From: Pontiella desulfatans
GTDB taxonomy: Bacteria > Verrucomicrobiota > Kiritimatiellia > Kiritimatiellales > Pontiellaceae
Length of the DNA: 64,000 bases
Assembly: GCF_900890425.1 (NCBI RefSeq)
Contig: NZ_CAAHFG010000002.1
Coordinates: 310,001-374,000, forward strand
Direction of reading: 5' to 3'
Shown: one piece after another, positions 1 through 64,000 of the stretch
Layout: each line of letters opens with the position of its first letter
How positions within the stretch are numbered: the first letter of the stretch is position 1
Translations under genes and position numbers: made by a program
The notes under the pieces: generated by a model
What the model was told of the DNA's origin: nothing
Database searches by the model: none
Seen by the model: the letters and a program-made list of their open reading frames with translations, nothing else

Positions 1-1182
1 TTTTCGGCTCCCAATGAGGCCGTGCTGAGTTTTTTGCGCATTATCAAACTCGAAGGCGCTTCGAACCCGACGTCGTCGGTTCTTTTTTCCGACACGTTCG
101 ACGACGGAACTATTGCTACAGCAACCGACCCTTCAGACGTTAATGGCGGGTTTGACATTGCAGGAGATTTCAGCGATCCGGAGATTACCCTGTTTGAGGC
201 CGGCGGAAATGCGGTGCTGGATCTGGCGGGTGCGACGAATGATTTCCCGTTTGTCGCCATGATCAGTAAAAAAAAAGTCAACGCTGCCGACGAGGATTCC
301 CTTAAGCTGCAGATCGACGTTGCCAGCCTGAGCGCTGCCCATTGGTGGATGCGCCCATTGGGCATAAATCTCCGGCCGAACAATTCCGCCCAACCCCAGG
401 TCTACAACCCGGGAACCGTTGCACCGCCGCTGGGACTATCCCTTCTGATTGGTAATCAGGATAATAGCAACTGCAGGGTGGCTCTTGCCGCCTGCGACGG
501 TGTCGCGGAAGACTGGCTGTGGGAGGATCTTGATGTTAGTCATGCTGAATTAGAAGACGGATTTACTGCGATGCTTACGGTCAATCCCGCAGGTTGGCAA
601 TTAAAATTTTCCGGAGCTGAAAGTCTTCCTGCTAATGCATCCGGATCCTGGGGGACGTTAGGCTGGAATGATATTTTCAGCAGCAATACCTACGTGCAAT
701 GCTACCTGAGGGAAGATAAGAACGCATCAAAGAATCCGCCCCAAACCGGGACGGCAAGGGCTGAAATCGCCTCGATACACGTCACGGGCGTGCAGTTGTT
801 GTCGGAATACGAGATCTGGACGACCCGGTGGGGAAGTGCCGACCTTTCGAACCCATTGGCCGACTTTGACAACGACCACCTGAGTAACCTTGCGGAATAT
901 GCCCTGAACGGAAACCCGACCAATTCCAGTGACAATGGATTAATTAATGTGGAAGTCGATGAGTCGGCCTTTACCTATGTTCATGCATCCAATGCGGTCG
1001 ATGGCAGCCTGGTGTATCGTTTGCTTGAGCGAACCAATCTGGTGACTGGAATTTCGAATACGAACAACTGGGACTCGCAAACCTTCGGCCCGGCGATCGA
1101 CGGCTATGCCATGGTCAGCAATCACTATGGTGTCGGTGATGAAGGCCAGCGGTTTATCCAGTTGCAAGTGGAACCATTCTAA
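1..1182 (+). CDS. C-terminal part of a large secreted protein (5' end outside window)
   Basis: The reading frame is open from base 1, so the gene begins upstream; a GTG at 22 is only an internal codon. No catalytic motif is recognised. Around residues 270-300 of the visible part is an aspartate-rich stretch (DFDNDHLSNLAEYALNGNP), a calcium-binding-like linker module common at the C-termini of exported Kiritimatiellota and Verrucomicrobia proteins. It is followed by a short terminal beta module ending in FIQLQVEPF. The upstream part could be a lectin-like or glycosidase domain, but this cannot be judged. It ends 78 bases before a sulfatase gene in the same direction and probably belongs to the same polysaccharide island. 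Confidence 0.75.
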   Translation, partial: FSAPNEAVLSFLRIIKLEGASNPTSSVLFSDTFDDGTIATATDPSDVNGGFDIAGDFSDPEITLFEAGGNAVLDLAGATNDFPFVAMISKKKVNAADEDSLKLQIDVASLSAAHWWMRPLGINLRPNNSAQPQVYNPGTVAPPLGLSLLIGNQDNSNCRVALAACDGVAEDWLWEDLDVSHAELEDGFTAMLTVNPAGWQLKFSGAESLPANASGSWGTLGWNDIFSSNTYVQCYLREDKNASKNPPQTGTARAEIASIHVTGVQLLSEYEIWTTRWGSADLSNPLADFDNDHLSNLAEYALNGNPTNSSDNGLINVEVDESAFTYVHASNAVDGSLVYRLLERTNLVTGISNTNNWDSQTFGPAIDGYAMVSNHYGVGDEGQRFIQLQVEPF

Positions 1183-1260
1183 GCTGAAACCTCTGTTTAG
1201 ATCAGCCCTGTCTTGTCGTATTACTAATTAAACCTGTTCATAGGGTTGGGAGTATTTTTT

Positions 1261-2700
1261 ATGAAGAAGAGATGGATTGTTTTTTATGTTCTGGTGGCGG
1301 GTTTGGCCAATGCGGCCGAGAGGCCCAATGTACTGTTTGTCGCAATTGACGACCTGAATGACTGGATCGGGTGCTTTGACGGCCATCCGCAGGTGCAGAC
1401 GCCGAACCTCGACAAGTTCAATGCCGAGGGAGGCATGGTGATGTATGATGCGCACTGCTCCTCGACCGTGTGCGGCCCTTCGCGTTCATCGCTGCTGACC
1501 GGAAAGTATCCGCACAATACCGGCGTGTATGGAAATACGACGAATCTGCGGAATGCGCCGAAAACAAAAGACCTGTTGACCCTGCCGCAATATTTCAGCA
1601 CACATGGCTATCATACCTTGTCCTCGGGTAAAATTTTCCACAAACACCCAGTGCCAGGCGATAAAGGGAATGCAAAGGGGGATGAAGGGCAATGGGCCTT
1701 CGATGAATGGGTTCCTTTAAAGGGAGGCGTCGGCGCGATCAGTAAAGACCGCCCGGTCAATGGGCTGCCGGCGCTGCTGAGCGACAAATCCTATCATGCC
1801 AAAGGGTTCGACTGGGGTCCAACCATTGGAAATGATGAAACCAAGATGAAGGATTACATCACCGCCGAGTGGGCAGCGGAGCAACTCAATACGCGGGAGT
1901 TCGAGAAACCCTTTTTTATGGCGATCGGTTTATCCAAGCCGCATCTGCCGTGGTATGTCCCGCAGAAATACTTTGATCGGTATCCGTTGGAGGATATTGA
2001 GCTTCCAAAGACGATTCCGGATGATCTTGAAGACATCAAAAACAAGTTTGGGAAGCCGGTCAAACCGCATAACACCTGGGTGCGTGTGGAAACAGCCGGC
2101 CGCCACAAGGAGGCCGTGCAGGCCTATCTCGCGACGATCACGTTTCTGGATGATTGTGTTGGCGTGCTGCTTGATGGACTGGCCAACAGCAAGTATGCCG
2201 ACAATACGATTGTGATGCTTTGGGGCGACCACGGATGGCATCTTGGCGAGAAACAGAAATACGGCAAGACGCAGCTCTGGCAGGAATCTTGTCGCGTGCC
2301 GATGATGGTCAAGGTGCCGGGCGTCACGCCGGACAACAAACAGTGTATGGGAGTCGTTAACCTGATTGACATGTATCCGACGCTCATTGATCTGTGTGGC
2401 CTGCCAAAGAATCCTGAAAACGACGGACGCAGTTTTGCAAAACTGCTGCAGAATCCGGATATGAAATGGAATACGCCGACACTTTCGGACTATGGCTATG
2501 GCGGGCACCGGATTTATGATGGGCGCTACAGCTATATCGTTTTTACCGAACAGGGGACGGAAGAGCTGTATGATCATAAGAACGATCCAATGGAATGGAA
2601 TAACCTGATCAACAATCCTGAATATGAAGCCATTAAGGAACGTCTGAAGGCGCTGGTTCCAACTGAGCGCGAACCGGAATCCCCGAGGAATGGGAAGTAA
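1261..2700 (+). CDS. Family S1 sulfatase, iduronate-2-sulfatase-like
   Basis: Exported arylsulfatase-type enzyme of 479 residues that hydrolyses sulfate esters on sugars. It has a Sec signal peptide (residues 1-19, ending ANA) and the metal-binding pair ASP-ASP at about 30-31. The formylglycine motif CGPSR has its modifiable Cys at about 71, and DHG at about 323-325 is a second active-site element. Maturation needs a formylglycine-generating enzyme, not seen here. The ATG at 1261 is preferred over an in-frame TTG at 1246 because GGGAG lies 8 bases upstream and the signal peptide begins here. Overall pattern (AIDDLNDW, HGWHLGE) resembles iduronate-2-sulfatases; the actual glycan is unknown. 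Next gene is an esterase 40 bases downstream. Confidence 0.9.
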   Translation: MKKRWIVFYVLVAGLANAAERPNVLFVAIDDLNDWIGCFDGHPQVQTPNLDKFNAEGGMVMYDAHCSSTVCGPSRSSLLTGKYPHNTGVYGNTTNLRNAPKTKDLLTLPQYFSTHGYHTLSSGKIFHKHPVPGDKGNAKGDEGQWAFDEWVPLKGGVGAISKDRPVNGLPALLSDKSYHAKGFDWGPTIGNDETKMKDYITAEWAAEQLNTREFEKPFFMAIGLSKPHLPWYVPQKYFDRYPLEDIELPKTIPDDLEDIKNKFGKPVKPHNTWVRVETAGRHKEAVQAYLATITFLDDCVGVLLDGLANSKYADNTIVMLWGDHGWHLGEKQKYGKTQLWQESCRVPMMVKVPGVTPDNKQCMGVVNLIDMYPTLIDLCGLPKNPENDGRSFAKLLQNPDMKWNTPTLSDYGYGGHRIYDGRYSYIVFTEQGTEELYDHKNDPMEWNNLINNPEYEAIKERLKALVPTEREPESPRNGK

Positions 2701-2740
2701 TATCGTCGAAGGTCGGAACGTCTAAAGTCAAAGGGCTCAT

Positions 2741-3799
2741 ATGCAGAATAGAAATCTTACTCGGCGTGCTTTTTACGTAACCGCTGCAACGGCGTTTGCT
2801 TCGATACATGCGTTCGGGAATACGAAGCCGAAAACGCGTGTGTTCATTCTGTCGGGGCAGTCCAATTGCGGCGGAGCCGGTAACGGGGATTTACTGCCGA
2901 CGCCGTTAAGAGCGAAAGATCCTCAGGCGTTACTCTTTTCGAAGTATACCGCAAACCGCTGGCAACCGCTTGCCCCCTATAAGCGCACTGCGGAAAAGTT
3001 TGGAATTGAAAAGGAGGGTTTCGGGCCGGAGCTGGGTTTCGGGCGGGAAATGCGGAAAGCCTTTCCAGACGATTCGATTTGTATCATCAAGCAGTCGAGC
3101 GGTGGAACCTCGGTGGTGGCCTGGGATAAGAACCATGGAACAGAGGAATATACCGCTTTGATGAAGGAGGCCGGACACATCGGTTCAGCGAAAAAGGACA
3201 AGCCGCCGCAATATCCGGTTTTACTGAAAACCATCCAGGATGCGTTGGCTTTGCTGGATCAGCCCTGTGAAATTTCCGGATTTCTTTGGTTTCAGGCGGA
3301 GGCCGATGCAAAGACGGAGCGTTTGGCTTCGCAGTGGTCCGGGCGTGTTGTGACGTTGTTGGACAATCTGGCTGAAGATGTCGGTTTCAGTTCTGCTGTT
3401 CCACTCATGGTGATGGATTCGCATTTTCCATCAAAGAATTTGCAGGATAAACCGCACGGGGAACAAATCGTCCCGGCCTTATTGGATTATGCTCAATCAG
3501 GGGCTGCTTTCGGAGCGGATGAACTGCAGAAAAAAGCCGGTTTAGAATCGCTTTCGGCGAATGAGTTTATGAGCGCTTTTCAGGCGGTCACCGGTCGAGG
3601 TTCAGGCTTTTTTGATCAGGCTGACCGTATTTCTAAAATGAAACGAGATATTCGAAAAATGGCTGCTGAACGCCCGAAGACGGCTGTCATTGATGTGGAT
3701 GACCTGCCGACCTATGAAGGGGTTCATTTTACGACGGCAGGGCAGGTTGAAATCGGTAAGCGGCTGGCTTTTGCATATAAAAAGTCTGGTGCGCTGTGA
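2741..3799 (+). CDS. SASA-family carbohydrate acetylesterase (sialate O-acetylesterase-like)
   Basis: Exported esterase of 352 residues, expected to remove O-acetyl groups from polysaccharides. The N-terminus carries a Tat-like signal (LTRRAFYV, then an apolar stretch to about residue 25). The GQSN block at 39-42 carries the nucleophilic Ser; WFQAEAD near residue 185 and the C-terminal DLPTYEGVHF block (catalytic Asp/His) complete the SGNH/SASA pattern. AAAGGG lies upstream of the ATG. Placed between two sulfatases, it probably helps to debranch a sulfated, acetylated glycan. Substrate assignment is inference. Confidence 0.85.
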   Translation: MQNRNLTRRAFYVTAATAFASIHAFGNTKPKTRVFILSGQSNCGGAGNGDLLPTPLRAKDPQALLFSKYTANRWQPLAPYKRTAEKFGIEKEGFGPELGFGREMRKAFPDDSICIIKQSSGGTSVVAWDKNHGTEEYTALMKEAGHIGSAKKDKPPQYPVLLKTIQDALALLDQPCEISGFLWFQAEADAKTERLASQWSGRVVTLLDNLAEDVGFSSAVPLMVMDSHFPSKNLQDKPHGEQIVPALLDYAQSGAAFGADELQKKAGLESLSANEFMSAFQAVTGRGSGFFDQADRISKMKRDIRKMAAERPKTAVIDVDDLPTYEGVHFTTAGQVEIGKRLAFAYKKSGAL

Positions 3800-3827
3800 A
3801 TGGGCCATTGAATATTTGATTCCCGTT

Positions 3828-3904
3828 GACTGTCCGGATGGACAGTCTTGCGGTGTTGTCGGTTCTGTTTTCATCTGTTTAGATTTCTGTTTTTCATCTG
3901 TTTA
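3828..3904. repeat. Small hairpin followed by a 14-bp direct repeat
   Basis: GACTGTCC and GGACAGTC (3828-3835, 3840-3847) form an 8-bp stem with a 4-base loop just after the esterase gene. The sequence TTTTCATCTGTTTA then occurs twice (3868-3881 and 3891-3904), directly upstream of an AT-rich stretch before the next sulfatase. The hairpin has no clean T-run, so a terminator is possible but not established. The direct repeat could be an operator for the downstream gene. Confidence 0.4.
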
Positions 3905-3956
3905 TATAGATATGATAGGGCAATGAAGCACGACGTTTGAGTGAGGACATGGTGAT

Positions 3957-5555
3957 ATGATTCAAAAATGGGTTCAGGGATTGGCGGTTGCGGGTTTATT
4001 CTGTGCTGCGGCTGTGAGTTCGGCTGAACGGCCCTTACGACAGGCTCAGGACAGGCCGAATATTCTGTTCTGTATTATGGATGATGCATCGTGGGCGCAT
4101 ATGAGCGCTTATGGTTGTGAGTGGGTGGATACGCCGGCTTTTGATCGATTGGCAAAAGAGGGCATCCTTTTCCGCAATGCCTACACGCCGAATGCCAAGT
4201 GTGCGCCGTCGCGTTCCAGCATTCTGACGGGCCGCAATTCGTGGCAACTGGAAGAGGCGGCAAACCACGTGGTTAATTTTCCTGCTAAATTTAAAACCTT
4301 CCCGGAGGCATTGAAGGCGAATGGATACCTGACGGGTAAGACCGGTAAGGGCTGGGGGCCGGGTGATCCGGGTAAAGTGGAGGGTGAAAAACGCGAATTG
4401 ATCGGCAAGTCCTGGTCGAAGCATAAGGAAAAACCTCCGGCGAAGGGAATGTCCGGTGAGAACTATGCAGCCAACTTTGCAGACTTCCTGGATGCGGCCG
4501 GGGAGCAGGAGTGGTTTTTCTGGTACGGTGCACGTGAACCTCATCGCCGCTATGAATACGGCAGTGCGGTGCGGGCGGGTAAAAAGCTGGAGATGATCGA
4601 TAAGGTACCGGACTTCTGGCCGGACACGGAGGTCGTCCGCAATGATATGCTGGATTATGCGCTGGAAATAGAGCATGCGGATATGCATCTGGGGCGGATG
4701 ATCCAGACCTTGGAAAAACGCGGTCTGTTGGATAATACGATCATTTTGATGACGTCTGACAACGGGATGCCGTTCCCTCGCTGCAAGGCGCAGGAGTATG
4801 AATATTCGAATCATATGCCGCTGGCGGTTATGTGGCCGAAGGGGATTAAGAACCCGGGCCGCGCCGTGGATGACATGGTCAGCTTTATTGATTTTGCGCC
4901 GACGTTTCTGGAGGTGGCGGGGGTCCCGTTTGAAGAATCCGGAATGCATTCTTCGCCGGGCCGTAGCCTAACGGATGTTTTCTATTCCGAAAAAGCGGGA
5001 CAGGTGAATCCGGAGCGCGACTTTGTGCTGATCGGCAAGGAGCGACACGATTACAGCCGCCCGAATAATGCCGGCTATCCGATCCGTGGGATCGTTGGGA
5101 AGGATCACCTTTACCTCTACAATTATGAGCTCGACCGCTGGCCGACCGGGAATCCGGAACTGGGTTATCTCGACTGCGATGGAGGGGCGACCAAAACCGA
5201 AATCCTGAATATGCGCCGTGAAGGGAAGGATACGAAATACTGGGAGCTTTCGTTTGGAAAGCGAACGGTTCATGAAGAGCTCTTTAATATTGCTGCCGAT
5301 CCGGATTGTTTGAACAACAGGGCGACCAGTGAAAAAGCCGCGCAGTTGAAGGCGGAAATGAAACAGCGGATGGAGAAGGTGCTGAAGGATCAGGATGATC
5401 CGCGCATCCTGGGAAATGGTGCGGTATTTGATACATACGGCTATTCTCAGCCGCATGCGTGGAATTTTTACGAACGGTTCATGGCGGGGGAATTTACGCC
5501 GAAACAGACCGGTTGGGTTAATCCTTCTGATTTTGAAAAGGCGCCGTTGGATTAG
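3957..5555 (+). CDS. Family S1 sulfatase, N-sulfoglucosamine sulfohydrolase-like
   Basis: Exported sulfatase of 532 residues. A Sec signal peptide covers residues 1-23. The metal pair Asp-Asp is at 42-43, and the formylglycine motif CAPSR has its Cys at 82. A TSDNG block near 276 supplies further metal ligands. The sequence style ([20 protein letters not shown]) is that of heparan N-sulfatase-like S1 members, often acting on algal glycans in this phylum. Between the signal peptide and PNILF the protein carries an extra eight residues (LRQAQDRP) encoded by a small repeat; see the separate entry. GAGGA lies about 10 bases before the ATG. A large inverted repeat follows the stop codon. Confidence 0.9.
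4032..4057. repeat. In-frame micro-insertion of a dispersed palindromic repeat
   Basis: Bases 4032-4057 contain CGACAGGCTCAGGACAGG, which resembles the widespread short repeat that translates as RQAQDR or DKLRT in many unrelated genomes. Deleting 24 bases restores the family sequence AERPNILF exactly, so this looks like a frame-preserving insertion at the mature N-terminus of the sulfatase. Confidence 0.6.
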
Positions 5556-5559
5556 GAAA

Positions 5560-5631
5560 GTAGGACAGGCTTCCAGCCTGTCTCCCGCAGGATGGCATTG
5601 CGTATGTAGACAGGCTGGAAGCCTGTCCTAC
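5560..5631. repeat. Large inverted repeat (24-bp perfect arms)
   Basis: Arms 5560-5583 and 5608-5631 are exact reverse complements. Each arm is itself nearly palindromic around CAGGCT..AGCCTG, so the element can fold as one long hairpin or as two short ones. It lies 5 bases after the sulfatase stop and 31 bases before the GH31 start. It may act as a transcript stabiliser or terminator; its form fits a dispersed intergenic repeat. A related element is at 13530-13613. Confidence 0.85.
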
Positions 5632-5662
5632 ATTATATTTGAAGGAATGAAAGGTTGATGAA

Positions 5663-7279
5663 ATGAAACGATTGGTAATTGCAGGTTTAACGTTGATGGC
5701 TGGATTGCAGTTGTCAGCAATGGCAGACAAACTGGAACTTAAGATGCTGCCGGGCGAGTACTGGTGGGCGGGGCTCAGCTCCAAAGGGCATGAAACGCCT
5801 TACGACGCGACAAGCAAGGTGTCGTATGAACTTTACGGGGATAACAAGGGGAATCAGGCGCAGCCTTTGCTGCTCTCCAACAAGGGCCGCTATGTCTGGA
5901 GCGAGCAGCCGATTAAGTACTCATTTGACAAGGGCACCATCACCGTAACCACCCGTGAGGGAAAGATTGAATCGGGTGCTAAGGGGAACAACCTGGCGGG
6001 GGCCTTTGGCCATGTGTCAAAAACCTATTTTCCATCGGACGGAAATATTCCGGATGAACTGCTGTTTACACATCCGCAGTACAATACCTGGATTGAGCTG
6101 ATGTATGATCAGAATGAAGAAGATATTCTGGCGTATGCGCAGGCGATTATTGATCAGGGGTATCCGCCGGGCGTGCTGATGATTGATGATAACTGGCAGG
6201 AGGATTACGGGACCTGGGAGTTTTCTCCGCGTCGGTTTCAGGATCCGAAAGGCATGATGGATAAACTGCATGCCATGGGCTTTAAGGTCATGCTCTGGAT
6301 GTGCCCGTTTGTTTCGGCCGACTCGGCTGACTTCCGGCAGTTGGCAGCAGATGGTCTGCTCCTGCTTGATCCGCAGAAGACGCAGAATATTCTGTGGGCC
6401 AATACCAAGAACAAGGCGGCGGTTATCCGTTGGTGGAACGGGGCGAGTGCCTGCCTGGATCTGAGTAATCCGAAAACACAGGAATGGTTTAAAAAGAAGC
6501 TGGATTATCTGGTGGAAGAGTACGGGGTGGACGGGTTTAAGTTTGATGCGGGTGATGCCCGGTTTTACACCGAAGGCGTTGTCTCCTGGCAACAGGACGT
6601 TTCGCCTAATGACCATACGCAGTTCTTTGCGGAGTTTGGCCTTAACTATCCGTTGAATGAATACCGCGCGTCCTGGAAAATGGCCGGGCTGCCGTTGGCG
6701 CAGCGTCTCCGCGATAAAGGTCACAAATGGGAAGATCTCGCCAAACTCATTCCCGACCAGATGTCGCAGAGCGTGATGGGCTATGCCTATACCTGCCCGG
6801 ATATGATCGGCGGCGGAGAATACCGTTCGTTCCTCAACAGTGCTGTCATTGATGAGGAACTGGTGGTTCGTTCCGCCCAGGTGCATGCACTGATGCCGAT
6901 GATGCAGTTTTCGGTCGCTCCATGGCGGATTCTCTCCAAAGAAAACCAGCAGATCTGCCTCGATATGGCAAATCTCCATCTGAAGATGGGTGATCATATT
7001 CTGGCGCTGGCCAAAGAGGCTTCCAAAACAGGCGAACCAATCGTCAAACCCATGGTACTGGCGTTCCCGAACGGCGGCTATGAAACGGTCAAAGACCAGT
7101 TCGTGCTAGGCAACGATATCATCGTCGCCCCCGTCGTCGAAAAAGGTGCGCGCTCGCGTTCGGTGGTTCTTCCCGCGGGAAAATGGAAAGCGGAGGATGG
7201 CCAGATTTATGCCGGTGGAAAAACGGTTGAAATCGATGTTTCCCTGAAACGCCTGCCCTATTTCAAAGTCATACGTTAA
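5663..7279 (+). CDS. Glycoside hydrolase family 31 (alpha-glycosidase)
   Basis: Exported alpha-glycosidase of 538 residues, with a Sec signal peptide (about 1-21). The (beta/alpha)8 barrel begins near residue 135 (THPQYNTWIEL). The GH31 nucleophile block DGFKFDAGD puts the catalytic Asp at 295; the likely acid/base is Asp 380 in CPDMIGGGE. An all-beta C-terminal domain follows (VAPVVEKGARSRSV). GAAGGA and AAGG lie upstream of the ATG. GH31 includes alpha-glucosidases, alpha-xylosidases, alpha-galactosidases and sulfoquinovosidases; the substrate cannot be told from sequence alone, but the sulfatase neighbours suggest a side chain of a sulfated polysaccharide. Confidence 0.9.
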   Translation: MKRLVIAGLTLMAGLQLSAMADKLELKMLPGEYWWAGLSSKGHETPYDATSKVSYELYGDNKGNQAQPLLLSNKGRYVWSEQPIKYSFDKGTITVTTREGKIESGAKGNNLAGAFGHVSKTYFPSDGNIPDELLFTHPQYNTWIELMYDQNEEDILAYAQAIIDQGYPPGVLMIDDNWQEDYGTWEFSPRRFQDPKGMMDKLHAMGFKVMLWMCPFVSADSADFRQLAADGLLLLDPQKTQNILWANTKNKAAVIRWWNGASACLDLSNPKTQEWFKKKLDYLVEEYGVDGFKFDAGDARFYTEGVVSWQQDVSPNDHTQFFAEFGLNYPLNEYRASWKMAGLPLAQRLRDKGHKWEDLAKLIPDQMSQSVMGYAYTCPDMIGGGEYRSFLNSAVIDEELVVRSAQVHALMPMMQFSVAPWRILSKENQQICLDMANLHLKMGDHILALAKEASKTGEPIVKPMVLAFPNGGYETVKDQFVLGNDIIVAPVVEKGARSRSVVLPAGKWKAEDGQIYAGGKTVEIDVSLKRLPYFKVIR

Positions 7280-7524
7280 ATGCCTAAGCGGGGATTTTTC
7301 TCTAGGTGTGGTCCCTACGAAAACTAATCCGTAGCGATAATGCCAGAAAACATTGGCCAAAGTTTGGGAGTTGGTTCGAAAAGATATCCGCTCAGAGCGA
7401 GTGAGTTGGTTGAAGCTGGTGACAATACGATGGAAAATGACCGGATTTATGCCGTCAGGGTATGACGAAAAATCCGTTCAATCTGAACGAGAGGTGTTGC
7501 GCTGGTGGTGTTGGAAGGGCAGGG

Positions 7525-7790
7525 CTAGGCAGCTTCGCGGTAGCAATACGAGATTACTCCACCGAGGCGTTGTTCTCGCTTAATCACACCTTTGTCGGTT
7601 GGTTGGAAATCAGGACGGAGAATCTTGTTTCCGATATCTACTCCCTGATGAGGACGGTGGTTGTTATAGTAATTAAGCCACTCTTTGTTAATGTGATTTA
7701 GATGATCCAGACTGAAGCAGATGAAGTGGTTAAGGCATTGTTTCTTAACGATACCTATGCTGGCTTCCGCGTATTCGTTTACTTGATGAG
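7525..7790 (-). pseudogene. Remnant of a DDE integrase-type transposase (C-terminal part)
   Basis: The minus strand from about 7790 to the TAG at 7525-7527 reads as a continuous fragment of about 85 codons containing NEYAEASIGIVKKQCLNHF and YYNNHRPHQG. This is the typical end of an integrase-core (rve) transposase, with the last catalytic Glu region and the conserved NHRPHQG block. There is no start codon and no upstream catalytic Asp region, so this is a 5'-truncated relic. The flanks (7280-7524 and 7791-7901) hold no supported gene. Confidence 0.7.
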
Positions 7791-7887
7791 TATATATCGA
7801 ACGTTAAAGTAGCAATGAACGACCTATAAGAGGCGATAACGGCGAATTTCTCTGTAGAGATTGTGTGCTCGTAGCATGCTGTTTTAC

Positions 7888-7893
7888 TATAAT
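7888..7893 (+). promoter_or_regulatory. Putative -10 element for the HTH gene (leaderless transcript?)
   Basis: TATAAT at 7888-7893 is a perfect -10 hexamer, placed so that transcription would start at about 7900, next to the ATG at 7902. No ribosome binding site fits between them. A convincing -35 was not found. Confidence 0.4.
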
Positions 7894-7901
7894 TCATCAT
7901 T

Positions 7902-8480
7902 ATGAGACCGAAACTTAAAATCACCTCCAGTACCTACTCCCGTGAAGACCTTCTTGATCATATCGACGATGCTCATTTCCAGAAAAACTGGAAGGCAAAG
8001 CGTCGGTACCAGGTCATCCTTTATGCCTTGTCAGGAAAGTACACTACCGATGAAATCGCAGAGCTAGTCGGGTGTAGCCGGGCGAGTGTAACAAACTGGG
8101 TAAGGCGCTGGCGGGAGGGTGGTACTTGGGCATTGGAGAAAAACAACTACAGGCCTACCCGCCAACCTGCACTTACCGAGGAAATGATAGTCGATTTAGT
8201 CGAGCATCTGACAGCGGGCCTGATAAGCGGGGGTAAAGGACATGAAAGCATACAGGTCTGGCTGAAGGAAAGGTATGACCTGGACCTGGCGATTACGGCG
8301 GTGGACTACTGGTATTCAAAAATCTGGGATCGGTTCTGTAAGGGGGAGTTGCAAGACTGCGACGGTTTTCCGGATAATCCTCATAAAGTTGATCTGAGAC
8401 TTCGGAAGAGGATGGAGGGTCAGGATAAGAAGAGGGCAGAGCGGGAAAGGAGACGTCGGCAGCTGAGTCAGGTAGCTTAA
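7902..8480 (+). CDS. Helix-turn-helix protein, IS630-type transposase N-terminal half
   Basis: Protein of 192 residues. Residues about 35-85 form a winged-helix/HTH domain (YTTDEIAELVGCSRASVTNWVRRWREGG) like that at the N-terminus of IS630-family transposases. Residues about 95-135 (GKGHESIQVWLKERYDLDLAITAVDYW) match the second HTH of those proteins. No DDE catalytic domain follows, so this is either orfA of an IS whose orfB is lost or a stand-alone regulator derived from it. The C-terminus is highly basic (KKRAERERRRRQ). It sits beside other transposon debris and ahead of a terminator. Confidence 0.6.
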   Translation: MRPKLKITSSTYSREDLLDHIDDAHFQKNWKAKRRYQVILYALSGKYTTDEIAELVGCSRASVTNWVRRWREGGTWALEKNNYRPTRQPALTEEMIVDLVEHLTAGLISGGKGHESIQVWLKERYDLDLAITAVDYWYSKIWDRFCKGELQDCDGFPDNPHKVDLRLRKRMEGQDKKRAERERRRRQLSQVA

Positions 8481-8759
8481 TGCCAACCGTCAACGCCTGC
8501 TGTGGCAGGAATCAGCAGGAGTTCGATACGCGGCTCCAACTTTACCAGGCATATCACCATCGATAATTATGAGGCGGTTGATTGTACGTTTGGTGTCTCA
8601 GTTTAGGCTTTCGAGTGGGACACACACATGATACACATTCGGTGTTGTTAGATCGTTTTATGGTGATCGGAAAAACAACGTAACGTGTTAGCTATAAGTG
8701 TGATGTGACAGGTTAAAATCGGTTTTGTGAGGCGATTCTGGGAGTCGCCACCACTTTAG
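8481..8759. other. Gene-free stretch after the HTH gene
   Basis: No supported gene is seen here. The composition is more AT-rich than the neighbours and, with 7280-7901, it looks like decayed mobile DNA. Confidence 0.4.
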
Positions 8760-8792
8760 CCTCTGATCCCTAACGGGTTGGAGGTTTTTTTT
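8760..8792 (+). terminator. Rho-independent terminator
   Basis: An interrupted stem (CCTC/GAGG with inner CCC/GGG) is followed by eight Ts at 8785-8792. It reads on the plus strand, ending the transposon-debris region. It lies 32 bases from the convergent D-aminoacylase stop. Confidence 0.6.
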
Positions 8793-8823
8793 GCTTTCCA
8801 CCAAATACGGGGGCGATGAGGTT

Positions 8824-10431
8824 TCATCGAGCTCTCGCGATGAAACTGCCGCCGTGATGGCTGGTGGGGTTTCCGCCATCCAGGGCGTGGACTCCGTTCA
8901 CGAAAACGTGGCGCATGCCACCGGAAAGCTGGTGGGGTTTCGCATAGGTTGCGTTTTCGCGGATCTCCTCCGGATCGAAGACGAGGATGTCGGCGGCGTA
9001 GCCTTCCTTAAGCAGCCCGCGTCTCTTCAGGCCAAATTGTTCGGCGGGCAGGGAGGTCATTTTTCGAATGGCTTCGGGGAGTGGGACGGTTTTTCCGTCT
9101 AGGGCGGCGCGCAGGAACCGGGTGTGGCTTCCATAGGAGCGCGGGTGGGGGTGATCGGTGGAGAGCGGTCCCCAAGGCGCGCGCATCGAACCGTCGGAAC
9201 CGATGGAGACATACGGTTCGGCCAGCACACGCCAAAGGTTTTCTTCCGACAGGCCAAAGAAAATGCCGCCGGTTTTCAGGTCGTCCGCGTCGATCAGGCG
9301 GAGGAAGGCATCGACTTCGTTCATTTCCAATGCCTTGGCTACTTCGGGGAGGTAGTGGCCTTTGAATTCCTCGAACTGCGTGGAGCCAACCATCACATTA
9401 TCCCAGTGGCCGGGAGGGTTTTCCAGGAGTTCTTCCCGGATCTTTTCGCGAACGGCGGGGGTGCGCAGGCGTTCGAGGATGGCGGGGCGCCCGCCATAGG
9501 TGGCCCACTTGGGCAGGCAAATGTCGAGATCGGTGGAGCCGGCGGTGTAGGGGTAGCGGTCGGAGCCGATCGGTATCCGTTTTTGGGCGTTCCGGATCAT
9601 CTCGAAGGCGGAATCGATCTTGTTCCAGTTGCTGGTGCCCGATGCCTTGAGGTGCGAAATCTGCAGTCTGGCGCCGGCGTGTTCGGCAATCTGGATCGAT
9701 TCGTCGATGGCTTCGAGCAATTCGCTGGATTCCGACCGCATATGGGTGGTGTATAGCCCGTCATATTTAACGACCACCTTGGCCAGCTCAATGATTTCCT
9801 CGCGCGGTACGGCGGAGCCGGGCGGGTAGGCGAGCCCGGAGCTCAGGCCGATTGCTCCTTCGGCGAGCGCTTGCTCAAGCGCCCGTTCCATCCGCTTCTG
9901 CTCGTTGACGGAGGCGGCGCGGGGCTCATAGCCGCAGATGCCGGCATGTAGCGTGTTGTGTCCAACGAGCAAGGCGGCATTGATGGCCGGCTTCACGGCT
10001 TCGTAGAGCGCCCGGTAGTCGGAGACGGTTTTCCAGGGAGGGGCGCCTTTCCCAAGCACACTTGCGCAAGTGTGCTTGGAGGGCAGTGCGGAGTAGTCCT
10101 TGTCGAGCCAGTCGGAGGGCATTTTGTAGTCGCCGTTGAGCGGGGCGGCGGAAGCGCCGCAGTTGCCGCAAATCTCTGTGGTGATGCCTTGATAGACCTT
10201 GGATGCGGCGGAGGGTTCGAGGAGCAGATAGGTATCCGAGTGCGAGTGGGTGTCAATAAAGCCCGGGCAAACGGTTAGTCCGGACGCATGAACGGTTTTT
10301 TCCGCCGATGCGGCGGAAAGTTCGCCCATTTTTGTAATTCTTCCGTTGTTAATGCCTATGTCGCAATGGGAAGCGATATTTCCGGATCCGTCAAGGATCT
10401 TGCCGTCGCTGATTTTTATCTCGAAGTCCAT
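8824..10431 (-). CDS. N-acyl-D-amino-acid deacylase (D-aminoacylase)
   Basis: Cytoplasmic zinc amidohydrolase of 535 residues that frees D-amino acids from N-acyl derivatives. It has the N-terminal beta-sandwich, then GFIDTHSHSD with metal-binding His at 62 and 64, ICGNCG (Cys ligand typical of D-aminoacylases) and further His blocks (GHNTLH, THMRSE, QISHLK). A C-terminal DGSMRAPWGP..DHPHPR block and the terminal motif AADILVFDPEEI complete the family. Residues about 118-127 (SKHTCASVLG region) come from a 28-nt perfect palindrome and look like an insertion. No operon partner is adjacent; the next gene upstream is the divergent amtB. Confidence 0.88.
   Translation of the reverse strand: MDFEIKISDGKILDGSGNIASHCDIGINNGRITKMGELSAASAEKTVHASGLTVCPGFIDTHSHSDTYLLLEPSAASKVYQGITTEICGNCGASAAPLNGDYKMPSDWLDKDYSALPSKHTCASVLGKGAPPWKTVSDYRALYEAVKPAINAALLVGHNTLHAGICGYEPRAASVNEQKRMERALEQALAEGAIGLSSGLAYPPGSAVPREEIIELAKVVVKYDGLYTTHMRSESSELLEAIDESIQIAEHAGARLQISHLKASGTSNWNKIDSAFEMIRNAQKRIPIGSDRYPYTAGSTDLDICLPKWATYGGRPAILERLRTPAVREKIREELLENPPGHWDNVMVGSTQFEEFKGHYLPEVAKALEMNEVDAFLRLIDADDLKTGGIFFGLSEENLWRVLAEPYVSIGSDGSMRAPWGPLSTDHPHPRSYGSHTRFLRAALDGKTVPLPEAIRKMTSLPAEQFGLKRRGLLKEGYAADILVFDPEEIRENATYAKPHQLSGGMRHVFVNGVHALDGGNPTSHHGGSFIARAR
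10052..10079. repeat. 28-nt perfect palindrome inside the D-aminoacylase gene
   Basis: Bases 10052-10079 are self-complementary around TTGCGCAA with no mismatch. The element is read in frame and encodes part of the segment between the N-terminal metal site and the next conserved block (SDYRALYEAV). It is more likely an inserted short repeat than a conserved protein segment. Confidence 0.75.
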
Positions 10432-10648
10432 GGGTTGATTCTACCTTCAAAGCTCCTAATAGGGAGGAAAAACAACGCTATACTAGGAGCTGGAGGCATT
10501 TGGATACAAAAATGTAAAGAAAAGCATATCGCGTACATATATGATGCAGTATGGGGGGAGGAATCAAATGTGTACAGATGGTGCGCAATATTTTAACCTG
10601 TTCATAACAAATGGATAACGTTTCTTGATGATGCGTTGCGGAAGCCGT

Positions 10649-10664
10649 TGGCACACCTGTTGCA
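10649..10664 (+). promoter_or_regulatory. Sigma-54 promoter of amtB
   Basis: TGGCAC at 10649-10654, five bases, then TTGCA at 10660-10664: an exact -24/-12 sigma-54 consensus. It lies about 80 bases before the amtB start codon. The rest of the 10432-10742 spacer is AT-rich and shows no gene; it is long enough to hold NtrC-type enhancer sites. Confidence 0.85.
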
Positions 10665-10742
10665 ATAAGGCCTCTCCATAAGCCGCGAACACGGTGTTCG
10701 GGTGTATAAGCAAGAGAAAGAAACCTCGTGAAGGGTGTTAAA

Positions 10743-12110
10743 ATGAAAATGAAATGGATGAAAATACCGGCATTGATCGCGGCAGCGTTGGTGCTGGGGT
10801 TGGCGTCGCCCGCAATGGCGCAAGAAGCTGCCGAGGCGGAGGTCGCTGCCGGGGACGCAGTTTCCTATGCGATCGATAATATGTTCCTGCTGTTCTGCGC
10901 GGTGCTGGTTCTGTTCATGCAGGCAGGTTTCGCCCTGGTTGAATCCGGCTTCAACAGCGCGAAGAACACCGTGAATATTCTGTTCAAAAACCTGATGGAC
11001 CTTTCCATCGGCATGGTTCTTTACTTTATCATCGGTTACGGCCTGATGTATCCGGGAGATGGAAACGGCTTCCTGGCCTTTGGCCAATTCGGTATTCCGG
11101 GAATCGGCGCCGATGTTGCCGAGGCCGGCGCCCTGACTCCGCAAGTGGACTACCTCTTCCAGGTGGCCTTCGCGGCCACGGCGGCAACCATCGTTTCCGG
11201 TGCGGTTGCCGGACGCCTGAAATTCAGCGCATACCTGGTTTACTCCGCCGTCTTGACGGCGTTCATCTACCCGATTTCCGGCTACTGGAAATGGGGCGGC
11301 GGTTTCCTGGACGCCATGGGCTTCTACGATTTCGCCGGTTCGCTGGTGGTGCACGCCTGCGGTGGTTTTGCGGCCCTGGCCGGGGCCATTGTCCTCGGCC
11401 CGCGCATCGGACGCTTCACCAAGGATGGCAAGTCCAAGGCCATGCCGGGACACAACCTGCCCATCGCGACCTTGGGTGTATTCATCCTGCTCATCGGCTG
11501 GTTCGGTTTCAACCCGGGCTCCCAGCTCGCCATCGTTGGCAAAGACAACACGGATGCGGTTATGTTGATTGCGGTCAACACCCTGCTTGCTGCCGGTGCC
11601 GGTGCCGTACTGGCCATGGTTGCCACCTGGGTGCTGCATAAGAAGCCCGACCTCACCATGGCGGCCAACGGCGTACTCGCCGGTCTCGTCGGCATCACCG
11701 CCAACTGCGACGGTGTCTCCAACGTGGAAGCCATCATCATCGGCGCGGTCGCGGGTATCCTCGTCGTCGCTGGTGTCAAGTTGCTCGATAAACTCAAAAT
11801 CGACGATCCGGTTGGCGCATTCCCCGTACACGGCCTTTGCGGCGTGTGGGGCGGCATCGCGGTGGCCATCTTCGGTTCCTACGACGGGGTCAGCAGCCAG
11901 GCCGTCGGTGAATACGGCAACTGGATCGCGCAGATCGCCGGTTCCGTAATCATCCCGATCTGGGCCTTCCTCACCATGTTCGTGCTCTTCTCGATCCTCA
12001 AGGCGGTTGGAATGCTCCGCGTCAGCAAGGAAGAAGAACTCCGCGGACTGGATATCGGCGAACACGGCGAAGAAGCCTACAACGGCTTCCAGATCTTCAC
12101 CACCAACTAA
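10743..12110 (+). CDS. amtB: Ammonium transporter
   Basis: Inner-membrane ammonium channel of 455 residues. A cleavable signal peptide (ending SPAMA) is followed by eleven predicted transmembrane helices. The Amt signature region includes DFAGSLVVHACGGFAALAGA and the second conserved His block near FPVHGLCGVWGG. The ATG at 10743 is preferred over GTG at 10728 because AAGGG is well spaced before it. It is transcribed from a sigma-54 promoter and is followed by the PII gene 86 bases on, the classical amtB-glnK pairing, so it should be induced under nitrogen limitation. Confidence 0.95.
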   Translation: MKMKWMKIPALIAAALVLGLASPAMAQEAAEAEVAAGDAVSYAIDNMFLLFCAVLVLFMQAGFALVESGFNSAKNTVNILFKNLMDLSIGMVLYFIIGYGLMYPGDGNGFLAFGQFGIPGIGADVAEAGALTPQVDYLFQVAFAATAATIVSGAVAGRLKFSAYLVYSAVLTAFIYPISGYWKWGGGFLDAMGFYDFAGSLVVHACGGFAALAGAIVLGPRIGRFTKDGKSKAMPGHNLPIATLGVFILLIGWFGFNPGSQLAIVGKDNTDAVMLIAVNTLLAAGAGAVLAMVATWVLHKKPDLTMAANGVLAGLVGITANCDGVSNVEAIIIGAVAGILVVAGVKLLDKLKIDDPVGAFPVHGLCGVWGGIAVAIFGSYDGVSSQAVGEYGNWIAQIAGSVIIPIWAFLTMFVLFSILKAVGMLRVSKEEELRGLDIGEHGEEAYNGFQIFTTN

Positions 12111-12196
12111 GGATGACAATGGTCGATGCCCGAAAGTTATCCAGTCAAAAGTCCTGAGCGACCTGCGACCTTTCGGCCCGAGACCTAGGAGAAATC

Positions 12197-12538
12197 ATGA
12201 AACTCATAATCGCATATGTTCAGCCTGAACAGCTCAACGAAGTGAAGCAGGCGCTCTACGAAAAAGAAGTCTACAAAATGTCGGTGACCAATGCCATGGG
12301 CTGCGGTCAGCAGAAGGGCTACCACGAAACCTACCGCGGAGCGGACATCGAGGTGAACCTGCTGAAGAAAGTCCGCATCGAGATCGCGGTGAACGACGAC
12401 TTCGTCGACACCACCATCGAAGCCATCATTGCCGGTGCCCGCACCGGAAACATTGGCGACGGTAAGATCTTCGTGCTGGACCTTCCGGAATGCATCCGCA
12501 TCCGCACCGGCGAAAAAGGCCCCGAGGCCGTAGGTTAA
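12197..12538 (+). CDS. glnK: PII nitrogen regulatory protein, GlnK-type, lacking Tyr51
   Basis: PII signal protein of 113 residues that should bind ATP/ADP and 2-oxoglutarate and block AmtB by inserting its T-loop. The body is typical ([11 protein letters not shown] at 40-50, [22 protein letters not shown]). The T-loop residue 51, the Tyr that is uridylylated in many proteobacteria, is Ile here (RGADIEV), so classical GlnD uridylylation is not possible at that site. AGGAG precedes the ATG. It is cotranscribed with amtB. Confidence 0.93.
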
Positions 12539-12551
12539 CCAAACAATTAAG

Positions 12552-12611
12552 AAGCCGGGCCCTGGGGATTTTCCTTTCGCATCCTCGAGGGACTGAGTCG
12601 GGGCCCGGTTT
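12552..12611. repeat. Inverted repeat between glnK and the porin-like gene
   Basis: CCGGGCCC (12555-12562) pairs with GGGCCCGG (12601-12608), extended to 11 pairs with one G-U. The 38-base interior is not obviously structured. It may attenuate transcription between glnK and the next gene or stabilise the upstream message. Confidence 0.55.
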
Positions 12612-12655
12612 CCCTAAAATCATAAGCAAACAGAGAAACAACTAAGGAGATAACA

Positions 12656-13435
12656 ATGAAAAAAATTATTACTACAACAATCGCAGCCGGTCTCATCGCT
12701 GGCGTTGCTATGGCCGAAGTCGGCGTCACGATGGACTTTGCGTCTGCATATGTTTTTCGCGGCGTGACATTGAGCGACAAGGCAAGCTTCCAGCCAGGAA
12801 TCGAAGCTTCCGGTTTTGGTCTTGCCGAAGAGTATGGTGCCGTCTCGGTAGGTGCATGGGGTGCCTGCGACCTGGGCGATTCCTACACCGGAGCTTCGAG
12901 TTCAACCTTCCAGGAAACGGACTGGTACGCTACCTATAGCCTGCCTAGTTTTGTAGACGGGCTCGATTTATACGTTGGCTATTGCGAATATACCTATGGA
13001 GCGGGTTCGTCTGATAAGGAAGCCAACGTTGGGGTTGGCTATGCAATTGGTGATGCTTCACTCGGTATGACCTATTACCAGGGAGTGGGTGGAGTCATCG
13101 GATCATCGGCCTATGGTGAGTTTTCAGCTGGTTACGACATTGCGGCTACCGAAGAGCTTGGAGTGTCCTTGGGAGCGCGTGTTGGATATGCTGATCCTTC
13201 CGGAGGAAAGAGTGGTTTTGCTGACTATGATCTTTCTGTAGGAGTAGGTTATGCTCTTGGCGAAGTGTGGAGCGTTGGTGCTTCCATTGCCTATATTGGC
13301 CAGATTGATGACAAAGTCCTCGGCGATGCCTACTATGAAACCAAGGATGAGGACGGCGATGGCGAAGAAGACGGTTGGCAGCTTGGCTATGACGTAGATG
13401 TTGTTGCCATGCTTAGCATCGGGGCTTCTTTCTAG
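12656..13435 (+). CDS. Outer-membrane porin-like protein (TorF/Gcw_chp type)
   Basis: Exported protein of 259 residues with a Sec signal peptide (1-20, ending AMA) and a repeated pattern of alternating aromatic and small residues consistent with a small beta-barrel. The start of the mature part (MDFASAYVFRGVTLSDKASFQPG) resembles the TIGR02001/TorF putative porin family. An acidic insert near 240 (TKDEDGDGEEDGW) may be a surface loop. AAGGAG lies upstream of the ATG. Its place behind amtB-glnK suggests a nitrogen-regulated route for a small nitrogen compound across the outer membrane. Substrate is inference. Confidence 0.7.
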   Translation: MKKIITTTIAAGLIAGVAMAEVGVTMDFASAYVFRGVTLSDKASFQPGIEASGFGLAEEYGAVSVGAWGACDLGDSYTGASSSTFQETDWYATYSLPSFVDGLDLYVGYCEYTYGAGSSDKEANVGVGYAIGDASLGMTYYQGVGGVIGSSAYGEFSAGYDIAATEELGVSLGARVGYADPSGGKSGFADYDLSVGVGYALGEVWSVGASIAYIGQIDDKVLGDAYYETKDEDGDGEEDGWQLGYDVDVVAMLSIGASF

Positions 13436-13456
13436 AATCGCTTAAATTAAGCGTTT

Positions 13457-13490
13457 AAAAAAGCGTTCCTTCCGGGGCGCTTTTTTTTTT
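13457..13490 (+). terminator. Rho-independent terminator of the amtB-glnK-porin unit
   Basis: GCGTTCC and GGGGCGC (13463-13469, 13474-13480) form a 7-bp stem with a UUCC loop, followed by ten Ts at 13481-13490. A smaller AT-rich hairpin precedes it at 13439-13453. Confidence 0.85.
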
Positions 13491-13529
13491 GTTGCGAAGC
13501 CGTAGGGCAATACCCCGCCACTTGCTGCG

Positions 13530-13613
13530 AATGTAGATGGAGCTTCCAGCTTCATTGCTTGCATCGAGCTATCCGCATGCGTGCGCAACGAGGCTGGAGG
13601 CTTCGTCTACATT
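13530..13613. repeat. Inverted repeat with 24-bp arms joined by G-U-compatible differences
   Basis: Arms 13530-13553 and 13590-13613 match at 20 of 24 positions, and all four differences are of the type that keep a G-U pair in RNA. The arms share the GGCT..CCAGC theme with the element at 5560-5631. It lies between the convergent porin-like and EF-G-like genes; nothing else is seen in 13491-13669. Confidence 0.7.
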
Positions 13614-13669
13614 GATATCCCGTCGACTTACAGCGCGAGCTTCATTGGGTGCGTTTCACGTTTAAAAGG

Positions 13670-13695
13670 ACGGGCAGGCCCGGAGGCCCGCCCGT
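13670..13695 (-). terminator. Hairpin downstream of the EF-G-like gene
   Basis: An 11-bp stem with one A-C mismatch and a CGGA loop, followed on the minus strand by CCTTTT. It probably ends transcription of the EF-G-like gene. Confidence 0.55.
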
Positions 13696-13754
13696 GGGGT
13701 GTTCCTTGCGGAACGTTTGTTTCAGTTTTCCTCTTTAGTTGCTTCCTTTTTTTT

Positions 13755-15788
13755 CTACTCCTCCTTGGCGGCTTTCGCCTCCCCGATTACTTTCGAGGCA
13801 AGATGGGCGGGCAGCTGCTCGTGGCGGCTGAACTCCATTTCGAAGGAGCCCTGGCCGCTGGTGATCGAGCGCAGCTCGGAACAAAACTTGAACATTTCGG
13901 CCTGCGGAACATCGGCGGTGATGGCCTGTAGACCATCCTCCGGGCCCATTCCCAGAATCCGGCCGCGTTTGGTGTTGAGCAACCCGGAAATGTCGCCCAT
14001 GAACTGGTCGGGTACAATCACCTTGACGCTCATGATGGGTTCGAGCAGCACCGGGTTCGCTTTTTCGATGGCTTCGTGCAGTGCGCGCGAGCTGGCAATC
14101 TTGAAGGCGACTTCCGAGGAATCGACGTCGTGGTAGGAGCCGTCGTAGAGTTCCACCTGCACATTGATGACTTGCGAGCCGACGAGCGGCCCGTTGGTCA
14201 GGCCTTCCACGAATCCTTTTTCGCAGGCCGGAACAAAGTTGCCGGGAATCGACCCGCCCACGAGCTTGTTGACGAACCATTCTTCTTCGGACGGGTCCTT
14301 CGGGCGGATGCGGATGTAGCATTCGCCATACTGGCCGCGGCCGCCGGACTGTTTCTTGTGCTTGTAGTGCCCATCGCCGCTGCCGGTGATGGTTTCCATA
14401 TAGGCGACCTTTGGCGTGTGGTGGGTCATCTCGACGTTGGAGCGGTTCTTGATATGCTCGAGTGTGACTTCCAGGTGCATATCGCCCATGCCCCAGAGCA
14501 CCAGCTCGTGGGTTTCGGTGTCGTGCACGAGCTTGGTCGAGGGATCCTCGTCGGTGGCGCGGTGCAGGGCCTGCCCGATCTTGTCGGCATCGGCCTTGTT
14601 CTTGGGTTCGACGGCGTAGGCCGTGACGGGGGCGGGGAACACGATGGGTTCGAACTGGATTTCGCTTCCGGGGGAGCAGAGCGAATCGTTGAGGTAGGTG
14701 TTCTTGAGCTTGGTGAGCGCAACAATGTCGCCGGCCTTGGCCTCTTGCGCCTCGGTGGTTTTCTTGCCATCCACATAAAGGATGGTGCTGACCTTTTCCT
14801 TCTGGTTCTTGGTGGGGTTGTAGATTTCCATGCCGGGCTTGAGCACGCCGCTGTAGATGCGGACAAAGGTCAACTGGCCAATGAACGCGTCGTTGTAGCA
14901 GCGCCAGACCTGGCCGGAGAATGGCTGGTCTTCCTCGGCGGAAATCTCGTTGCCTTCGGCGCACCTGACCGGGTAGTCGTGGGGGGAGGGGAACAGGCGG
15001 CTGATGGAGTCCATGGTTTCCTTCACGCCCATGTCGGCCTTGACCGAGGTGGCGAAGACGGGAATCAGGTGCGCGTCGTGCACGGACTTGCGCAGGCCTT
15101 CGGAAAACTCGTCCGCGGTCAGTTCCTCGCCTTCGAAATATTTTTCCATCAGCGAATCGTCGGTTTCGGCGGCCAGCTCGATCAGATGGTCCTTAATGCC
15201 TTTCACGCGGTCCTTGAGCTCGTCCGGAACCTGGTCGGCGGGGGTATTGAGGATGTCGATGGCCTTGCCGTCGGAGGTCGGCAATACCATGGCCACGCAG
15301 CGGTCTTCGCCCCAGCGTTCCTTGATGTCCAAAAGGGTGTTGTCGAAACTGGTGTCGTCCTTGTCGAGGCAGGTGATGGCGATGCCGCGCGGCAGGTTGC
15401 GTTTTTCGGCGGCCTTCCAGGCGCGCTGGGTTCCGACCTGTATGCCGGAGGATGCATCGACGGTGATGAGGGCGGCATCGGTCACTTCCGCGGCGGCGAC
15501 CATTTGGCCGATGAAGTCGGCGAAGCCGGGGGTGTCGATCATGACCAGGCGGCGGATCTTGCGGGAGGCGGCGGTGTAGACGCCGTCGAAGGGCTTGGCC
15601 CAAATGGAGATTTGGTGCGCTTTTTCTTCCTCGGTCCAATCAGCCACACTGGTGCCGCTTTCCGGAGAACCCACGCGATCAACCTGGCCCAGCTTGAACA
15701 GGATACTGTCGACCAGCGAAGTCTTTCCGCTACCAGTGTGGCCCATTAGAGCGAAGTTGCGTACATTGTCGATGGGGATGTTTTTCAT
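13755..15788 (-). CDS. Elongation factor G-like GTPase (EF-G2 type)
   Basis: Translational GTPase of 677 residues with the EF-G domain order. The P-loop is GHTGSGKT (16-23), and G3 is DTPGF where canonical EF-G has DTPGH. The G4 position reads CLDKDD, so the usual Asn of NKxD is Asp. A domain II follows, then domain IV (HHTPKVAYMETITGSGDGHYKHKKQSGGRGQYGE) and a domain V ending AEMFKFCSELRSITSGQGSFEMEF. The shortened, diverged form is that of EF-G2 paralogues, whose role is uncertain, not the main translocase. GGAGAG precedes the ATG, and a GC-only hairpin (15805-15819) sits just upstream. Confidence 0.85.
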   Translation of the reverse strand: MKNIPIDNVRNFALMGHTGSGKTSLVDSILFKLGQVDRVGSPESGTSVADWTEEEKAHQISIWAKPFDGVYTAASRKIRRLVMIDTPGFADFIGQMVAAAEVTDAALITVDASSGIQVGTQRAWKAAEKRNLPRGIAITCLDKDDTSFDNTLLDIKERWGEDRCVAMVLPTSDGKAIDILNTPADQVPDELKDRVKGIKDHLIELAAETDDSLMEKYFEGEELTADEFSEGLRKSVHDAHLIPVFATSVKADMGVKETMDSISRLFPSPHDYPVRCAEGNEISAEEDQPFSGQVWRCYNDAFIGQLTFVRIYSGVLKPGMEIYNPTKNQKEKVSTILYVDGKKTTEAQEAKAGDIVALTKLKNTYLNDSLCSPGSEIQFEPIVFPAPVTAYAVEPKNKADADKIGQALHRATDEDPSTKLVHDTETHELVLWGMGDMHLEVTLEHIKNRSNVEMTHHTPKVAYMETITGSGDGHYKHKKQSGGRGQYGECYIRIRPKDPSEEEWFVNKLVGGSIPGNFVPACEKGFVEGLTNGPLVGSQVINVQVELYDGSYHDVDSSEVAFKIASSRALHEAIEKANPVLLEPIMSVKVIVPDQFMGDISGLLNTKRGRILGMGPEDGLQAITADVPQAEMFKFCSELRSITSGQGSFEMEFSRHEQLPAHLASKVIGEAKAAKEE

Positions 15789-16043
15789 CTGTCTCTCCGT
15801 TTCTGCGCGCCCGGCGCGCGCTTATTAGTTATCTGTTATGGGTTACCGGTTGCTTGGATCCCCGGGAACCGCATTCCCGGACAGGCGAACAACCAATAGC
15901 GAATAACCATTAACGCGGGGTCGGAACCCCTTTCCCGTCTGCCACCCCTGCGGCATAGAAGCGGGAAGCTTCGAAAAATACAGGCACGCCACCCGTTTTT
16001 CAAACCAATTCCCGAACAAGAAGGATTTAAGGGGCATTTGCGG
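15789..16043. other. Spacer upstream of the EF-G-like gene
   Basis: It contains two short perfect hairpins: GCGCGC with a 3-base loop (15805-15819) and CCGGGAA/TTCCCGG with a 5-base loop (15862-15880). No gene or clear promoter is recognised. Confidence 0.4.
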
Positions 16044-18173
16044 TTACGGGAAGATCTCGAAGGGGATGGCGGGAAGGACGCCGAGCGGGATGCGCTGGCG
16101 CTTGCGTTGCTCCTTGCCTTTTCCGGAACCGGTTTGCGCATTGGCCACGTAGGCATCGATGACCAAATGCCCTTTTGCGCCGCGCGGGATGGACGTGCAC
16201 GTTAGTTTGATTTTTCCCCGGCCGCCCTCGAAGGCAACCTCGTCGATGCGGATGCCCGACGGTGGATCCAGCAGCTCGAATCGCAATTCGCCAAACCGCG
16301 TACTGCCGGCATGCTCCACTTCAATGCAGGCGGTTCCACCCGGGCGCAGGCGAAGGGGTTCCGGCGAAAGCAGGCGCGGCGCGGCCATGCGCGTCGCATC
16401 GGTTACGGCCGCATACAAGGCGCTGGCCGGAACGAGGTGGTGGTAGATGAAGGCCTGCATCGTGTCGTCGGCCGGTACCGCCTGCCGGATAATCTCGCGC
16501 CTGCCCGCCAAGGCCCGGCCTTCGATATGCAGCTCATACGGTTCCTGCCCCGCTTCCGTTGGGACTGTCAGCGTTGCCAGCGCGCAATCCATTCCCGCCG
16601 GAACCAGCCCGCCGTCCAGCCTGAATCCGGGCGGGGGATCGACCAGCCCGAGGGTGATCGGGCCGGTGCAGCCATCCTTGCGCAGCGCGTAGATGCGAAC
16701 CGGGACGGTGGTGCCGGCGGGGGTATTGATGGCCGAAGGCACGATCCGTAGTTCGAAGTCCGGGCGCTGCGCGTCGATCTGTAGGCGATAGCGGTATTCC
16801 AGCCCGCCGTGCAGCTGAATGTCGCGCACGTGGAGGTGGTAGGTTCCGCCCTCCGGTGCCGTGAAGGCGATCCGCGAGTCGGCGTGGTGGGTTGCGAGGC
16901 CTTCGGCCTTGTCTTCGAAGTCGTCGTTCAGGGCCAGCTGCACGCCGTTCGTGTCGGTGAGGATGAGCAGGGAGTCCATCGGCGAGCCGAGCCGCCGCGC
17001 ACGGACTTCGGCCACGATGCGTGCCCCGGCGCGGCAGGTGAAGGAAAAGGTATCCACGTCGCCCGGCTCGTCGATGCATCCGTGGACGACCATCGGCCCC
17101 TTGATGCACTGTGCCGTTGCAAGGGTGTTGTTTGGTTCCTCGTCGCGACACTCGCGCAGTCCCCGATCCTGGCTGATGAGGGTTGGTGTTTCGAGCACCG
17201 GTGCGTCGCCGATGGAAACGCGGTAGACGAAATCCTCGCGGCCGCGGTAGAGCGCGTCGCGGATTTCCAGCACATATTCGCCGTCCGCCGGGAGGGTGCA
17301 ACGCAGCTGGGGATCCGGGCTGAGGTTGTGGTCGTCCTCGAACGCGATCTCGTTCCCGCTGGCGTCGTTGAGCGCCAGCACCGCCTGGAACCAACCGGGG
17401 ACGGCATCGGGAAGATAGGGGATTAGCTCCCGTGCGCTGGCGACAGCGACGAGCTGTTGGCCTTTGCTGGCACGGAAGCGGTAGCGATCCACATCGCCGG
17501 GCAGGATCTGCCCGTTGAGCGTGGCGGGCAACTCGATGCGGACTTCCTTTTGCGGATCGTTCTTCACAGGCTCGACGCCCGGCATGGGCTTTACGTCCTG
17601 TTCTTTCCTTCGACCTCTTCCTCCGCGCCGCTGGCTTTCGGCCACCGCCCTTGTTCGCGCCGACTCTTCGACCCGTTCCGGGTGTCGGCCAACCATAAAG
17701 ACGAGGGGATTCGACAAGCCTTTATCCCCCATGAGCCGCAGTTCGCGCCGCCCCGGTTTGGCGTCCGCGGAAATCGTCACCTGCACCCTGGCCGTTTCAA
17801 CGAGTGCCGGCACCGAGCTTTTTCGAATCGAGAAGGTGGAGAGCTTGGCGCGGAGCGCTTCCATCCGCATTTCATCCTCGGCGGTTTTTTCCCCCTTGTT
17901 CCGGAGCTGGCCCATCTGCCCCTGGATCTCCTTGAACGCCCCCTGGTTCAGCGGGCGGATATGTTCGACCACCTCCGCGCGTACCCCCTTGCCGGAAACA
18001 TAGGCCGCACGTGCTCCATCCAGATGCTGCCCGCCAAGCACCACCTCGAAGGTTGTGCCCCGCTGCCCGCCCGCCGGATAGGCATAGCCCAGATAAGGCT
18101 CTTCCTGCGCCATGGCGACCGACTGGGCCACTAGGATGATTCCACACGTTGGTATAAGGAAAGGAAACCTCAT
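16044..18173 (-). CDS. Secreted protein with pre-peptidase C-terminal (PPC) domains
   Basis: Exported protein of 709 residues with a signal peptide (start MRFPFLIPTCG, cleavage near AMAQ). Two PPC-type beta-sandwich domains are visible: one with QILPGDVDRYRFRASKGQQLV and DPQLRCTLPADGEYVLEIRD, the next with EPNNTLATAQ and GDVDTFSFTCRAGARIVAEV. An N-terminal IPT-like region (YPAGGQRGTTFEVVLGG) precedes them. Such proteins are abundant in Planctomycetes, Verrucomicrobia and Kiritimatiellota and are usually carried outside the cell; no protease domain is present. The start at 18173 is chosen because GGGAGG lies upstream and the signal peptide begins here. It is divergent from the U32 gene. Confidence 0.75.
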   Translation of the reverse strand: MRFPFLIPTCGIILVAQSVAMAQEEPYLGYAYPAGGQRGTTFEVVLGGQHLDGARAAYVSGKGVRAEVVEHIRPLNQGAFKEIQGQMGQLRNKGEKTAEDEMRMEALRAKLSTFSIRKSSVPALVETARVQVTISADAKPGRRELRLMGDKGLSNPLVFMVGRHPERVEESARTRAVAESQRRGGRGRRKEQDVKPMPGVEPVKNDPQKEVRIELPATLNGQILPGDVDRYRFRASKGQQLVAVASARELIPYLPDAVPGWFQAVLALNDASGNEIAFEDDHNLSPDPQLRCTLPADGEYVLEIRDALYRGREDFVYRVSIGDAPVLETPTLISQDRGLRECRDEEPNNTLATAQCIKGPMVVHGCIDEPGDVDTFSFTCRAGARIVAEVRARRLGSPMDSLLILTDTNGVQLALNDDFEDKAEGLATHHADSRIAFTAPEGGTYHLHVRDIQLHGGLEYRYRLQIDAQRPDFELRIVPSAINTPAGTTVPVRIYALRKDGCTGPITLGLVDPPPGFRLDGGLVPAGMDCALATLTVPTEAGQEPYELHIEGRALAGRREIIRQAVPADDTMQAFIYHHLVPASALYAAVTDATRMAAPRLLSPEPLRLRPGGTACIEVEHAGSTRFGELRFELLDPPSGIRIDEVAFEGGRGKIKLTCTSIPRGAKGHLVIDAYVANAQTGSGKGKEQRKRQRIPLGVLPAIPFEIFP

Positions 18174-18278
18174 GCATGCCTCCCTGTTGGCAGACCATTC
18201 AACGCAATGCCCCTTTTCATTATTGCACATGAATCATTTTGCCAAACCCCATCCGCTCATCCATCCTTCCCGTCATTC

Positions 18279-19529
18279 ATGAAAAACAAACCATCCAAAT
18301 ATGAATTGATGGCGCCGGCGGGTTCCTATGCTTCGCTGAGTTCGGCGATCCGCGCGGGGGCGGACTCGGTCTATTTCGGGGTCGATAAACTCAACATGCG
18401 TTCGCGCGCGGCCAGCCCATTCTCGCTGGGCGACCTCAGGCGCATCGCGCGCATCTGCCGCTGGTGCGGCGTGAAGTCCTATCTGGCCCTGAACGTCATC
18501 GTTTACGACGACGAGCTCGAAACCATGCGCGAGATTTGCGATGCGGCGAAGGAGGCCAGGTTGGACGCGGTGATTGCATCTGACATTTCGTGCATCGAGT
18601 ATGCGAGAAGCATTGGTCTTGAGGTTCACATCTCTGTTCAAGCGAACATTTCCAACGTTTCCGCCGTCCAATATTTCAGCCGCTATGCGGATGTGATGGT
18701 GCTGGCGCGCGAACTGACGCTGGAGCAGATCAAGGCGATTTCGGATGCCATCCGGGAACAGGACATTCGCGGGCCGAAAGGGGAGCTGGTGCAGATCGAG
18801 CTGTTTGCCCATGGCGCGCTATGCGTGGCCATCTCCGGCAAATGCTACATGAGCCTGGGCTGTTACAACCAGTCGGCCAACCGCGGGGCCTGTTTCCAGA
18901 ACTGCCGCCGCGCCTACCGGCTCACCGATGTCGAAACCGGCGACGAACTGGAAGTCCAGAACCAGTACATCATGTCGCCGAAGGATCTCTGCACCCTGCC
19001 GCACCTCGACAAGCTGGCCGAGGCCGGCGTGGGGGTCTACAAGCTCGAAGGCCGCGCCCGCACCCCGCAATATGTCGGCACCGTCACCAAGGCCTACCGC
19101 GCCGGCCTCGATGCCATCGAGGCCGGCTCGTTCGATCCCCGCAATTTTGATCCGCTCGAAGCCGGATTGGCCGACGTGTTCAACCGCGGCTTCTGGGACG
19201 GTGGCTACTATTGCGGCGAAAAAATGGGGGAGTGGGCGGCATCCGGCCATTCGCAGGCCACCGTCAAGCGCATCGAGCTCGGCACCGTCTCGAACTATTT
19301 CGCCAAGATCGGCGTCGTTGAATTCACCCTCTGGCAGCAGGAACTCCTGCCCGGTTGCGAAATCCTCGTCGAAGGCCCCACCACTGGCGCCGTGCAAACC
19401 CACGTCGAAGCCCTGCGCGTCGACGGCCAACCCGCCGACCGCGCCGTCAAAAACGACAAGGTCACCATCGCCCTCCCCGAAAAGGCCCGCCGCCAGGACA
19501 AGGTGTTCCTGTTGCAACCGGTGGAATAA
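18279..19529 (+). CDS. U32-family peptidase / RNA-hydroxylation protein
   Basis: Protein of 416 residues of the U32 (YegQ/TrhP/RlhA) family. Members of this family are needed for hydroxylation of tRNA or 23S rRNA and some are reported as collagenases. The N-terminus ELMAPAGSYASLSSAIRAGADSVYFG is diagnostic. Cysteines in HGALCVAISGKCYMSLGCYN and GACFQNCRR are the likely Fe-S ligands. The C-terminal beta domain (VEFTLWQQELLPGCEILVEGP) is present. The ATG at 18279 is chosen by homology; no good Shine-Dalgarno is seen. Prenatal choice among paralogue functions is not possible from sequence alone. Confidence 0.88.
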   Translation: MKNKPSKYELMAPAGSYASLSSAIRAGADSVYFGVDKLNMRSRAASPFSLGDLRRIARICRWCGVKSYLALNVIVYDDELETMREICDAAKEARLDAVIASDISCIEYARSIGLEVHISVQANISNVSAVQYFSRYADVMVLARELTLEQIKAISDAIREQDIRGPKGELVQIELFAHGALCVAISGKCYMSLGCYNQSANRGACFQNCRRAYRLTDVETGDELEVQNQYIMSPKDLCTLPHLDKLAEAGVGVYKLEGRARTPQYVGTVTKAYRAGLDAIEAGSFDPRNFDPLEAGLADVFNRGFWDGGYYCGEKMGEWAASGHSQATVKRIELGTVSNYFAKIGVVEFTLWQQELLPGCEILVEGPTTGAVQTHVEALRVDGQPADRAVKNDKVTIALPEKARRQDKVFLLQPVE

Positions 19530-19566
19530 AAACCATCCGCCTTTCCGCCGGAGCGGGCCGTTGCCG

Positions 19567-21009
19567 CTAAGGCTTCCGCTGATTTCCGTTCGACGGAATC
19601 AGGGAGCGGATGCGGGGCATGAATTCGCCGACTTGCCCGAAGAGGGGCTGGCCCATGCCGAAGCGCCAGAGGAGCCGGGCGGTGGAGATGGGTTCCACGT
19701 TGCGCACCTCGCTGAACTGCGGGAACATGATGGCGGCAACGAGGATGCGGGCCAGGCTGGAAACCACGAAAACCACCGGCAGCGAGGAGCGCAGCGTGAT
19801 GTGGAGGAGTCCCAGCTCCAGGCTGGCGGGCGCGTGCTCGGCAATGTAGGCGCCGATCAATAGACCGCCGATAACGGAAAAGACGCCGTTGATCACGCTG
19901 TAGTAGCTGAACGCGCGCGCGCGGCGTACTTGCGGCACGGAGTCGTAGATAAAGTTGGATGCGGCGAGGTTGAAGCCCGACCAGGTTGCGCCGGAGACCA
20001 CCTGGGCCAGGAGCAGGACCCCGTAGTTCGCTGAAAAAACCCACATGAGCGGCAACAGCGGCAGCAGGTTTCCGGTGGCCAGCAGTACGGCGCGGTTGCC
20101 GTGCCGGTCGCCGATGGCGCCCCACCAGCGCACGAACAGGGTCTGCGAGATCATGAACGTGAGCATGTTGAAGGTGAACGCCAGATAGGACCATTGCAGG
20201 TCGCGCAGCATGTAGACCGCGAAGAAGGGGCCGGCAATGTTGGTGGTGCCGTTCATCAGTGCAATGGCCAGGGTGAACTTGGTGTAGTTTTTATTCCGGG
20301 GGTCGCGCAGGAATTTCCAGAACGACACGGTTTCGGCATGGGGTTGGGATTCCAGCGGGGCGTCGTAGTGGCGGCGCATGAAGAGGGTGCTTGCGGCCCG
20401 CGCAAGGGCGGCGATGCCGAACAGAAAGCCAAAGCCGACCGCGGTGTGCCCGGCGGCCTTCCATTGGTTGGCGATGATGCCCGCCACGAGCAACGATCCG
20501 ATCATGCCATACATGACCAGGCGGGTGCGGTTCGCAAAATAGTTGCCTCGTTCGGATTCGGCGACCACGTCGCCCATCAGGCTCATCCACGATGGAACCA
20601 CGATGCCGAGGGTGGCGAAATAAAGCGCCATGAAAATGATGAACGCCGCCATGCCGATCGAGGGCAGCGCGATGGGAAGGATGAAGAGGGGAAGATAGAT
20701 CAGTGCCTGTGCCCACATGCCCGCGAGGATGAGCGGCTTGCGCCGTCCGACGCGGTCGAGCAACGCCGCGCCCGCCAGCTGGGCAACCGCCGCAATGAGC
20801 ACGGGGCCGGTCCCGACAAAGGCCATCGCAAAATTCCCGGCCCCCAGAAAAAGGGCAAACGGGGCGATGTAGGATTCGCCCAGCCCCCACATGATCGCCC
20901 ACAGCCGGCCTTCCCATATGGAGAGTTGCTGCGTCTTTTGTTGCTGCTCGGGAATGCTTCCTTCCAGCGGTGCGGTGAGATGACGAATGGTCTGGAGGAA
21001 TTTTTTCAT
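19567..21009 (-). CDS. Major facilitator superfamily transporter
   Basis: Inner-membrane protein of 480 residues with about twelve hydrophobic segments and the MFS loop 2-3 pattern (LLDRVGRRKPLIL). A second related motif is WWGAIGDRHGNRAVLLATGN. The N-terminal 30 residues are hydrophilic and Gln-rich. Substrate is not recognisable; MFS members of this style in this phylum are often sugar or drug exporters. It is convergent with the U32 gene (37 bases apart) and divergent from ftsK. Confidence 0.8.
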   Translation of the reverse strand: MKKFLQTIRHLTAPLEGSIPEQQQKTQQLSIWEGRLWAIMWGLGESYIAPFALFLGAGNFAMAFVGTGPVLIAAVAQLAGAALLDRVGRRKPLILAGMWAQALIYLPLFILPIALPSIGMAAFIIFMALYFATLGIVVPSWMSLMGDVVAESERGNYFANRTRLVMYGMIGSLLVAGIIANQWKAAGHTAVGFGFLFGIAALARAASTLFMRRHYDAPLESQPHAETVSFWKFLRDPRNKNYTKFTLAIALMNGTTNIAGPFFAVYMLRDLQWSYLAFTFNMLTFMISQTLFVRWWGAIGDRHGNRAVLLATGNLLPLLPLMWVFSANYGVLLLAQVVSGATWSGFNLAASNFIYDSVPQVRRARAFSYYSVINGVFSVIGGLLIGAYIAEHAPASLELGLLHITLRSSLPVVFVVSSLARILVAAIMFPQFSEVRNVEPISTARLLWRFGMGQPLFGQVGEFMPRIRSLIPSNGNQRKP

Positions 21010-21230
21010 GAACCCCCTAATACCCGCCCGGCTTCAAGGGATCAACACCAACCTGATGGAATCCGCCGTCTCCATCCCGCGCCGGCTATCCTTGGCCTGC
21101 AAGCCCTCGGCCCATCTTCCAAGGCTGTAGGATTAATTTCTAGTGCTTAAGCCGAGTGCCCCGGAAATGACCGCTGAGACGCAACTGTGCGAGGTAATCC
21201 GTGGTATTGCCTCATTCACCGTTCCTGTGG

Positions 21231-21259
21231 TTGATTTGATTGGGGCGGTTCCCTATATT
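21231..21259 (+). promoter_or_regulatory. Putative sigma-70 promoter of ftsK, possibly leaderless
   Basis: TTGATT (21231-21236), 17 bases, TATATT (21254-21259). The expected transcription start, about seven bases after the -10, falls at 21266, the A of the ftsK ATG. No ribosome binding site is present upstream of that ATG, which fits a leaderless message. Confidence 0.6.
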
Positions 21260-21265
21260 CCCGCA

Positions 21266-23653
21266 ATGGCAAAAACAAAGACAGAAGAGCCCGTTCGGTC
21301 GGGCTGGCGCGAGATTGCAGGCATTTTGGTGGGCACCGTGGGGTTTATGCTCCTTTTGGGGGTTTTGTCGTACAATCCGGCGGACATCGGCTTATTCCGG
21401 AATGAGCCGGGTTCCCATAACTGGATCGGGCCTTTCGGCGCCCGTTCGGCATATGGGTTGTTCATGTATTTTGGTGTTGCGGGTTATGCGATCCCGTTCG
21501 GCATTTTCTGGATCGGCGCCTCCTCGGTCTTTTGGTCGGCGCGCAAAATCTATCCGCGTCTCTTCTGGTTCATTCTCGGCCTGTTTTGCCTGGCGGGGCT
21601 GGTTGATATGAACGAACAGTTCTGGATGGGCTCGGTGGAGCGGCTGAACATCGGCACGCCCGGGGGGCTGATGGGCGAGGTGCTGGCGCAACGTTCCCTC
21701 GGGAATTGGTTCGGCCCCGGCGCCGGCATCCTGTTCTTTGTTTTGCTGCTCATCTCGGTGGTGCGCATGTTCGACCTGAGGATCATCGAGCTGGGCCGGT
21801 TCCTTTGGGAAAAGGCCAAAGGGCTTAAGCTGGAAAAGCCCTCTGCCGAAGAAATGTTCGAGGAAAAGGCCGAGGCCGCTCCAAAAACCAGGCGCAAGCG
21901 CGCCCCGCGCAAGCCGAGGGCCGAACCGGAACCGGTGGTGGCCCAGGAGCAATCGCCGGTCGATATCCGCGCCATGGTCGAAGAGCAGCAACGGGCCGAG
22001 GAAAAGAAAAAGGCCAAGCCAGAGCCCAAGTCGACCCCGGTGGTGCTCCAGCCGAAGAAGGAAGCCAAGCCGAAGGCCGAGGACGGCGATGGCGGCGAAT
22101 TTTCCGGTGCGCTGCCTACCGAGCCGCATGCGGACTACAAACTTCCTTCGCTCGACCTGCTGGACCCGCCGGTGCCGCAAGGCAAGGGGATGTCGGCCAG
22201 CGAGGTGGCGAGCACCGCCCAGATCCTGCAGGATACGCTGGAGGAATTCGGCGTTGAAGCCAAGGTGACCGGAGTGCAGCAGGGGCCGGTGGTGACCTGC
22301 TACGAAATCCTCCCCGCCCCGGGGGTGCGGGTGGAACGCATCAAGAACCTTTCCGATAATATTGCACTGAAGATGCATGCCGAGAGCATCCGCATCCAGG
22401 CGCCTATCCCCGGCAAGGGCGTATGCGGGGTCGAGGTTCCGAACTCCTCGCGTGCCGCGGTCTTCTTCCGCGACATGATCGAAAGCAAGGAGTTCCAGGG
22501 GGGGCGCAGCGCGTTGCCGTTGGTGCTGGGCAAGGATGTTAGTGGCGATACGATGGTCTACGACCTCGCCAAGATGCCGCACCTGCTGATTGCGGGGGCC
22601 ACCGGCGCCGGTAAATCGGTCTGCATGAACTCGATCCTGACGGGCCTGCTGATGAAGCACACGCCGGACGATATGCGGTTGATCCTAGTGGACCCGAAAA
22701 CCGTCGAGTTCCACCAATACAACAATTTGCCGCATCTCGTCGTGCCGGTCATCACCAACGCCAAGAAGGTGGCGCTCGGGCTCAAGTGGGCGATCGACGA
22801 AATGGAGCGCCGCTTCAAGTGGTTCCGCCGGGCGGGCGTACGCGACCTGCCGGCCTTCAACGCCCGCGCCGTCGTCAAGCAGGAGGAGCTCTTTGGCGAG
22901 GAAACCGTGGTCGACAATCCGGATAAGAAGAAGGATTCGATTCCCGAAAAGCTGCCCTACATCGTTATCGTGATCGACGAGCTGGCCGATTTGATGGCAG
23001 TGGCCCAGGCCGAAATCGAGGCGGGCATTGCCCGGCTGGCGGCCAAATCGCGCGCGGCGGGGATCCATATGATCCTCGCCACCCAGCGTCCCGATGTGAA
23101 GGTCATCACCGGCACCATCAAGGCCAACTTCCCCGTGCGAATCGCCTTCAAGGTTTCGCAGAAGGTGGACAGCCGAACCATCCTCGACCGCATGGGCGCC
23201 GATGCGCTGCTGGGCAAGGGCGACATGCTCGTGCTGCCGCCCGGCTCGGACAAGCTGATCCGCTCGCAGGGGGCCTTCACCAGCGATGCCGAGATCGACA
23301 ACGTTACCAACTACTGGAAAGAACAGAGCCAACCGGAATTCATTACCGAGATCCACGATAAGATCGAAAAACCGAGCACCGACCTGCCGGAGATGGACAA
23401 TGGCGGCGACGACGAAATCGTCGAGCAGGCCATCGAAGTGATCCGCCAAACCAAGCGCGCCTCCACTTCGTCGTTGCAGCGCCGCCTGCGCATCGGCTAT
23501 ACCCGCGCTGCGCGGGTCATGGACCTGCTCGAGGAACGCGGGGTCATCGGGCCGCCGGACGGCGCCGGGCCGCGCGAGATCCTGATTGATTTGGATGGGG
23601 AGATACCCCAAAACACAGGGGCCATGGACGCAAGCGAAGCGAGCGAGGCTTGA
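21266..23653 (+). CDS. ftsK: DNA translocase FtsK/SpoIIIE
   Basis: Septal DNA pump of 795 residues for chromosome segregation. The N-terminal domain has four transmembrane helices (about 12-175), then an acidic/proline/lysine linker (about 190-300). The RecA-like motor has Walker A GATGAGKS at 444-451 and Walker B YIVIVIDELADL. The C-terminal winged-helix gamma domain (about 735-785, TSSLQRRLRIGYTRAARVMDLLEERGVIGP) reads KOPS-like sequences. The start at 21266 begins the family N-terminus; upstream in-frame codons are not needed. RodZ-like and pgsA genes follow in the same direction. Confidence 0.95.
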   Translation: MAKTKTEEPVRSGWREIAGILVGTVGFMLLLGVLSYNPADIGLFRNEPGSHNWIGPFGARSAYGLFMYFGVAGYAIPFGIFWIGASSVFWSARKIYPRLFWFILGLFCLAGLVDMNEQFWMGSVERLNIGTPGGLMGEVLAQRSLGNWFGPGAGILFFVLLLISVVRMFDLRIIELGRFLWEKAKGLKLEKPSAEEMFEEKAEAAPKTRRKRAPRKPRAEPEPVVAQEQSPVDIRAMVEEQQRAEEKKKAKPEPKSTPVVLQPKKEAKPKAEDGDGGEFSGALPTEPHADYKLPSLDLLDPPVPQGKGMSASEVASTAQILQDTLEEFGVEAKVTGVQQGPVVTCYEILPAPGVRVERIKNLSDNIALKMHAESIRIQAPIPGKGVCGVEVPNSSRAAVFFRDMIESKEFQGGRSALPLVLGKDVSGDTMVYDLAKMPHLLIAGATGAGKSVCMNSILTGLLMKHTPDDMRLILVDPKTVEFHQYNNLPHLVVPVITNAKKVALGLKWAIDEMERRFKWFRRAGVRDLPAFNARAVVKQEELFGEETVVDNPDKKKDSIPEKLPYIVIVIDELADLMAVAQAEIEAGIARLAAKSRAAGIHMILATQRPDVKVITGTIKANFPVRIAFKVSQKVDSRTILDRMGADALLGKGDMLVLPPGSDKLIRSQGAFTSDAEIDNVTNYWKEQSQPEFITEIHDKIEKPSTDLPEMDNGGDDEIVEQAIEVIRQTKRASTSSLQRRLRIGYTRAARVMDLLEERGVIGPPDGAGPREILIDLDGEIPQNTGAMDASEASEA

Positions 23654-23688
23654 GCCTGTGGAAGCAATGACTGCCAAGGAGTGTCAAC

Positions 23689-24315
23689 ATGGAACAAGCT
23701 AGTTTGAGCATTGGAACAATCGGGCAACGGCTTGAAGCGGCCCGCCAGTCCAAAGGGGTGAGCGTTTCCGAAGCCGGGCAGGCCACGAAGATCCTGTCCA
23801 AGTTCATCGAAGCGATGGAGCACGACGATTTCGGGGCGCTTTCGGCTCCGGTCTACGCCAAGAGCTTCATCAAGATGTATGCCCAATACCTTGGGCTCGA
23901 TTCCCGTCCGCTGGTGGACGAATATGTGGAAACCCACGCCCCCCGGGCCAAGGCGCACCTGACCGACGAAGTGCGGCAAAACCTTGCCTCGGTCGACCAT
24001 GTTCCGGTCGATGCCAGCAACAGCCCCGCCCAAGCCCCGCCCAAGCCAAAGGGCAACGGCAAGGCCATCTTTTCCGAAGTGAACGACACGATTGTCAACA
24101 TGCCCGGAACCGGGATCCCGCTGAAAATGATTACCTACGCGGCGGGGGCGGTCGCGGTGCTCTTGCTCATCGTATTCGGGGTCAAGGCTTGCGCCGGCGA
24201 AGATGCCGAGGTGCCGGCCGCCACGGGCGCGGCCTCCGTGGAGCGGCAGCTGATCGCCGAGGATGTGCCCGACGTCTACCTCGTTAAACCTGGCGTCGTT
24301 GAGGTGGATAAGTAA
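23689..24315 (+). CDS. RodZ-like helix-turn-helix membrane protein
   Basis: Protein of 208 residues. Residues about 8-75 are a Cro/RodZ-type HTH (IGQRLEAARQSKGVSVSEAGQATKI..FIEAMEHDDF). A single transmembrane helix follows at about 143-163 (MITYAAGAVAVLLLIVFGV), with a short periplasmic tail. RodZ links MreB to the cell-wall machinery. The protein is short and lacks the large periplasmic DUF4115 domain, so the function is a guess. CAAGGAG precedes the ATG, 35 bases after ftsK; probably one operon. Confidence 0.72.
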   Translation: MEQASLSIGTIGQRLEAARQSKGVSVSEAGQATKILSKFIEAMEHDDFGALSAPVYAKSFIKMYAQYLGLDSRPLVDEYVETHAPRAKAHLTDEVRQNLASVDHVPVDASNSPAQAPPKPKGNGKAIFSEVNDTIVNMPGTGIPLKMITYAAGAVAVLLLIVFGVKACAGEDAEVPAATGAASVERQLIAEDVPDVYLVKPGVVEVDK

Positions 24316-24321
24316 GGAAAG

Positions 24322-24382
24322 GTTCGTGGTTCCGCCGTCGGGCGGTTCTGCGGAATGGCCGCCTGAACGCGGAACGACAAAC
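24322..24382. repeat. Imperfect inverted repeat between the rodZ-like gene and pgsA
   Basis: Arms 24322-24335 and 24369-24382 match at 12 of 14 positions around GTTCCGC/GCGGAAC, with an inner GGCGG/CCGCC stem. It resembles a dispersed intergenic palindrome more than an intrinsic terminator (no T-run). Confidence 0.5.
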
Positions 24383-24395
24383 ATTTAGGAACCCT

Positions 24396-24959
24396 ATGAA
24401 AAGCCTCCCGAACCACCTAACCATCAGCCGCTTCTGGATGACCGCCGTCATGATGGTCTGCATGACGCTCGATTTCCCGTATGCCCGCATCGCGGCCCTG
24501 GTGATCTTCGTCATCGCCAGCATCACCGATGCGCTCGATGGCTACCTGGCCCGGAACTTTTTCGGTTGCACCTCCTTCGGCAAGTTGATGGATCCGCTGG
24601 CCGACAAGGTGCTCGTCTGTGCCGCCTTCATCGGTTTCGTTGAACTCGATAGCCTGCGCGCCTGGATGGTGGTGCTGATCATTGCGCGCGAATTCATGGT
24701 GACCGGCATGCGGTTGCTCATGATCGAAAAGGGCATCGTGATGCCCGCCGGTCCGTGGGGCAAGGTGAAGACCACGATGCAGATGCTCGCCATCTGCCTC
24801 TATTTCTTCGGCCTGATCTGGGAATCCAAATGGCTTCCCGCGCCCGGCTCCGACTTTGCCTGGTGGTTGGGCCTGGGAACGGCCCTGCTCACCGCATGGT
24901 CGGGCGTCGTCTATTTCTGGCAACAACGCCACACGATTTGGGAAAAGGAAGAAAGCTGA
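24396..24959 (+). CDS. pgsA: CDP-diacylglycerol-glycerol-3-phosphate 3-phosphatidyltransferase
   Basis: Integral membrane enzyme of 187 residues making phosphatidylglycerol phosphate. The CDP-alcohol phosphotransferase signature is complete: Asp48-Gly49, Ala52-Arg53, Gly62, Asp66, Asp70. The first Asp of the extended motif is at 45. About five transmembrane segments are present, as expected for the family. AGGA precedes the ATG. It follows the RodZ-like gene, so membrane and shape functions are grouped. Confidence 0.92.
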   Translation: MKSLPNHLTISRFWMTAVMMVCMTLDFPYARIAALVIFVIASITDALDGYLARNFFGCTSFGKLMDPLADKVLVCAAFIGFVELDSLRAWMVVLIIAREFMVTGMRLLMIEKGIVMPAGPWGKVKTTMQMLAICLYFFGLIWESKWLPAPGSDFAWWLGLGTALLTAWSGVVYFWQQRHTIWEKEES

Positions 24960-25043
24960 CTGGAAGGATGGAAGAGGGGAAGGATGTTCACCCATTCTTC
25001 CTCTCATCCACTCTCCCACTCATAAACCGAAGGTTTATAATCC

Positions 25044-25787
25044 ATGGGCCGTGAAAACATCGATAACTGGCGGGTGCAACGATGCGCCAAGGTGTGCACC
25101 CAGTGCGCGAAGGAGTTCGCCGACAAGGAAAACCTCTTTTCCAAACTCATTTTCGATGAGGGCGAATATGTTCGCCATGATCTGTGCAAGCAGTGCTGGG
25201 ATAAGAAAGATCCCGGACTGAGTTCCTGGAAAACCACCTTCATTGTCCCGCCACCTCCGCAGGAGGAAGCGGTGAAGAAAGAGAATGCCGAATCGCTCCT
25301 GCGCAAGCTCATGGCCAAGGAAAACGAAGAAGATCTCAATGCCATCTTCATTCTCACGGTAATGCTCGAACGAAAGAAAATCCTGGTCGAGCGCGATACG
25401 CAAACCACGGAAGACGGTCGCAAGCTCCGCATCTACGAGCACAAGAAAACCAACGAAACCTTCATGGTCATCGATCCCGAGCTCAAGCTCGACGAACTTG
25501 AGGAAGTTCAGGAGCAAGTCGTTGTCCTCCTGGGCGGCCAGCCCCGCAACGCCCCCGAGCCAGCCCCTGCTGAGGATGGAGGGTCGGGTTCCACCCCGAC
25601 TGCCGCAGAAGAGGAGTCCGCGGCAGATGGAGGGTCGGGTTCCGCCCCGACCACCGCTGGAGGGGAAACCCCCGTGGCGGATGAGCTTCCCCTCGAAACG
25701 GATCAGCCCAATCCGACCGATCGGTCGGATTCCCCCAACACTTCCGATGGAGAACAGGAAGAATCCGGGGAAAAGGAACAGGCTTAG
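25044..25787 (+). CDS. Conserved zinc-ribbon protein of unknown function, with repeat-derived tail
   Basis: Protein of 247 residues. The first 55 residues carry four cysteines in two pairs (CTQC, CKQC) plus an extra Cys, suggesting a zinc ribbon. Residues 75-170 are charged and helical (ESLLRKLMAKENEEDLNAIFILTVMLERKKIL), with a conserved look (YEHKKTNETFMVIDPELKL). From about residue 178 on, the tail is low-complexity. Two of its segments (DGGSGSTPT and DGGSGSAPT) are translations of REP-like hairpins at 25578 and 25629. The function is not recognised. Proteins of this kind occur in Planctomycetes and Verrucomicrobia. Confidence 0.7.
   Translation: MGRENIDNWRVQRCAKVCTQCAKEFADKENLFSKLIFDEGEYVRHDLCKQCWDKKDPGLSSWKTTFIVPPPPQEEAVKKENAESLLRKLMAKENEEDLNAIFILTVMLERKKILVERDTQTTEDGRKLRIYEHKKTNETFMVIDPELKLDELEEVQEQVVVLLGGQPRNAPEPAPAEDGGSGSTPTAAEEESAADGGSGSAPTTAGGETPVADELPLETDQPNPTDRSDSPNTSDGEQEESGEKEQA
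25578..25600. repeat. REP-like hairpin, copy 1 (inside a coding frame)
   Basis: GGAGG foot, stem GTCGGG/CCCGAC, loop TTCCAC. It is read in frame by the zinc-ribbon gene. Confidence 0.8.
25629..25651. repeat. REP-like hairpin, copy 2 (inside a coding frame)
   Basis: GGAGG foot, stem GTCGGG/CCCGAC, loop TTCCGC. It is a tandem partner of copy 1, 51 bases downstream in the same frame. A degenerate third unit (GGAGGGGAAACCCCC) follows at about 25658. Confidence 0.8.
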
Positions 25788-25916
25788 TTCCCCTGCTGGG
25801 AACAACGATGTGGCTGACGGTTATATCGGTTGTTTGTACTGTGCTTTGATTGAAAAAAGTTTGTACATTGCGAAATATTGGTTGCAAAAAGTCTGTGCGA
25901 TGGTAGTTTTTTTGCG
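25788..25916. other. AT-rich spacer with short direct repeats
   Basis: It contains TTTGTAC twice (about 25833 and 25860) and is clearly richer in A+T than the surroundings. No gene is seen. It may hold the promoter of the AAA/DUF4143 gene. Confidence 0.4.
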
Positions 25917-27269
25917 GTGAAAAGGTTGCTGTACAATGATCTGGTGGAATGGAAAAAGACGGTGGTGCGAAAGCCGCTGATTCTGCGGGGGGCTCGTCAG
26001 GTTGGAAAAAGCTGGCTGCTTTCCGAGTTCGGTAGGCATGAGTTTCCCGCTTTCCACCTCTTTGATTTTGAGAAGGATTCCGATCGGTTGCTTCCGCTTT
26101 TCGAGGAATCCTTGGAACCTGGAAAGCTCCTTCAAGGATTGGCGCTCGTTCAAAACCGCCCGATTCATCAGGACGACCTGATTGTCTTCGACGAAATCCA
26201 GGCTTGCCCGCGCGCGTTGACGAGCCTGAAATATTTTTGCGAAGAGCTTCCCGAACAACCCGTTTGCGCAGCGGGATCATTACTCGGTGTGGCCATTGCG
26301 GGCGGTTCCTTTCCTGTCGGAAAGGTCACTTTCCTTGACCTCTATCCGTTGGATTTCGAGGAGTTCCTGATGAACAGCGGGCAGGATTTGTTGTTCGAGG
26401 CCTTCGTTTCATCGTGGAATGCACGGAAGGTTTCTGGAATAGCGCATACTGGTTTGTGGAGCCTGTTAAAGGAATTCTACATCGTGGGAGGGATGCCGGA
26501 AGCTGTGCAAACCTACTTCGGGCATGGAGACCGGAAGGCCGAGGGATTCTTTGCCGTACGGAAGCTGCAATCGGCTTTGATCGGTTCATTCCTCCAGGAT
26601 TTCACGAAGCATTCGGGGGCGGTTAATGCCGCGCATATTGCCGCCGTATTCGAAAACATACCTCGGCAATTGTCTGGCTATATGGACGCATCCGTGAAGC
26701 GTTACCGCTTCAAGGATGTTGTGCCTGGTCGAAAGGGCTATGGACAGCTGGAGGGGCCAATAGGGTGGTTGGAAAAGGCGGGGCTGGTTCATCGGGTATC
26801 CGTTTGCGAACGTGCGGAAGTCCCATTCAATGCATTTTGCAAAAACAACATGTTCAAGCTGTTCGTTCTGGATGGTGGACTGTTGGGGTGCATGCTCGGG
26901 TTGTCGCCCGATTCCTTGATGGCGCAGGACTATGGTTTGACCAAGGGTTTTTTTGCCGAGAACCATGTTGCCGCCGAATTCGTGGCGGCAGGAGAATCCC
27001 ACCTTTATTCATGGAGCGAACGCAATTCCGAGATTGAGTTCCTAATGGATTGGGGAGGCGAAGTGGTTCCGGTTGAGGTCAAGTCCGGCTTGCGGACAAA
27101 GGCACAAAGCTTGAGGCGGTTCATCCTGAAATATAACCCTCGGCATGTAATCAAGATTTCCGCGAAACCTCTTGAGGTCTCCAATGAAACCCTGATCAAT
27201 GTTCCTCTATATTACGCGGGCCGACTCGCGCGAGGTGGCCGGGATTTCCTCGAAGGTTCAGGCACTTGA
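25917..27269 (+). CDS. AAA ATPase with DUF4143 domain
   Basis: Predicted ATPase of 450 residues. Walker A is GARQVGKS (about 25-32) and Walker B is LIVFDEIQ (about 89-96); a KYFCEELP..CAAGSLLG segment is typical of AAA_14. The DUF4143 part ends with NSEIEFLMDWGGEVVPVEVKSG, which has the spacing of a PD-(D/E)XK nuclease-like fold. The family is widespread, patchily distributed and poorly understood; roles in defence or toxin systems have been proposed. The GTG at 25917 fits the usual start (KRLLYNDLVEWK); a TTG at 25878 is possible. AT content and lack of operon partners suggest transfer. Confidence 0.8.
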   Translation: MKRLLYNDLVEWKKTVVRKPLILRGARQVGKSWLLSEFGRHEFPAFHLFDFEKDSDRLLPLFEESLEPGKLLQGLALVQNRPIHQDDLIVFDEIQACPRALTSLKYFCEELPEQPVCAAGSLLGVAIAGGSFPVGKVTFLDLYPLDFEEFLMNSGQDLLFEAFVSSWNARKVSGIAHTGLWSLLKEFYIVGGMPEAVQTYFGHGDRKAEGFFAVRKLQSALIGSFLQDFTKHSGAVNAAHIAAVFENIPRQLSGYMDASVKRYRFKDVVPGRKGYGQLEGPIGWLEKAGLVHRVSVCERAEVPFNAFCKNNMFKLFVLDGGLLGCMLGLSPDSLMAQDYGLTKGFFAENHVAAEFVAAGESHLYSWSERNSEIEFLMDWGGEVVPVEVKSGLRTKAQSLRRFILKYNPRHVIKISAKPLEVSNETLINVPLYYAGRLARGGRDFLEGSGT

Positions 27270-28049
27270 TCCCATCGAATAGCCGCTGAGGTCGAGCGTC
27301 ACGAACTTGTAGCCGGTCTTCTTGATGGCGGCAACCAGCTCAATCCGCTCATCCATCAGTTTTTCGAAATCAACCAGGTCGATCTCGATTCGGCAAAGGT
27401 CGTCGTGGTGCCGGATGCGGTATTGCGAATAGCCGCGTGCCCGCAGGATGGCTTCCGCTTTTTCCACCTGGGTCATGGCTTCGAGTTCGATGCGCGTTCC
27501 GGTGGGGAAGCGGGATCCGAGGCAGGCGAACGAGGCCTTGCCGGCGGTCGGCAGGCCGCGCCGCTCGCTGAGGATGCGGATCTCCTTTTTGTAGAGCTCC
27601 GCGTTTTGCAGCGGGGCCACCACGCAATGGTTGGCGGCGGCCTGCGTGCCGGGGCGGACATCGCCCTTGTCGTCCTCGATGGCGCCGTGGGCGAGGACAA
27701 TGTCGCCAAACTCGGAAAGGATGGTTTCCATTTTGGTGAAGAGTTCGTTCTTGCAGTGGAAGCAGCGGTCGCCCTTGTTTTCGAGGTAGTCGTCCTTCAG
27801 GTGCTCCTCGGTCTTGATGATCCGCAGGTTCCAGCCGCGCTCCGTCGCCATGTCGATGGCCTGTTGCAGCTCGTCGCGCGGGATGGAAGGCGAGTCGGCG
27901 ATGACCATCATGGCGTTTCGGCCAAGGGCTTCATGCGCGCAGTCGGCCAGGTAGGTGGAATCGACGCCGCCGGAATAGGCGACCGCAATCGATCCGTACG
28001 ATTTAAGTTCATCGAGCAGCATCTGCTCTTTTTCATCTATTGAATTCAT
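27258..28049 (-). CDS. larE: ATP-dependent sacrificial sulfur transferase LarE-like
   Basis: PP-loop ATPase of 263 residues. The loop SGGVDS is at 26-31. A CxxC pair (RCFHC, Cys96 and Cys99) and Cys176 in ASFACLGSRF are the family cysteines. In LarE the last Cys donates sulfur to the nickel-pincer cofactor; the extra pair may allow a Fe-S route instead. The ATG at 28049 is chosen because upstream in-frame codons run through a REP-like hairpin. It overlaps the end of the convergent AAA gene by 12 bases. Partners larB and larC are not in the window, so a role in nickel-pincer synthesis is inference. Confidence 0.82.
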   Translation of the reverse strand: MNSIDEKEQMLLDELKSYGSIAVAYSGGVDSTYLADCAHEALGRNAMMVIADSPSIPRDELQQAIDMATERGWNLRIIKTEEHLKDDYLENKGDRCFHCKNELFTKMETILSEFGDIVLAHGAIEDDKGDVRPGTQAAANHCVVAPLQNAELYKKEIRILSERRGLPTAGKASFACLGSRFPTGTRIELEAMTQVEKAEAILRARGYSQYRIRHHDDLCRIEIDLVDFEKLMDERIELVAAIKKTGYKFVTLDLSGYSMGSSA

Positions 28050-28073
28050 GCGGGCATCATACCGAAAATGGTT

Positions 28074-28098
28074 GGAGGGGCGAGTTCCTCCTCGCCCG
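28074..28098. repeat. REP-like hairpin, copy 3
   Basis: GGAGG foot, stem GGGCGAG/CTCGCCC, loop TTCCTC-like. It lies just upstream of larE. Confidence 0.8.
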
Positions 28099-28134
28099 AA
28101 TATTGGGTGTTTGATTAGGGCGTTGGGTTGGACT

Positions 28135-28199
28135 GGAGGGGCAAGTTCCACCTTGCCCGGTTCCTCACGTAAGGCGGCCCGGGTGGAACCGGGCCCTCC
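28135..28199. repeat. Pair of inverted REP-like hairpins, copies 4 and 5
   Basis: Copy 4 (28135-28160) has stem GGGCAAG/CTTGCCC and loop TTCCAC. Copy 5 (28173-28199) is in the opposite orientation, with stem GCCCGG/CCGGGC. The head-to-head pair right behind the transposase domain has the layout of a BIME, the usual mobile form of REPs. Confidence 0.8.
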
Positions 28200-28200
28200 A

Positions 28201-30249
28201 TCACGAGGTAAGCCAAATCAGTGAGTGCAGTTCCCCTTGGTATGGCCAATCCTCTGAGGCCTCAACCAATTCTGCTCGAACAGGATTGTTGCGAACATAC
28301 GCCCACTTTTCGGAATAGCTTTCACTTTGACGTAACTGTGTGTCCCAGAAATCGCGTTGAAATACCCTTGAGATGGAGGGGCAAGTTCCACCTTGCCCGG
28401 TGGAGGGGCCGGTTCCACCCGGCCTTTCGTCCGCAATGCTACCGTGCCCCAACTCCGCACGGGAAACCATGGACTTCCAATATTGCACCCACGTCTTCAG
28501 AGAAACATCCCGGGCTGCCGGTGAGCAGAACAGGTGGATGTGATCCGGCATCACCACATATTTCCCAATCCGCCAAGCGTCGGCCTTTTCCCATGCCGCC
28601 AGCAACCGTTCATGCATGGCATCGTTGTTCAGTATCGGTTGCCTGTTTTGGGAGCAGACCGTCACGAGGATGATCGTAGGCGTGTTGAACCGTTCTGTCG
28701 GTGGAAAGTGGGCGGGGTGTTTGCGGTGCGGGCGCGGGGACGGGGTGGAACCCGTCCCTCCAACTATGCGCATCAACCTGTCCATGTCGAGGTGTTGTTC
28801 GAAATGGGTGGCGAGGAGGTCGTATTGGGTTTGTTTGAATTCGGTGGCGGCTTGTGCATCTTCGGCGGCATAGCCCGGATTCAGGCTGCTTAGGTATTGG
28901 TTCCGGAATTCCGGGAAATCGAAAAGGCCGTGGAAATAGCTGCCTGCAATTCTTCCATCGGGCGATACCGCCCCATCGACATCCTTCACGGCCTGCCGGT
29001 TGCGGCTCGAAACGATTACCATGGGGTTGGCATTGGATCCGAGCGTGGTTTTCCCCATGTGGATTTCATAGCCGTCGATGAAGGTTCCATCGGCGAAGCG
29101 CCCTTGCGATCGGGATAGAACCTTGTCTTTCTCCAGCGTGGTTTCAAGATCGAGCAGGTCGAAACCTTCCGAGCTGCCGGGGTCTCCCTCGATGCCGAGC
29201 GGATCGTGCACCTGCTTGCCGAGCATTTGGTAGCCGCCGCAAACGCCGAGGATGTGGCCCTTGAATCCAAGGATGGATTCTTCCCATCCGGTATCCTTTA
29301 GCCATTGGAGGTCGAACCGGACATTCTTGGTGCCGGGAATCATCAGCGCATCGTAGCCCTCAAGGTTCCGCGGTTTCGAAAGGTAGTGGAACGACACCGC
29401 CGCGTTACGGATGAGCGGATTAAAGTCGGTGAAGTTGGAAATGTGCGGCAGGCGCAGGCAGGCGATGTTGATCTTGCCGGGCACGGGACGGACTGGCGGA
29501 TCGATGACGGTTTCCAACGGCATGCCATCTTCGGGGTCGATCTCGATGCCGCGGTAGTAGGGGATCAATCCCAGCACCGGCAGGCCGGTCTGTTCCTCCA
29601 GATAGGCGATGCCGTCGTCGAACAATGAGGCGTCGCCACGGAACTTGTTGATGATGAACCCGGCCACCCTTTGCCGGTCATGCTCAGGCATCACCGCAAG
29701 CGAACCGACGATCTGCGCAAAGACGCCGCCGCGGTCGATGTCGGCGACGAGGATGACGGGGGCGTCGGCGGCATGGGCGGTCTCGAAGTTGACGTAGTCG
29801 CGGTCGCGCAGGTTGACCTCGGCGCAGGATCCGGCGCCTTCGATGACGACCAGGTCGTGTTTGGCTTTCAGCCGTTCGAGCGATTCAAAGGCGGGCTCGC
29901 GGATTTTCGAGGTGTCGCTGAAAAACTCGGAAGCCAATGCGTTGCAGATGGCTTTGCCCTGCAGGACAACCTGCGAGCCGATATCGGTGTTGGGTTTTAG
30001 CAACACGGGATTCATGTCGGTGTGCGGTTCGATGCCACAGGCCTCCGCCTGTACCACCTGCGCGCGCCCCATCTCGCCGCCTTCGAGGGTGACATAGGAA
30101 TTGTTCGACATGTTTTGCGCCTTGTAGGGCGCAACGGACCATCCGCGGTTCTTGAAGATGCGTCCGATGGCCGTCACCACGATGCTCTTCCCCACATCGG
30201 AGCCCGTTCCGAGAAAGGCGATGCACTTGGCTGGACGGGTTTGTTTCAT
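28201..30249 (-). CDS. cobQ: Cobyric acid synthase fused in frame to a REP-associated tyrosine transposase
   Basis: 682 residues in two parts. Residues 1-496 are a complete CobQ/CbiP glutamine amidotransferase that amidates adenosyl-cobyrinic acid: P-loop-like GTGSDVGKS, AQNMSNNSYVT, EGAGSCAEVNLRDRD, GATase Cys337 in GVCGGYQ and His440 in SYFHGLF. Residues 497-505 are read from a REP-like hairpin. Residues 506-682 are a full-length Y1/HUH transposase of the RAYT class (PHRKHPAHF, HUH motif PDHIHLF at 568-574, RDFWDTQLRQSESY, YVRNNPVRAELV with the likely catalytic Tyr651). Two further hairpins interrupt the transposase part (residues about 608-626). No stop or frameshift separates the parts. 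Upstream neighbours are B12 uptake genes. Confidence 0.88.
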   Translation of the reverse strand: MKQTRPAKCIAFLGTGSDVGKSIVVTAIGRIFKNRGWSVAPYKAQNMSNNSYVTLEGGEMGRAQVVQAEACGIEPHTDMNPVLLKPNTDIGSQVVLQGKAICNALASEFFSDTSKIREPAFESLERLKAKHDLVVIEGAGSCAEVNLRDRDYVNFETAHAADAPVILVADIDRGGVFAQIVGSLAVMPEHDRQRVAGFIINKFRGDASLFDDGIAYLEEQTGLPVLGLIPYYRGIEIDPEDGMPLETVIDPPVRPVPGKINIACLRLPHISNFTDFNPLIRNAAVSFHYLSKPRNLEGYDALMIPGTKNVRFDLQWLKDTGWEESILGFKGHILGVCGGYQMLGKQVHDPLGIEGDPGSSEGFDLLDLETTLEKDKVLSRSQGRFADGTFIDGYEIHMGKTTLGSNANPMVIVSSRNRQAVKDVDGAVSPDGRIAGSYFHGLFDFPEFRNQYLSSLNPGYAAEDAQAATEFKQTQYDLLATHFEQHLDMDRLMRIVGGTGSTPSPRPHRKHPAHFPPTERFNTPTIILVTVCSQNRQPILNNDAMHERLLAAWEKADAWRIGKYVVMPDHIHLFCSPAARDVSLKTWVQYWKSMVSRAELGHGSIADERPGGTGPSTGQGGTCPSISRVFQRDFWDTQLRQSESYSEKWAYVRNNPVRAELVEASEDWPYQGELHSLIWLTS
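28375..28424. repeat. Tandem REP-like hairpins, copies 6 and 7, inside the transposase domain
   Basis: Copy 6 (28375-28400) repeats the stem GGGCAAG/CTTGCCC. Copy 7 (28402-28424) has stem GGCCGG/CCGGCC; both have loop TTCCAC. Related transposases go directly from the KSMVSR region to the QRDFWDTQ block, so this stretch appears to be an in-frame insertion. Confidence 0.8.
28737..28761. repeat. REP-like hairpin, copy 8, at the cobQ/transposase junction
   Basis: Minus-strand orientation: GGAGG foot, stem GACGGG/CCCGTC, loop TTCCAC. It occupies exactly the place where the CobQ homology ends and the transposase homology begins. Confidence 0.85.
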
Positions 30250-30268
30250 GGGTCAGGATGATGATTGA

Positions 30269-30342
30269 AACCGCGAAAGAACGCAAGGAACGCAAAGAAT
30301 GTGCTGTCTGGGATTTTGCGTTCCTTGCGTTCTTTCGCGGTT
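30269..30342. repeat. Inverted repeat with perfect 28-bp arms
   Basis: Arms 30269-30296 and 30315-30342 are exact reverse complements with an 18-base loop. They contain CGCGAAAGAACGCAAGG, a dispersed repeat theme seen in other genomes. It lies between btuC and cobQ, 20 bases before the cobQ start, and could separate the two messages. Confidence 0.85.
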
Positions 30343-30372
30343 AATGAATCCATTTGACGAGAGGAGGGTGGC

Positions 30373-31359
30373 CTAAAGATCCAGCCCGCCCTTGCGGTTG
30401 AGCAGGAGGAGGATGAAGAAGGGGCCGCCGAGCAGGGCGGTGAGCACGCCGACGGGGAGCTCCGCTCCGGAGGTGAGGCTGGAGAGTACTCGGGTGAGGG
30501 TGTCGCACAGGGTCAGGAACAGACCGCCGAACAGGAAGGTGGCGGGGGTGAGGAGGCGGTGGTCGGCGCCAACGACCAGCCGGCAAATATGCGGCGACAT
30601 CATGCCGACAAATCCAATGGGGCCGCAGACGGCCACGACGCCACCGACCATCAACGACGCGGAGAGAAAGATGAGCTTTTTCACGAGCCCCGTGTTGACA
30701 CCGCGACTGATGGCAATGTCTTCGCCCACCACGAACAGGTTCATTTCGCGTTGGAGGAAGGTGAGCAGGGTTGCCCCGATCGCTAGGAAGGGCAGCAGGT
30801 TGAGCAGCTTTCCATAATCAGCGGTGGAGAGCGTGCCCATCATCCAGTGGACAATCTGGAACGAGTGCGTCAGCCCGCTGATGTATTGGATGAACAGGAT
30901 CAGGCTGGAAAAGAAAAAGCTGATGGCAATGCCGGCCAGCAGAAGCGTTGGTGTGGAAAAGCCCCCCTTGAGTTTGGTGAGGCCGTAGACGAGCAGGATC
31001 GAAAGCAGGGCACCTCCGAAGGCCGCCATCGACGTTCCTGAAATGCCGAGGAAGGTGAATGCAATTCCGAACCGGATGAATACGGACGCCCCCAGAGCCG
31101 CCCCACTGGAAACGCCAAGGGTGAAGGGCGTTGCGAGCGGATTGCGGAACAGCGCCTGGAACGACATTCCGCTGAGGGCGAGCATGGCGCCTGCGGCGAA
31201 TGCGCACAGTACGCGCGGTAGGCGGATGCCCATCAGGATTTCCCGCTCCTGGCCAGTGGCGTTGAACGGAATGAACTCCATGCCGAACAGGGGGCTGAGC
31301 AAGAGCACGGCGAGTGCGAATGCAAAAAGCGTGGAGAGGGCAATGTATGGTTTTTTCAA
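30373..31359 (-). CDS. btuC: B12-type ABC transporter permease (FecCD/BtuC)
   Basis: Inner-membrane permease of 328 residues with about ten hydrophobic helices. It has the FecCD signatures RLPRVLCAFAAGAMLALSG and GLVVGADHRLLTPATFLFGG-like segments (GFVGMMSPHICRLVVGADHR). It overlaps the ATPase gene by four bases, so the two are translationally coupled. The family also moves siderophores; B12 is preferred here because cobQ and a B12-riboswitch BtuB gene are adjacent. Confidence 0.88.
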   Translation of the reverse strand: MKKPYIALSTLFAFALAVLLLSPLFGMEFIPFNATGQEREILMGIRLPRVLCAFAAGAMLALSGMSFQALFRNPLATPFTLGVSSGAALGASVFIRFGIAFTFLGISGTSMAAFGGALLSILLVYGLTKLKGGFSTPTLLLAGIAISFFFSSLILFIQYISGLTHSFQIVHWMMGTLSTADYGKLLNLLPFLAIGATLLTFLQREMNLFVVGEDIAISRGVNTGLVKKLIFLSASLMVGGVVAVCGPIGFVGMMSPHICRLVVGADHRLLTPATFLFGGLFLTLCDTLTRVLSSLTSGAELPVGVLTALLGGPFFILLLLNRKGGLDL

Positions 31360-32144
31360 ATCGCACCTCCGGACATGATGTACGGAAGGGGGCGATGGGG
31401 GGAAGGGGCGACTACGAATTCAGTGCAGTATATGTTTTGAAGCACTTCGGCGTTTGCCGTTTCGGCAGGGGTTCCTTCGAACGCGATGGTACCGTCTTTG
31501 AGGGCAACGATTTGGTTGCTGCAGGATGTGGCGGTGTTGATGTCGTGATGGACGGCGACCACCGTGATGCCGTGTTCGCGGCAGGCCGATTTTAAAATGG
31601 ATGCCACCTTGGCCTGGTGGCGGTAGTCGAGAAACGTCGAGGGTTCGTCGAGCAGGAGGATCTGGGTGTCCTGCGCTAGTGCGGCGGCAATGAAAGCCAT
31701 CTGCCGTTCGCCGCCGCTGAGCGTATTGAGATTGCGTTTGCGCAACGGCAGGAGTCCGGCGCGGTCGAGCGCTTTGTCCACGGCCTCGTAGTCATCCTTT
31801 TGCATCGTGGTGAATGCAGAAAGGTGCGGATAGCGGCCGGTGGCCACGAACTCCTCCACCGTCAATGGATTGGTTCGCCCCTCGGCCTGGGGGACATAGC
31901 TCTGCAACCGGGCCAATTCACGGTTGCCGAGGTCGCCGAACGCTTTCCCTCCAATGCCGATCGAGCCGCTCCATTCCCGGTAGATTCCGGCCATGCACTT
32001 GACCAGTGTCGTCTTTCCGGCGCCGTTGGGGCCGATGATCGAGACATAGACGCCCTCACCAATGTCCAGCGAAACCCCCTTCAGGATTTCATTCCCCGAA
32101 AGGCTGATCGACAGGTTCTTGATTTGGATGATGGGCTCGCTCAT
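31356..32144 (-). CDS. btuD: B12-type ABC transporter ATPase
   Basis: ATP-binding subunit of 262 residues. Walker A is GPNGAGKTT (about 38-46), the Q-loop follows, the signature is LSGGERQ, and Walker B is ILLLDEPSTFLD with the switch His in VHHD. It energises BtuC. It lies between btuF (64-base gap) and btuC (4-base overlap). Confidence 0.9.
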   Translation of the reverse strand: MSEPIIQIKNLSISLSGNEILKGVSLDIGEGVYVSIIGPNGAGKTTLVKCMAGIYREWSGSIGIGGKAFGDLGNRELARLQSYVPQAEGRTNPLTVEEFVATGRYPHLSAFTTMQKDDYEAVDKALDRAGLLPLRKRNLNTLSGGERQMAFIAAALAQDTQILLLDEPSTFLDYRHQAKVASILKSACREHGITVVAVHHDINTATSCSNQIVALKDGTIAFEGTPAETANAEVLQNIYCTEFVVAPSPHRPLPYIMSGGAI

Positions 32145-32208
32145 GTGTGTTGGTTCGATGAAATGATTTTACCAGAGGGCACTTTCCCATATCTGGATTC
32201 TTTTGTCC

Positions 32209-33057
32209 TTAATCATTTTGTCGGATGATTTCCGCGAAGTCGTCGAGGGTTTGGATGAAGCGGGGGCCGGGAATGCAGGTGTGGTCGCCGGTGAGGACGT
32301 GGATGCGGTGGTTCTTCACGGCGTTGATTCCGGCCATGCCTTGCCAGGCCTTGGTTGGGTCGGCGGGGGCCTCGGTGCCGGGGGCGAGCTGGATGATGAT
32401 GTCGGGGTTGAGCCGGATGGCGGCTTCCTTGGAAAGCGTTGAGAACGGGAGGTGGCCTTCCACCACGTTTTTTCCGCCGGCGATTTCGAGCAGCTCATTG
32501 TGAAGGCATTCTGTCCCAAACGCGTGGATCTGGTCGATGCTGCTTGCATCGCCGCCAAAGGTGATGAGGACGCGTGGGGCATCGCCGGACGTTTTCCGGT
32601 ATCCCGCAATCCGGGCATTGATTTCACCGATCCGTTTTTCTACTTCCGCTTCCGCTCCGCAAGCCATGCCGACCTTGCGGATGGATTCGGTGATGTCCGC
32701 CACCGAGCGCGTTTTCGTGGCAAGGTAGCGAATGCCAAGGCCATCAAGCCGGCTCTTCTCGTTTTCATATCCTTCGTGAAGGATGACCAGATCCGGTTTG
32801 AGCGTAACGATTGCCTCGAAGTTGAACTGTCCGAACCCACCGACGCGCGGAACCGTTTTTGCGGCATCCGGATAGGTGCAATAGGTCGTTGCCCCCATCA
32901 GCTTGTCGCCCAACCCCAGGGCATGGACGGTTTCTGTGATGTCGGGCGCCAAGGAGATGATGCGTTCGGGAACGCTTGCCTCTCTCGGTTGTGTTTCTTG
33001 TTTGCCGCAGCCAACAAGACAGATGATTACAAATAGGAATAGGGTTCGGGGCATCAT
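32209..33057 (-). CDS. btuF: B12-type periplasmic binding lipoprotein
   Basis: Substrate-binding protein of 282 residues with a lipobox (LVGC, Cys17), so it is membrane-anchored rather than free in the periplasm. The fold is that of class III binding proteins: RIISLAPDITETVHALGLGDKLMGATTYC, then KPDLVILHEGYE, and a long connecting helix. It delivers the ligand to BtuCD. It starts 3 bases after tonB. Confidence 0.88.
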   Translation of the reverse strand: MMPRTLFLFVIICLVGCGKQETQPREASVPERIISLAPDITETVHALGLGDKLMGATTYCTYPDAAKTVPRVGGFGQFNFEAIVTLKPDLVILHEGYENEKSRLDGLGIRYLATKTRSVADITESIRKVGMACGAEAEVEKRIGEINARIAGYRKTSGDAPRVLITFGGDASSIDQIHAFGTECLHNELLEIAGGKNVVEGHLPFSTLSKEAAIRLNPDIIIQLAPGTEAPADPTKAWQGMAGINAVKNHRIHVLTGDHTCIPGPRFIQTLDDFAEIIRQND

Positions 33058-33060
33058 TGT

Positions 33061-33744
33061 TTATTTTTCGGTCAGGTCGAAGATCAGGGGTTGTATCAGC
33101 TTGGAATCGATATGGCGGCCAAATTGTTTGGCGGGAGCATAGGTGGCCTTTTTGGCGGCATGGACCGCCGCGTCGTCGAGTCGCCGGAAGCCGCTGGACT
33201 CCACCACCTCCACCTTTCCGGCTTTTCCGGTGGAAAGGACTTCGATGGAAAGAACCACGGTGCCTTCTTCGCCGCGGCGCTGGGAGGTGCGGGGGTAGGT
33301 GGCGCTGATTCCGGACATGGGTTGGGCCTGCGTAATCACCCCTTTGTCTTCCTGCATGCTCGCAATCTGCTCCACCGATTCCTGCAGGGCGGGCTCTTCA
33401 ACGGGCACCGGTTCGGGAATGGTTTTTTCAACGGGTTCCAACGGTGCCGCAGGTTCCGGGATCGGCTCGGAAACAGGAACGGGGACGGGGACTGGAGTGG
33501 GGTCGGGAATGACCGGCTCGGGTTCCTTCGGTTCCGGTGGCTTTTCAGGCTCTGGTTCGGGAGGTGCGGCCTGGGTGGCGACCGAAGGCGCCAGCGTCAG
33601 GTGCACGACCGTCCGCCCCGTTTCCATTTGCGGAACCGGCGGGGTGTAGAGCCCGTTGCTGTATAGGGCCAACCCGTGGATCGCGACCGACAGGATGCCA
33701 CCAATGAGTAGCGGAAGGTTCGCTATGGTTTTTCCTGTTTGCAT
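33061..33744 (-). CDS. tonB: TonB energy-transducing protein
   Basis: Protein of 227 residues with one N-terminal transmembrane helix, a long Pro/Glu-rich rod (about 60-130) and the C-terminal TonB domain (YPRTSQRRGEEGTVVLSIEVLSTGKAGKVEVVESSGFRRLDDAAV). It links ExbBD to outer-membrane receptors. It overlaps exbD by 22 bases and belongs to the same run, so it is a dedicated partner for the receptor encoded on the other strand. Confidence 0.9.
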   Translation of the reverse strand: MQTGKTIANLPLLIGGILSVAIHGLALYSNGLYTPPVPQMETGRTVVHLTLAPSVATQAAPPEPEPEKPPEPKEPEPVIPDPTPVPVPVPVSEPIPEPAAPLEPVEKTIPEPVPVEEPALQESVEQIASMQEDKGVITQAQPMSGISATYPRTSQRRGEEGTVVLSIEVLSTGKAGKVEVVESSGFRRLDDAAVHAAKKATYAPAKQFGRHIDSKLIQPLIFDLTEK

Positions 33745-34130
33745 GAAAAGGACACTTCCTCAATGCCCGCACCCTTGAGGTCGTCAAGTAGTTCAATGGC
33801 CAATCCCAGGTCGGCTTTGGTGTCGCCTTCGATGAAGACAGGCTTGGTTTCTCCGCCGCGAAGTTTCAGCACTTGTTCGGCTAAACCCTCAATGACGGTG
33901 GGTTCGGAATTCAGGTAAAGCTGGTTTTCGGCGTTGATGGAGATGGAGATATAGTCATTCTTCTCCATGGTTGCGCTACCGGCGCTCGGCAGCTCTACCT
34001 TCAGGCCGCGGTGGACGACCATCGAGACCATGGCGTAGATAAAGAAGACGAGCAGCAGAAACACCACGTCGATCAACGGCAGCATCTCCACCCGCGCCTT
34101 CTTCGCCTCGTATCCCGAGCTTAGCCGCAT
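33723..34130 (-). CDS. exbD: ExbD/TolR biopolymer transport protein
   Basis: Protein of 135 residues: short cytoplasmic N-terminus, one transmembrane helix with the essential Asp in LPLIDVVFLLLVFFIY, then a periplasmic domain. With ExbB it forms the proton-driven motor. It overlaps exbB by 10 bases and tonB by 22 bases. Confidence 0.92.
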   Translation of the reverse strand: MRLSSGYEAKKARVEMLPLIDVVFLLLVFFIYAMVSMVVHRGLKVELPSAGSATMEKNDYISISINAENQLYLNSEPTVIEGLAEQVLKLRGGETKPVFIEGDTKADLGLAIELLDDLKGAGIEEVSFSCKQEKP

Positions 34131-34732
34131 TTCTCCATCCCTTTCTGGACGGTGACTTCGTAGCAGGTGACGAGCTGCTCGATGTGGCGCGTGACCTTTT
34201 CCACCTTGCGCGTCAGGGCGTTGTAGGGGAGCAGGGTGACGATCGCAATCGAGAGTCCGGTGGCCGTGGTGATCAGTGCCTGCGCAATGCCACCGGTGAC
34301 GGCTTTGGGATCCTCGATGCCGGCATCGCCCAGCAGGTCGAATGAAACAATGATTCCCGACACCGTGCCCAGGATGCCGAGCAGGGGGGCGGCGGTGATG
34401 ATGGTGTCGAGCACGGAGAGCCGGTGCTTCATCTTTTCGATTTCATGCAGGGCCGCGGCTTCCAGCGACTGCGCCAGGCCATAGTTGCGGTGGGCAAGGC
34501 CACTGGAAAGGATGCGGCAAACCAGGCATTGGGTTCCTTCGGCCTCCTGGATCGCCGTATCGAACTCACCCTCTTCGGTAAGCGTGAAGATGCGGTTGAT
34601 CAACGCCTGGTTCTTGTTCTTCAAAACCAGCAGCCAGAAGACGAGCCGTTCGAAGATGATGGCCAGCGCAACGACCGAGCAGGCCAGCAATGGCCACATG
34701 ATCACGCCACCCTTTATCATTAATCCGTACAT
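34121..34732 (-). CDS. exbB: ExbB/TolQ/MotA-family motor protein
   Basis: Protein of 203 residues with three transmembrane helices and the ExbB core (LDTIITAAPLLGILGTVSGIIVSFD, then GGIAQALITTATGLSIAIVTLLPYN). The ATG at 34732 is chosen because TAGG lies about 7 bases upstream and the first helix begins shortly after; in-frame codons further upstream would run into the B12 riboswitch region. First gene of the minus-strand B12 import run. Confidence 0.9.
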   Translation of the reverse strand: MYGLMIKGGVIMWPLLACSVVALAIIFERLVFWLLVLKNKNQALINRIFTLTEEGEFDTAIQEAEGTQCLVCRILSSGLAHRNYGLAQSLEAAALHEIEKMKHRLSVLDTIITAAPLLGILGTVSGIIVSFDLLGDAGIEDPKAVTGGIAQALITTATGLSIAIVTLLPYNALTRKVEKVTRHIEQLVTCYEVTVQKGMEKCG

Positions 34733-34820
34733 AAATAGACCTATTCCAATGGTTCGGGCGCCACCATAGGTTTTTTTCTCCAGCTTGGGAAGCGCGTTCC
34801 AAAAACAGCTTCCCGCATGG

Positions 34821-34849
34821 TTGACATGTCCGCCCCCAAGGCATAAGTT
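34821..34849 (+). promoter_or_regulatory. Promoter of the B12-riboswitch transcript
   Basis: TTGACA (34821-34826), 17 bases, TAAGTT (34844-34849): a strong -35 with optimal spacing, right in front of the riboswitch. Confidence 0.75.
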
Positions 34850-34965
34850 TCGCCCTTCGTGAAGAACTTGGCGGAAGTCCGGTGTGAACCCGGCGCTGTA
34901 GCGCAACTGTGATGGGATTCGTTCCCTAAGCCAGAACTTTCAAGCCTTCAAGATGTTGGACTCTT
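34850..34965 (+). ncRNA. Cobalamin riboswitch
   Basis: The core elements are in order: the GGAAGTCCGGTGTGAA block, then CCGGCGCTGTAGCGCAACTGTGA, and a B12-box-like TAAGCCAGAACTT. The plus-strand orientation puts it upstream of the DUF4465-like gene and btuB. It is followed by an intrinsic terminator, so binding of cobalamin should stop transcription. Confidence 0.93.
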
Positions 34966-34994
34966 TCGCACTAAAAGAGGCTCGACGGATCAAT

Positions 34995-35020
34995 CGTCCG
35001 GGGGCTCCGGGCGTTTTTTT
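34995..35020 (+). terminator. Riboswitch expression-platform terminator
   Basis: CGTCCGG (34995-35001) pairs with CCGGGCG (35007-35013) including one G-U, followed by seven Ts. CGGATC...TCCG just upstream (34985-35000) may form the competing antiterminator. Confidence 0.8.
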
Positions 35021-35089
35021 ATGCTTAGCGAAAGTTTCCTGAAACCTAAAAAAACGAATGCCTGCGATCTACAGGCGAAAGGAAACAAA

Positions 35090-35872
35090 ATGAAAAACGT
35101 GTTGGTTGTTGCCGCGGTGGCGGCACTGTTGGGCAGTGCTTCGGCGGATGTGGTTGTTGATTTCGATGCATTGTGGACGACGGGCAACAATACCTACGAT
35201 ATGCCTTCGACCTTTGGGGCGCTGGCTTGGGAGAACCAGGGGATCCAGTTCATGAGGACGCGCACCGATTGGGGGGGCGGTTGGTCGAGCTGGGATGGTA
35301 CGACCTTTTCGAGTGTGAATAATCCTTTGGTAGGTGGTTCGGGAAACCAGTATGCTGTTTCGGGAAGCGGTTTGGATGTCAGCGGCGCGGGTTCCTACGG
35401 TGTATTCTTCGAGCCATGGTCGGGCGGGACTTCCGTTGTTCTTCCTGTTGCCACCGAGGTCAAGGGGTTCTATGCGAACAACACCGCCTATGCGGCCGAT
35501 ACCATTCTTAATGGCGATGGCTTTGCCCGTGCATTCTCCACCGCCAGCAACGATCTCTTCAGCCTGACGATCGAAGGATTCGATTCCGTTGGTTCCAGTG
35601 TTGGCATCGTTGATTTCAACTTGGCCGACTATACCGGCGTTACCGGTGAGATTGTCGATGAATGGACATGGGTGGATCTCTCTTCCCTGGGAGGCGATGT
35701 GAAGTCGCTCCAGTTTAACATGTCTTCCACCGAGGGCAACACGCCGAACTATTTCGCGATGGACGAACTGACGGTGGCCGCCATTCCGGAACCCGGTACG
35801 GTCACGCTCATGCTGCTCGGTTTTGGCGGCATGGTCTGGTTCCGTAAAAAACGCACCTACTTCCTGCGTTAG
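35090..35872 (+). CDS. DUF4465-like PEP-CTERM surface protein under B12 control
   Basis: Exported protein of 260 residues. A Sec signal peptide (1-17, ending SASA) is followed by a domain with the DUF4465 pattern: FYANNTAYAADTILNGDGFA, LFSLTIEGFD, WTWVDLSSLGGDVKSLQF and NTPNYFAMDELTV. The C-terminus is a PEP-CTERM sorting signal (PEP at 233-235, hydrophobic helix, then RKKR). DUF4465 proteins in Bacteroidetes are frequently encoded with BtuB under B12 riboswitches and some B12-locus surface proteins bind cobalamin; a cobalamin-binding role here is inference. AAAGGA precedes the ATG. btuB follows 11 bases later. Confidence 0.8.
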   Translation: MKNVLVVAAVAALLGSASADVVVDFDALWTTGNNTYDMPSTFGALAWENQGIQFMRTRTDWGGGWSSWDGTTFSSVNNPLVGGSGNQYAVSGSGLDVSGAGSYGVFFEPWSGGTSVVLPVATEVKGFYANNTAYAADTILNGDGFARAFSTASNDLFSLTIEGFDSVGSSVGIVDFNLADYTGVTGEIVDEWTWVDLSSLGGDVKSLQFNMSSTEGNTPNYFAMDELTVAAIPEPGTVTLMLLGFGGMVWFRKKRTYFLR

Positions 35873-35883
35873 TTTGGCGCACA

Positions 35884-37896
35884 ATGTCGATCCGGTTGCA
35901 GATAGCCGCTCTGTTGGTTGCTGTGGTTCCCGTTTTCGCGGGAACCAACAGGGCCATTGTGGTGTCTGCATCGCGGCTGGATTCGCTTTCGGCCGATGTA
36001 CTTGATGTTGCTTCCGATGTAACCGTGATCGACCGCGAGAGCATCGAGCGCTCCCAGTCGCAGAGCGTGCCCGACCTCCTGCGCCAAAAGGCCAATGTCC
36101 GCTTCCGCTCGACGACAGGCAAGAGCATGGGCGGCGAGCTGGCCATGCGGGGGTTTGGCGAGAACAGCGGGCTGCGGGTGCTGGTGATTGTGGATGGCCA
36201 CAAGATGAACCGCCCCGACATGGGCGGAATTGATTGGCAGCAACTCCCACTTGACGACATTGAGTCGATCGAGGTGCTACGCGGTGGGCATGGTGTGCTC
36301 TACGGCAACCATGCCGTTTCCGGCGTGGTGAAGATCACCACCCGCAAGGGCGGCGAGCCTTCCGGATTCGTGAAGGCTACGCTTGGTGGTTTCGGCTACG
36401 AGGAATACAGCGCTCGCGTTTCCGGGGCCGCCGGGGCTTTCTTCGGAGACGTTGGCGTGAACGATCAGCGCGACGAAGGCTATCGCGAGAATTCGCTTTC
36501 CTGGAGCAAGAATGCCAATGCCAGCATCGGCGTTGATTTCGGGGAGGCCGACTCCCTGGTGTTCCGGTTGGCCGGTGGGCAAAACCATGTCCAGTTTCCC
36601 GGGCCGTTGAGCTATGAGCAATATCTGGAAGACCCGATGCAATCCGCCAACGATGGAACGGAATATTCGGATACGGACAATGCGCGGATCACCGCCCTAT
36701 GGGATGGTGGCCGCGAGTGGGGCGATCTGCAGCTTGAGGCGGGCTTGAACTGGCGCGATACCGATTGGAGACTGGCAACCCGTAATGGGCAGAACGAGCA
36801 ACTAGGTTTTTCCTCCACGCCCATCGTGAAATTCGGCGGCGACGATACCTTTGTTTCGCTGGGTCTCGAGCTGCGCTACGACATGCTCGACTTTATCGGC
36901 CAGGAAGGCTCGACCGTCAATACGGCGGAGATGGCGCGCGTAACAACAGGCCCCTTTGTCTGGGCGGAAAAGGATCTCACCGACTCGTTTACGCTCAGCG
37001 GCGGAGCTCGCTATGAGTATGCTTGGACGGAAGGGAAGAATGTCGAATATACGACCGCTTCAGTGGAAGAGTTTCTTCAAAATCCATGGGGGATTCTGAT
37101 TCCGAATCCCGACTATCCGGCAAGTCCGGAGCTAAACGAAGAGGCATCGTTTGAAGGCGATGTGGAAAAAGATGGCTGGGCGGCCGATCTTGCGCTCAAT
37201 TGGAGACCGGTGGACGAATATGGTTTCTGGATCGGCTATGACCGGGTCTACCGCTATCCGGCGCTCGATGAAACAGCATCCTATCAAGGCTATCCGTTGG
37301 CGGATCCCTTGAACAAGAATCTCGATCCCGAAACCGGCAACAACATCGAAGTTGGCACAAAGTACATATCGGCCCCTTGGACTGCATCCGCTTCGCTATT
37401 CTGCCTCATGATGGAGGACGAGATTGGGTACGACGAGGTCGAAAACCTGAACATGAATATCGGTGACACGCTTCGCTACGGTTCGGATCTTTTCGTTGGG
37501 TATGATTCCGGGTGGTTCGGTGCCTCGGTGGGCGCGGAGCTGGTGCGGGCCGAATTCGACGGCGGAGAGCACGATGGCGGCACCGTCCCCTTGGTTCCGA
37601 AGGCGCATGCCAGCACGGCGGCCTGGCTGGAACCGGCCGAGGGGTTTCGCTTAACCGGAATGTATACCTGGCAGTCCAGTCAGTACCAAGGCGGTGATTT
37701 CGATAATGAGCTCCCCAAGCTCGACGCCTACGGCCTGCTTGGCCTGCGGATCGATTATGTGATGGGGAAGCGCTTCTCCGTCTTTGCAAAAATAGACAAC
37801 CTGCTGGATAAGCAGTATGTCGACAGCGCCTACTACGGCGGCTACTATCCTGGTTCCGGGCGCGCCGCGTATGGCGGGATAAAGGTTGGGTTTTGA
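35884..37896 (+). CDS. btuB: TonB-dependent outer-membrane receptor, BtuB-like
   Basis: Receptor of 670 residues. Signal peptide (1-19), a TonB-box-like segment (AIVVSASR, about 24-31), then the plug (VTVIDRESIERSQSQSVPDLLRQKANV, VLVIVDGHKMNRPDM, IESIEVLRGGHGVLYGNHAVSGVVKITTRK) and a 22-strand barrel ending GRAAYGGIKVGF with the terminal Phe. Size is near that of E. coli BtuB. It is controlled by the cobalamin riboswitch and powered by the divergent ExbBD-TonB. Confidence 0.92.
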   Translation: MSIRLQIAALLVAVVPVFAGTNRAIVVSASRLDSLSADVLDVASDVTVIDRESIERSQSQSVPDLLRQKANVRFRSTTGKSMGGELAMRGFGENSGLRVLVIVDGHKMNRPDMGGIDWQQLPLDDIESIEVLRGGHGVLYGNHAVSGVVKITTRKGGEPSGFVKATLGGFGYEEYSARVSGAAGAFFGDVGVNDQRDEGYRENSLSWSKNANASIGVDFGEADSLVFRLAGGQNHVQFPGPLSYEQYLEDPMQSANDGTEYSDTDNARITALWDGGREWGDLQLEAGLNWRDTDWRLATRNGQNEQLGFSSTPIVKFGGDDTFVSLGLELRYDMLDFIGQEGSTVNTAEMARVTTGPFVWAEKDLTDSFTLSGGARYEYAWTEGKNVEYTTASVEEFLQNPWGILIPNPDYPASPELNEEASFEGDVEKDGWAADLALNWRPVDEYGFWIGYDRVYRYPALDETASYQGYPLADPLNKNLDPETGNNIEVGTKYISAPWTASASLFCLMMEDEIGYDEVENLNMNIGDTLRYGSDLFVGYDSGWFGASVGAELVRAEFDGGEHDGGTVPLVPKAHASTAAWLEPAEGFRLTGMYTWQSSQYQGGDFDNELPKLDAYGLLGLRIDYVMGKRFSVFAKIDNLLDKQYVDSAYYGGYYPGSGRAAYGGIKVGF

Positions 37897-39500
37897 TGAA
37901 AAAGGCGTGGCTCTTGTTAGTGGTTGGTTTGGGGGTGCTTTCGGCGGGGCAGGCGGCCACCTATTGGCCCGGGGATCCGTTGTTCTATCCTTTTGCAGGC
38001 CCTGCCGGAACATCGGGAAGCACCGCAATCCACAAGGATAGCTCCCTCTTCGCGGGCTGGGCGGATGGATACGAAAACGTGGTCTATGGAACCGGCGTCG
38101 ATGCCCAATGGAAGACCCCCCAGCTCGCCTTGGGTAAAGCAACCGGGATAACCGGCGATGTGGTGGTGCTTGGCCCCGGTGGCGAAATCACCATGACCTT
38201 TTCCCGTCCCATCATTAACGGGAACGGATATGACTTTGCGGTATTTGAAAACGGATTCAGCGATACCTTCCTCGAACTGGGCTGGGTCGAAGTCTCGTCC
38301 GATGGGATCCATTTCTGTCGCTTTCGGAACTATGTGAACAACGACGACACCGGCAACCATGTCGCCAAACGAATCTATGGTCTCGCTTCAAAATACCAGG
38401 CGGGTTATGGAACGCCCTTCGACCTTTCCGAGCTGGCTGATACCTATGCGGCGTGTTTCACCGCGGATGCGGCCTTCATGTCGACATCATATAAAAACCA
38501 TTTGCAAGCCAACTATCCCCATCTGGATCTGAACAACATCACACATGTGCGGATCAAGGACATTGTGAGTGGGGCCGGTTCCCAGGATTCATTCGGAACA
38601 ACCATCTACGATCCGGATTATCTCCAGATCAGCAGTCCCGGGTTCGACCTCGATGCGATCGGGGTGATCAACCAACTTCCGTTAAGCGGTCTTTCCCAGT
38701 CCATCGACTTCAGCCCAATCCCTCATCAAAAACTCTCCTTCAAATCGGTGGCGCTCAATGCGGTGGCCGATAGCGGCTTGCCCGTTTCCTATGCCATCCA
38801 ATCCGGCACGGCATCCGTAACCGACGGTCTGCTCTATTTTGGCGGCACCGGAACCGTGGAAATTGTCGCCAGTCAGGAAGGGAATGCAACCTATGCGTCC
38901 GCATCGTCCGTGTTGCGTTCGTTTATCGTCGCGGAGGAAATCCAGCACATCTTTGTTGAGCCCATCCCGAACCAATTCCGCAACGGCGGAACCGTCCAGG
39001 TCAACGCCTACTCCTCAAGCGGCCTTCCGGTAAAACTACAGGTGCAGCACGGCCCCGATTCCGCATTGATTGGAGAAGACAGCCATCTGCTCGATCTCGG
39101 CACCGAAACCGGAGCGGTCACGCTCCACGCCTTCCAGCAGGGAAATGCCTCCGTGGCCCCGGCCGAAGATGTGTTCATCGATTTCGAAATCGTAGAAGCC
39201 TCCGCCGCCAACGCACCAATCCCATTGTCCGAATGGCTCGTTGACAACTCCGTCCCAGCCCCTTCCGCAGTGCAAACAAACGATGTCTATGGCCGGCCAT
39301 CCATGGTGCTCGAATTCTCCCTCGACCGAACCGCGGCCGCCCATTTCCGCATCATTCAGTCCACCGATCTCGTTTCCTGGGCAAACGCCGTCCCCGAAAT
39401 CCTTGATCAAATCCACATCGGGAACGGGCTCAATCTCAAACTGCAACTTCCGTGCAAGAGCACAAACGCCTTTTTCCGCCTGCAACTCGAGGCCCGGTAA
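37893..39500 (+). CDS. Secreted surface protein coupled to btuB
   Basis: Exported protein of 535 residues with a Sec signal peptide (1-20). The N-terminal 250 residues form a domain with NGNGYDFAVFENGFSDTFLELGWVEVSSDGIHFCRF, a style found in cell-surface proteins next to B12 receptors in other phyla. Then come two Ig-like or cadherin-like repeats (about 265-425), and a terminal module (FRIIQSTDLVSW..FFRLQLEAR) common in this phylum. There is no PEP-CTERM. It overlaps btuB by four bases (ATGA), so it is translationally coupled and likely part of B12 capture; direct function is unknown. Confidence 0.75.
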   Translation: MMKKAWLLLVVGLGVLSAGQAATYWPGDPLFYPFAGPAGTSGSTAIHKDSSLFAGWADGYENVVYGTGVDAQWKTPQLALGKATGITGDVVVLGPGGEITMTFSRPIINGNGYDFAVFENGFSDTFLELGWVEVSSDGIHFCRFRNYVNNDDTGNHVAKRIYGLASKYQAGYGTPFDLSELADTYAACFTADAAFMSTSYKNHLQANYPHLDLNNITHVRIKDIVSGAGSQDSFGTTIYDPDYLQISSPGFDLDAIGVINQLPLSGLSQSIDFSPIPHQKLSFKSVALNAVADSGLPVSYAIQSGTASVTDGLLYFGGTGTVEIVASQEGNATYASASSVLRSFIVAEEIQHIFVEPIPNQFRNGGTVQVNAYSSSGLPVKLQVQHGPDSALIGEDSHLLDLGTETGAVTLHAFQQGNASVAPAEDVFIDFEIVEASAANAPIPLSEWLVDNSVPAPSAVQTNDVYGRPSMVLEFSLDRTAAAHFRIIQSTDLVSWANAVPEILDQIHIGNGLNLKLQLPCKSTNAFFRLQLEAR

Positions 39501-39523
39501 TCCCAAGAGGGAGAGGTCCCAAA

Positions 39524-39561
39524 CGGACGGAAAAAGTGACGGCCGTCACTTTTTCCGTCCG
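39524..39561. repeat. 38-nt perfect palindrome, left copy
   Basis: It is perfectly self-complementary, with core GTGACGGCCGTCAC flanked by A5/T5 and GGACGG/CCGTCC. It begins 23 bases after the secreted-protein stop and ends 1 base from the stop codon of the PaaX-like gene. Confidence 0.9.
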
Positions 39562-39562
39562 G

Positions 39563-40417
39563 CTAGTGGGGTTCGATCTGCTCTGCGATTCTTTTGCCAA
39601 GGGCTTGGTGCCGGGCAAATACCTGTTTGCCGGTGTAGCTTTCCGGGAGCAGTTCGTTGGGCAGGAGTGGATCATTGGTCATGGCTTGCGAATAAGCCAG
39701 GTTGTCCATGCGTAGCAGTTGCATCAGTTCCGCCGGCGAAAACCGGTTGCCTTCCAGCAGGCTTAGGTTTTTTTCGGCGTAGGCCAGATAGTGGTTCTGG
39801 ATTTCCTGCAGGGCGTCGAAATCCCAGGCTTCCAATACGACCGATTGGTTTCCGTGGCCCAGTACGGTTTTGGATTCGAATAGATGGGCAATGCTGTCGA
39901 CTGCGGCTGCATGGTCAAGGTCGTCGTATTCCGGACGAATATCGCGCGGTGTGATCCAAACGCTTTGCTGGAGGCATCCCATGCGCAGCGTCTTCAGAAA
40001 GGCCCGCAGTTTGTTGCGATAGTCCCGATCCTTTTCCGGAATGTCGAATACGAGCACATACCACCAATGGTTCCACGGTTTAGACCACAACTTGTCCGGC
40101 TTGTAATAGGCCGGCAGGCGGGCCTCCCCTTCGGGGGTCAGCTCCAGCCCCGGCATCGTTCCGTCGGTGTGGGGCGTAACGACAAGCCCTTGTTTGCGCA
40201 AGCGGGCTATCGATTTCCGGAATGCTTCTTGGTTTGGATAGCAGTGTCCGTAGAAGTCGCTGGCCCCCTTGCTCAGGATCATGGCTCCTGTGTCTTTCAG
40301 CAGCGTGGCAAGTTCCTGCCCGACTTTGCGGCGGACGACAGGCAATGAGAGGTCGGGGTGGTGGAAGGGTTCCCATTTCATTGGGCGAAGATAAACGATT
40401 TCCACCATCGAGGTCAC
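39563..40417 (-). CDS. PaaX-family transcriptional regulator
   Basis: Protein of up to 284 residues. The N-terminal winged helix (about 25-95, ILSKGASDFYGHCYPNQEAFRKSIARLRKQGLV) is followed by the PaaX central Cas2-like domain (WWYVLVFDIPEKDRDYRNKLRAFLKTLRMGCLQQSVWITP) and a helical C-terminal domain with the family end (DPLLPNELLPESYTGKQVFARHQAL). PaaX represses phenylacetate genes in proteobacteria; no such genes are nearby. The start is uncertain: GTG 40417, ATG 40408 or ATG 40381, none with a clear Shine-Dalgarno. The gene is bracketed by two near-identical palindromes. Confidence 0.82.
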   Translation of the reverse strand: MTSMVEIVYLRPMKWEPFHHPDLSLPVVRRKVGQELATLLKDTGAMILSKGASDFYGHCYPNQEAFRKSIARLRKQGLVVTPHTDGTMPGLELTPEGEARLPAYYKPDKLWSKPWNHWWYVLVFDIPEKDRDYRNKLRAFLKTLRMGCLQQSVWITPRDIRPEYDDLDHAAAVDSIAHLFESKTVLGHGNQSVVLEAWDFDALQEIQNHYLAYAEKNLSLLEGNRFSPAELMQLLRMDNLAYSQAMTNDPLLPNELLPESYTGKQVFARHQALGKRIAEQIEPH

Positions 40418-40424
40418 GGATGAA

Positions 40425-40462
40425 CGGACGGAAAAACTGACGGCCGTCAGTTTTTCCGTCCG
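40425..40462. repeat. 38-nt perfect palindrome, right copy
   Basis: Same as the left copy except that the core is CTGACGGCCGTCAG: one base pair is exchanged (G:C to C:G) and symmetry is kept. It lies 7 bases upstream of the earliest start of the PaaX-like gene and in the divergent spacer before the lacI-type gene. Confidence 0.9.
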
Positions 40463-40540
40463 GAGGGGGGTGAAAGGATGAGCGAAACCTTGAAACGCAG
40501 CGGCGTTGGCGACACTATCTCAAAAGTTTGAGGTGATGGT

Positions 40541-41497
40541 ATGGCGGTGAGTCAAAAACAGATTGCGGAGCGTTTGGGGGTTTCGATTGCGCTGGTTTCG
40601 CGGGTGCTTTCGGGCAAGGCGCGGGAGGTGGGCATTGCGGATGCGACGGTCGAGCGGGTGATGAAGGTGGCCGAGGAAATGGGCTATGTGCCAAGTGCGG
40701 CGGCACTGACGCTGAAGGGCAAGGCCTCGCGTACGATCGGGGTGGTGGTCTACGATTTCCGCGATCCTTTCTTCGGGGCGATCATCGAACAACTGCAGGC
40801 GCAGGCGCATGAGCAGGACTATTCCCTGGTGCTGGCCGGATTCAAGGGTCGCCATCCTGAAAGCTCCGACCTCGCGCCGCTGCACAAGCATGCCATCGAT
40901 GGCCTGGTTGTGATTGGTTCGGCCGACCGTTCGGAGTGGTTGGCCGGTTTCGGCAAGATGCCGGTGGCTCGCATTGGCCATTGCGGGGCGGGCGAGGAGG
41001 CCAGCCTGCGCATTGGTATCGACGAAGAGGATGCCGCGCTCCAGTTGCTGGAACATCTCTGGGCCAAGGGGTGCCGGCATTGCGCATTCATTGGTTCGAA
41101 CTTGTTCAGCCATTCCTTGCGCTACCAGTCGTTGGAAAAGGTTGCCGAGAGTTTGGGCATGGGCGTTGAAAACCATGTTTGGACCTCGGATGGTTTCGAG
41201 GCGGGATTGCAGGCAACCCGGAACGTGCTCTCGGGGAACGCCGGTGAATTGGCGCTGGTTTGCGCCACCGATGTGATTGCGATGGGGGCGTTGCATGCCT
41301 TGCACAACGCTGGAGCGTCGCTGGCGGTTACGGGTTTCGACGATATTCCCGCGGCCGCGCAGTTCATTCCGCCGATCACAACGATGCGGCAGCCGATCCG
41401 GGAGATGGCGAAGCGGGCATTCGATGCCGTGGTTGCGCCCAGCGAGGCGGGCGAGGTTCTGTTAAAAGGCAAACTGGTGGTCAGGAGTTCATCATGA
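40541..41497 (+). CDS. LacI-family transcriptional regulator
   Basis: Repressor of 318 residues. The N-terminal HTH (SQKQIAERLGVSIALVSRVLSGK, about 4-26) and hinge helix (AAALTLKGKAS) are followed by a periplasmic-binding-like effector domain (TIGVVVYDFRDPFFGAIIEQL to ITTMRQPIREMAKRAFD). It is coupled by an ATGA overlap to glycerate kinase, so it probably senses glycerate or a sugar acid related to it. Its own operator was not identified. Confidence 0.9.
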   Translation: MAVSQKQIAERLGVSIALVSRVLSGKAREVGIADATVERVMKVAEEMGYVPSAAALTLKGKASRTIGVVVYDFRDPFFGAIIEQLQAQAHEQDYSLVLAGFKGRHPESSDLAPLHKHAIDGLVVIGSADRSEWLAGFGKMPVARIGHCGAGEEASLRIGIDEEDAALQLLEHLWAKGCRHCAFIGSNLFSHSLRYQSLEKVAESLGMGVENHVWTSDGFEAGLQATRNVLSGNAGELALVCATDVIAMGALHALHNAGASLAVTGFDDIPAAAQFIPPITTMRQPIREMAKRAFDAVVAPSEAGEVLLKGKLVVRSSS

Positions 41498-42600
41498 AAA
41501 TTGTGGTTGCGCCCGATTCATACAAGGGCAACATGCGCAGCGCGAAGGTGTGCGAAATCATCAAAAGCGCCATCCTCATGGAGATTCCGGAGGCCGAGGT
41601 GCTGGCCTTCCCGATGGCCGATGGTGGCGAGGGTACCGTTGATGCCATGGTTGCCGCGACCGGCGGAAGCCTCCATGCCTTGGAGGTTTGCGGGCCGCTG
41701 GGCGATCCGGTCGAGGCGCACTATGGCCTGTTGCCCGATGGCACGGCCGTCATGGAAATGGCCTCCGCTTCCGGGATCGAGCTCCTGTCGGTCGACCGGC
41801 TCAACCCGATGGAGGCAACCAGCTTCGGTACGGGGCAAGTGCTGAAGCATCTGCTGGAGCAAGGGCATGCCTCCATCGTTATGGGGATTGGCGGGAGCGC
41901 CACGGTGGATGGCGGAACCGGCATGGCGCAGGCGCTGGGCTACCGCTTGCTCGATGCGGCCGGGAATGAAATCGGGGAGCGCGGAGGCCAGGTTCTTTCG
42001 CGCATTGCGCGCTTCGATTCCTCGCTCGTTCTTCCGGGACTGGCCGACGCGAAGATCCGGGTGGCGTGCGATGTGACGAATCCCCTAACGGGCCCCAACG
42101 GGGCGGCGGCGGTTTTCGGCCCCCAGAAGGGGGCGACACCGGGGATGGTTGGCCAGCTCGATGCCGGATTGTCTAATTTGTGCAAGGTTGCCGGGGTGGG
42201 GGGAGCGCCGGGCGACGGCGCGGCCGGAGGGCTGGGCTATGGCCTCCGCGTATTCTGCAACGCCGGGATTGTTCCGGGCGCCAACCTGGTGGCGGAGACC
42301 GTTGGTTTGCCGGCGGCCCTCGTGGGGGCGGACCTGCTGATTACCGGGGAGGGGCGCACGGATGGTCAAACGGCTTCGGGCAAGCTATGCTCGGTGCTGG
42401 CGGCCATGGCGCGTGGGCGCGGCGCAAAAACCCTGCTGGTTTCCGGCGCCTTGCAGGGGGAAATGGAACCGTTTCTTGAGGTTTTCGATTTTTCCTTCAG
42501 CATTTCCGCCGGGCATGTTTCGCTGGAGGAATGCATGGCCCATGCCCCGGACGACCTCGCCTTTGTGATCAGGAACGTGATGCGGATTATGTACAAGTAG
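41494..42600 (+). CDS. Glycerate kinase (GarK/GlxK family)
   Basis: Enzyme of 368 residues phosphorylating D-glycerate to a phosphoglycerate. The family N-terminus is MKIVVAPDSYKGNMRSAKVCEII, followed by MADGGEGTVDAMV and GIGGSATVDGGTGMAQALG, and TGEGRTDGQTASGK near the C-terminus. The ATG at 41494 overlaps the TGA of the regulator gene, which supports this start. Product (2- or 3-phosphoglycerate) cannot be told from the sequence. Confidence 0.93.
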   Translation: MKIVVAPDSYKGNMRSAKVCEIIKSAILMEIPEAEVLAFPMADGGEGTVDAMVAATGGSLHALEVCGPLGDPVEAHYGLLPDGTAVMEMASASGIELLSVDRLNPMEATSFGTGQVLKHLLEQGHASIVMGIGGSATVDGGTGMAQALGYRLLDAAGNEIGERGGQVLSRIARFDSSLVLPGLADAKIRVACDVTNPLTGPNGAAAVFGPQKGATPGMVGQLDAGLSNLCKVAGVGGAPGDGAAGGLGYGLRVFCNAGIVPGANLVAETVGLPAALVGADLLITGEGRTDGQTASGKLCSVLAAMARGRGAKTLLVSGALQGEMEPFLEVFDFSFSISAGHVSLEECMAHAPDDLAFVIRNVMRIMYK

Positions 42601-42679
42601 TTCCGCTGAATATACAAGATTTATTGCCGGCGGATCCCTATAACAGCAAACCTCGAAAATTCGATTTCCAAGAAAGGGT

Positions 42680-43975
42680 ATGATGATGAACTCGAAGAAG
42701 AACTCCCTATCGCGCAGGAACCTGCTGCGAAGCACGGGCGTTGCGGCGGCAGCCGTTGCGGCGCCCACCGTAATTCCCTCCAGCGCCCTGGGTTTTGGCG
42801 GGTTCACCGCCCCGAGCAACCGGATCACGTTGGGCATGGTCGGATTTGGCCTGATGATGAAGGGCCATTTCAGCAATATGCTGGGCCGAAAGGAAGTGCA
42901 GATCCTGGCGGTGTGCGATGTCGATACGAAGAAGCGCGAAGAGGCCAAGGGCAAGGTGGACTCCAAGTATGGCAACAACGACTGCGCCTGCTACAACGAA
43001 CATGAGAAAATCATGGAGCGCAGGGATATCGACGCCTGCTTCGTGATTACCCCGGACCACTGGCATGTGCCGATCTCGATGGATGCGATCCGCTCCGGCA
43101 AGGATGTCTATGTGGAGAAACCCATGAGCCTGACGATCCGGGAGGGGCGGATGTTGTCCGATGCCTGCCGGCGCCATGGCGCGATCCTGCAGGTGGGTAG
43201 CCAGCAGCGATCCGAATACTCGTTTGGCAAGGCCGTCGAGATGGTGCGCAACGGCTGGATCGGCAAGGTGCACACCGTCTACGCCCGGCTCGGGCGCTTC
43301 CCGGACGGCAAGGTGCTGCCCGAGGAAGAGATTCCGGAAGGTTTCGACTATGACCGTTGGTTGGGATCGACGCCTTGGTATCCCTATAACAAGAATCGCG
43401 TTCTAGGAAACTATGGCGGCGGTTGGCGCTCCTATTGGGAATACGGTTCCAGAAAGAACGGCGACTGGGGGGCCCACCACTACGACATCATCCAGTGGGC
43501 GCTGGGCATGGATCATTCCGGCCCCGAGTTCTTTTTCCCGATCGGCTACAATGGTTCCACCAGCCAGGGCTACAAATACAAGAACGGCCCCACCATCTAC
43601 CGCGATTCCAAGGATGCCAAAATGGGTTCAATGATCGAGTTCCATGGCGAGAACGGTTCGATCGGGGTTGGCCGCAGCGGAGATCTGAAGTCGATTCCCG
43701 GCGAGCTGAAGAACAAGCCGCTGGCGCCTTCGGAAATCCACCTGCAGGCGACCATGAGCCACCATCAAAACTTCCTCGATGGCATCCGTACCCGCAAGCG
43801 CACGATTGCCGATGTGGAGATCGGCCACCGCACGGCGAGCATTTGCCACCTGAGCGCCATCTCCGAACGGCTGAAACGGCCGATCAACTGGAACCCCGCA
43901 ACGGAAGAGATCGTCGGCGATGCCGAGGCCTCCAAGTGGCTCGACCGCCCGCGCCGCGCGCCCTACACCCTTTAG
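42680..43975 (+). CDS. Gfo/Idh/MocA-family oxidoreductase, Tat-exported
   Basis: NAD(P)-dependent sugar oxidoreductase-like protein of 431 residues. The N-terminus has a twin-arginine signal (SRRNLLRS followed by an Ala-rich helix). The Rossmann part (ITLGMVGFGLMMKGH, VCDVD, EKPMSLT with the family Glu-Lys-Pro) precedes the C-terminal dimerisation sheet. Export implies a tightly bound cofactor, as in glucose-fructose oxidoreductase. Three consecutive ATGs (42680-42688) could start translation; the spacing of AAAGGG favours the second or third. Substrate unknown. A HEAT-repeat gene follows 15 bases later. Confidence 0.88.
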   Translation: MMMNSKKNSLSRRNLLRSTGVAAAAVAAPTVIPSSALGFGGFTAPSNRITLGMVGFGLMMKGHFSNMLGRKEVQILAVCDVDTKKREEAKGKVDSKYGNNDCACYNEHEKIMERRDIDACFVITPDHWHVPISMDAIRSGKDVYVEKPMSLTIREGRMLSDACRRHGAILQVGSQQRSEYSFGKAVEMVRNGWIGKVHTVYARLGRFPDGKVLPEEEIPEGFDYDRWLGSTPWYPYNKNRVLGNYGGGWRSYWEYGSRKNGDWGAHHYDIIQWALGMDHSGPEFFFPIGYNGSTSQGYKYKNGPTIYRDSKDAKMGSMIEFHGENGSIGVGRSGDLKSIPGELKNKPLAPSEIHLQATMSHHQNFLDGIRTRKRTIADVEIGHRTASICHLSAISERLKRPINWNPATEEIVGDAEASKWLDRPRRAPYTL

Positions 43976-43990
43976 GAAGGATATGTCACC

Positions 43991-45766
43991 ATGTATATGA
44001 AAACACTCTTATCGATTGTGCTGCTCGCCACGGCATCGCACGCCGCCGTGCAGGAGCTTCTGCCGCAGCTGGCGTCCGACGACCTCGGCATCCAGACGCA
44101 GGCCCGCCTGGACCTGCTTGCGGTCTGTTCCAACGCCGGCAAGCCCGGAAACGAAGACGAGCGCAAGGCCGTCAGCGAAGAAATCTGCCAAGTGCTGCAG
44201 AACGATGTTCCGGTTGTTGCGGTGATGGAGCCGATGATCCGCAACCTTGAGCGCATCGGCGGGGAAGAGGCTGTGCCGACACTGGCCAAGCTGCTGAACC
44301 ACAAGGAACCGCATGTGCGCGACGATGCCCGCCGTGCGCTGGCGGTCAATCCGTCGCCCGCCGCGGCCCAGGCGCTAGGTGCGCAATTGAAGATGCGCAA
44401 GGCGCGCGATGCCCGCGAAACCGCCGGGTTGATCCAGGCCCTGGGCGAGCGCAAGGAAGCCGGCGCGGTTAAGCTGCTCGTCGATTACCTGAACAGCAAT
44501 GACGACCTGATCTTCATCGCCACCGTCAAGGCGCTGGGCCGGATGGGTAGCGATGACGCCATCCGGGTGCTGGCCGAACACCGGTCCAAGGAGAAGGAAT
44601 TCCGGTTGGTTCAGGTTGATGCGGCGCTGTTCTCCACGGAACATGTGGCCGTGTTCCAAAAACTCTATTCCGAAAACGAAACGGAGGAGGTTCGTGCCGT
44701 GGCCCTGCTGGGGTTGGCGCTGAACAATGGCGGCAACGTGGCCGCCTCGGCCATGGCTTCCGGAAACCCGGCCTTGCAGTCGGCGGTGATCGAGGCGGCT
44801 TTGCAGAGCGGGGACGCCAGGTTGCAGGCCTTGGTTGCCGGGCAGCTCGGTCCGTTGCCGCCCTACCTGCAGGCGCGTGGCCTGGCGGCGATCGAGTTCA
44901 GCGGCAACCGCGCCTTTGCCAAGGCGGTTGAGCCTCTGCTGAAATCGTCCGATACCCAGATCCAGGACGATGCCTCCAAGGTGCTGGCGCGCATCGGCTC
45001 CTCCGATTCCGTTTCCGCGCTGCTTTCCAACGGCCGGCCGGAAGCGCTCCGGGCGCTGGGCATGCTGGATGCCGACGGTGTGGATGCCGTGCTCGAAAAG
45101 GAAGCCGCCAGTGCGAACGACCAGAACCGGCGTGCGGCCGCCATCGCTGCGCTGGCCAACCGCGGACGTCGCGACTTGATGCCAACCTTCTTTGCCTATG
45201 CCGCCGAGGAGGGCAAGGAAGTCCCGAAGGCCGCGGTGAAGGCCATTGGCGAAATTGGCGGCATGGCCAACCTGGAGCAACTGAGCGAGTTGATGGTTGC
45301 CAAGGAAACATCGCCCGTTTCTCGCGATGTGCTGAATGCCATGGTTGAGCTCCTGCGGCGTTCGAGCGATCCGGCCAAGGCGATTGGCATCCTCGTAGCG
45401 CGGATGGAAGGCGCTTCCCCGCGCAGCCAGGCCAACATTCTCCAGGCGCTGGTGCAGACCGGTAGCACGGAAGCGCTCAAACCGGTTGCCGAAGCGTGCA
45501 AGTCCAGCGACGAAGCGTTGCAGAAGCAGGCGGTCAAGCTGCTGGGTGGATGGAAGGCCGACAATGCGATTCCGGTTATGCTCGAGCTCGCAGCCGACGA
45601 GTCCATGTCGGTGGCGAACCATGTAACCCTTATGCGCGGAGCCTCGCGCCTGCTGGCCGGGCAAAAGAAGCTGAACAAGAAGCAGGCGGAGCAGGCGCTC
45701 GCCACCTGCCGCCGGGATGAAGAGAAGGAGATGATCCAGGCGGTCATCGACAAAAAGAAGAAGTAG
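43991..45766 (+). CDS. Secreted HEAT-repeat protein
   Basis: Protein of 591 residues with a Sec signal peptide (about 1-17, SHA) followed by helical repeats throughout (for example ERIGGEEAVPTLAKLLNHKEPHVRDDARRAL and VKALGRMGSDDAIRVLAEH). It is probably a periplasmic scaffold. HEAT proteins next to exported Gfo/Idh enzymes are common in Planctomycetes and Kiritimatiellota, but their role is unknown. AGGAAGGA is upstream of the ATG; a second ATG lies two codons on. Confidence 0.85.
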   Translation: MYMKTLLSIVLLATASHAAVQELLPQLASDDLGIQTQARLDLLAVCSNAGKPGNEDERKAVSEEICQVLQNDVPVVAVMEPMIRNLERIGGEEAVPTLAKLLNHKEPHVRDDARRALAVNPSPAAAQALGAQLKMRKARDARETAGLIQALGERKEAGAVKLLVDYLNSNDDLIFIATVKALGRMGSDDAIRVLAEHRSKEKEFRLVQVDAALFSTEHVAVFQKLYSENETEEVRAVALLGLALNNGGNVAASAMASGNPALQSAVIEAALQSGDARLQALVAGQLGPLPPYLQARGLAAIEFSGNRAFAKAVEPLLKSSDTQIQDDASKVLARIGSSDSVSALLSNGRPEALRALGMLDADGVDAVLEKEAASANDQNRRAAAIAALANRGRRDLMPTFFAYAAEEGKEVPKAAVKAIGEIGGMANLEQLSELMVAKETSPVSRDVLNAMVELLRRSSDPAKAIGILVARMEGASPRSQANILQALVQTGSTEALKPVAEACKSSDEALQKQAVKLLGGWKADNAIPVMLELAADESMSVANHVTLMRGASRLLAGQKKLNKKQAEQALATCRRDEEKEMIQAVIDKKKK

Positions 45767-45771
45767 AGCGG

Positions 45772-46416
45772 TCAGGCCGTTGCGGAGTAGGGGGTGTAGA
45801 CCAGCCTGCTTCCGCACGTGCTACAGATGAGCTTTGGATTCCGCTGTTGGGCCGTATGCGTCCAGCAGCGGTTTTCGCAGGTAACGTTCCACCGCGGGGG
45901 CGCAAACTGCAACCGGTGCGTGCGCTCGCCCGAACCGCCGATCTCTTTGGCCTTGGCTTTCCAGGTCGCATCGTGGTTGTGCTTCCTGCCCACCAGCGCG
46001 TGGGCAATCTCGTGCAGGATGGTGTCGCGGATATCCTCGTCTGTTCCGTTGCGCGCCAGGTCGAAGGCGAGCGTGATGAGTTTTTCGCGGAAATGGCAGC
46101 TCCCCGCCCGCCGGGTCGAGTGGTCGAACTTGAAGCGCCAGCCCTTCAATCCATGTTGGGCCATCAGCTCCAAGGCCAACTGGAGGACGGACTCAATGCG
46201 CCGCACCCGCTCCTCGGCAACGTTTGCGTCGGATTTGAGCCGTTCGTAGGGAACCGTGAATTCTTCTGCGTCCACCCGCACGACCGCGCGTTTCGAATTC
46301 GTGCGCAACACGATGCCCTCCACCATCCACTCCTGATAAGCAAATTTCACCCGGTCGTTCGGCGCAAAGCGAGCACGCAGCTGGTCGGTTTCGGAAAGCA
46401 TGCCGGAGGCTACCAA
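45772..46416 (-). CDS. SprT-like zinc metalloprotease-domain protein
   Basis: Protein of 214 residues. The N-terminal 60 residues have an SH3-like feel (VKFAYQEWMVEGIVLRTNSKRAVVRVD). The SprT-like domain carries the zinc motif HEIAHALVG (about 134-142) and a downstream His-containing HDATWKAKAKEIG. A C-terminal zinc ribbon has CENRC and CSTCG. SprT-like proteins (eukaryotic Spartan relatives) cut DNA-protein crosslinks or act as chaperones. A start at the first (46416) or second Met is possible. Confidence 0.85.
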   Translation of the reverse strand: MVASGMLSETDQLRARFAPNDRVKFAYQEWMVEGIVLRTNSKRAVVRVDAEEFTVPYERLKSDANVAEERVRRIESVLQLALELMAQHGLKGWRFKFDHSTRRAGSCHFREKLITLAFDLARNGTDEDIRDTILHEIAHALVGRKHNHDATWKAKAKEIGGSGERTHRLQFAPPRWNVTCENRCWTHTAQQRNPKLICSTCGSRLVYTPYSATA

Positions 46417-46519
46417 ATAGAGACCGGTTGCCGTTAGCCCGAACTGTTCGAAAAATGGCGCCTCGGTGCGGATATGTCGCCTAGCCGATCGTGGAAACGG
46501 GGGGACGGGGAGGGGTAAG

Positions 46520-46561
46520 TTGTGTAATCCAGATTGACGATCGTCAATCTGGATTACACAA
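46520..46561. repeat. 42-nt perfect palindrome
   Basis: It is perfectly self-complementary, with core TTGACGATCGTCAA. It shares TGACG-NN-CGTCA with the two palindromes around the PaaX-like gene, but the arms are different. It lies in the 189-base spacer between the methyltransferase stop and the SprT-like start, both on the minus strand. There is no T-run, so a terminator is unlikely. Confidence 0.9.
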
Positions 46562-46605
46562 ATCGGGTGTTTTGGATTCCTTGGCCGGTGCGCGGATCGT
46601 CCTGG

Positions 46606-47427
46606 TTAGGCCTGTTTCCAATATTTTCGTTTCCGGCCTCCGCCCGACTTGGGGGCGGGTTCTTCGAAGGTGGAAAACTCATACTTCCACGGCGCTGCCA
46701 ACAAGGTTTTGTGAACCTCGTCTTCGGGGTTGCCGTCTGCCGTGCCCGGGCAATGGATGATCGTGCCCCCGGCCTTCGCAACGCGTTCGAACTCTTCCAG
46801 TTCGCTTTCCAGGTTCCATCCCAAGGCATGCGATGTGATGACCACGTCCGCAAATCCGGCGGGAAAGGGGAGGGCGTGGAGAAGGCCATCGACGACGAAA
46901 AGGTTCGATGCGCCCGCTTGCCTGGCCTTGGTACGCATGAATTCCCGCAAGCGGGCGACCGGTTCCACGGCAAACACCGTTGCGGCGGTTGCGGCCGCTT
47001 CGAGCGCGACGCGTCCCGTGCCGGCTCCGGCATCGACTACTACTTTTCCGGTGAGATCGACGATGGAAGTAATCTCCGCAAAGTCCCACTGGTGGAACGG
47101 CAACCGGTCGTAGGCTTCCGGGCATTTGTTATAGACCAGCATGTCGGCGATCGTCCAAACCACCCGCTCTTCTGCTTGCTCCAGTTGTTGTTTGCCATGG
47201 ATGTTTTGGTGGTTTTCGCTGGCGGATGCCAAGAAGCCGCTGATGGAGGGGCATCGCATTTCGAGATATCGGCGGATTTCCGGTCGGGCCTGGAGCACGG
47301 TGGCAAATTCCTGTTCCGGCACCCAGCCGGGCAGATAGGCGATCTGGAACGCTTCGAGCAACAGGAGGTCGTCGATCTCCAATTCAACTCCGGGGAACAT
47401 GTTTCGGAAATGTTGGATCAGGTCCAT
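46606..47427 (-). CDS. SAM-dependent methyltransferase
   Basis: Protein of 273 residues. Residues about 120-230 are a class I methyltransferase fold with the SAM site VVVDAGAGTGRVALEAA and the acidic strand end VFAVEP, then HALPFPAGFADVVITSHALG and a late motif VAKAGGTIIHCPGT. Target is not recognisable. The ATG at 47427 begins 3 bases after the lipoprotein gene ends, so they are cotranscribed; the upstream in-frame extension overlaps that gene and is unlikely. Confidence 0.82.
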   Translation of the reverse strand: MDLIQHFRNMFPGVELEIDDLLLLEAFQIAYLPGWVPEQEFATVLQARPEIRRYLEMRCPSISGFLASASENHQNIHGKQQLEQAEERVVWTIADMLVYNKCPEAYDRLPFHQWDFAEITSIVDLTGKVVVDAGAGTGRVALEAAATAATVFAVEPVARLREFMRTKARQAGASNLFVVDGLLHALPFPAGFADVVITSHALGWNLESELEEFERVAKAGGTIIHCPGTADGNPEDEVHKTLLAAPWKYEFSTFEEPAPKSGGGRKRKYWKQA

Positions 47428-47429
47428 GC

Positions 47430-47909
47430 CTACAACTGGCCTTCCATGGTTCGCGTGTTTCGGGGAGAGGTGTTCAGCATTGGTTTTACATAGCGGTTGG
47501 ATTTCCGCTTCGCATCCGATAGCCAATATTCGCAGTGTCCTTTTGTTGCATGAATATAGAAAAGCCAACGGGAATCGCTCTGGATCAGCTCATATGGATT
47601 GTAGCCTTTTTCCCAGATGCGAAGCTGTTCCGGATCGCTTGGGATGGGGTCGGCATCGAGCTCGACCAGCCGGGCGATGAAGTCCGCGGCCTCTTCGGGA
47701 TTAAACGAGAAGCTGCCGCGCGAGGTGTTCACATCCAGATCGTTCTTGGTGACGATCTTGCGGCTGGAAGCGGGAATGATTCCGGGCAGCCAGCCCCGTG
47801 CGAACAGTCGGTCTTGCTCGGCCTCCGCCCGTGTGGCATAACGGCTCGTTACCGTGTCGCCGCAGCCGAAGAGCAGCATGGCGATGAGGAGGACGGCGAG
47901 CTGTTTCAT
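47430..47909 (-). CDS. Small conserved lipoprotein
   Basis: Protein of 159 residues with a lipoprotein signal (LLFGC lipobox, Cys about 16). The mature part (SRYATRAEAEQDRLFARGWLPGIIPASSRKI) follows a pattern found in uncharacterised lipoproteins in several phyla. No function is known. The start is set by the signal peptide; no good ribosome site is seen. It lies between the acyltransferase and methyltransferase genes. Confidence 0.75.
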   Translation of the reverse strand: MKQLAVLLIAMLLFGCGDTVTSRYATRAEAEQDRLFARGWLPGIIPASSRKIVTKNDLDVNTSRGSFSFNPEEAADFIARLVELDADPIPSDPEQLRIWEKGYNPYELIQSDSRWLFYIHATKGHCEYWLSDAKRKSNRYVKPMLNTSPRNTRTMEGQL

Positions 47910-47935
47910 GATCGGCATCGAATTGAGGGTGCGGG

Positions 47936-48883
47936 TCAGATGTAGGCGGGGTATTGGGCCCGGTCGGTTCCGGGGGCGATGTATTTCCAGTGCTTGTATG
48001 ACCATAGCCACGATTCCGGATGGGTGCGGATCTGCTGGCTGATGACATCCATGATTTGCTGGGTGAGTTCCTTGACGATTTTTTCCTGGTCGTGGGTTTT
48101 GTCGTATGGGGGCGGTGTGATGACCTGGCCGGTGTGGGCTTCGTACTTTCCTCCGCCGGCCTGTTGGCTGAAGGCGAAGATGATGTCGGTGCCGGTGCGA
48201 TAGGCCAGGTGGGCCGGTGCCGATGAAACGGGGGTGGGCATCCCTAGGAAATCAACCCAGATTCCGCCTTGGTCTTCCACGGTGTTCTGGTCGAGTACGA
48301 ACGCGGCCTTCCCCTGGTTCCGGAAGCGGCTGACGAGTGTGCGCATGGCGCCTTCCCTGGGGATAATGCTCTGGCCGGTGCGTTGGCGCAGGATGTTGAG
48401 ATGTTTGTCGATCGAGGCGTTCTTGGTGATGGCGGCGACACTGGCGACATCGATTCCCCGCAATCCGCTTTCGAGGCCGATCAGTTCCCAGTTGCCCGTG
48501 TGGGCGGTGATGACGACATGGGCGCAGTGTTCGAAATAGGGGCCGGTGCCGGGGACGAAGCGCTGGTATTTCCTGACGCGCTTTTCGGTGTTGCGGGAGA
48601 ACCAGAAGATGTCGGCCATTGTTAAGGTGAAACTGCGGAGCGATTTGATGAGGATCTCTTTTTTTTCCTTCTTGGTTTTGGTGTTGCCGAAAACGGTGTC
48701 CAGATTGGCCATGCCGGTTGTGCGTTCGCGTTTGGCCACATGGTATGCAATGGTTCCGGCGACCTGGGCAACAAATACGATGAAGAAGCGGGGGAACAGC
48801 GGGATGCAAAACGTTCCAAGGCGGAAAAAAAAAGTTTCCAGCGGACGGCGGAGTGCTCTTCGGATTTCCTTGGCTCGACTCAT
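47936..48883 (-). CDS. Lysophospholipid/lipid A acyltransferase (LpxL/HtrB family)
   Basis: Membrane-anchored acyltransferase of 315 residues. An N-terminal hydrophobic helix (PRFFIVFVAQVAGTIAYHV) is followed by the catalytic HTGNWE block (His and Glu of HxxxxE), and later by QNTVEDQGGIWVDFLGMP. It is expected to add secondary acyl chains to lipid A, which supports a Gram-negative envelope. The ATG at 48883 has AAGGAGAG 6 bases upstream. Confidence 0.87.
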   Translation of the reverse strand: MSRAKEIRRALRRPLETFFFRLGTFCIPLFPRFFIVFVAQVAGTIAYHVAKRERTTGMANLDTVFGNTKTKKEKKEILIKSLRSFTLTMADIFWFSRNTEKRVRKYQRFVPGTGPYFEHCAHVVITAHTGNWELIGLESGLRGIDVASVAAITKNASIDKHLNILRQRTGQSIIPREGAMRTLVSRFRNQGKAAFVLDQNTVEDQGGIWVDFLGMPTPVSSAPAHLAYRTGTDIIFAFSQQAGGGKYEAHTGQVITPPPYDKTHDQEKIVKELTQQIMDVISQQIRTHPESWLWSYKHWKYIAPGTDRAQYPAYI

Positions 48884-49068
48884 GATCTCTCCTTGAGAAT
48901 CGGAGGACATTACGCACGATTCGGGAGCCAAACGAGCTGATTCCGTTTGCAATAGCATGGGCTTAATGGGATGCGGTGCGATGGTGCGTGCGGGTCGTTG
49001 CCTGTTTCGGTTGATCCGTTTGGGGCAATGGACTACTCTTTGCCCTCACTTTAGTCAGGGGGAGCGCC

Positions 49069-49491
49069 ATGCGGAAACTGGGTTGGATCTACATCATCTT
49101 CTATTGCATCGATGCCTTGTTCAGCCTCGTTGCCAGCTTTGAACCTTCGGTGGAGCTGATGAGTAATTTCTGGAGCATGGGGATGCTTTCGTTCGGGATC
49201 TTTATTCTGATCTTCATCTGCATGGGTAGTTTACGCCCGGTAAAGGTGTTCGTGCCCATGCTATCGTTCAATGCCCTGGCCTTGGTTTTTGGCTTCGCCC
49301 TAACCATTCCCTTGCTGTTGCGCTATGGCCCGCAGATGTCGCAGCTCGATATGAACATCGCCTTTTTCCGCGAGGAGTTTGGGTGGTATTGGGCGGTGCA
49401 CTGGTTCTTCATGACCCTGTGGCTGGCCGTATGCGCCTTCGCCGTGGTGACCTATTCCCGCTTCATGGTCTCAAAACACAAACAGAACTAA
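49069..49491 (+). CDS. Four-helix membrane protein of unknown function
   Basis: Protein of 140 residues with four predicted transmembrane helices (about 5-24, 36-52, 59-82, 107-130) and a basic C-terminus (SKHKQN). GGGGGAG sits before the ATG. It is not recognised. A second small membrane protein follows 67 bases downstream. Confidence 0.7.
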   Translation: MRKLGWIYIIFYCIDALFSLVASFEPSVELMSNFWSMGMLSFGIFILIFICMGSLRPVKVFVPMLSFNALALVFGFALTIPLLLRYGPQMSQLDMNIAFFREEFGWYWAVHWFFMTLWLAVCAFAVVTYSRFMVSKHKQN

Positions 49492-49558
49492 AACGGTATT
49501 GTTTTGTGTGGCCATTTCCATGCGGTTGGCTATTATGCTCCGAAATCAAGGAGATTCC

Positions 49559-49924
49559 ATGAAGGCGCATACCGCAAGTTTGATAAATGCAGTGATTTTG
49601 ATCGGGTTCGGATTGTGGGCCTACCTGGGCTCGGAAACGCCCTCGAAAACGGCGCTGATTCCGGTTGGATTCGGAGCGGTTATTCTTTCCTTATATAAGG
49701 GCGTCAAAAATGAGGACAAAATCGTGGCCCATGTGGCGGTGCTTTTGACCCTCGTGATCTTGGCCGGATTGGTGAAGCCGCTGACGGCGGCGATGGGCCG
49801 GAGCGACGGTCTGGCGACCGTTCGCGTTTCTGTGATGATCGTCTCGACCCTGTTCGCGCTCTTTTTCTTTATTAAGAGCTTCGTCGATGTCCGCCGCGCC
49901 CGCAAGTTGGCCGCTCAAGAATGA
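49559..49924 (+). CDS. Small membrane protein, four helices
   Basis: Protein of 121 residues with four hydrophobic segments and a basic C-terminal end (VRRARKLAAQ). The pattern INAVILIGFGLWAYLGS..KTALIPVGFGAVILSLYKG resembles TMEM14-like or uncharacterised bacterial membrane proteins. The start at 49559 has AAGGAGA at good distance. Confidence 0.72.
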   Translation: MKAHTASLINAVILIGFGLWAYLGSETPSKTALIPVGFGAVILSLYKGVKNEDKIVAHVAVLLTLVILAGLVKPLTAAMGRSDGLATVRVSVMIVSTLFALFFFIKSFVDVRRARKLAAQE

Positions 49925-49973
49925 TGTACCTCGCAGGCGCAGAGATCGCAGAGGAATTATGTGAGGGAAGCGT

Positions 49974-50303
49974 ATGGCCTATGATGAAGGCTTGGCGGAG
50001 CGGATCCGGGAAATACTGGCGGATGTGCCGGACGTGACCGAAAAGAAAATGTTCGGCGGGCTGTGCCTGCTGGTCTCCGGAAACATGTGCTGCGGGATTA
50101 TCGATGATATTCTGATGGCACGGGTGGGGCCGGAACAATACGAGGAATGCCTGAAGCTTCCCCATGCCCGCGAAATGGACTTCACCGGGCGCCCGATGAA
50201 GGGCATGGTCAACGTCGATCCCGAAGGCATCGCCGAGGATGAAGATCTGTCGGCCTGGATCGACCGTTGCATGGTTTTTATGAAGACGCTTCCTCGGAAA
50301 TAG
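49974..50303 (+). CDS. TfoX N-terminal domain protein
   Basis: Protein of 109 residues consisting only of the TfoX_N domain (EKKMFGGLCLLVSGNMCCGIIDDILMARVG). In proteobacteria TfoX activates competence genes; single-domain forms like this are common and not characterised. GAGGGA precedes the ATG. A degenerate short repeat (CGCAGAG units) lies in the spacer just before it, about 49933-49957. Confidence 0.82.
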   Translation: MAYDEGLAERIREILADVPDVTEKKMFGGLCLLVSGNMCCGIIDDILMARVGPEQYEECLKLPHAREMDFTGRPMKGMVNVDPEGIAEDEDLSAWIDRCMVFMKTLPRK

Positions 50304-50385
50304 GAGAGGGGCAGGAATAGTTTCCTGTTTCCGGGTTAAATGTTAAAACATGCAACGTTCCTTGTGGAAACAGTAGGTCGGTTGC

Positions 50386-51702
50386 GTGTACGAAAGTTTA
50401 AAAGAACTCATTCTATCGCTGGTGGCGCCGTTGCTGGCGGCACAGATTTTCCTGATGGTGTTGGTCTATTTCACCGTCGTCCGGAAACGGATCTCCGCCT
50501 TTTACAAGGGCTATGTGTTGTTTCTGGCCTGTTTCATCCTGTTTCTGGTCGGTCGTCCGTTTCAGCATGGGGCGGTGGCTTTCAGCCAGCCGGTTCTGTA
50601 TTTCCGGATTTTCCTTTTGTATGCGCTGGCGATTCCTTCGTTGCTGATTGCGGCGGCCGCCCAGTCCGGGGTCGAAAAGAGACGAATCCTGAGCTGGGGG
50701 GCCTATGGTGCCGGCCTGCTGGTCACTTTTCTCTATATCCTCTATCGCGACACGTGGTTCGACCAGTTCGCTCCGACGCGGGAGATGCGCTCGTGGGCCA
50801 CCTATTCCGGGAAAATTCCTTTTTCCCACATCATCCAGGCGGTTGGCGTGGGCATTATGCTGGCGCTTCCGAGCCTTTATCTGATGGTGCGGGAGTTGAG
50901 GGGGGCGCGGAACGTGAAGCAGCTGGCCTTCCTTTCCGGAGCGTTCCTCTTCGGGGGCATCATGTTCTTTGCCTCGTTGACCCTCGACTACATGGGCTAT
51001 TTCTACGTCGGTTCCGTCTTTTGCGCCCTGTGCTGGAGCTGGGCGGTTTTCCAGGACGTGCGCGATATGAAGGGGCGGGTCTCGCTCCTGAAGGACGAAC
51101 TCCAAATGCGGGTGCAATCCGGTGGCCGGGACGTTGATGATGTGCTCGATGGCCTGGAGCAGCTCTCCCTCGGCAACCTGGATGTCTATAAGCTTCGGTT
51201 GCGCGAGGTGCTTAACCGGTTGACCGATGTAACGATCGAGGCGGGCGGGGATACGGAGGTTTTGATCCGCCGGAACAGCCAACGCGGCAGCGACATTGAC
51301 GCCGGTTCGGATGTGGCGGTTCTTCGGGAAATCGTGAAAACCGAGGCCGCCGAGCTTTCGGTGATGATTGCGGGGATGCCTGCGCAACGGAAAAACGAAT
51401 ATGTCGACGGAGCGAAGGCCTTCATGCGCGAGCATTTTGAGCGGGATTTTGCGGTGGACGAGATTGCGGAATCGCTGGGGATCAGCAAGGCCTACCTGAT
51501 GCGGGAATTCAAGAAGGGGACCGGCCAGACGGTGAACCAGTTCCTGACCGCGTTGCGGATTGAAAAGGCCAAGGAGCTGTTGGCCGACAGCAACGTCACG
51601 GATACCGCATTCAGCGTGGGCTATAATGATTCCGGCTATTTCGGAACGGTTTTCAAGAAACATACCGGCCAGACGCCGCTGCAGTTTAAAAATAATCTCT
51701 AA
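50386..51702 (+). CDS. Membrane-bound AraC-family regulator
   Basis: Protein of 438 residues. Residues about 8-235 hold seven or eight hydrophobic helices, then a linker with a coiled segment. Residues about 340-437 form the double-HTH AraC domain (FAVDEIAESLGISKAYLMREFKKGTGQTVNQFL, then TDTAFSVGYNDSGYFGTVFKKHTGQTPLQF). It starts with GTG at 50386. It likely senses a ligand in the periplasm or membrane and controls the following sugar genes at 51836-56312. Confidence 0.85.
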   Translation: MYESLKELILSLVAPLLAAQIFLMVLVYFTVVRKRISAFYKGYVLFLACFILFLVGRPFQHGAVAFSQPVLYFRIFLLYALAIPSLLIAAAAQSGVEKRRILSWGAYGAGLLVTFLYILYRDTWFDQFAPTREMRSWATYSGKIPFSHIIQAVGVGIMLALPSLYLMVRELRGARNVKQLAFLSGAFLFGGIMFFASLTLDYMGYFYVGSVFCALCWSWAVFQDVRDMKGRVSLLKDELQMRVQSGGRDVDDVLDGLEQLSLGNLDVYKLRLREVLNRLTDVTIEAGGDTEVLIRRNSQRGSDIDAGSDVAVLREIVKTEAAELSVMIAGMPAQRKNEYVDGAKAFMREHFERDFAVDEIAESLGISKAYLMREFKKGTGQTVNQFLTALRIEKAKELLADSNVTDTAFSVGYNDSGYFGTVFKKHTGQTPLQFKNNL

Positions 51703-51835
51703 AAACCGGAGCTGAACTAGCGGAAAAACAGGGGATTTCCCCGTGGTCACTATTTTCAATGCCCCCATGTCACTATTTTTAGGGCCGTTTTATCGCAATC
51801 CCGTTATCTGTATGTTTTTTCAAAAGGAACCGGAG

Positions 51836-52777
51836 ATGGATATGATGATGCAACGAATCAAATGGATTTGCTTGGCGGCCTCTTTTGCCTTTGGGGTGAA
51901 CGGGGCGGAAAAGAAAGATGGCACGCTCTGCCTTGCCAGCAACGGAAACGAGGTTTTGGGCTATCGCTTCGAGCCGATGGAAAATCCGGCGGGCGGCGAA
52001 AAATTCAAGGGCTCGAACTTTATCCATCCGCTGAAAACGCCCTCCGGTTTTTGCGTGACGGATTTGCAACCGGCCGACCACCTGCACCACTTCGGCCTCT
52101 GGTGGCCGTGGAAAATGATCAAGGTGGACGGCCGCGACATCAATACGTGGGAGCTTCAAAATGGCGATGGGCTGATACAGGCCCGCAAGGCGGATTCGAC
52201 CTCGACCGGATTCATTGCCGAAAGCGACTATGTTGACCGCAAAGCGCCGGACGGTCCGCAGGTCGTATTGAAAGAAACAACGGAGGTGGATGTTGTCGAG
52301 TTCAAGACGGACGCCGCCATCGGCTATTATCTGGATTTCAAAATCATCCACCGTTGCGCCGCGGATAAGCCGGTCGAAATTGTGAAATACCGCTACAGCG
52401 GCTTCTCGATCCGCGCCACACCGGAGTGGAACAAGGATAACAGCACCATTCTGACCAGCGAAGGGAAAGACCGCTATGGCGCCAACTTTACCCGGGCAAC
52501 CTGGGTTAAGGCCGAGGGTGCGGTTCCAACGGGTGGAAAAGCGGGCTTCCTGATGATGGGGCACCCGACGAATCATGCCCATCCGGAGCTGTTGCGTACG
52601 TGGGATAACCAGCACAACGGGGCGGTGTTCGCCAACTTTAACCCGGTGCAGCAGGCTTCGTGGAATCTTGAGCCGGGCAAAGACTACGCGCGTGGCTATC
52701 GTTTTTTTGTATATGATGGTGAACTCAACAAAGAACAGGCGGATCGCCTTTGGAAGGAATACAGCAATGAAAAATAG
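51836..52777 (+). CDS. Exported DUF6807 (PmoA-like) protein
   Basis: Protein of 313 residues with a Sec signal peptide (ending VNGA). The body has the DUF6807 pattern: FIHPLKTPSGFCVTDLQPADHLHHFGLWWPW near the N-terminus and KAGFLMMGHPTNHAHPELLRTWD later. Conserved His residues suggest a metal or sugar site, but no reaction is established. The ATG at 51836 is chosen by AAAAGGA spacing and the signal peptide. The next gene overlaps its end by 11 bases. Confidence 0.8.
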   Translation: MDMMMQRIKWICLAASFAFGVNGAEKKDGTLCLASNGNEVLGYRFEPMENPAGGEKFKGSNFIHPLKTPSGFCVTDLQPADHLHHFGLWWPWKMIKVDGRDINTWELQNGDGLIQARKADSTSTGFIAESDYVDRKAPDGPQVVLKETTEVDVVEFKTDAAIGYYLDFKIIHRCAADKPVEIVKYRYSGFSIRATPEWNKDNSTILTSEGKDRYGANFTRATWVKAEGAVPTGGKAGFLMMGHPTNHAHPELLRTWDNQHNGAVFANFNPVQQASWNLEPGKDYARGYRFFVYDGELNKEQADRLWKEYSNEK

Positions 52778-54068
52778 TACCTCATTTTCCCGGAAGCATT
52801 TTTTGGTCGCTTCGGCCGGCGTTGCAGCTGCACCCCTCATCCTTCCGTCGGGCGTCTATGGCGCGGAGCAGGAGCTGGAAATCGGCCTGATTGGATGCGG
52901 CCGCATGGGACGCGGCAACATCATGAGTGTTTTCGGGCAGGGCAAAAAATACAACGCGGTGATTACCGCGGTTTGCGATGTCGACCTGAAGCGTGCTCGC
53001 GCCATGGCTGAGGAACTGGAGAAAAAATATGCCGAGCAGGGCAGGACGGTTCATTTACAGGTCTGGCAGGATTTCCGCGAGTTTGTCGCCAAGTCCGGCG
53101 TCAACGCGGTGGTGATTGCCACGCCCGACCATAACCATGCAATCAACGCCATTGCCTGTGCGGAGGCCGGGATGGATATCTATCTGCAGAAGCCGCTGAC
53201 GTATTCCGTGGTTGAGGGCCAAAAGCTGATCGAGGTGGTGCGCCGAAAGAAGGTGATCCTGCAGGTGGGTGCGCAGCAGCGTTCCAGCATCTATTTCCGG
53301 AAACCAGCCGAACTGGTGCGCAACGGTGCGCTCGGCAAGCTGCACACCATCGAGGTGGAAGTGCCGACCGACAATGGAACCGGCGATCCGTCGCAATCGC
53401 CGGTGCCTGGCAACCTGGACTACGACCTGTGGATCGGCCCCACGCCGCTTCAGCCCTACGCCGAGCGCCGTGTCCACCCCCAGCACGACCTTTCGCGGCC
53501 GGGCTGGCTGCAGATCGAGGCCTATTGCCGCGGCATGATCACGGGCTGGGGTTCGCACATGTATGATATCGCGCAATGGGCATTGGACATGGATGGCAGC
53601 GGCCCCGTCGAAGTCAGCGCCAAGGGCGATTTCCCCCAGCGCGGCTTGTTCGACGTGCACGTGGGCTATTCCGGCGAGGCCACCTATGCCAACGGCGTGA
53701 AGGTGGTTTCCAGAAACGGGAAGCCCGGCGTCAAGTTTATTGGCGAGGACGGATGGATCCGCTGCTGGCGCGGCGGGTTCGAGGCGCATGATCGCGAAAT
53801 TTTCCGTCAGGAAATTCCAGAGTCCGGAAAACTCTATGAAAGCAAGCACCACGAGGCCGATTGGCTGCAGGCCATACAATCCCGTAAGGATCCGGTCAGC
53901 ACGGTCGAGATCGGGCACCGCTCCAATACGGTCTGTGTGCTGCACCACATTTCCATGAAGCTGGATGGGCGCAAGCTGAAATGGGATCCGGTCAAGGAGC
54001 AGATCACCGGCGATCCGGAAGCCAATGCCCTGCTCGACTTCGAGCACCGCAAGCCGTGGACGGTATAG
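52767..54068 (+). CDS. Gfo/Idh/MocA-family oxidoreductase, exported
   Basis: Protein of 433 residues with a Tat-like signal (SFSRKHFLVASAGVA, Arg-Lys variant). The Rossmann fold begins EIGLIGCGRMGRGN, then VCDVD and YLQKPLTYS where many family members have EKP, so the family Glu is replaced by Gln. The C-terminal part (GMITGWGSHMYDIAQWALDMD) is typical. The ATG at 52767 has AAGGA at good distance; in-frame codons upstream lie inside the preceding gene. Coupled with DUF6807 gene. Confidence 0.88.
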   Translation: MKNSTSFSRKHFLVASAGVAAAPLILPSGVYGAEQELEIGLIGCGRMGRGNIMSVFGQGKKYNAVITAVCDVDLKRARAMAEELEKKYAEQGRTVHLQVWQDFREFVAKSGVNAVVIATPDHNHAINAIACAEAGMDIYLQKPLTYSVVEGQKLIEVVRRKKVILQVGAQQRSSIYFRKPAELVRNGALGKLHTIEVEVPTDNGTGDPSQSPVPGNLDYDLWIGPTPLQPYAERRVHPQHDLSRPGWLQIEAYCRGMITGWGSHMYDIAQWALDMDGSGPVEVSAKGDFPQRGLFDVHVGYSGEATYANGVKVVSRNGKPGVKFIGEDGWIRCWRGGFEAHDREIFRQEIPESGKLYESKHHEADWLQAIQSRKDPVSTVEIGHRSNTVCVLHHISMKLDGRKLKWDPVKEQITGDPEANALLDFEHRKPWTV

Positions 54069-54071
54069 TTA

Positions 54072-54149
54072 AGCAAAATAATTTGATGCAAAATGAGGAA
54101 CTGTCCTGATTGTGGTCGAAGCCAACATTTTGCATTAAATGATTTTGCT
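54072..54149. repeat. Inverted repeat with 24-bp AT-rich arms
   Basis: Arms 54072-54095 and 54126-54149 match at 22 of 24 positions around GATGCAAAATG/CATTTTGCAT, with a 30-base loop. It lies between the oxidoreductase and enolase-family genes. It may end or stabilise the first message. Confidence 0.75.
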
Positions 54150-54168
54150 ATAATCTACGGAGGACATG

Positions 54169-55398
54169 ATGGGTACGACTCGAAGAGAGATGGTAGGGGT
54201 TACGGCGGTGGCGGTGGCGTCGATGGCTTTTGCAAGGGAGCATCCGATGGTGAAGATTGAGCGAATTGAACTTTTTCCGATGCGCTACCCCATGAAGGGC
54301 TATTTCAAGTTTTTCACGGGGCCGCACGGCGGCGACGGGCGCGCGGCTATCATTATTAAGATGACGGCAGGCGATGGGACGGTCGGGTGGGGGCAGAGCG
54401 TGCCGATTGCCAAGTGGAGCTATGAAACGCTCGAAACCGCAACCATAGCCCTGCGCGACTATTTTGCACCTGCGCTGATCGGGCACGACCCGGTGGATAT
54501 TTCCGGTGCCCACAAAATCATGGACAAGGCGATTGCCCCCGGGTTTTCCACCGGCATGCCGATCACCCGTGCGGGCATCGACATTGCCCTGCACGATTTG
54601 GTTGGAAGGTTGAAAGGCCTGTCGCTCTCGGAAATGTGGGGGAGACCCTCTTCCGAACGTATTGAACTGAGCTGGACGGTTAACGTGAAATCGCTCGACG
54701 ATATAGAAACGGTGATGGGCGAGGGGAGTAAACAGGGCTACCGCAACTTTAATATAAAGGTCGGCCCTGATCCCGTGTTTGATGTGGAGCTGGCCAGGCG
54801 GGTGCGTAAAAACGCGCCGGACTGCTTCCTTTGGGCGGACGCCAATGGCGGCTATACGCCGGAAAAGGCGCTGGAGGCCGCACCGAAGCTGGCGGACGTT
54901 GGTGTCGATATCCTTGAAGCGCCGTTGCGCCCGAACCGGATCAGCGGTTATCAGGCGCTTAAGAAGCAGGGCGCCTTACCCATCCTGATGGACGAGGGTG
55001 TGGTTGTGCCGGAGGATCTCGAAGAGTTCATCAAACTCGGCATGCTCGATGGCATTGCGGCCAAGCCCTCGCGGTGCGGCGGGCTTACCTCCAATAAACG
55101 ACAGATCGAGTTGTGTTTGGAAAATGGTTTGATGTGGGTCGGCAGCGGCCTGACCGATCCAGATATTTCGTTGGCGGCCACGTTGGGGCTTTATGGCGCG
55201 TTTGGCCTGCAAAAACCGGCTGCGCTCAATGGAGACCAGTTCCTGAGTGCCGATGTGCTGAAGAAGCGCATCAGAATTGAAGACGGTTTTACCTATGTGC
55301 CAAAGGGCGCCGGCCTCGGCGTCGAGGTCGACGAGGCCAAGGTGGTCGAATTGATGAAGCGCAGTGGTGGTGATAAAATGCTGAGAGGAATGAAATGA
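54169..55398 (+). CDS. Mandelate racemase/enolase-superfamily enzyme with export signal
   Basis: Protein of 409 residues. It starts with a twin-arginine-like leader (TTRREMVGVTAVAVASMAFA), then the capping domain. The barrel carries the KxG-type base region (FNIKVG), metal ligands in WADANGGY, the Glu in LEAPL and the Asp in DEGVV. This fits sugar-acid dehydratases or dipeptide epimerases of the superfamily. The leader predicts a periplasmic place, unusual for the family; a cytoplasmic start at the internal ATG (HPMVKIERI, 54247) is possible. Two ATGs at 54166/54169: GGAGG spacing favours the second. Confidence 0.83.
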   Translation: MGTTRREMVGVTAVAVASMAFAREHPMVKIERIELFPMRYPMKGYFKFFTGPHGGDGRAAIIIKMTAGDGTVGWGQSVPIAKWSYETLETATIALRDYFAPALIGHDPVDISGAHKIMDKAIAPGFSTGMPITRAGIDIALHDLVGRLKGLSLSEMWGRPSSERIELSWTVNVKSLDDIETVMGEGSKQGYRNFNIKVGPDPVFDVELARRVRKNAPDCFLWADANGGYTPEKALEAAPKLADVGVDILEAPLRPNRISGYQALKKQGALPILMDEGVVVPEDLEEFIKLGMLDGIAAKPSRCGGLTSNKRQIELCLENGLMWVGSGLTDPDISLAATLGLYGAFGLQKPAALNGDQFLSADVLKKRIRIEDGFTYVPKGAGLGVEVDEAKVVELMKRSGGDKMLRGMK

Positions 55399-56312
55399 AG
55401 AACTTGATATCGATTGCCGTGTTGGGGTTGGCCGTTGGTGCGACGGCAACAGAATACCTCGTGGCGCCCGAGGCCGGGGACATCAAACCGCCAACCGAGG
55501 AGTGGGTCGGCAGGATTGAATCGTTGGCGCCGGCCAAGGCGATGGCGGTTCCGGCCAAGCCGCGCAAGGTGCTGGTCTTCTCGTTGGCGACGGGCTTTAA
55601 GCACACCGTGGCACCGCATGTGAAGGAAGTGACGAAGGTGCTCGGCGAAAAGAGCGGCGCGTTCGAAGTGGAATTCAATGACGACATTAGCGTTTTTGAA
55701 AAGGAGAGCCTGAAGCAATACGATGCCGTTCTCCTGAACAATGTTTGCCCCGACCGGTCGAAGCGCGACCTGTTTTGGGATGTCCTTAAGGATGAAAAGA
55801 AGGCCGCGGAGCTGGAAGCCAATGTGTTGGAATATGTCGATGGCGGGGGAGGGCTCGTGGTGGTGCATGGCGCCATTGCATTCCAGATCAATTCCCCGGC
55901 CGTTAGCGACATGATGGGCGGCAGCTTCGACTGGCATCCGAAGTTCCAGTCCGTGACGCTGGAGTTGGTCGACCCGAAGCATCCGCTCGTGGCCGCGTTC
56001 GATGGCAAGGGTTTCATCCATCAGGACGAGCCCTACCTCTTTAAGAACGCCTATAAGGATAAGAATTTTCGGCCGCTGCTGGAGATGGAGGTCTCCAGGC
56101 TGGATCCAGCGACATTGAAAAAACCTCTTCCGGAGGACGATTACTATGTCGCTTGGATCAAGTCGCACGGCAAAGGGCGCGTCTTTTTCTGTAGTCCGTC
56201 GCACCATCCCGCCAGCTACGAAACCAAAGCCATGCTCCGCTTCCTGCTCGACGGCATCCAGTATGCAATGGGTGATTTGAAGTGCGACGATTCCCCGACA
56301 GGCGTCCGGTAG
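55395..56312 (+). CDS. ThuA-like domain protein, exported
   Basis: Protein of 305 residues with a Sec signal peptide (1-18). The ThuA fold (class I glutamine-amidotransferase-like) is seen in KVLVFSLATGFKHTVAPHV, YDAVLLNNVC, GGLVVVHGAIAF and GRVFFCSPSHHPASYE. ThuA-like enzymes act on keto-sugars; in other species they sit with exported Gfo/Idh oxidoreductases. It overlaps the enolase-family gene by four bases. Last protein gene before the rRNA operon. Confidence 0.85.
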   Translation: MKNLISIAVLGLAVGATATEYLVAPEAGDIKPPTEEWVGRIESLAPAKAMAVPAKPRKVLVFSLATGFKHTVAPHVKEVTKVLGEKSGAFEVEFNDDISVFEKESLKQYDAVLLNNVCPDRSKRDLFWDVLKDEKKAAELEANVLEYVDGGGGLVVVHGAIAFQINSPAVSDMMGGSFDWHPKFQSVTLELVDPKHPLVAAFDGKGFIHQDEPYLFKNAYKDKNFRPLLEMEVSRLDPATLKKPLPEDDYYVAWIKSHGKGRVFFCSPSHHPASYETKAMLRFLLDGIQYAMGDLKCDDSPTGVR

Positions 56313-56485
56313 CGACAAAAAATAATGGGGGAGAAGTCGCTTTTGGGCGCTTCCTGGGCGGGAATCCACCGTGCAAAGGCGGCTCTTCCACATGTTTCTG
56401 GCCCTTGGCCTCTTGATAGTTGCTTTCGCAAAACGCGCTTTATTAGCGGTTTGCGGGAGGGCGGAAAAATAAGTCGAAAAAACGG

Positions 56486-57027
56486 TTGCGGGAAAACCGA
56501 TTCTGACTACTATCCGTCCCCCTGTTCACAACACGTCAGCCGCTAATGAGGCCATACGGTGAATGGAAACTGTTCTTTTTCAATAGCTGAATGTTTCGGG
56601 ATTCTCCGGGTTGTTAAACCGGTTCCCCATTGCGCAAAACGAGCTGCTAGCCGTTCATGCAAAGTGGTGGAATTCCTCTTAAGAGAGGCGCAGTGTTTAT
56701 CCCTTTTCAGGGGGTTGAAAATAATTTGATTTTCGGGTTGATCGAAAAGTTTCGATCGCTACTATAGCCCGCCTTGTTCAAAACAAACCGGTCGTTGAAA
56801 CACACGGCGCAGGTCGAACAGGGAGCCGCCTCCGGGCGCTAATTTGATCTTTGATACATGAAATAAAAAGTTGAACTTTCGGGTTGCGCGATTCATCTGA
56901 ATCCCTACTATGACCCGCCTGCTCAAAACAAACCAAAGCACTCCGGTGCGAAGGTGGTGTTGAGCGGATGTTCTTGAAAAACTTTTTTTACAAAAGCGGT
57001 TGACTCGTCCGGCTAGTCTGGTAGGTT
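56486..57027 (+). promoter_or_regulatory. Four tandem rRNA promoters
   Basis: Four -35/-10 pairs all with a 16-base spacer: TTGCGG/TACTAT (56486/56508), TTGATC/TACTAT (56738/56760), TTGCGC/TACTAT (56884/56906), TTGACT/TAGGTT (57000/57022). Each -10 is followed by a GC-rich discriminator (CCGTCC, GCCCGCC, ACCCGCC, GTCCGCC), as expected for stringent control. P2 and P3 also share the downstream sequence TCAAAACAAACC. Confidence 0.85.
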
Positions 57028-57083
57028 GTCCGCCGCTTCAACGGGAAAGACGCTCTCGCAGCGCCGATAAGTTGAAGCCTTTT

Positions 57084-57285
57084 TGTTCTTTGAAATCAGA
57101 ATAACTCATAAGATATGACAGAAATGAAGCATCGCTTCGAATCAGAAGTGGTGCGGTTTGTTATAGCCAATGCTTTGAAACTTATCGATCGCCTGACCCT
57201 GCCTGGCAGGGGACGGAAGATTGAGTTTTAAATTGCGAATTATATATAAGTACAGGGTCTGAACCTGATCGATTTTGAAAGAAAT
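57084..57285 (+). other. 16S leader with boxA and processing stem
   Basis: TGTTCTTTGAAA at 57084-57095 is a boxA antitermination element. Bases about 57103-57160 pair with 58951-59000 behind the 16S gene (CAAACCGCACCA is conserved in the downstream arm), giving the RNase III stem. A CCCTGCC/GGCAGGG hairpin follows at about 57196. Confidence 0.8.
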
Positions 57286-58862
<1,577 letters not shown>

Positions 58863-59025
58863 AAGGAGAAGGCCGATTGCGAAATCGGACCTAGGGTATT
58901 GCCCTTCGGGGTATGGCACCATGAAAATGCTGCCGCAAGGTTTTGGCTGGCAAACCGCACCATTTCTGAGGCGAAACGCCTATCAACTCTTATGGGTTAT
59001 TCGAGTAAGATTTAGAGCCACTCTT

Positions 59026-59101
59026 GGGGGTATAGCTCAGCTGGGAGAGCGCCTGATTTGCATTCAGGAGGTCATCGGTTCGATCCCGTTTACCTCCACC
59101 A
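59026..59101 (+). tRNA. tRNA-Ala (TGC)
   Basis: 76 bases including encoded CCA, with the anticodon TGC in the loop TTTGCAT. Acceptor, D and anticodon stems pair well. The T stem (ATCGG/CCGTT) has a U-U mismatch at position 50-64 where most bacterial tRNA-Ala have U-A. It is in the 16S-23S spacer. Confidence 0.97.
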
Positions 59102-59111
59102 TTTTGAATGA

Positions 59112-59188
59112 GGGCGTGTAGCTCAGTTGGTTAGAGCGCATCCCTGATAAGGATGAGGTCACAGGTTCGACTCCTGTCACGCCCACCA
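59112..59188 (+). tRNA. tRNA-Ile (GAT)
   Basis: 77 bases including CCA, anticodon GAT in loop CTGATAA, all stems paired. It lies 10 bases after tRNA-Ala, the usual Ala-Ile spacer pair. Confidence 0.98.
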
Positions 59189-59242
59189 TTTAAAAGGTTC
59201 CGCACTAAATCTTACGCCGACATTTTTCCGCATTGAGCGGAG

Positions 59243-59356
59243 TGTTCTTTGACAATTGCATAGTATTGAATAACTGCAACAAGCGCATGTATACTTTATA
59301 TATGTTACTTAATTGGAGTCCCTTCGGGGATTCCTACCAACAGTGACTTGATTTTT
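59243..59356 (+). other. 23S leader with boxA and processing stem
   Basis: TGTTCTTTGACA (59243-59254) is a second boxA. GCATAGTATTGAA (about 59258) pairs with TTCAATACTATGC (about 62340) behind the 23S gene, forming the RNase III stem. Confidence 0.75.
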
Positions 59357-62304
<2,948 letters not shown>

Positions 62305-62375
62305 AATTTTTATTAAGGTGTACATGCCGTTGTTGTTATTTCAATACTATGCAGTTGTGATTTTTCTGGATTTTT

Positions 62376-62487
62376 CCGGTTGCCATAGCGAGAAGGAAAC
62401 ACCTGTTCCCATTCCGAACACAGAAGTGAAGGGTCTCAGCGGCGATGGTACTGAGGGGTAGACCTCGGGAGAGTAGCACGCAGCCGG
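62376..62487 (+). rRNA. rrf: 5S ribosomal RNA
   Basis: About 112 bases. The ends pair (CCGGTTGC / GCAGCCGG); the CCGAACACAGAAGTGAAG and CGATGGTACTG blocks are typical. It is followed by TTTTTATTTTT, which could end transcription together with the closing stem. Confidence 0.93.
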
Positions 62488-62660
62488 TTTTTATTTTTCT
62501 TCCACCATGGAAGAGCCATGCCACTCCAGTTCGCTGGAGCACGGGATCAGGCGGCCTGCGGGCTGCGGTTCACCATCCTCACAATACTATGCGAGTCCGT
62601 TAGTAGCGGGCCATATGAATGAGGCTTGTTCTTTTATAAAACTTTTTTTACAAAAATCGG
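62488..62660. other. Spacer between the two rRNA operons
   Basis: It holds a hairpin CTCCAG-TTCG-CTGGAG (62525-62540) and a fragment AATACTATGCGAG resembling the 23S processing arm. From about 62640 the sequence becomes a direct repeat of 56979 onward (offset 5,661). Confidence 0.6.
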
Positions 62661-62946
62661 TTGACTCGTCCGGCTAGTCTGGTAGGTTGTCCGCCGCTTC
62701 AACGGGAAAGACGCTCTCGCAGCGCCGATAAGTTGAAGCCTTTTTGTTCTTTGAAATCAGAATAACTCATAAGATATGACAGAAATGAAGCATCGCTTCG
62801 AATCAGAAGTGGTGCGGTTTGTTATAGCCAATGCTTTGAAACTTATCGATCGCCTGACCCTGCCTGGCAGGGGACGGAAGATTGAGTTTTAAATTGCGAA
62901 TTATATATAAGTACAGGGTCTGAACCTGATCGATTTTGAAAGAAAT
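62661..62946 (+). promoter_or_regulatory. Promoter and leader of the second rRNA operon
   Basis: TTGACT (62661) and TAGGTT (62683) repeat P4 of the first operon, as do boxA (62745-62756) and the processing stem. Upstream promoters P1-P3 are absent here. Confidence 0.85.

Positions 62947-64000
<1,054 letters not shown>

Follow-up and report, generated by a model that had tools for sequence, protein, structure and literature searches.

A REP-associated transposase fused in frame to cobyric acid synthase in Pontiella desulfatans, and the apparent residence of related transposases in host reading frames of Verrucomicrobiota

REP-associated tyrosine transposases (RAYTs, or TnpA-REP) are puzzling in that they are transposases under selection as low-copy, vertically inherited genes. 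Inteins with homing endonucleases place a DNA-cutting domain in frame into essential proteins, at fixed sites. In the work of Quentin et al. 2018 (PMC6006769), 'unexpectedly long' members were discarded as 'gene fusions or annotation errors'. Intragenic REPs are already known, including in Verrucomicrobia and in repair genes, and the inserts reported in that study are REPs alone, as dimers or groups of 20–30 codons and as clusters of 43–82 (De Nocera 2013, PMC3733652). In yeast, the WHO elements are DNA endonuclease elements at the 3' end of FBA1, intein-like without splicing, which home by replacing the 3' end of the host gene through DNA repair (PMC7282813).

A stretch of 64,000 nt from Pontiella desulfatans (the window) was analysed, in which a complete cobyric acid synthase (CobQ) is followed in one reading frame by a translated REP hairpin and a RAYT (Table 1). 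The RAYT resembles described TnpA-REP in its HUH motif and single tyrosine, its nearby and genome-wide REPs, the absence of a near-identical paralogue (the nearest within its own genome is only 37% identical) and purifying selection. It differs from them in that they are described as free-standing genes, of ~150–165 codons, whereas the cobQ copy is the in-frame C-terminal part of a host protein and has no start of its own. With intragenic REPs and Rickettsia palindromic elements (RPE) it shares hairpins translated in frame in functional genes, many of which act in DNA replication or repair; those cases consist of REPs only, without mention of an embedded RAYT in the part of the literature consulted, whereas here a whole transposase is embedded. 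WHO elements are likewise endonuclease elements linked to the 3' end of a metabolic gene, a functional analogy without kinship, but they are yeast homing elements and not bacterial HUH/Y1 enzymes with REPs. The sequence-only reading of this locus knew of no described CobQ-RAYT fusion, and none was found in the open-access literature; nor did that literature yield anything relevant on transposase domains in PriA, aminoacyl-tRNA synthetases or REP contexts. What is new relative to the known intragenic REPs is the RAYT gene living in frame within a host gene, for which no report was found in the open-access literature. Our preferred reading, held at a probability of roughly 0.8, is that cobQ acquired a RAYT in frame at its 3' end and has retained it as a C-terminal domain, with both halves working.

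The sequence-only reading had described an uninterrupted frame from cobQ into the transposase; its coordinates were right, and the strand, which it left unstated, is minus. Its complete CobQ with intact Cys337 and His440 was also recovered, as residues 9–496 match the NCBIfam cobyric acid synthase model at 607.7 bits (cut-off 273) and both residues are invariant across 28 of 28 aligned CobQs. CobQ is present in one copy in the P. desulfatans genome. The assignment of the C-terminal part to the RAYT class of Y1/HUH transposases held as well, with residues 525–670 matching the NCBIfam REP-associated tyrosine transposase model (NF047646) at 85.9 bits (cut-off 80), and with the HUH motif and Tyr651 in line with those of stand-alone relatives in the alignment. 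Pfam Y1_Tnp scored 21.8 bits on this copy, slightly below its cut-off of 23, which was not counted as excluding a RAYT because the RAYT-specific model passed; the same model scored above the Pfam gathering score in ThiD-, PriA- and LeuRS-linked copies. Profiles of both RAYT subclasses considered here match the solved TnpA-REP structure 4er8. The two alternative frames of the RAYT segment contain 5 and 4 stops. In the AlphaFold model of the chimera, CobQ was predicted confidently and the RAYT with low confidence (pLDDT mostly <50, at an alignment depth of two sequences). The fused RAYT is probably catalytically active, which for a TnpA-REP would mean cutting and rejoining single-stranded REPs.

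Table 1. Features at the cobQ-RAYT locus, in window positions.
Feature	Position	Strand	Remarks and basis
Single open reading frame CobQ – REP linker – RAYT	28201..30249	-	682 codons plus one terminal stop (translation)
CobQ (cobyric acid synthase), complete, residues 1–496	28762..30249	-	NCBIfam match, catalytic residues, AlphaFold model
Linker GGTGSTPSPRP, residues 497–507	28729..28761	-	Translated REP hairpin GGAGGGACGGGTTCCACCCCGTCCC
RAYT (TnpA-REP, Y1/HUH) domain, residues 508–682	28204..28728	-	REP_Tyr_transpos model, profile match to 4er8
HUH motif His570-Ile-His572	28534..28542	-	Translation, alignment
Catalytic-type Tyr651 (YVRNNP; Y144 of alignment A1)	28297..28299	-	Translation, alignment
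Two REP copies within the RAYT coding sequence, between HUH and Tyr	28375..28419	+	Translated in frame (GGTGPSTGQGGTCPS)
Head-to-head REP pair (REPIN-like), directly past the RAYT stop	28135..28199	not assigned (.)	
Additional REP, between the RAYT and the LarE-like gene	28074..28091	+	
LarE-like gene downstream of cobQ-RAYT	27258..28049	-	Start at 28049 inferred; named by inspection
Upstream ABC transporter genes (permease, ATPase, binding protein)	30373..33057	-	BtuCDF-like by inspection

The hairpin at the junction, previously called REP-like, belongs to a genuine dispersed REP family: the window holds 8 matches where 0.06 would be expected, and the 8.66-Mb genome holds 40 exact ones, a reversed control yielding 0. 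Several of the genomic copies lie in head-to-head pairs ~47 bp apart. REPs inside the RAYT coding sequence number two here and one in each of two relatives (B12219 and G003, described below), and were absent from the aligned stand-alone relatives. In relatives, too, the LarE-like gene comes next after cobQ or cobQ-RAYT, and the ABC transporter genes are co-oriented with cobQ, with the permease upstream of cobQ in relatives too. Elsewhere in the window, a gene at 25044–25787 (+) contains two translated REPs at 25578–25646 (+), EDGGSGSTPTAAEEESAADGGSGSAPTTAGG, an in-frame intragenic REP insertion.

Among 80 CobQ loci from public genomes, a single one, that of Pontiellaceae B12219, aligned over residues 8–680. 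It is an in-frame CobQ-RAYT of 712 aa with 73% identity; its linker is longer than that of P. desulfatans, the lengths differ by whole codons and the frame is kept. In G003 the contig starts within a RAYT of 67–69% identity, followed by the LarE-like gene, so that a third species is occupied at the cobQ-larE site, while complete junctions are known from two species (P. desulfatans and B12219). The pN/pS ratio was 0.23 for CobQ and 0.22–0.28 for the cobQ-linked RAYT, at a divergence that saturates or nearly saturates synonymous sites; purifying selection acts on the RAYT as strongly as on CobQ. The fused RAYTs were monophyletic in the tree (support 0.985). Two options had been left standing by the sequence-only reading, a recent insertion that abolished the cobQ stop and a domesticated chimera. 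The first, in which a fresh hit took away the stop and the fused part is functionless, could appeal to the absence of the RAYT at the cobQ locus in related genomes; it is scarcely credible given that two or three species share the site at saturated synonymous divergence, that pN/pS is low and the motifs are intact, and that the best paralogue within P. desulfatans is so distant. Recent insertion, pseudogene and assembly error were rejected on the second species and on selection. The domesticated chimera is supported, and the fusion is old and present in a second species too, not a recent accident.

Three states of the site were observed. B12227 is empty, with cobQ terminating at FDPI and then larE; in B1224 cobQ continues into a single REP and then a stop, with no RAYT; and in B12219 a 31-bp perfect direct REP repeat flanks the RAYT on both sides; of this repeat B1224 has one copy and B12227 none. 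Some relatives thus have a cobQ that stops short of the hairpin, a finding named beforehand as one that would speak against the fusion, but they represent the empty and REP-only states of a gain and loss history and are not evidence against it. In the CobQ tree, unfused species fall between the two fused ones (with moderate node supports), for which reason we take as the probable order of events a single gain and later loss by recombination between REPs, with separate gains as the alternative; the tree then requires several losses. Under our preferred reading, an ancestor shared by several Pontiellaceae would have captured a RAYT, together with its REPs, at the cobQ 3' end, the REP hairpin, stop-free in the reading frame, would serve as the linker, and the RAYT start codon would have been lost, such that the RAYT would be translated solely within the CobQ-RAYT polypeptide. 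The direct REP repeats on either side of the RAYT would later have allowed its deletion by recombination, leaving one REP.

Further C-terminal fusions were found. ThiD-RAYT occurs in frame in four species (G015, G017, G025 and G028; frames of 462–497 aa), and that of G028 was confirmed with curated models. The ThiD linkers are differing REP sequences, whose lengths of 114, 123, 108 and 105 nt are each divisible by three. The linked RAYT (pN/pS 0.15–0.20) is constrained at least as much as ThiD (0.18–0.30). In G023 (L122), thiD ends with a REP linker and a RAYT stub (HAHLRR) and then a stop, a remnant after RAYT loss. TatD-RAYT in G021 and G026 and RAYT-5-formyltetrahydrofolate cyclo-ligase in G034 are further in-frame cases.

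A sister RAYT subclass, with the core LPHW...PNHVH...NPEKAG, sits within host proteins and is flanked by translated REPs (e.g. GRRDACDT..VPQASRLP). Its hosts are a B12/radical-SAM protein, PriA, HypF, XseA (in 8 genomes) and the CCA-adding enzyme. On one contig (L191) that has a radical-SAM protein with an embedded RAYT, the second open reading frame encodes a Fic-family protein with a RAYT of this subclass at its C-terminus. In the PriA of 16 species from two families, the RAYT occupies one fixed site, after the 3'-DNA-binding domain and ahead of the next domain, in frame every time; PriA is single-copy in nearly all genomes that yielded it, with two fragments at contig ends in G025. The embedded RAYT has a pN/pS of 0.15–0.20 against 0.11–0.19 for the helicase. 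In G019, an identical 33-residue repeat is present in both RAYT flanks. The PriA of P. desulfatans itself (L196, G000:C4:914600-918600) has no RAYT, and a single in-frame copy of a repeat of this kind, ~40 residues long (VDGASSSV...NGAGCSVYEKL), stands at the very site where relatives carry it, apparently an excision scar. In the PriA of G032 (L197) the catalytic tyrosine is replaced by histidine (HIEDNP); this domain is possibly dead, with the frame kept. A Foldseek search with a PriA-RAYT model returned PriA and other helicases, with no HUH hit among the matches listed.

LeuRS carries a RAYT in its editing domain at one site in four Verrucomicrobiota species of three genera (L299, L305, L295 and L287), at about profile positions 361–367, where six relatives show no gap; each of these genomes has one LeuRS above the cut-off. 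ValRS, CarB, MetH and fumarase were checked as hosts with Pfam; for CarB the RAYT was detected with a profile built for this analysis, Y1_Tnp being below the Pfam threshold used. Among the matches listed for the sister subclass in the 43 genomes of the order, 53 of 63 fall within open frames of 350 codons or more, a fraction biased upward because the query was built from embedded copies. The HxH motif is present in all 61 host-linked RAYTs collected in the class, and the tyrosine in 60, the exception being the PriA copy of G032. Host identities rest on curated models for the scanned proteins and on signature motifs or inspection for the others, and a frame was counted only if host protein flanked the RAYT on at least one side. 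In GC-rich genomes a long open frame may be spurious, and cases beyond those checked should not be taken as real; several long frames around RAYTs were rejected as spurious (e.g. L156, 963 aa, without recognisable host sequence). Many of the surveyed genomes are metagenome assemblies, and the pattern recurs across independent ones. The premise that the CobQ fusion is a singular case proved wrong, as the phylum has more than ten host families, CobQ among them, and in-frame residence of RAYTs inside or at the end of ordinary, even essential host genes is widespread there and apparently undescribed.

CobQ-RAYT is probably translated as a single chimeric polypeptide. The RAYT could also be made separately from an internal start in the cobQ tail, by coupling or reinitiation, with the open frame incidental. 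In-frame ATG codons are present at cobQ residues 489 and 493, a RAYT stop would be harmless to CobQ, which does not require the frame, and selection on a C-terminal RAYT does not by itself prove joint translation. These ATGs lack a Shine-Dalgarno sequence, however, and no start codon with a Shine-Dalgarno-like sequence nearby was found at either of the two cobQ junctions; stand-alone relatives have an ATG shortly ahead of the RKHPAH-like core, which the fusions lack. Three of the four ThiD linkers have no in-frame start codon, the four ThiD and two CobQ linkers vary in length and all keep the frame, and embedded cases (PriA, XseA, LeuRS) must be read through because the host protein continues past the RAYT. 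Separate translation is considered unlikely. Removal of the insert by intein-like protein splicing or as an RNA intron, leaving the mature host protein unfused, is very improbable. The embedded RAYTs do recall inteins as in-frame DNA-cutting domains at fixed sites of single-copy essential proteins, but the RAYT cases differ in having no protein-splicing domain, and the insert apparently remains in the host protein. No intein/Hint domain was detected in Pfam scans of CobQ-RAYT and 14 other chimeras, six loci (L001, L116, L179, L299, L291 and L262) gave no Rfam match to a catalogued group I/II intron, and the REP linkers, variable in sequence and length, are ill-suited to splice junctions.

REP hairpins of these families are stop-free in at least one frame, and because of this an in-frame landing would yield linker, domain and linker. 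Frame-breaking insertions in essential genes would be lost, and in-frame ones at tolerant places would survive. For an embedded RAYT, a stop or frameshift would destroy the host gene too, so that the host frame may shield the RAYT from decay and account for its persistence. A C-terminal site has no such protection by the host frame, and the conserved cobQ frame therefore suggests a benefit from co-expression or from the RAYT itself. HUH transposases have single-stranded DNA as their substrate, and PriA, XseA and TatD work on such DNA or on forks. The overlap could reflect targeting, or only which insertions are tolerated; targeting to single-stranded DNA would not account for most of the other hosts (CobQ, ThiD, HypF, LeuRS).

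Taken across Verrucomicrobiota (in the GTDB sense, including Kiritimatiellota), we consider it fairly probable that RAYTs lead an intein-like life without splicing, as long-lasting in-frame domains of single-copy, often essential proteins (PriA, LeuRS, ValRS, XseA, CCA-adding enzyme, CarB), joined by translated REP linkers and shielded by the host frame, and that PriA and XseA may deliver the RAYT to single-stranded DNA. PriA, LeuRS and similar proteins would then carry an HUH nuclease domain of ~180 residues, which raises the questions of how the host enzymes tolerate it, of REP-mediated excision and of recruitment to replication forks. Host-RAYT genes may be misannotated or thrown out as annotation errors. 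For the RAYT family, residence in host frames would offer a concrete mechanism of persistence, in which the host frame guards the embedded transposase.

Follow-up and report, generated by a model that had tools for sequence, protein, structure and literature searches.

At positions 39524-40462 of the window, by which we mean the whole 64,000-nucleotide stretch of Pontiella desulfatans DNA that was analysed, a PaaX-like gene lies between two palindromes:

39524..39561, no strand: left (downstream) palindrome, CGGACGGAAAAAGTGACGGCCGTCACTTTTTCCGTCCG, G-type, with three solo copies elsewhere in the genome alike
39563..40381, minus strand: PaaX-like gene (predicted winged helix, Cas2-like PaaX_M, PaaX_C), ATG start by homology, frame open to GTG 40417
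40425..40462, no strand: right (upstream) palindrome, CGGACGGAAAAACTGACGGCCGTCAGTTTTTCCGTCCG, C-type, with four solo copies alike
39524..40462, no strand: entire palindrome-gene-palindrome unit, missing from the lacI-glycerate kinase locus of relatives; layout common to most homologues

The initial annotation had described two perfect 38-bp palindromes that differ by a single compensated base pair, and both are present (39524-39561 and 40425-40462), the sole change being at positions 13/26, where G-C and C-G are exchanged symmetrically. It was confirmed that the minus-strand gene has its stop codon 1 base from the left copy. For the right copy, the distance of 7 bases given to the start holds for GTG 40417 (284 codons) but not for ATG 40381 (about 272 codons, 43 bases away), at which the start was placed because homologues begin with M-x-W-x-x-F-H-H-P-D.

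A search of the 8.66-Mb genome with up to 3 mismatches returned 12 copies of the palindrome, two bracketing the gene and 10 solo, 11 of them exact outside the variable pair; the same 12 were recovered when the arms alone were searched and the centre was left free. The reversed control pattern gave 0 matches in the genome at the same threshold and no isolated half-sites were found there, half-sites occurring only inside full palindromes; a chance origin is therefore excluded, and uptake-sequence-like half-sites were rejected for want of free half-sites. Among 39 relatives, 24 of the same genus, the window palindrome had 0 copies. A cassette tied to this exact palindrome was rejected as well, since 10 of the 12 copies stand alone, away from the gene, and a known RNA element was dismissed, the palindrome having only sub-threshold matches to microRNA hairpins. 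Sequence variation among the 12 copies is confined almost wholly to the symmetric pair, which is G-C in four and C-G in five, while the three remaining copies are quasi-palindromes with mismatched intermediates (G/G twice, T/G once); the compensated pair thus coexists with its intermediates. Such a pattern would be expected from selection for symmetry or if a quasi-palindrome were corrected by template switching.

The annotation of the protein as PaaX-like with a Cas2-like domain was borne out by Pfam (Cas2-like PaaX_M, 6.7e-23; PaaX_C, 4.7e-5). Although it shares these two domains with PaaX repressors, the window protein scored 49.7 bits against the NCBIfam PaaX equivalog TIGR02277, far below the cut-off of 264.55, and 20.3 bits against the Cas2 model TIGR01573 (cut-off 24.5). 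Most short family members are matched by Cas2 models, and one (L023, described below) reached 33 bits with TIGR01573, above the NCBIfam cut-off of 24.5. A search for the HUH/Y1 transposase domain gave no PF01797 match, the families matched being PaaX_M, PaaX_C, Cas2 and winged-helix. As in Cas2 and VapD, a Cas2 core motif with Asp and Q-x-S is present, and in all short members aligned the Asp, Arg and Q-x-S of this core are invariant; unlike Cas2 and VapD, the family has an extra N-terminal DNA-binding-like region. Cas2-fold proteins are sometimes non-catalytic. Structure prediction from a 3-row alignment reached a pLDDT of 38, and the putative active site is therefore argued from motifs alone.

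Resident genes and private palindromes in two phyla

With the window gene counted, the genome has nine or more members of the gene family. On inspection, nearly all homologues from the genus, order and class have palindromes of their own on both sides. These are about 34-54 bp long and mostly lie no more than 60 bp from the start or stop; the arms are unrelated between lineages and a centre of CGATCG or CGGCCG recurs. To quantify flank similarity, 150 bp upstream were compared with 150 bp downstream in both orientations, with 40 dinucleotide shuffles per locus. Similarity exceeded all 40 shuffles at 37 of 41 loci of the same class, at 19 of 33 Patescibacteria loci, and at 0 of 11 PF20803 matches in Gammaproteobacteria, a comparison set made up of five PaaX-type proteins and six Cas2-sized or weak matches. 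One of the four failures in the class, L081, does carry the repeat, displaced by an insertion. The family thus differs from PaaX repressors in that the Gammaproteobacteria homologues tested are without palindrome pairs, and its short members are without the C-terminal domain. A tree of 67 proteins shows strong clustering of the flanked state (10 changes against a shuffled mean of 18.0, 0/500) and sets the PaaX-type proteins apart in an unflanked clade, the labels deriving partly from the same visual inspection of loci. PF20803 matches occur in 79 of 239 genomes of the Patescibacteria group, with up to 11 in less than 1 Mb; forms of about 180 aa tend to be flanked, whereas readable forms of 236-257 aa are unflanked.

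When genomes totalling 257 Gb were scanned for the core AAAAANTGACGGCCGTCANTTTTT without regard to protein, five matches were obtained. Two of these (L023; L024, from Staskawiczbacteria) are palindromes that bracket a PaaX_M gene of 170-186 aa without C-terminal domain, that is, a wHTH plus Cas2-like gene in other bacteria. A solo palindrome from Doudnabacteria (L026) comes from a genome in which further genes are bracketed (L137, L138) and solos belonging to those families occur, and a perfect solo palindrome of 48 bp in a genome of Bacteroidia (L027, G419) is accompanied by three more (L145-L147), all perfect, 32-50 bp long and with core TGACGGCCGTCA. The match in Superficieibacter (L025) was counted as chance. 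The check proposed initially, a search of other genomes for PaaX-like genes flanked by the palindrome, thus shows a link to the gene family with its private palindromes and not to this palindrome alone; the idea of a one-gene cassette whose protein recognises its palindromic ends is well supported by the homologues in two phyla.

Across the genus, many of the homologues occupy syntenic positions as orthologues, and their flanks can be aligned (about 70-82% over 3.6 kb); the idea that all are mobile copies was rejected on this ground. At orthologous loci the palindromes differ between genomes and both copies of one locus change together, while the protein is under purifying selection (dN 0.03-0.26 against dS 0.35-2.6; dN/dS about 0.06-0.17), so that the gene has persisted vertically with concerted change of its repeats. 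RAYT genes likewise keep their locus while their REPs change yet stay palindromic (PMC2817692).

Some units appear to have moved: between the unit of the window and that of the nearest paralogue the gene alone is shared and not the flanks, and the L079 gene is 81-85% identical to L080 and L081 with unrelated flanks and no clear target duplication, intergenic comparisons at 70-80% identity being too divergent to resolve target duplications. The lacI-glycerate kinase locus of relatives is without the unit (in G021 exbB and lacI are 64 bp apart), the difference from the window locus being a larger rearrangement; of the empty site sought for the whole cassette, this absence from the locus is what was found. 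At the loci compared, no event was seen in which the gene had transposed, leaving clean ends and a target duplication, which counts against the repeat dispersal considered below. An origin in phages or plasmids was rejected, phage records holding no matches to the gene and plasmids only distant actinobacterial PaaX matches; a distant relative on a viral contig (L238) is without palindromes. Remoter PaaX-like genes of the phylum (L093, L094, L096) have palindromes with another core, GTCTCAGCTGAGAC, on both sides in L093.

Solo palindromes and empty sites among relatives

Many more solo palindromes, belonging to other families, are present in the genome (111 pattern matches against 30 in the control). 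Of 19 solos examined in four genomes, 16 resembled the flank of a resident element more closely than any element of 14 other genomes. A 19.9-kb part of the genome holding three solos was set against seven relatives. The first solo, of the window type and intergenic, is absent from the aligned region in four relatives. The second (L199:8160-8209; G000:C1:3783159-3783208) lies in frame within mfd, the gene for transcription-repair coupling factor. At the same codon position palindromes were found in G000, G016, G008 and G021, each of the genome's own resident type, that of G008 being 38/38 identical to the L029 flank, while G042, G024, G001 and G018 have an empty site, with the short form LVQLLSEKQRFIIITCPQ or an equivalent. 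The search for empty sites proposed in the initial annotation was thus successful for solo palindromes. The palindrome-filled genomes do not form a single clade on the mfd tree, which leaves room for repeated insertion, for loss and for replacement; the G016 palindrome, being of another core type, calls for an independent insertion or replacement at least once. In three regions of C1 of G000 (3297164-3309351, 3775886-3794478 and 180515-181814) solos of different families are clustered, as if these regions collect palindromes.

Many solos are intergenic and upstream of genes, as would be expected if the proteins were autoregulating transcription factors, the palindromes their long operators (and hairpin terminators) and the solos their regulon. 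The position of the upstream copy just 5' of the gene agrees with this, and so does the fact that PaaX is a repressor and that the best solved structures among the relatives are transcriptional repressors or regulators, an observation that also counts against repeat dispersal. We nonetheless consider autoregulation unlikely as the explanation: in most loci a matched second copy directly follows the stop codon, relatives are without solos at orthologous intergenic sites, the in-frame mfd copy is a different palindrome in each genome, and the sites are long (36-52 bp), all or none. The operators suggested initially are hence compatible with the upstream copy but leave the downstream copy, the dispersed copies and the mfd insertion unexplained. 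Regulation is possible as a second role of the protein, and binding just 5' of its own gene would probably regulate that gene anyway.

Flanking copies are direct more often than inverted (21:6 among loci where orientation is decidable), and in several loci they are asymmetric, with identical direct pairs of 38 bp in L109 and 39 bp in L190. Such pairs could be the att-like direct repeats of a single-gene integrating element that enters a palindromic site, solos then being empty or vacated sites. We judge this quite improbable, given that solos stand to genes as 10:1 in the window's family, that each orthologous unit has kept its locus throughout the genus, and that the mfd sites would require insertion and perfect excision in an important gene.

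A candidate system for repeat dispersal

The association of repeat and gene in two phyla, their private pairing and the lineage-specific solos with empty sites are best accommodated, in our opinion, by a REPtron-like repeat-dispersal system in which the unit supplies the resident gene, and which consists of a PaaX/Cas2-like DNA-binding protein, a private symmetric repeat and dispersed solos, a reading that we consider on the whole probable. Most likely a dimer or tetramer of the protein would read the repeat; its winged helices would touch the outer arms, which evolve fast, and recognition at the centre would concern the conserved core CGRYCG. The Cas2-like domain, with its invariant Asp and Q-x-S, might then cut or remodel DNA at the repeat, and copies would now and then be placed at new sites, mostly intergenic and sometimes in frame within genes. 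Several repeats have palindromic arms and core with non-palindromic linkers, so that double-stranded symmetric recognition fits better than a hairpin. We infer that the protein binds as a symmetric oligomer and that it, rather than another enzyme, performs the dispersal; cleavage by the Cas2-like domain is suggested less strongly by its motifs. Counting against dispersal are the low number of copies per repeat family (about 2-12, against tens to hundreds for REPs) and the existence of homologues without repeats (L046, L087 and several in Patescibacteria).

The likeness to RAYT/REP systems (REPtrons; TnpA-REP) lies in a gene between two palindromic repeats with matching repeats dispersed in the genome. 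In contrast to these systems, the protein is PaaX/Cas2-like and not a Pfam01797 HUH transposase, the repeats are symmetric with no shared GTAG-type tag beside the 12 copies, flanking copies are often direct, copy number is low, and the units are found in Patescibacteria and the window's class. Rickettsia palindromic elements also place palindromic DNA in frame within protein-coding genes and are longer than the repeats described here; no dedicated gene is known for them, whereas each repeat of the present system goes with a resident gene. Quasi-palindromic repeats around an insert recall CRISPR repeats, but no Cas1 or CRISPR array was noticed at the loci inspected. It is conceivable, although we would rather doubt it, that in bacteria of at least two distant phyla a palindromic repeat is recognised and multiplied by its own stand-alone nuclease of winged-helix/Cas2-like type, possibly inserting with repeat duplication, and that such units could be kin of the precursors of CRISPR repeats and Cas2.

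To our knowledge, REP dissemination has so far been tied to one enzyme family. If dispersal by the PaaX/Cas2-like protein is correct, a second, unrelated protein would have the same repeat biology, and resident-gene-plus-repeat systems would have evolved more than once; a function would be suggested for many Patescibacteria proteins annotated as PaaX regulators or orphan Cas2, and there would be a testable lead on the origin of Cas2 and its repeat partners. The resident genes and their private palindromes also constitute a natural set of matched protein-DNA specificities. No description linking PaaX or orphan Cas2 to palindromes, REP or transposition was found in the open-access literature, preprints lying outside the scope of the search, which points to a kind of system that appears undescribed.

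An inverted, GTAG-type REP-like pair at 5557-5634 of the window (AAAGTAGGACAGGCTTCCAGCCTGTCT) suggests a second, ordinary REP system in this genome. A RAYT may accordingly exist there, and the palindromes could be passive repeats moved by such an unrelated enzyme with the PaaX-like gene as a bystander. This appears very unlikely, since in many lineages, Patescibacteria included, each repeat matches its own resident gene, and since the GTAG tag is absent beside these palindromes. The window holds further repeats: several copies of hairpin repeats of the form TGGAGGGGCAAGTTCCACCTTGCCC at 25575-25666 and 28073-28439, a perfect 28-bp inverted repeat with an 18-nt loop at 30269-30342 (AACCGCGAAAGAACGCAAGGAACGCAAA), and a 300-nt direct repeat, 98% identical, at 56977-57276 and 62638-62937.
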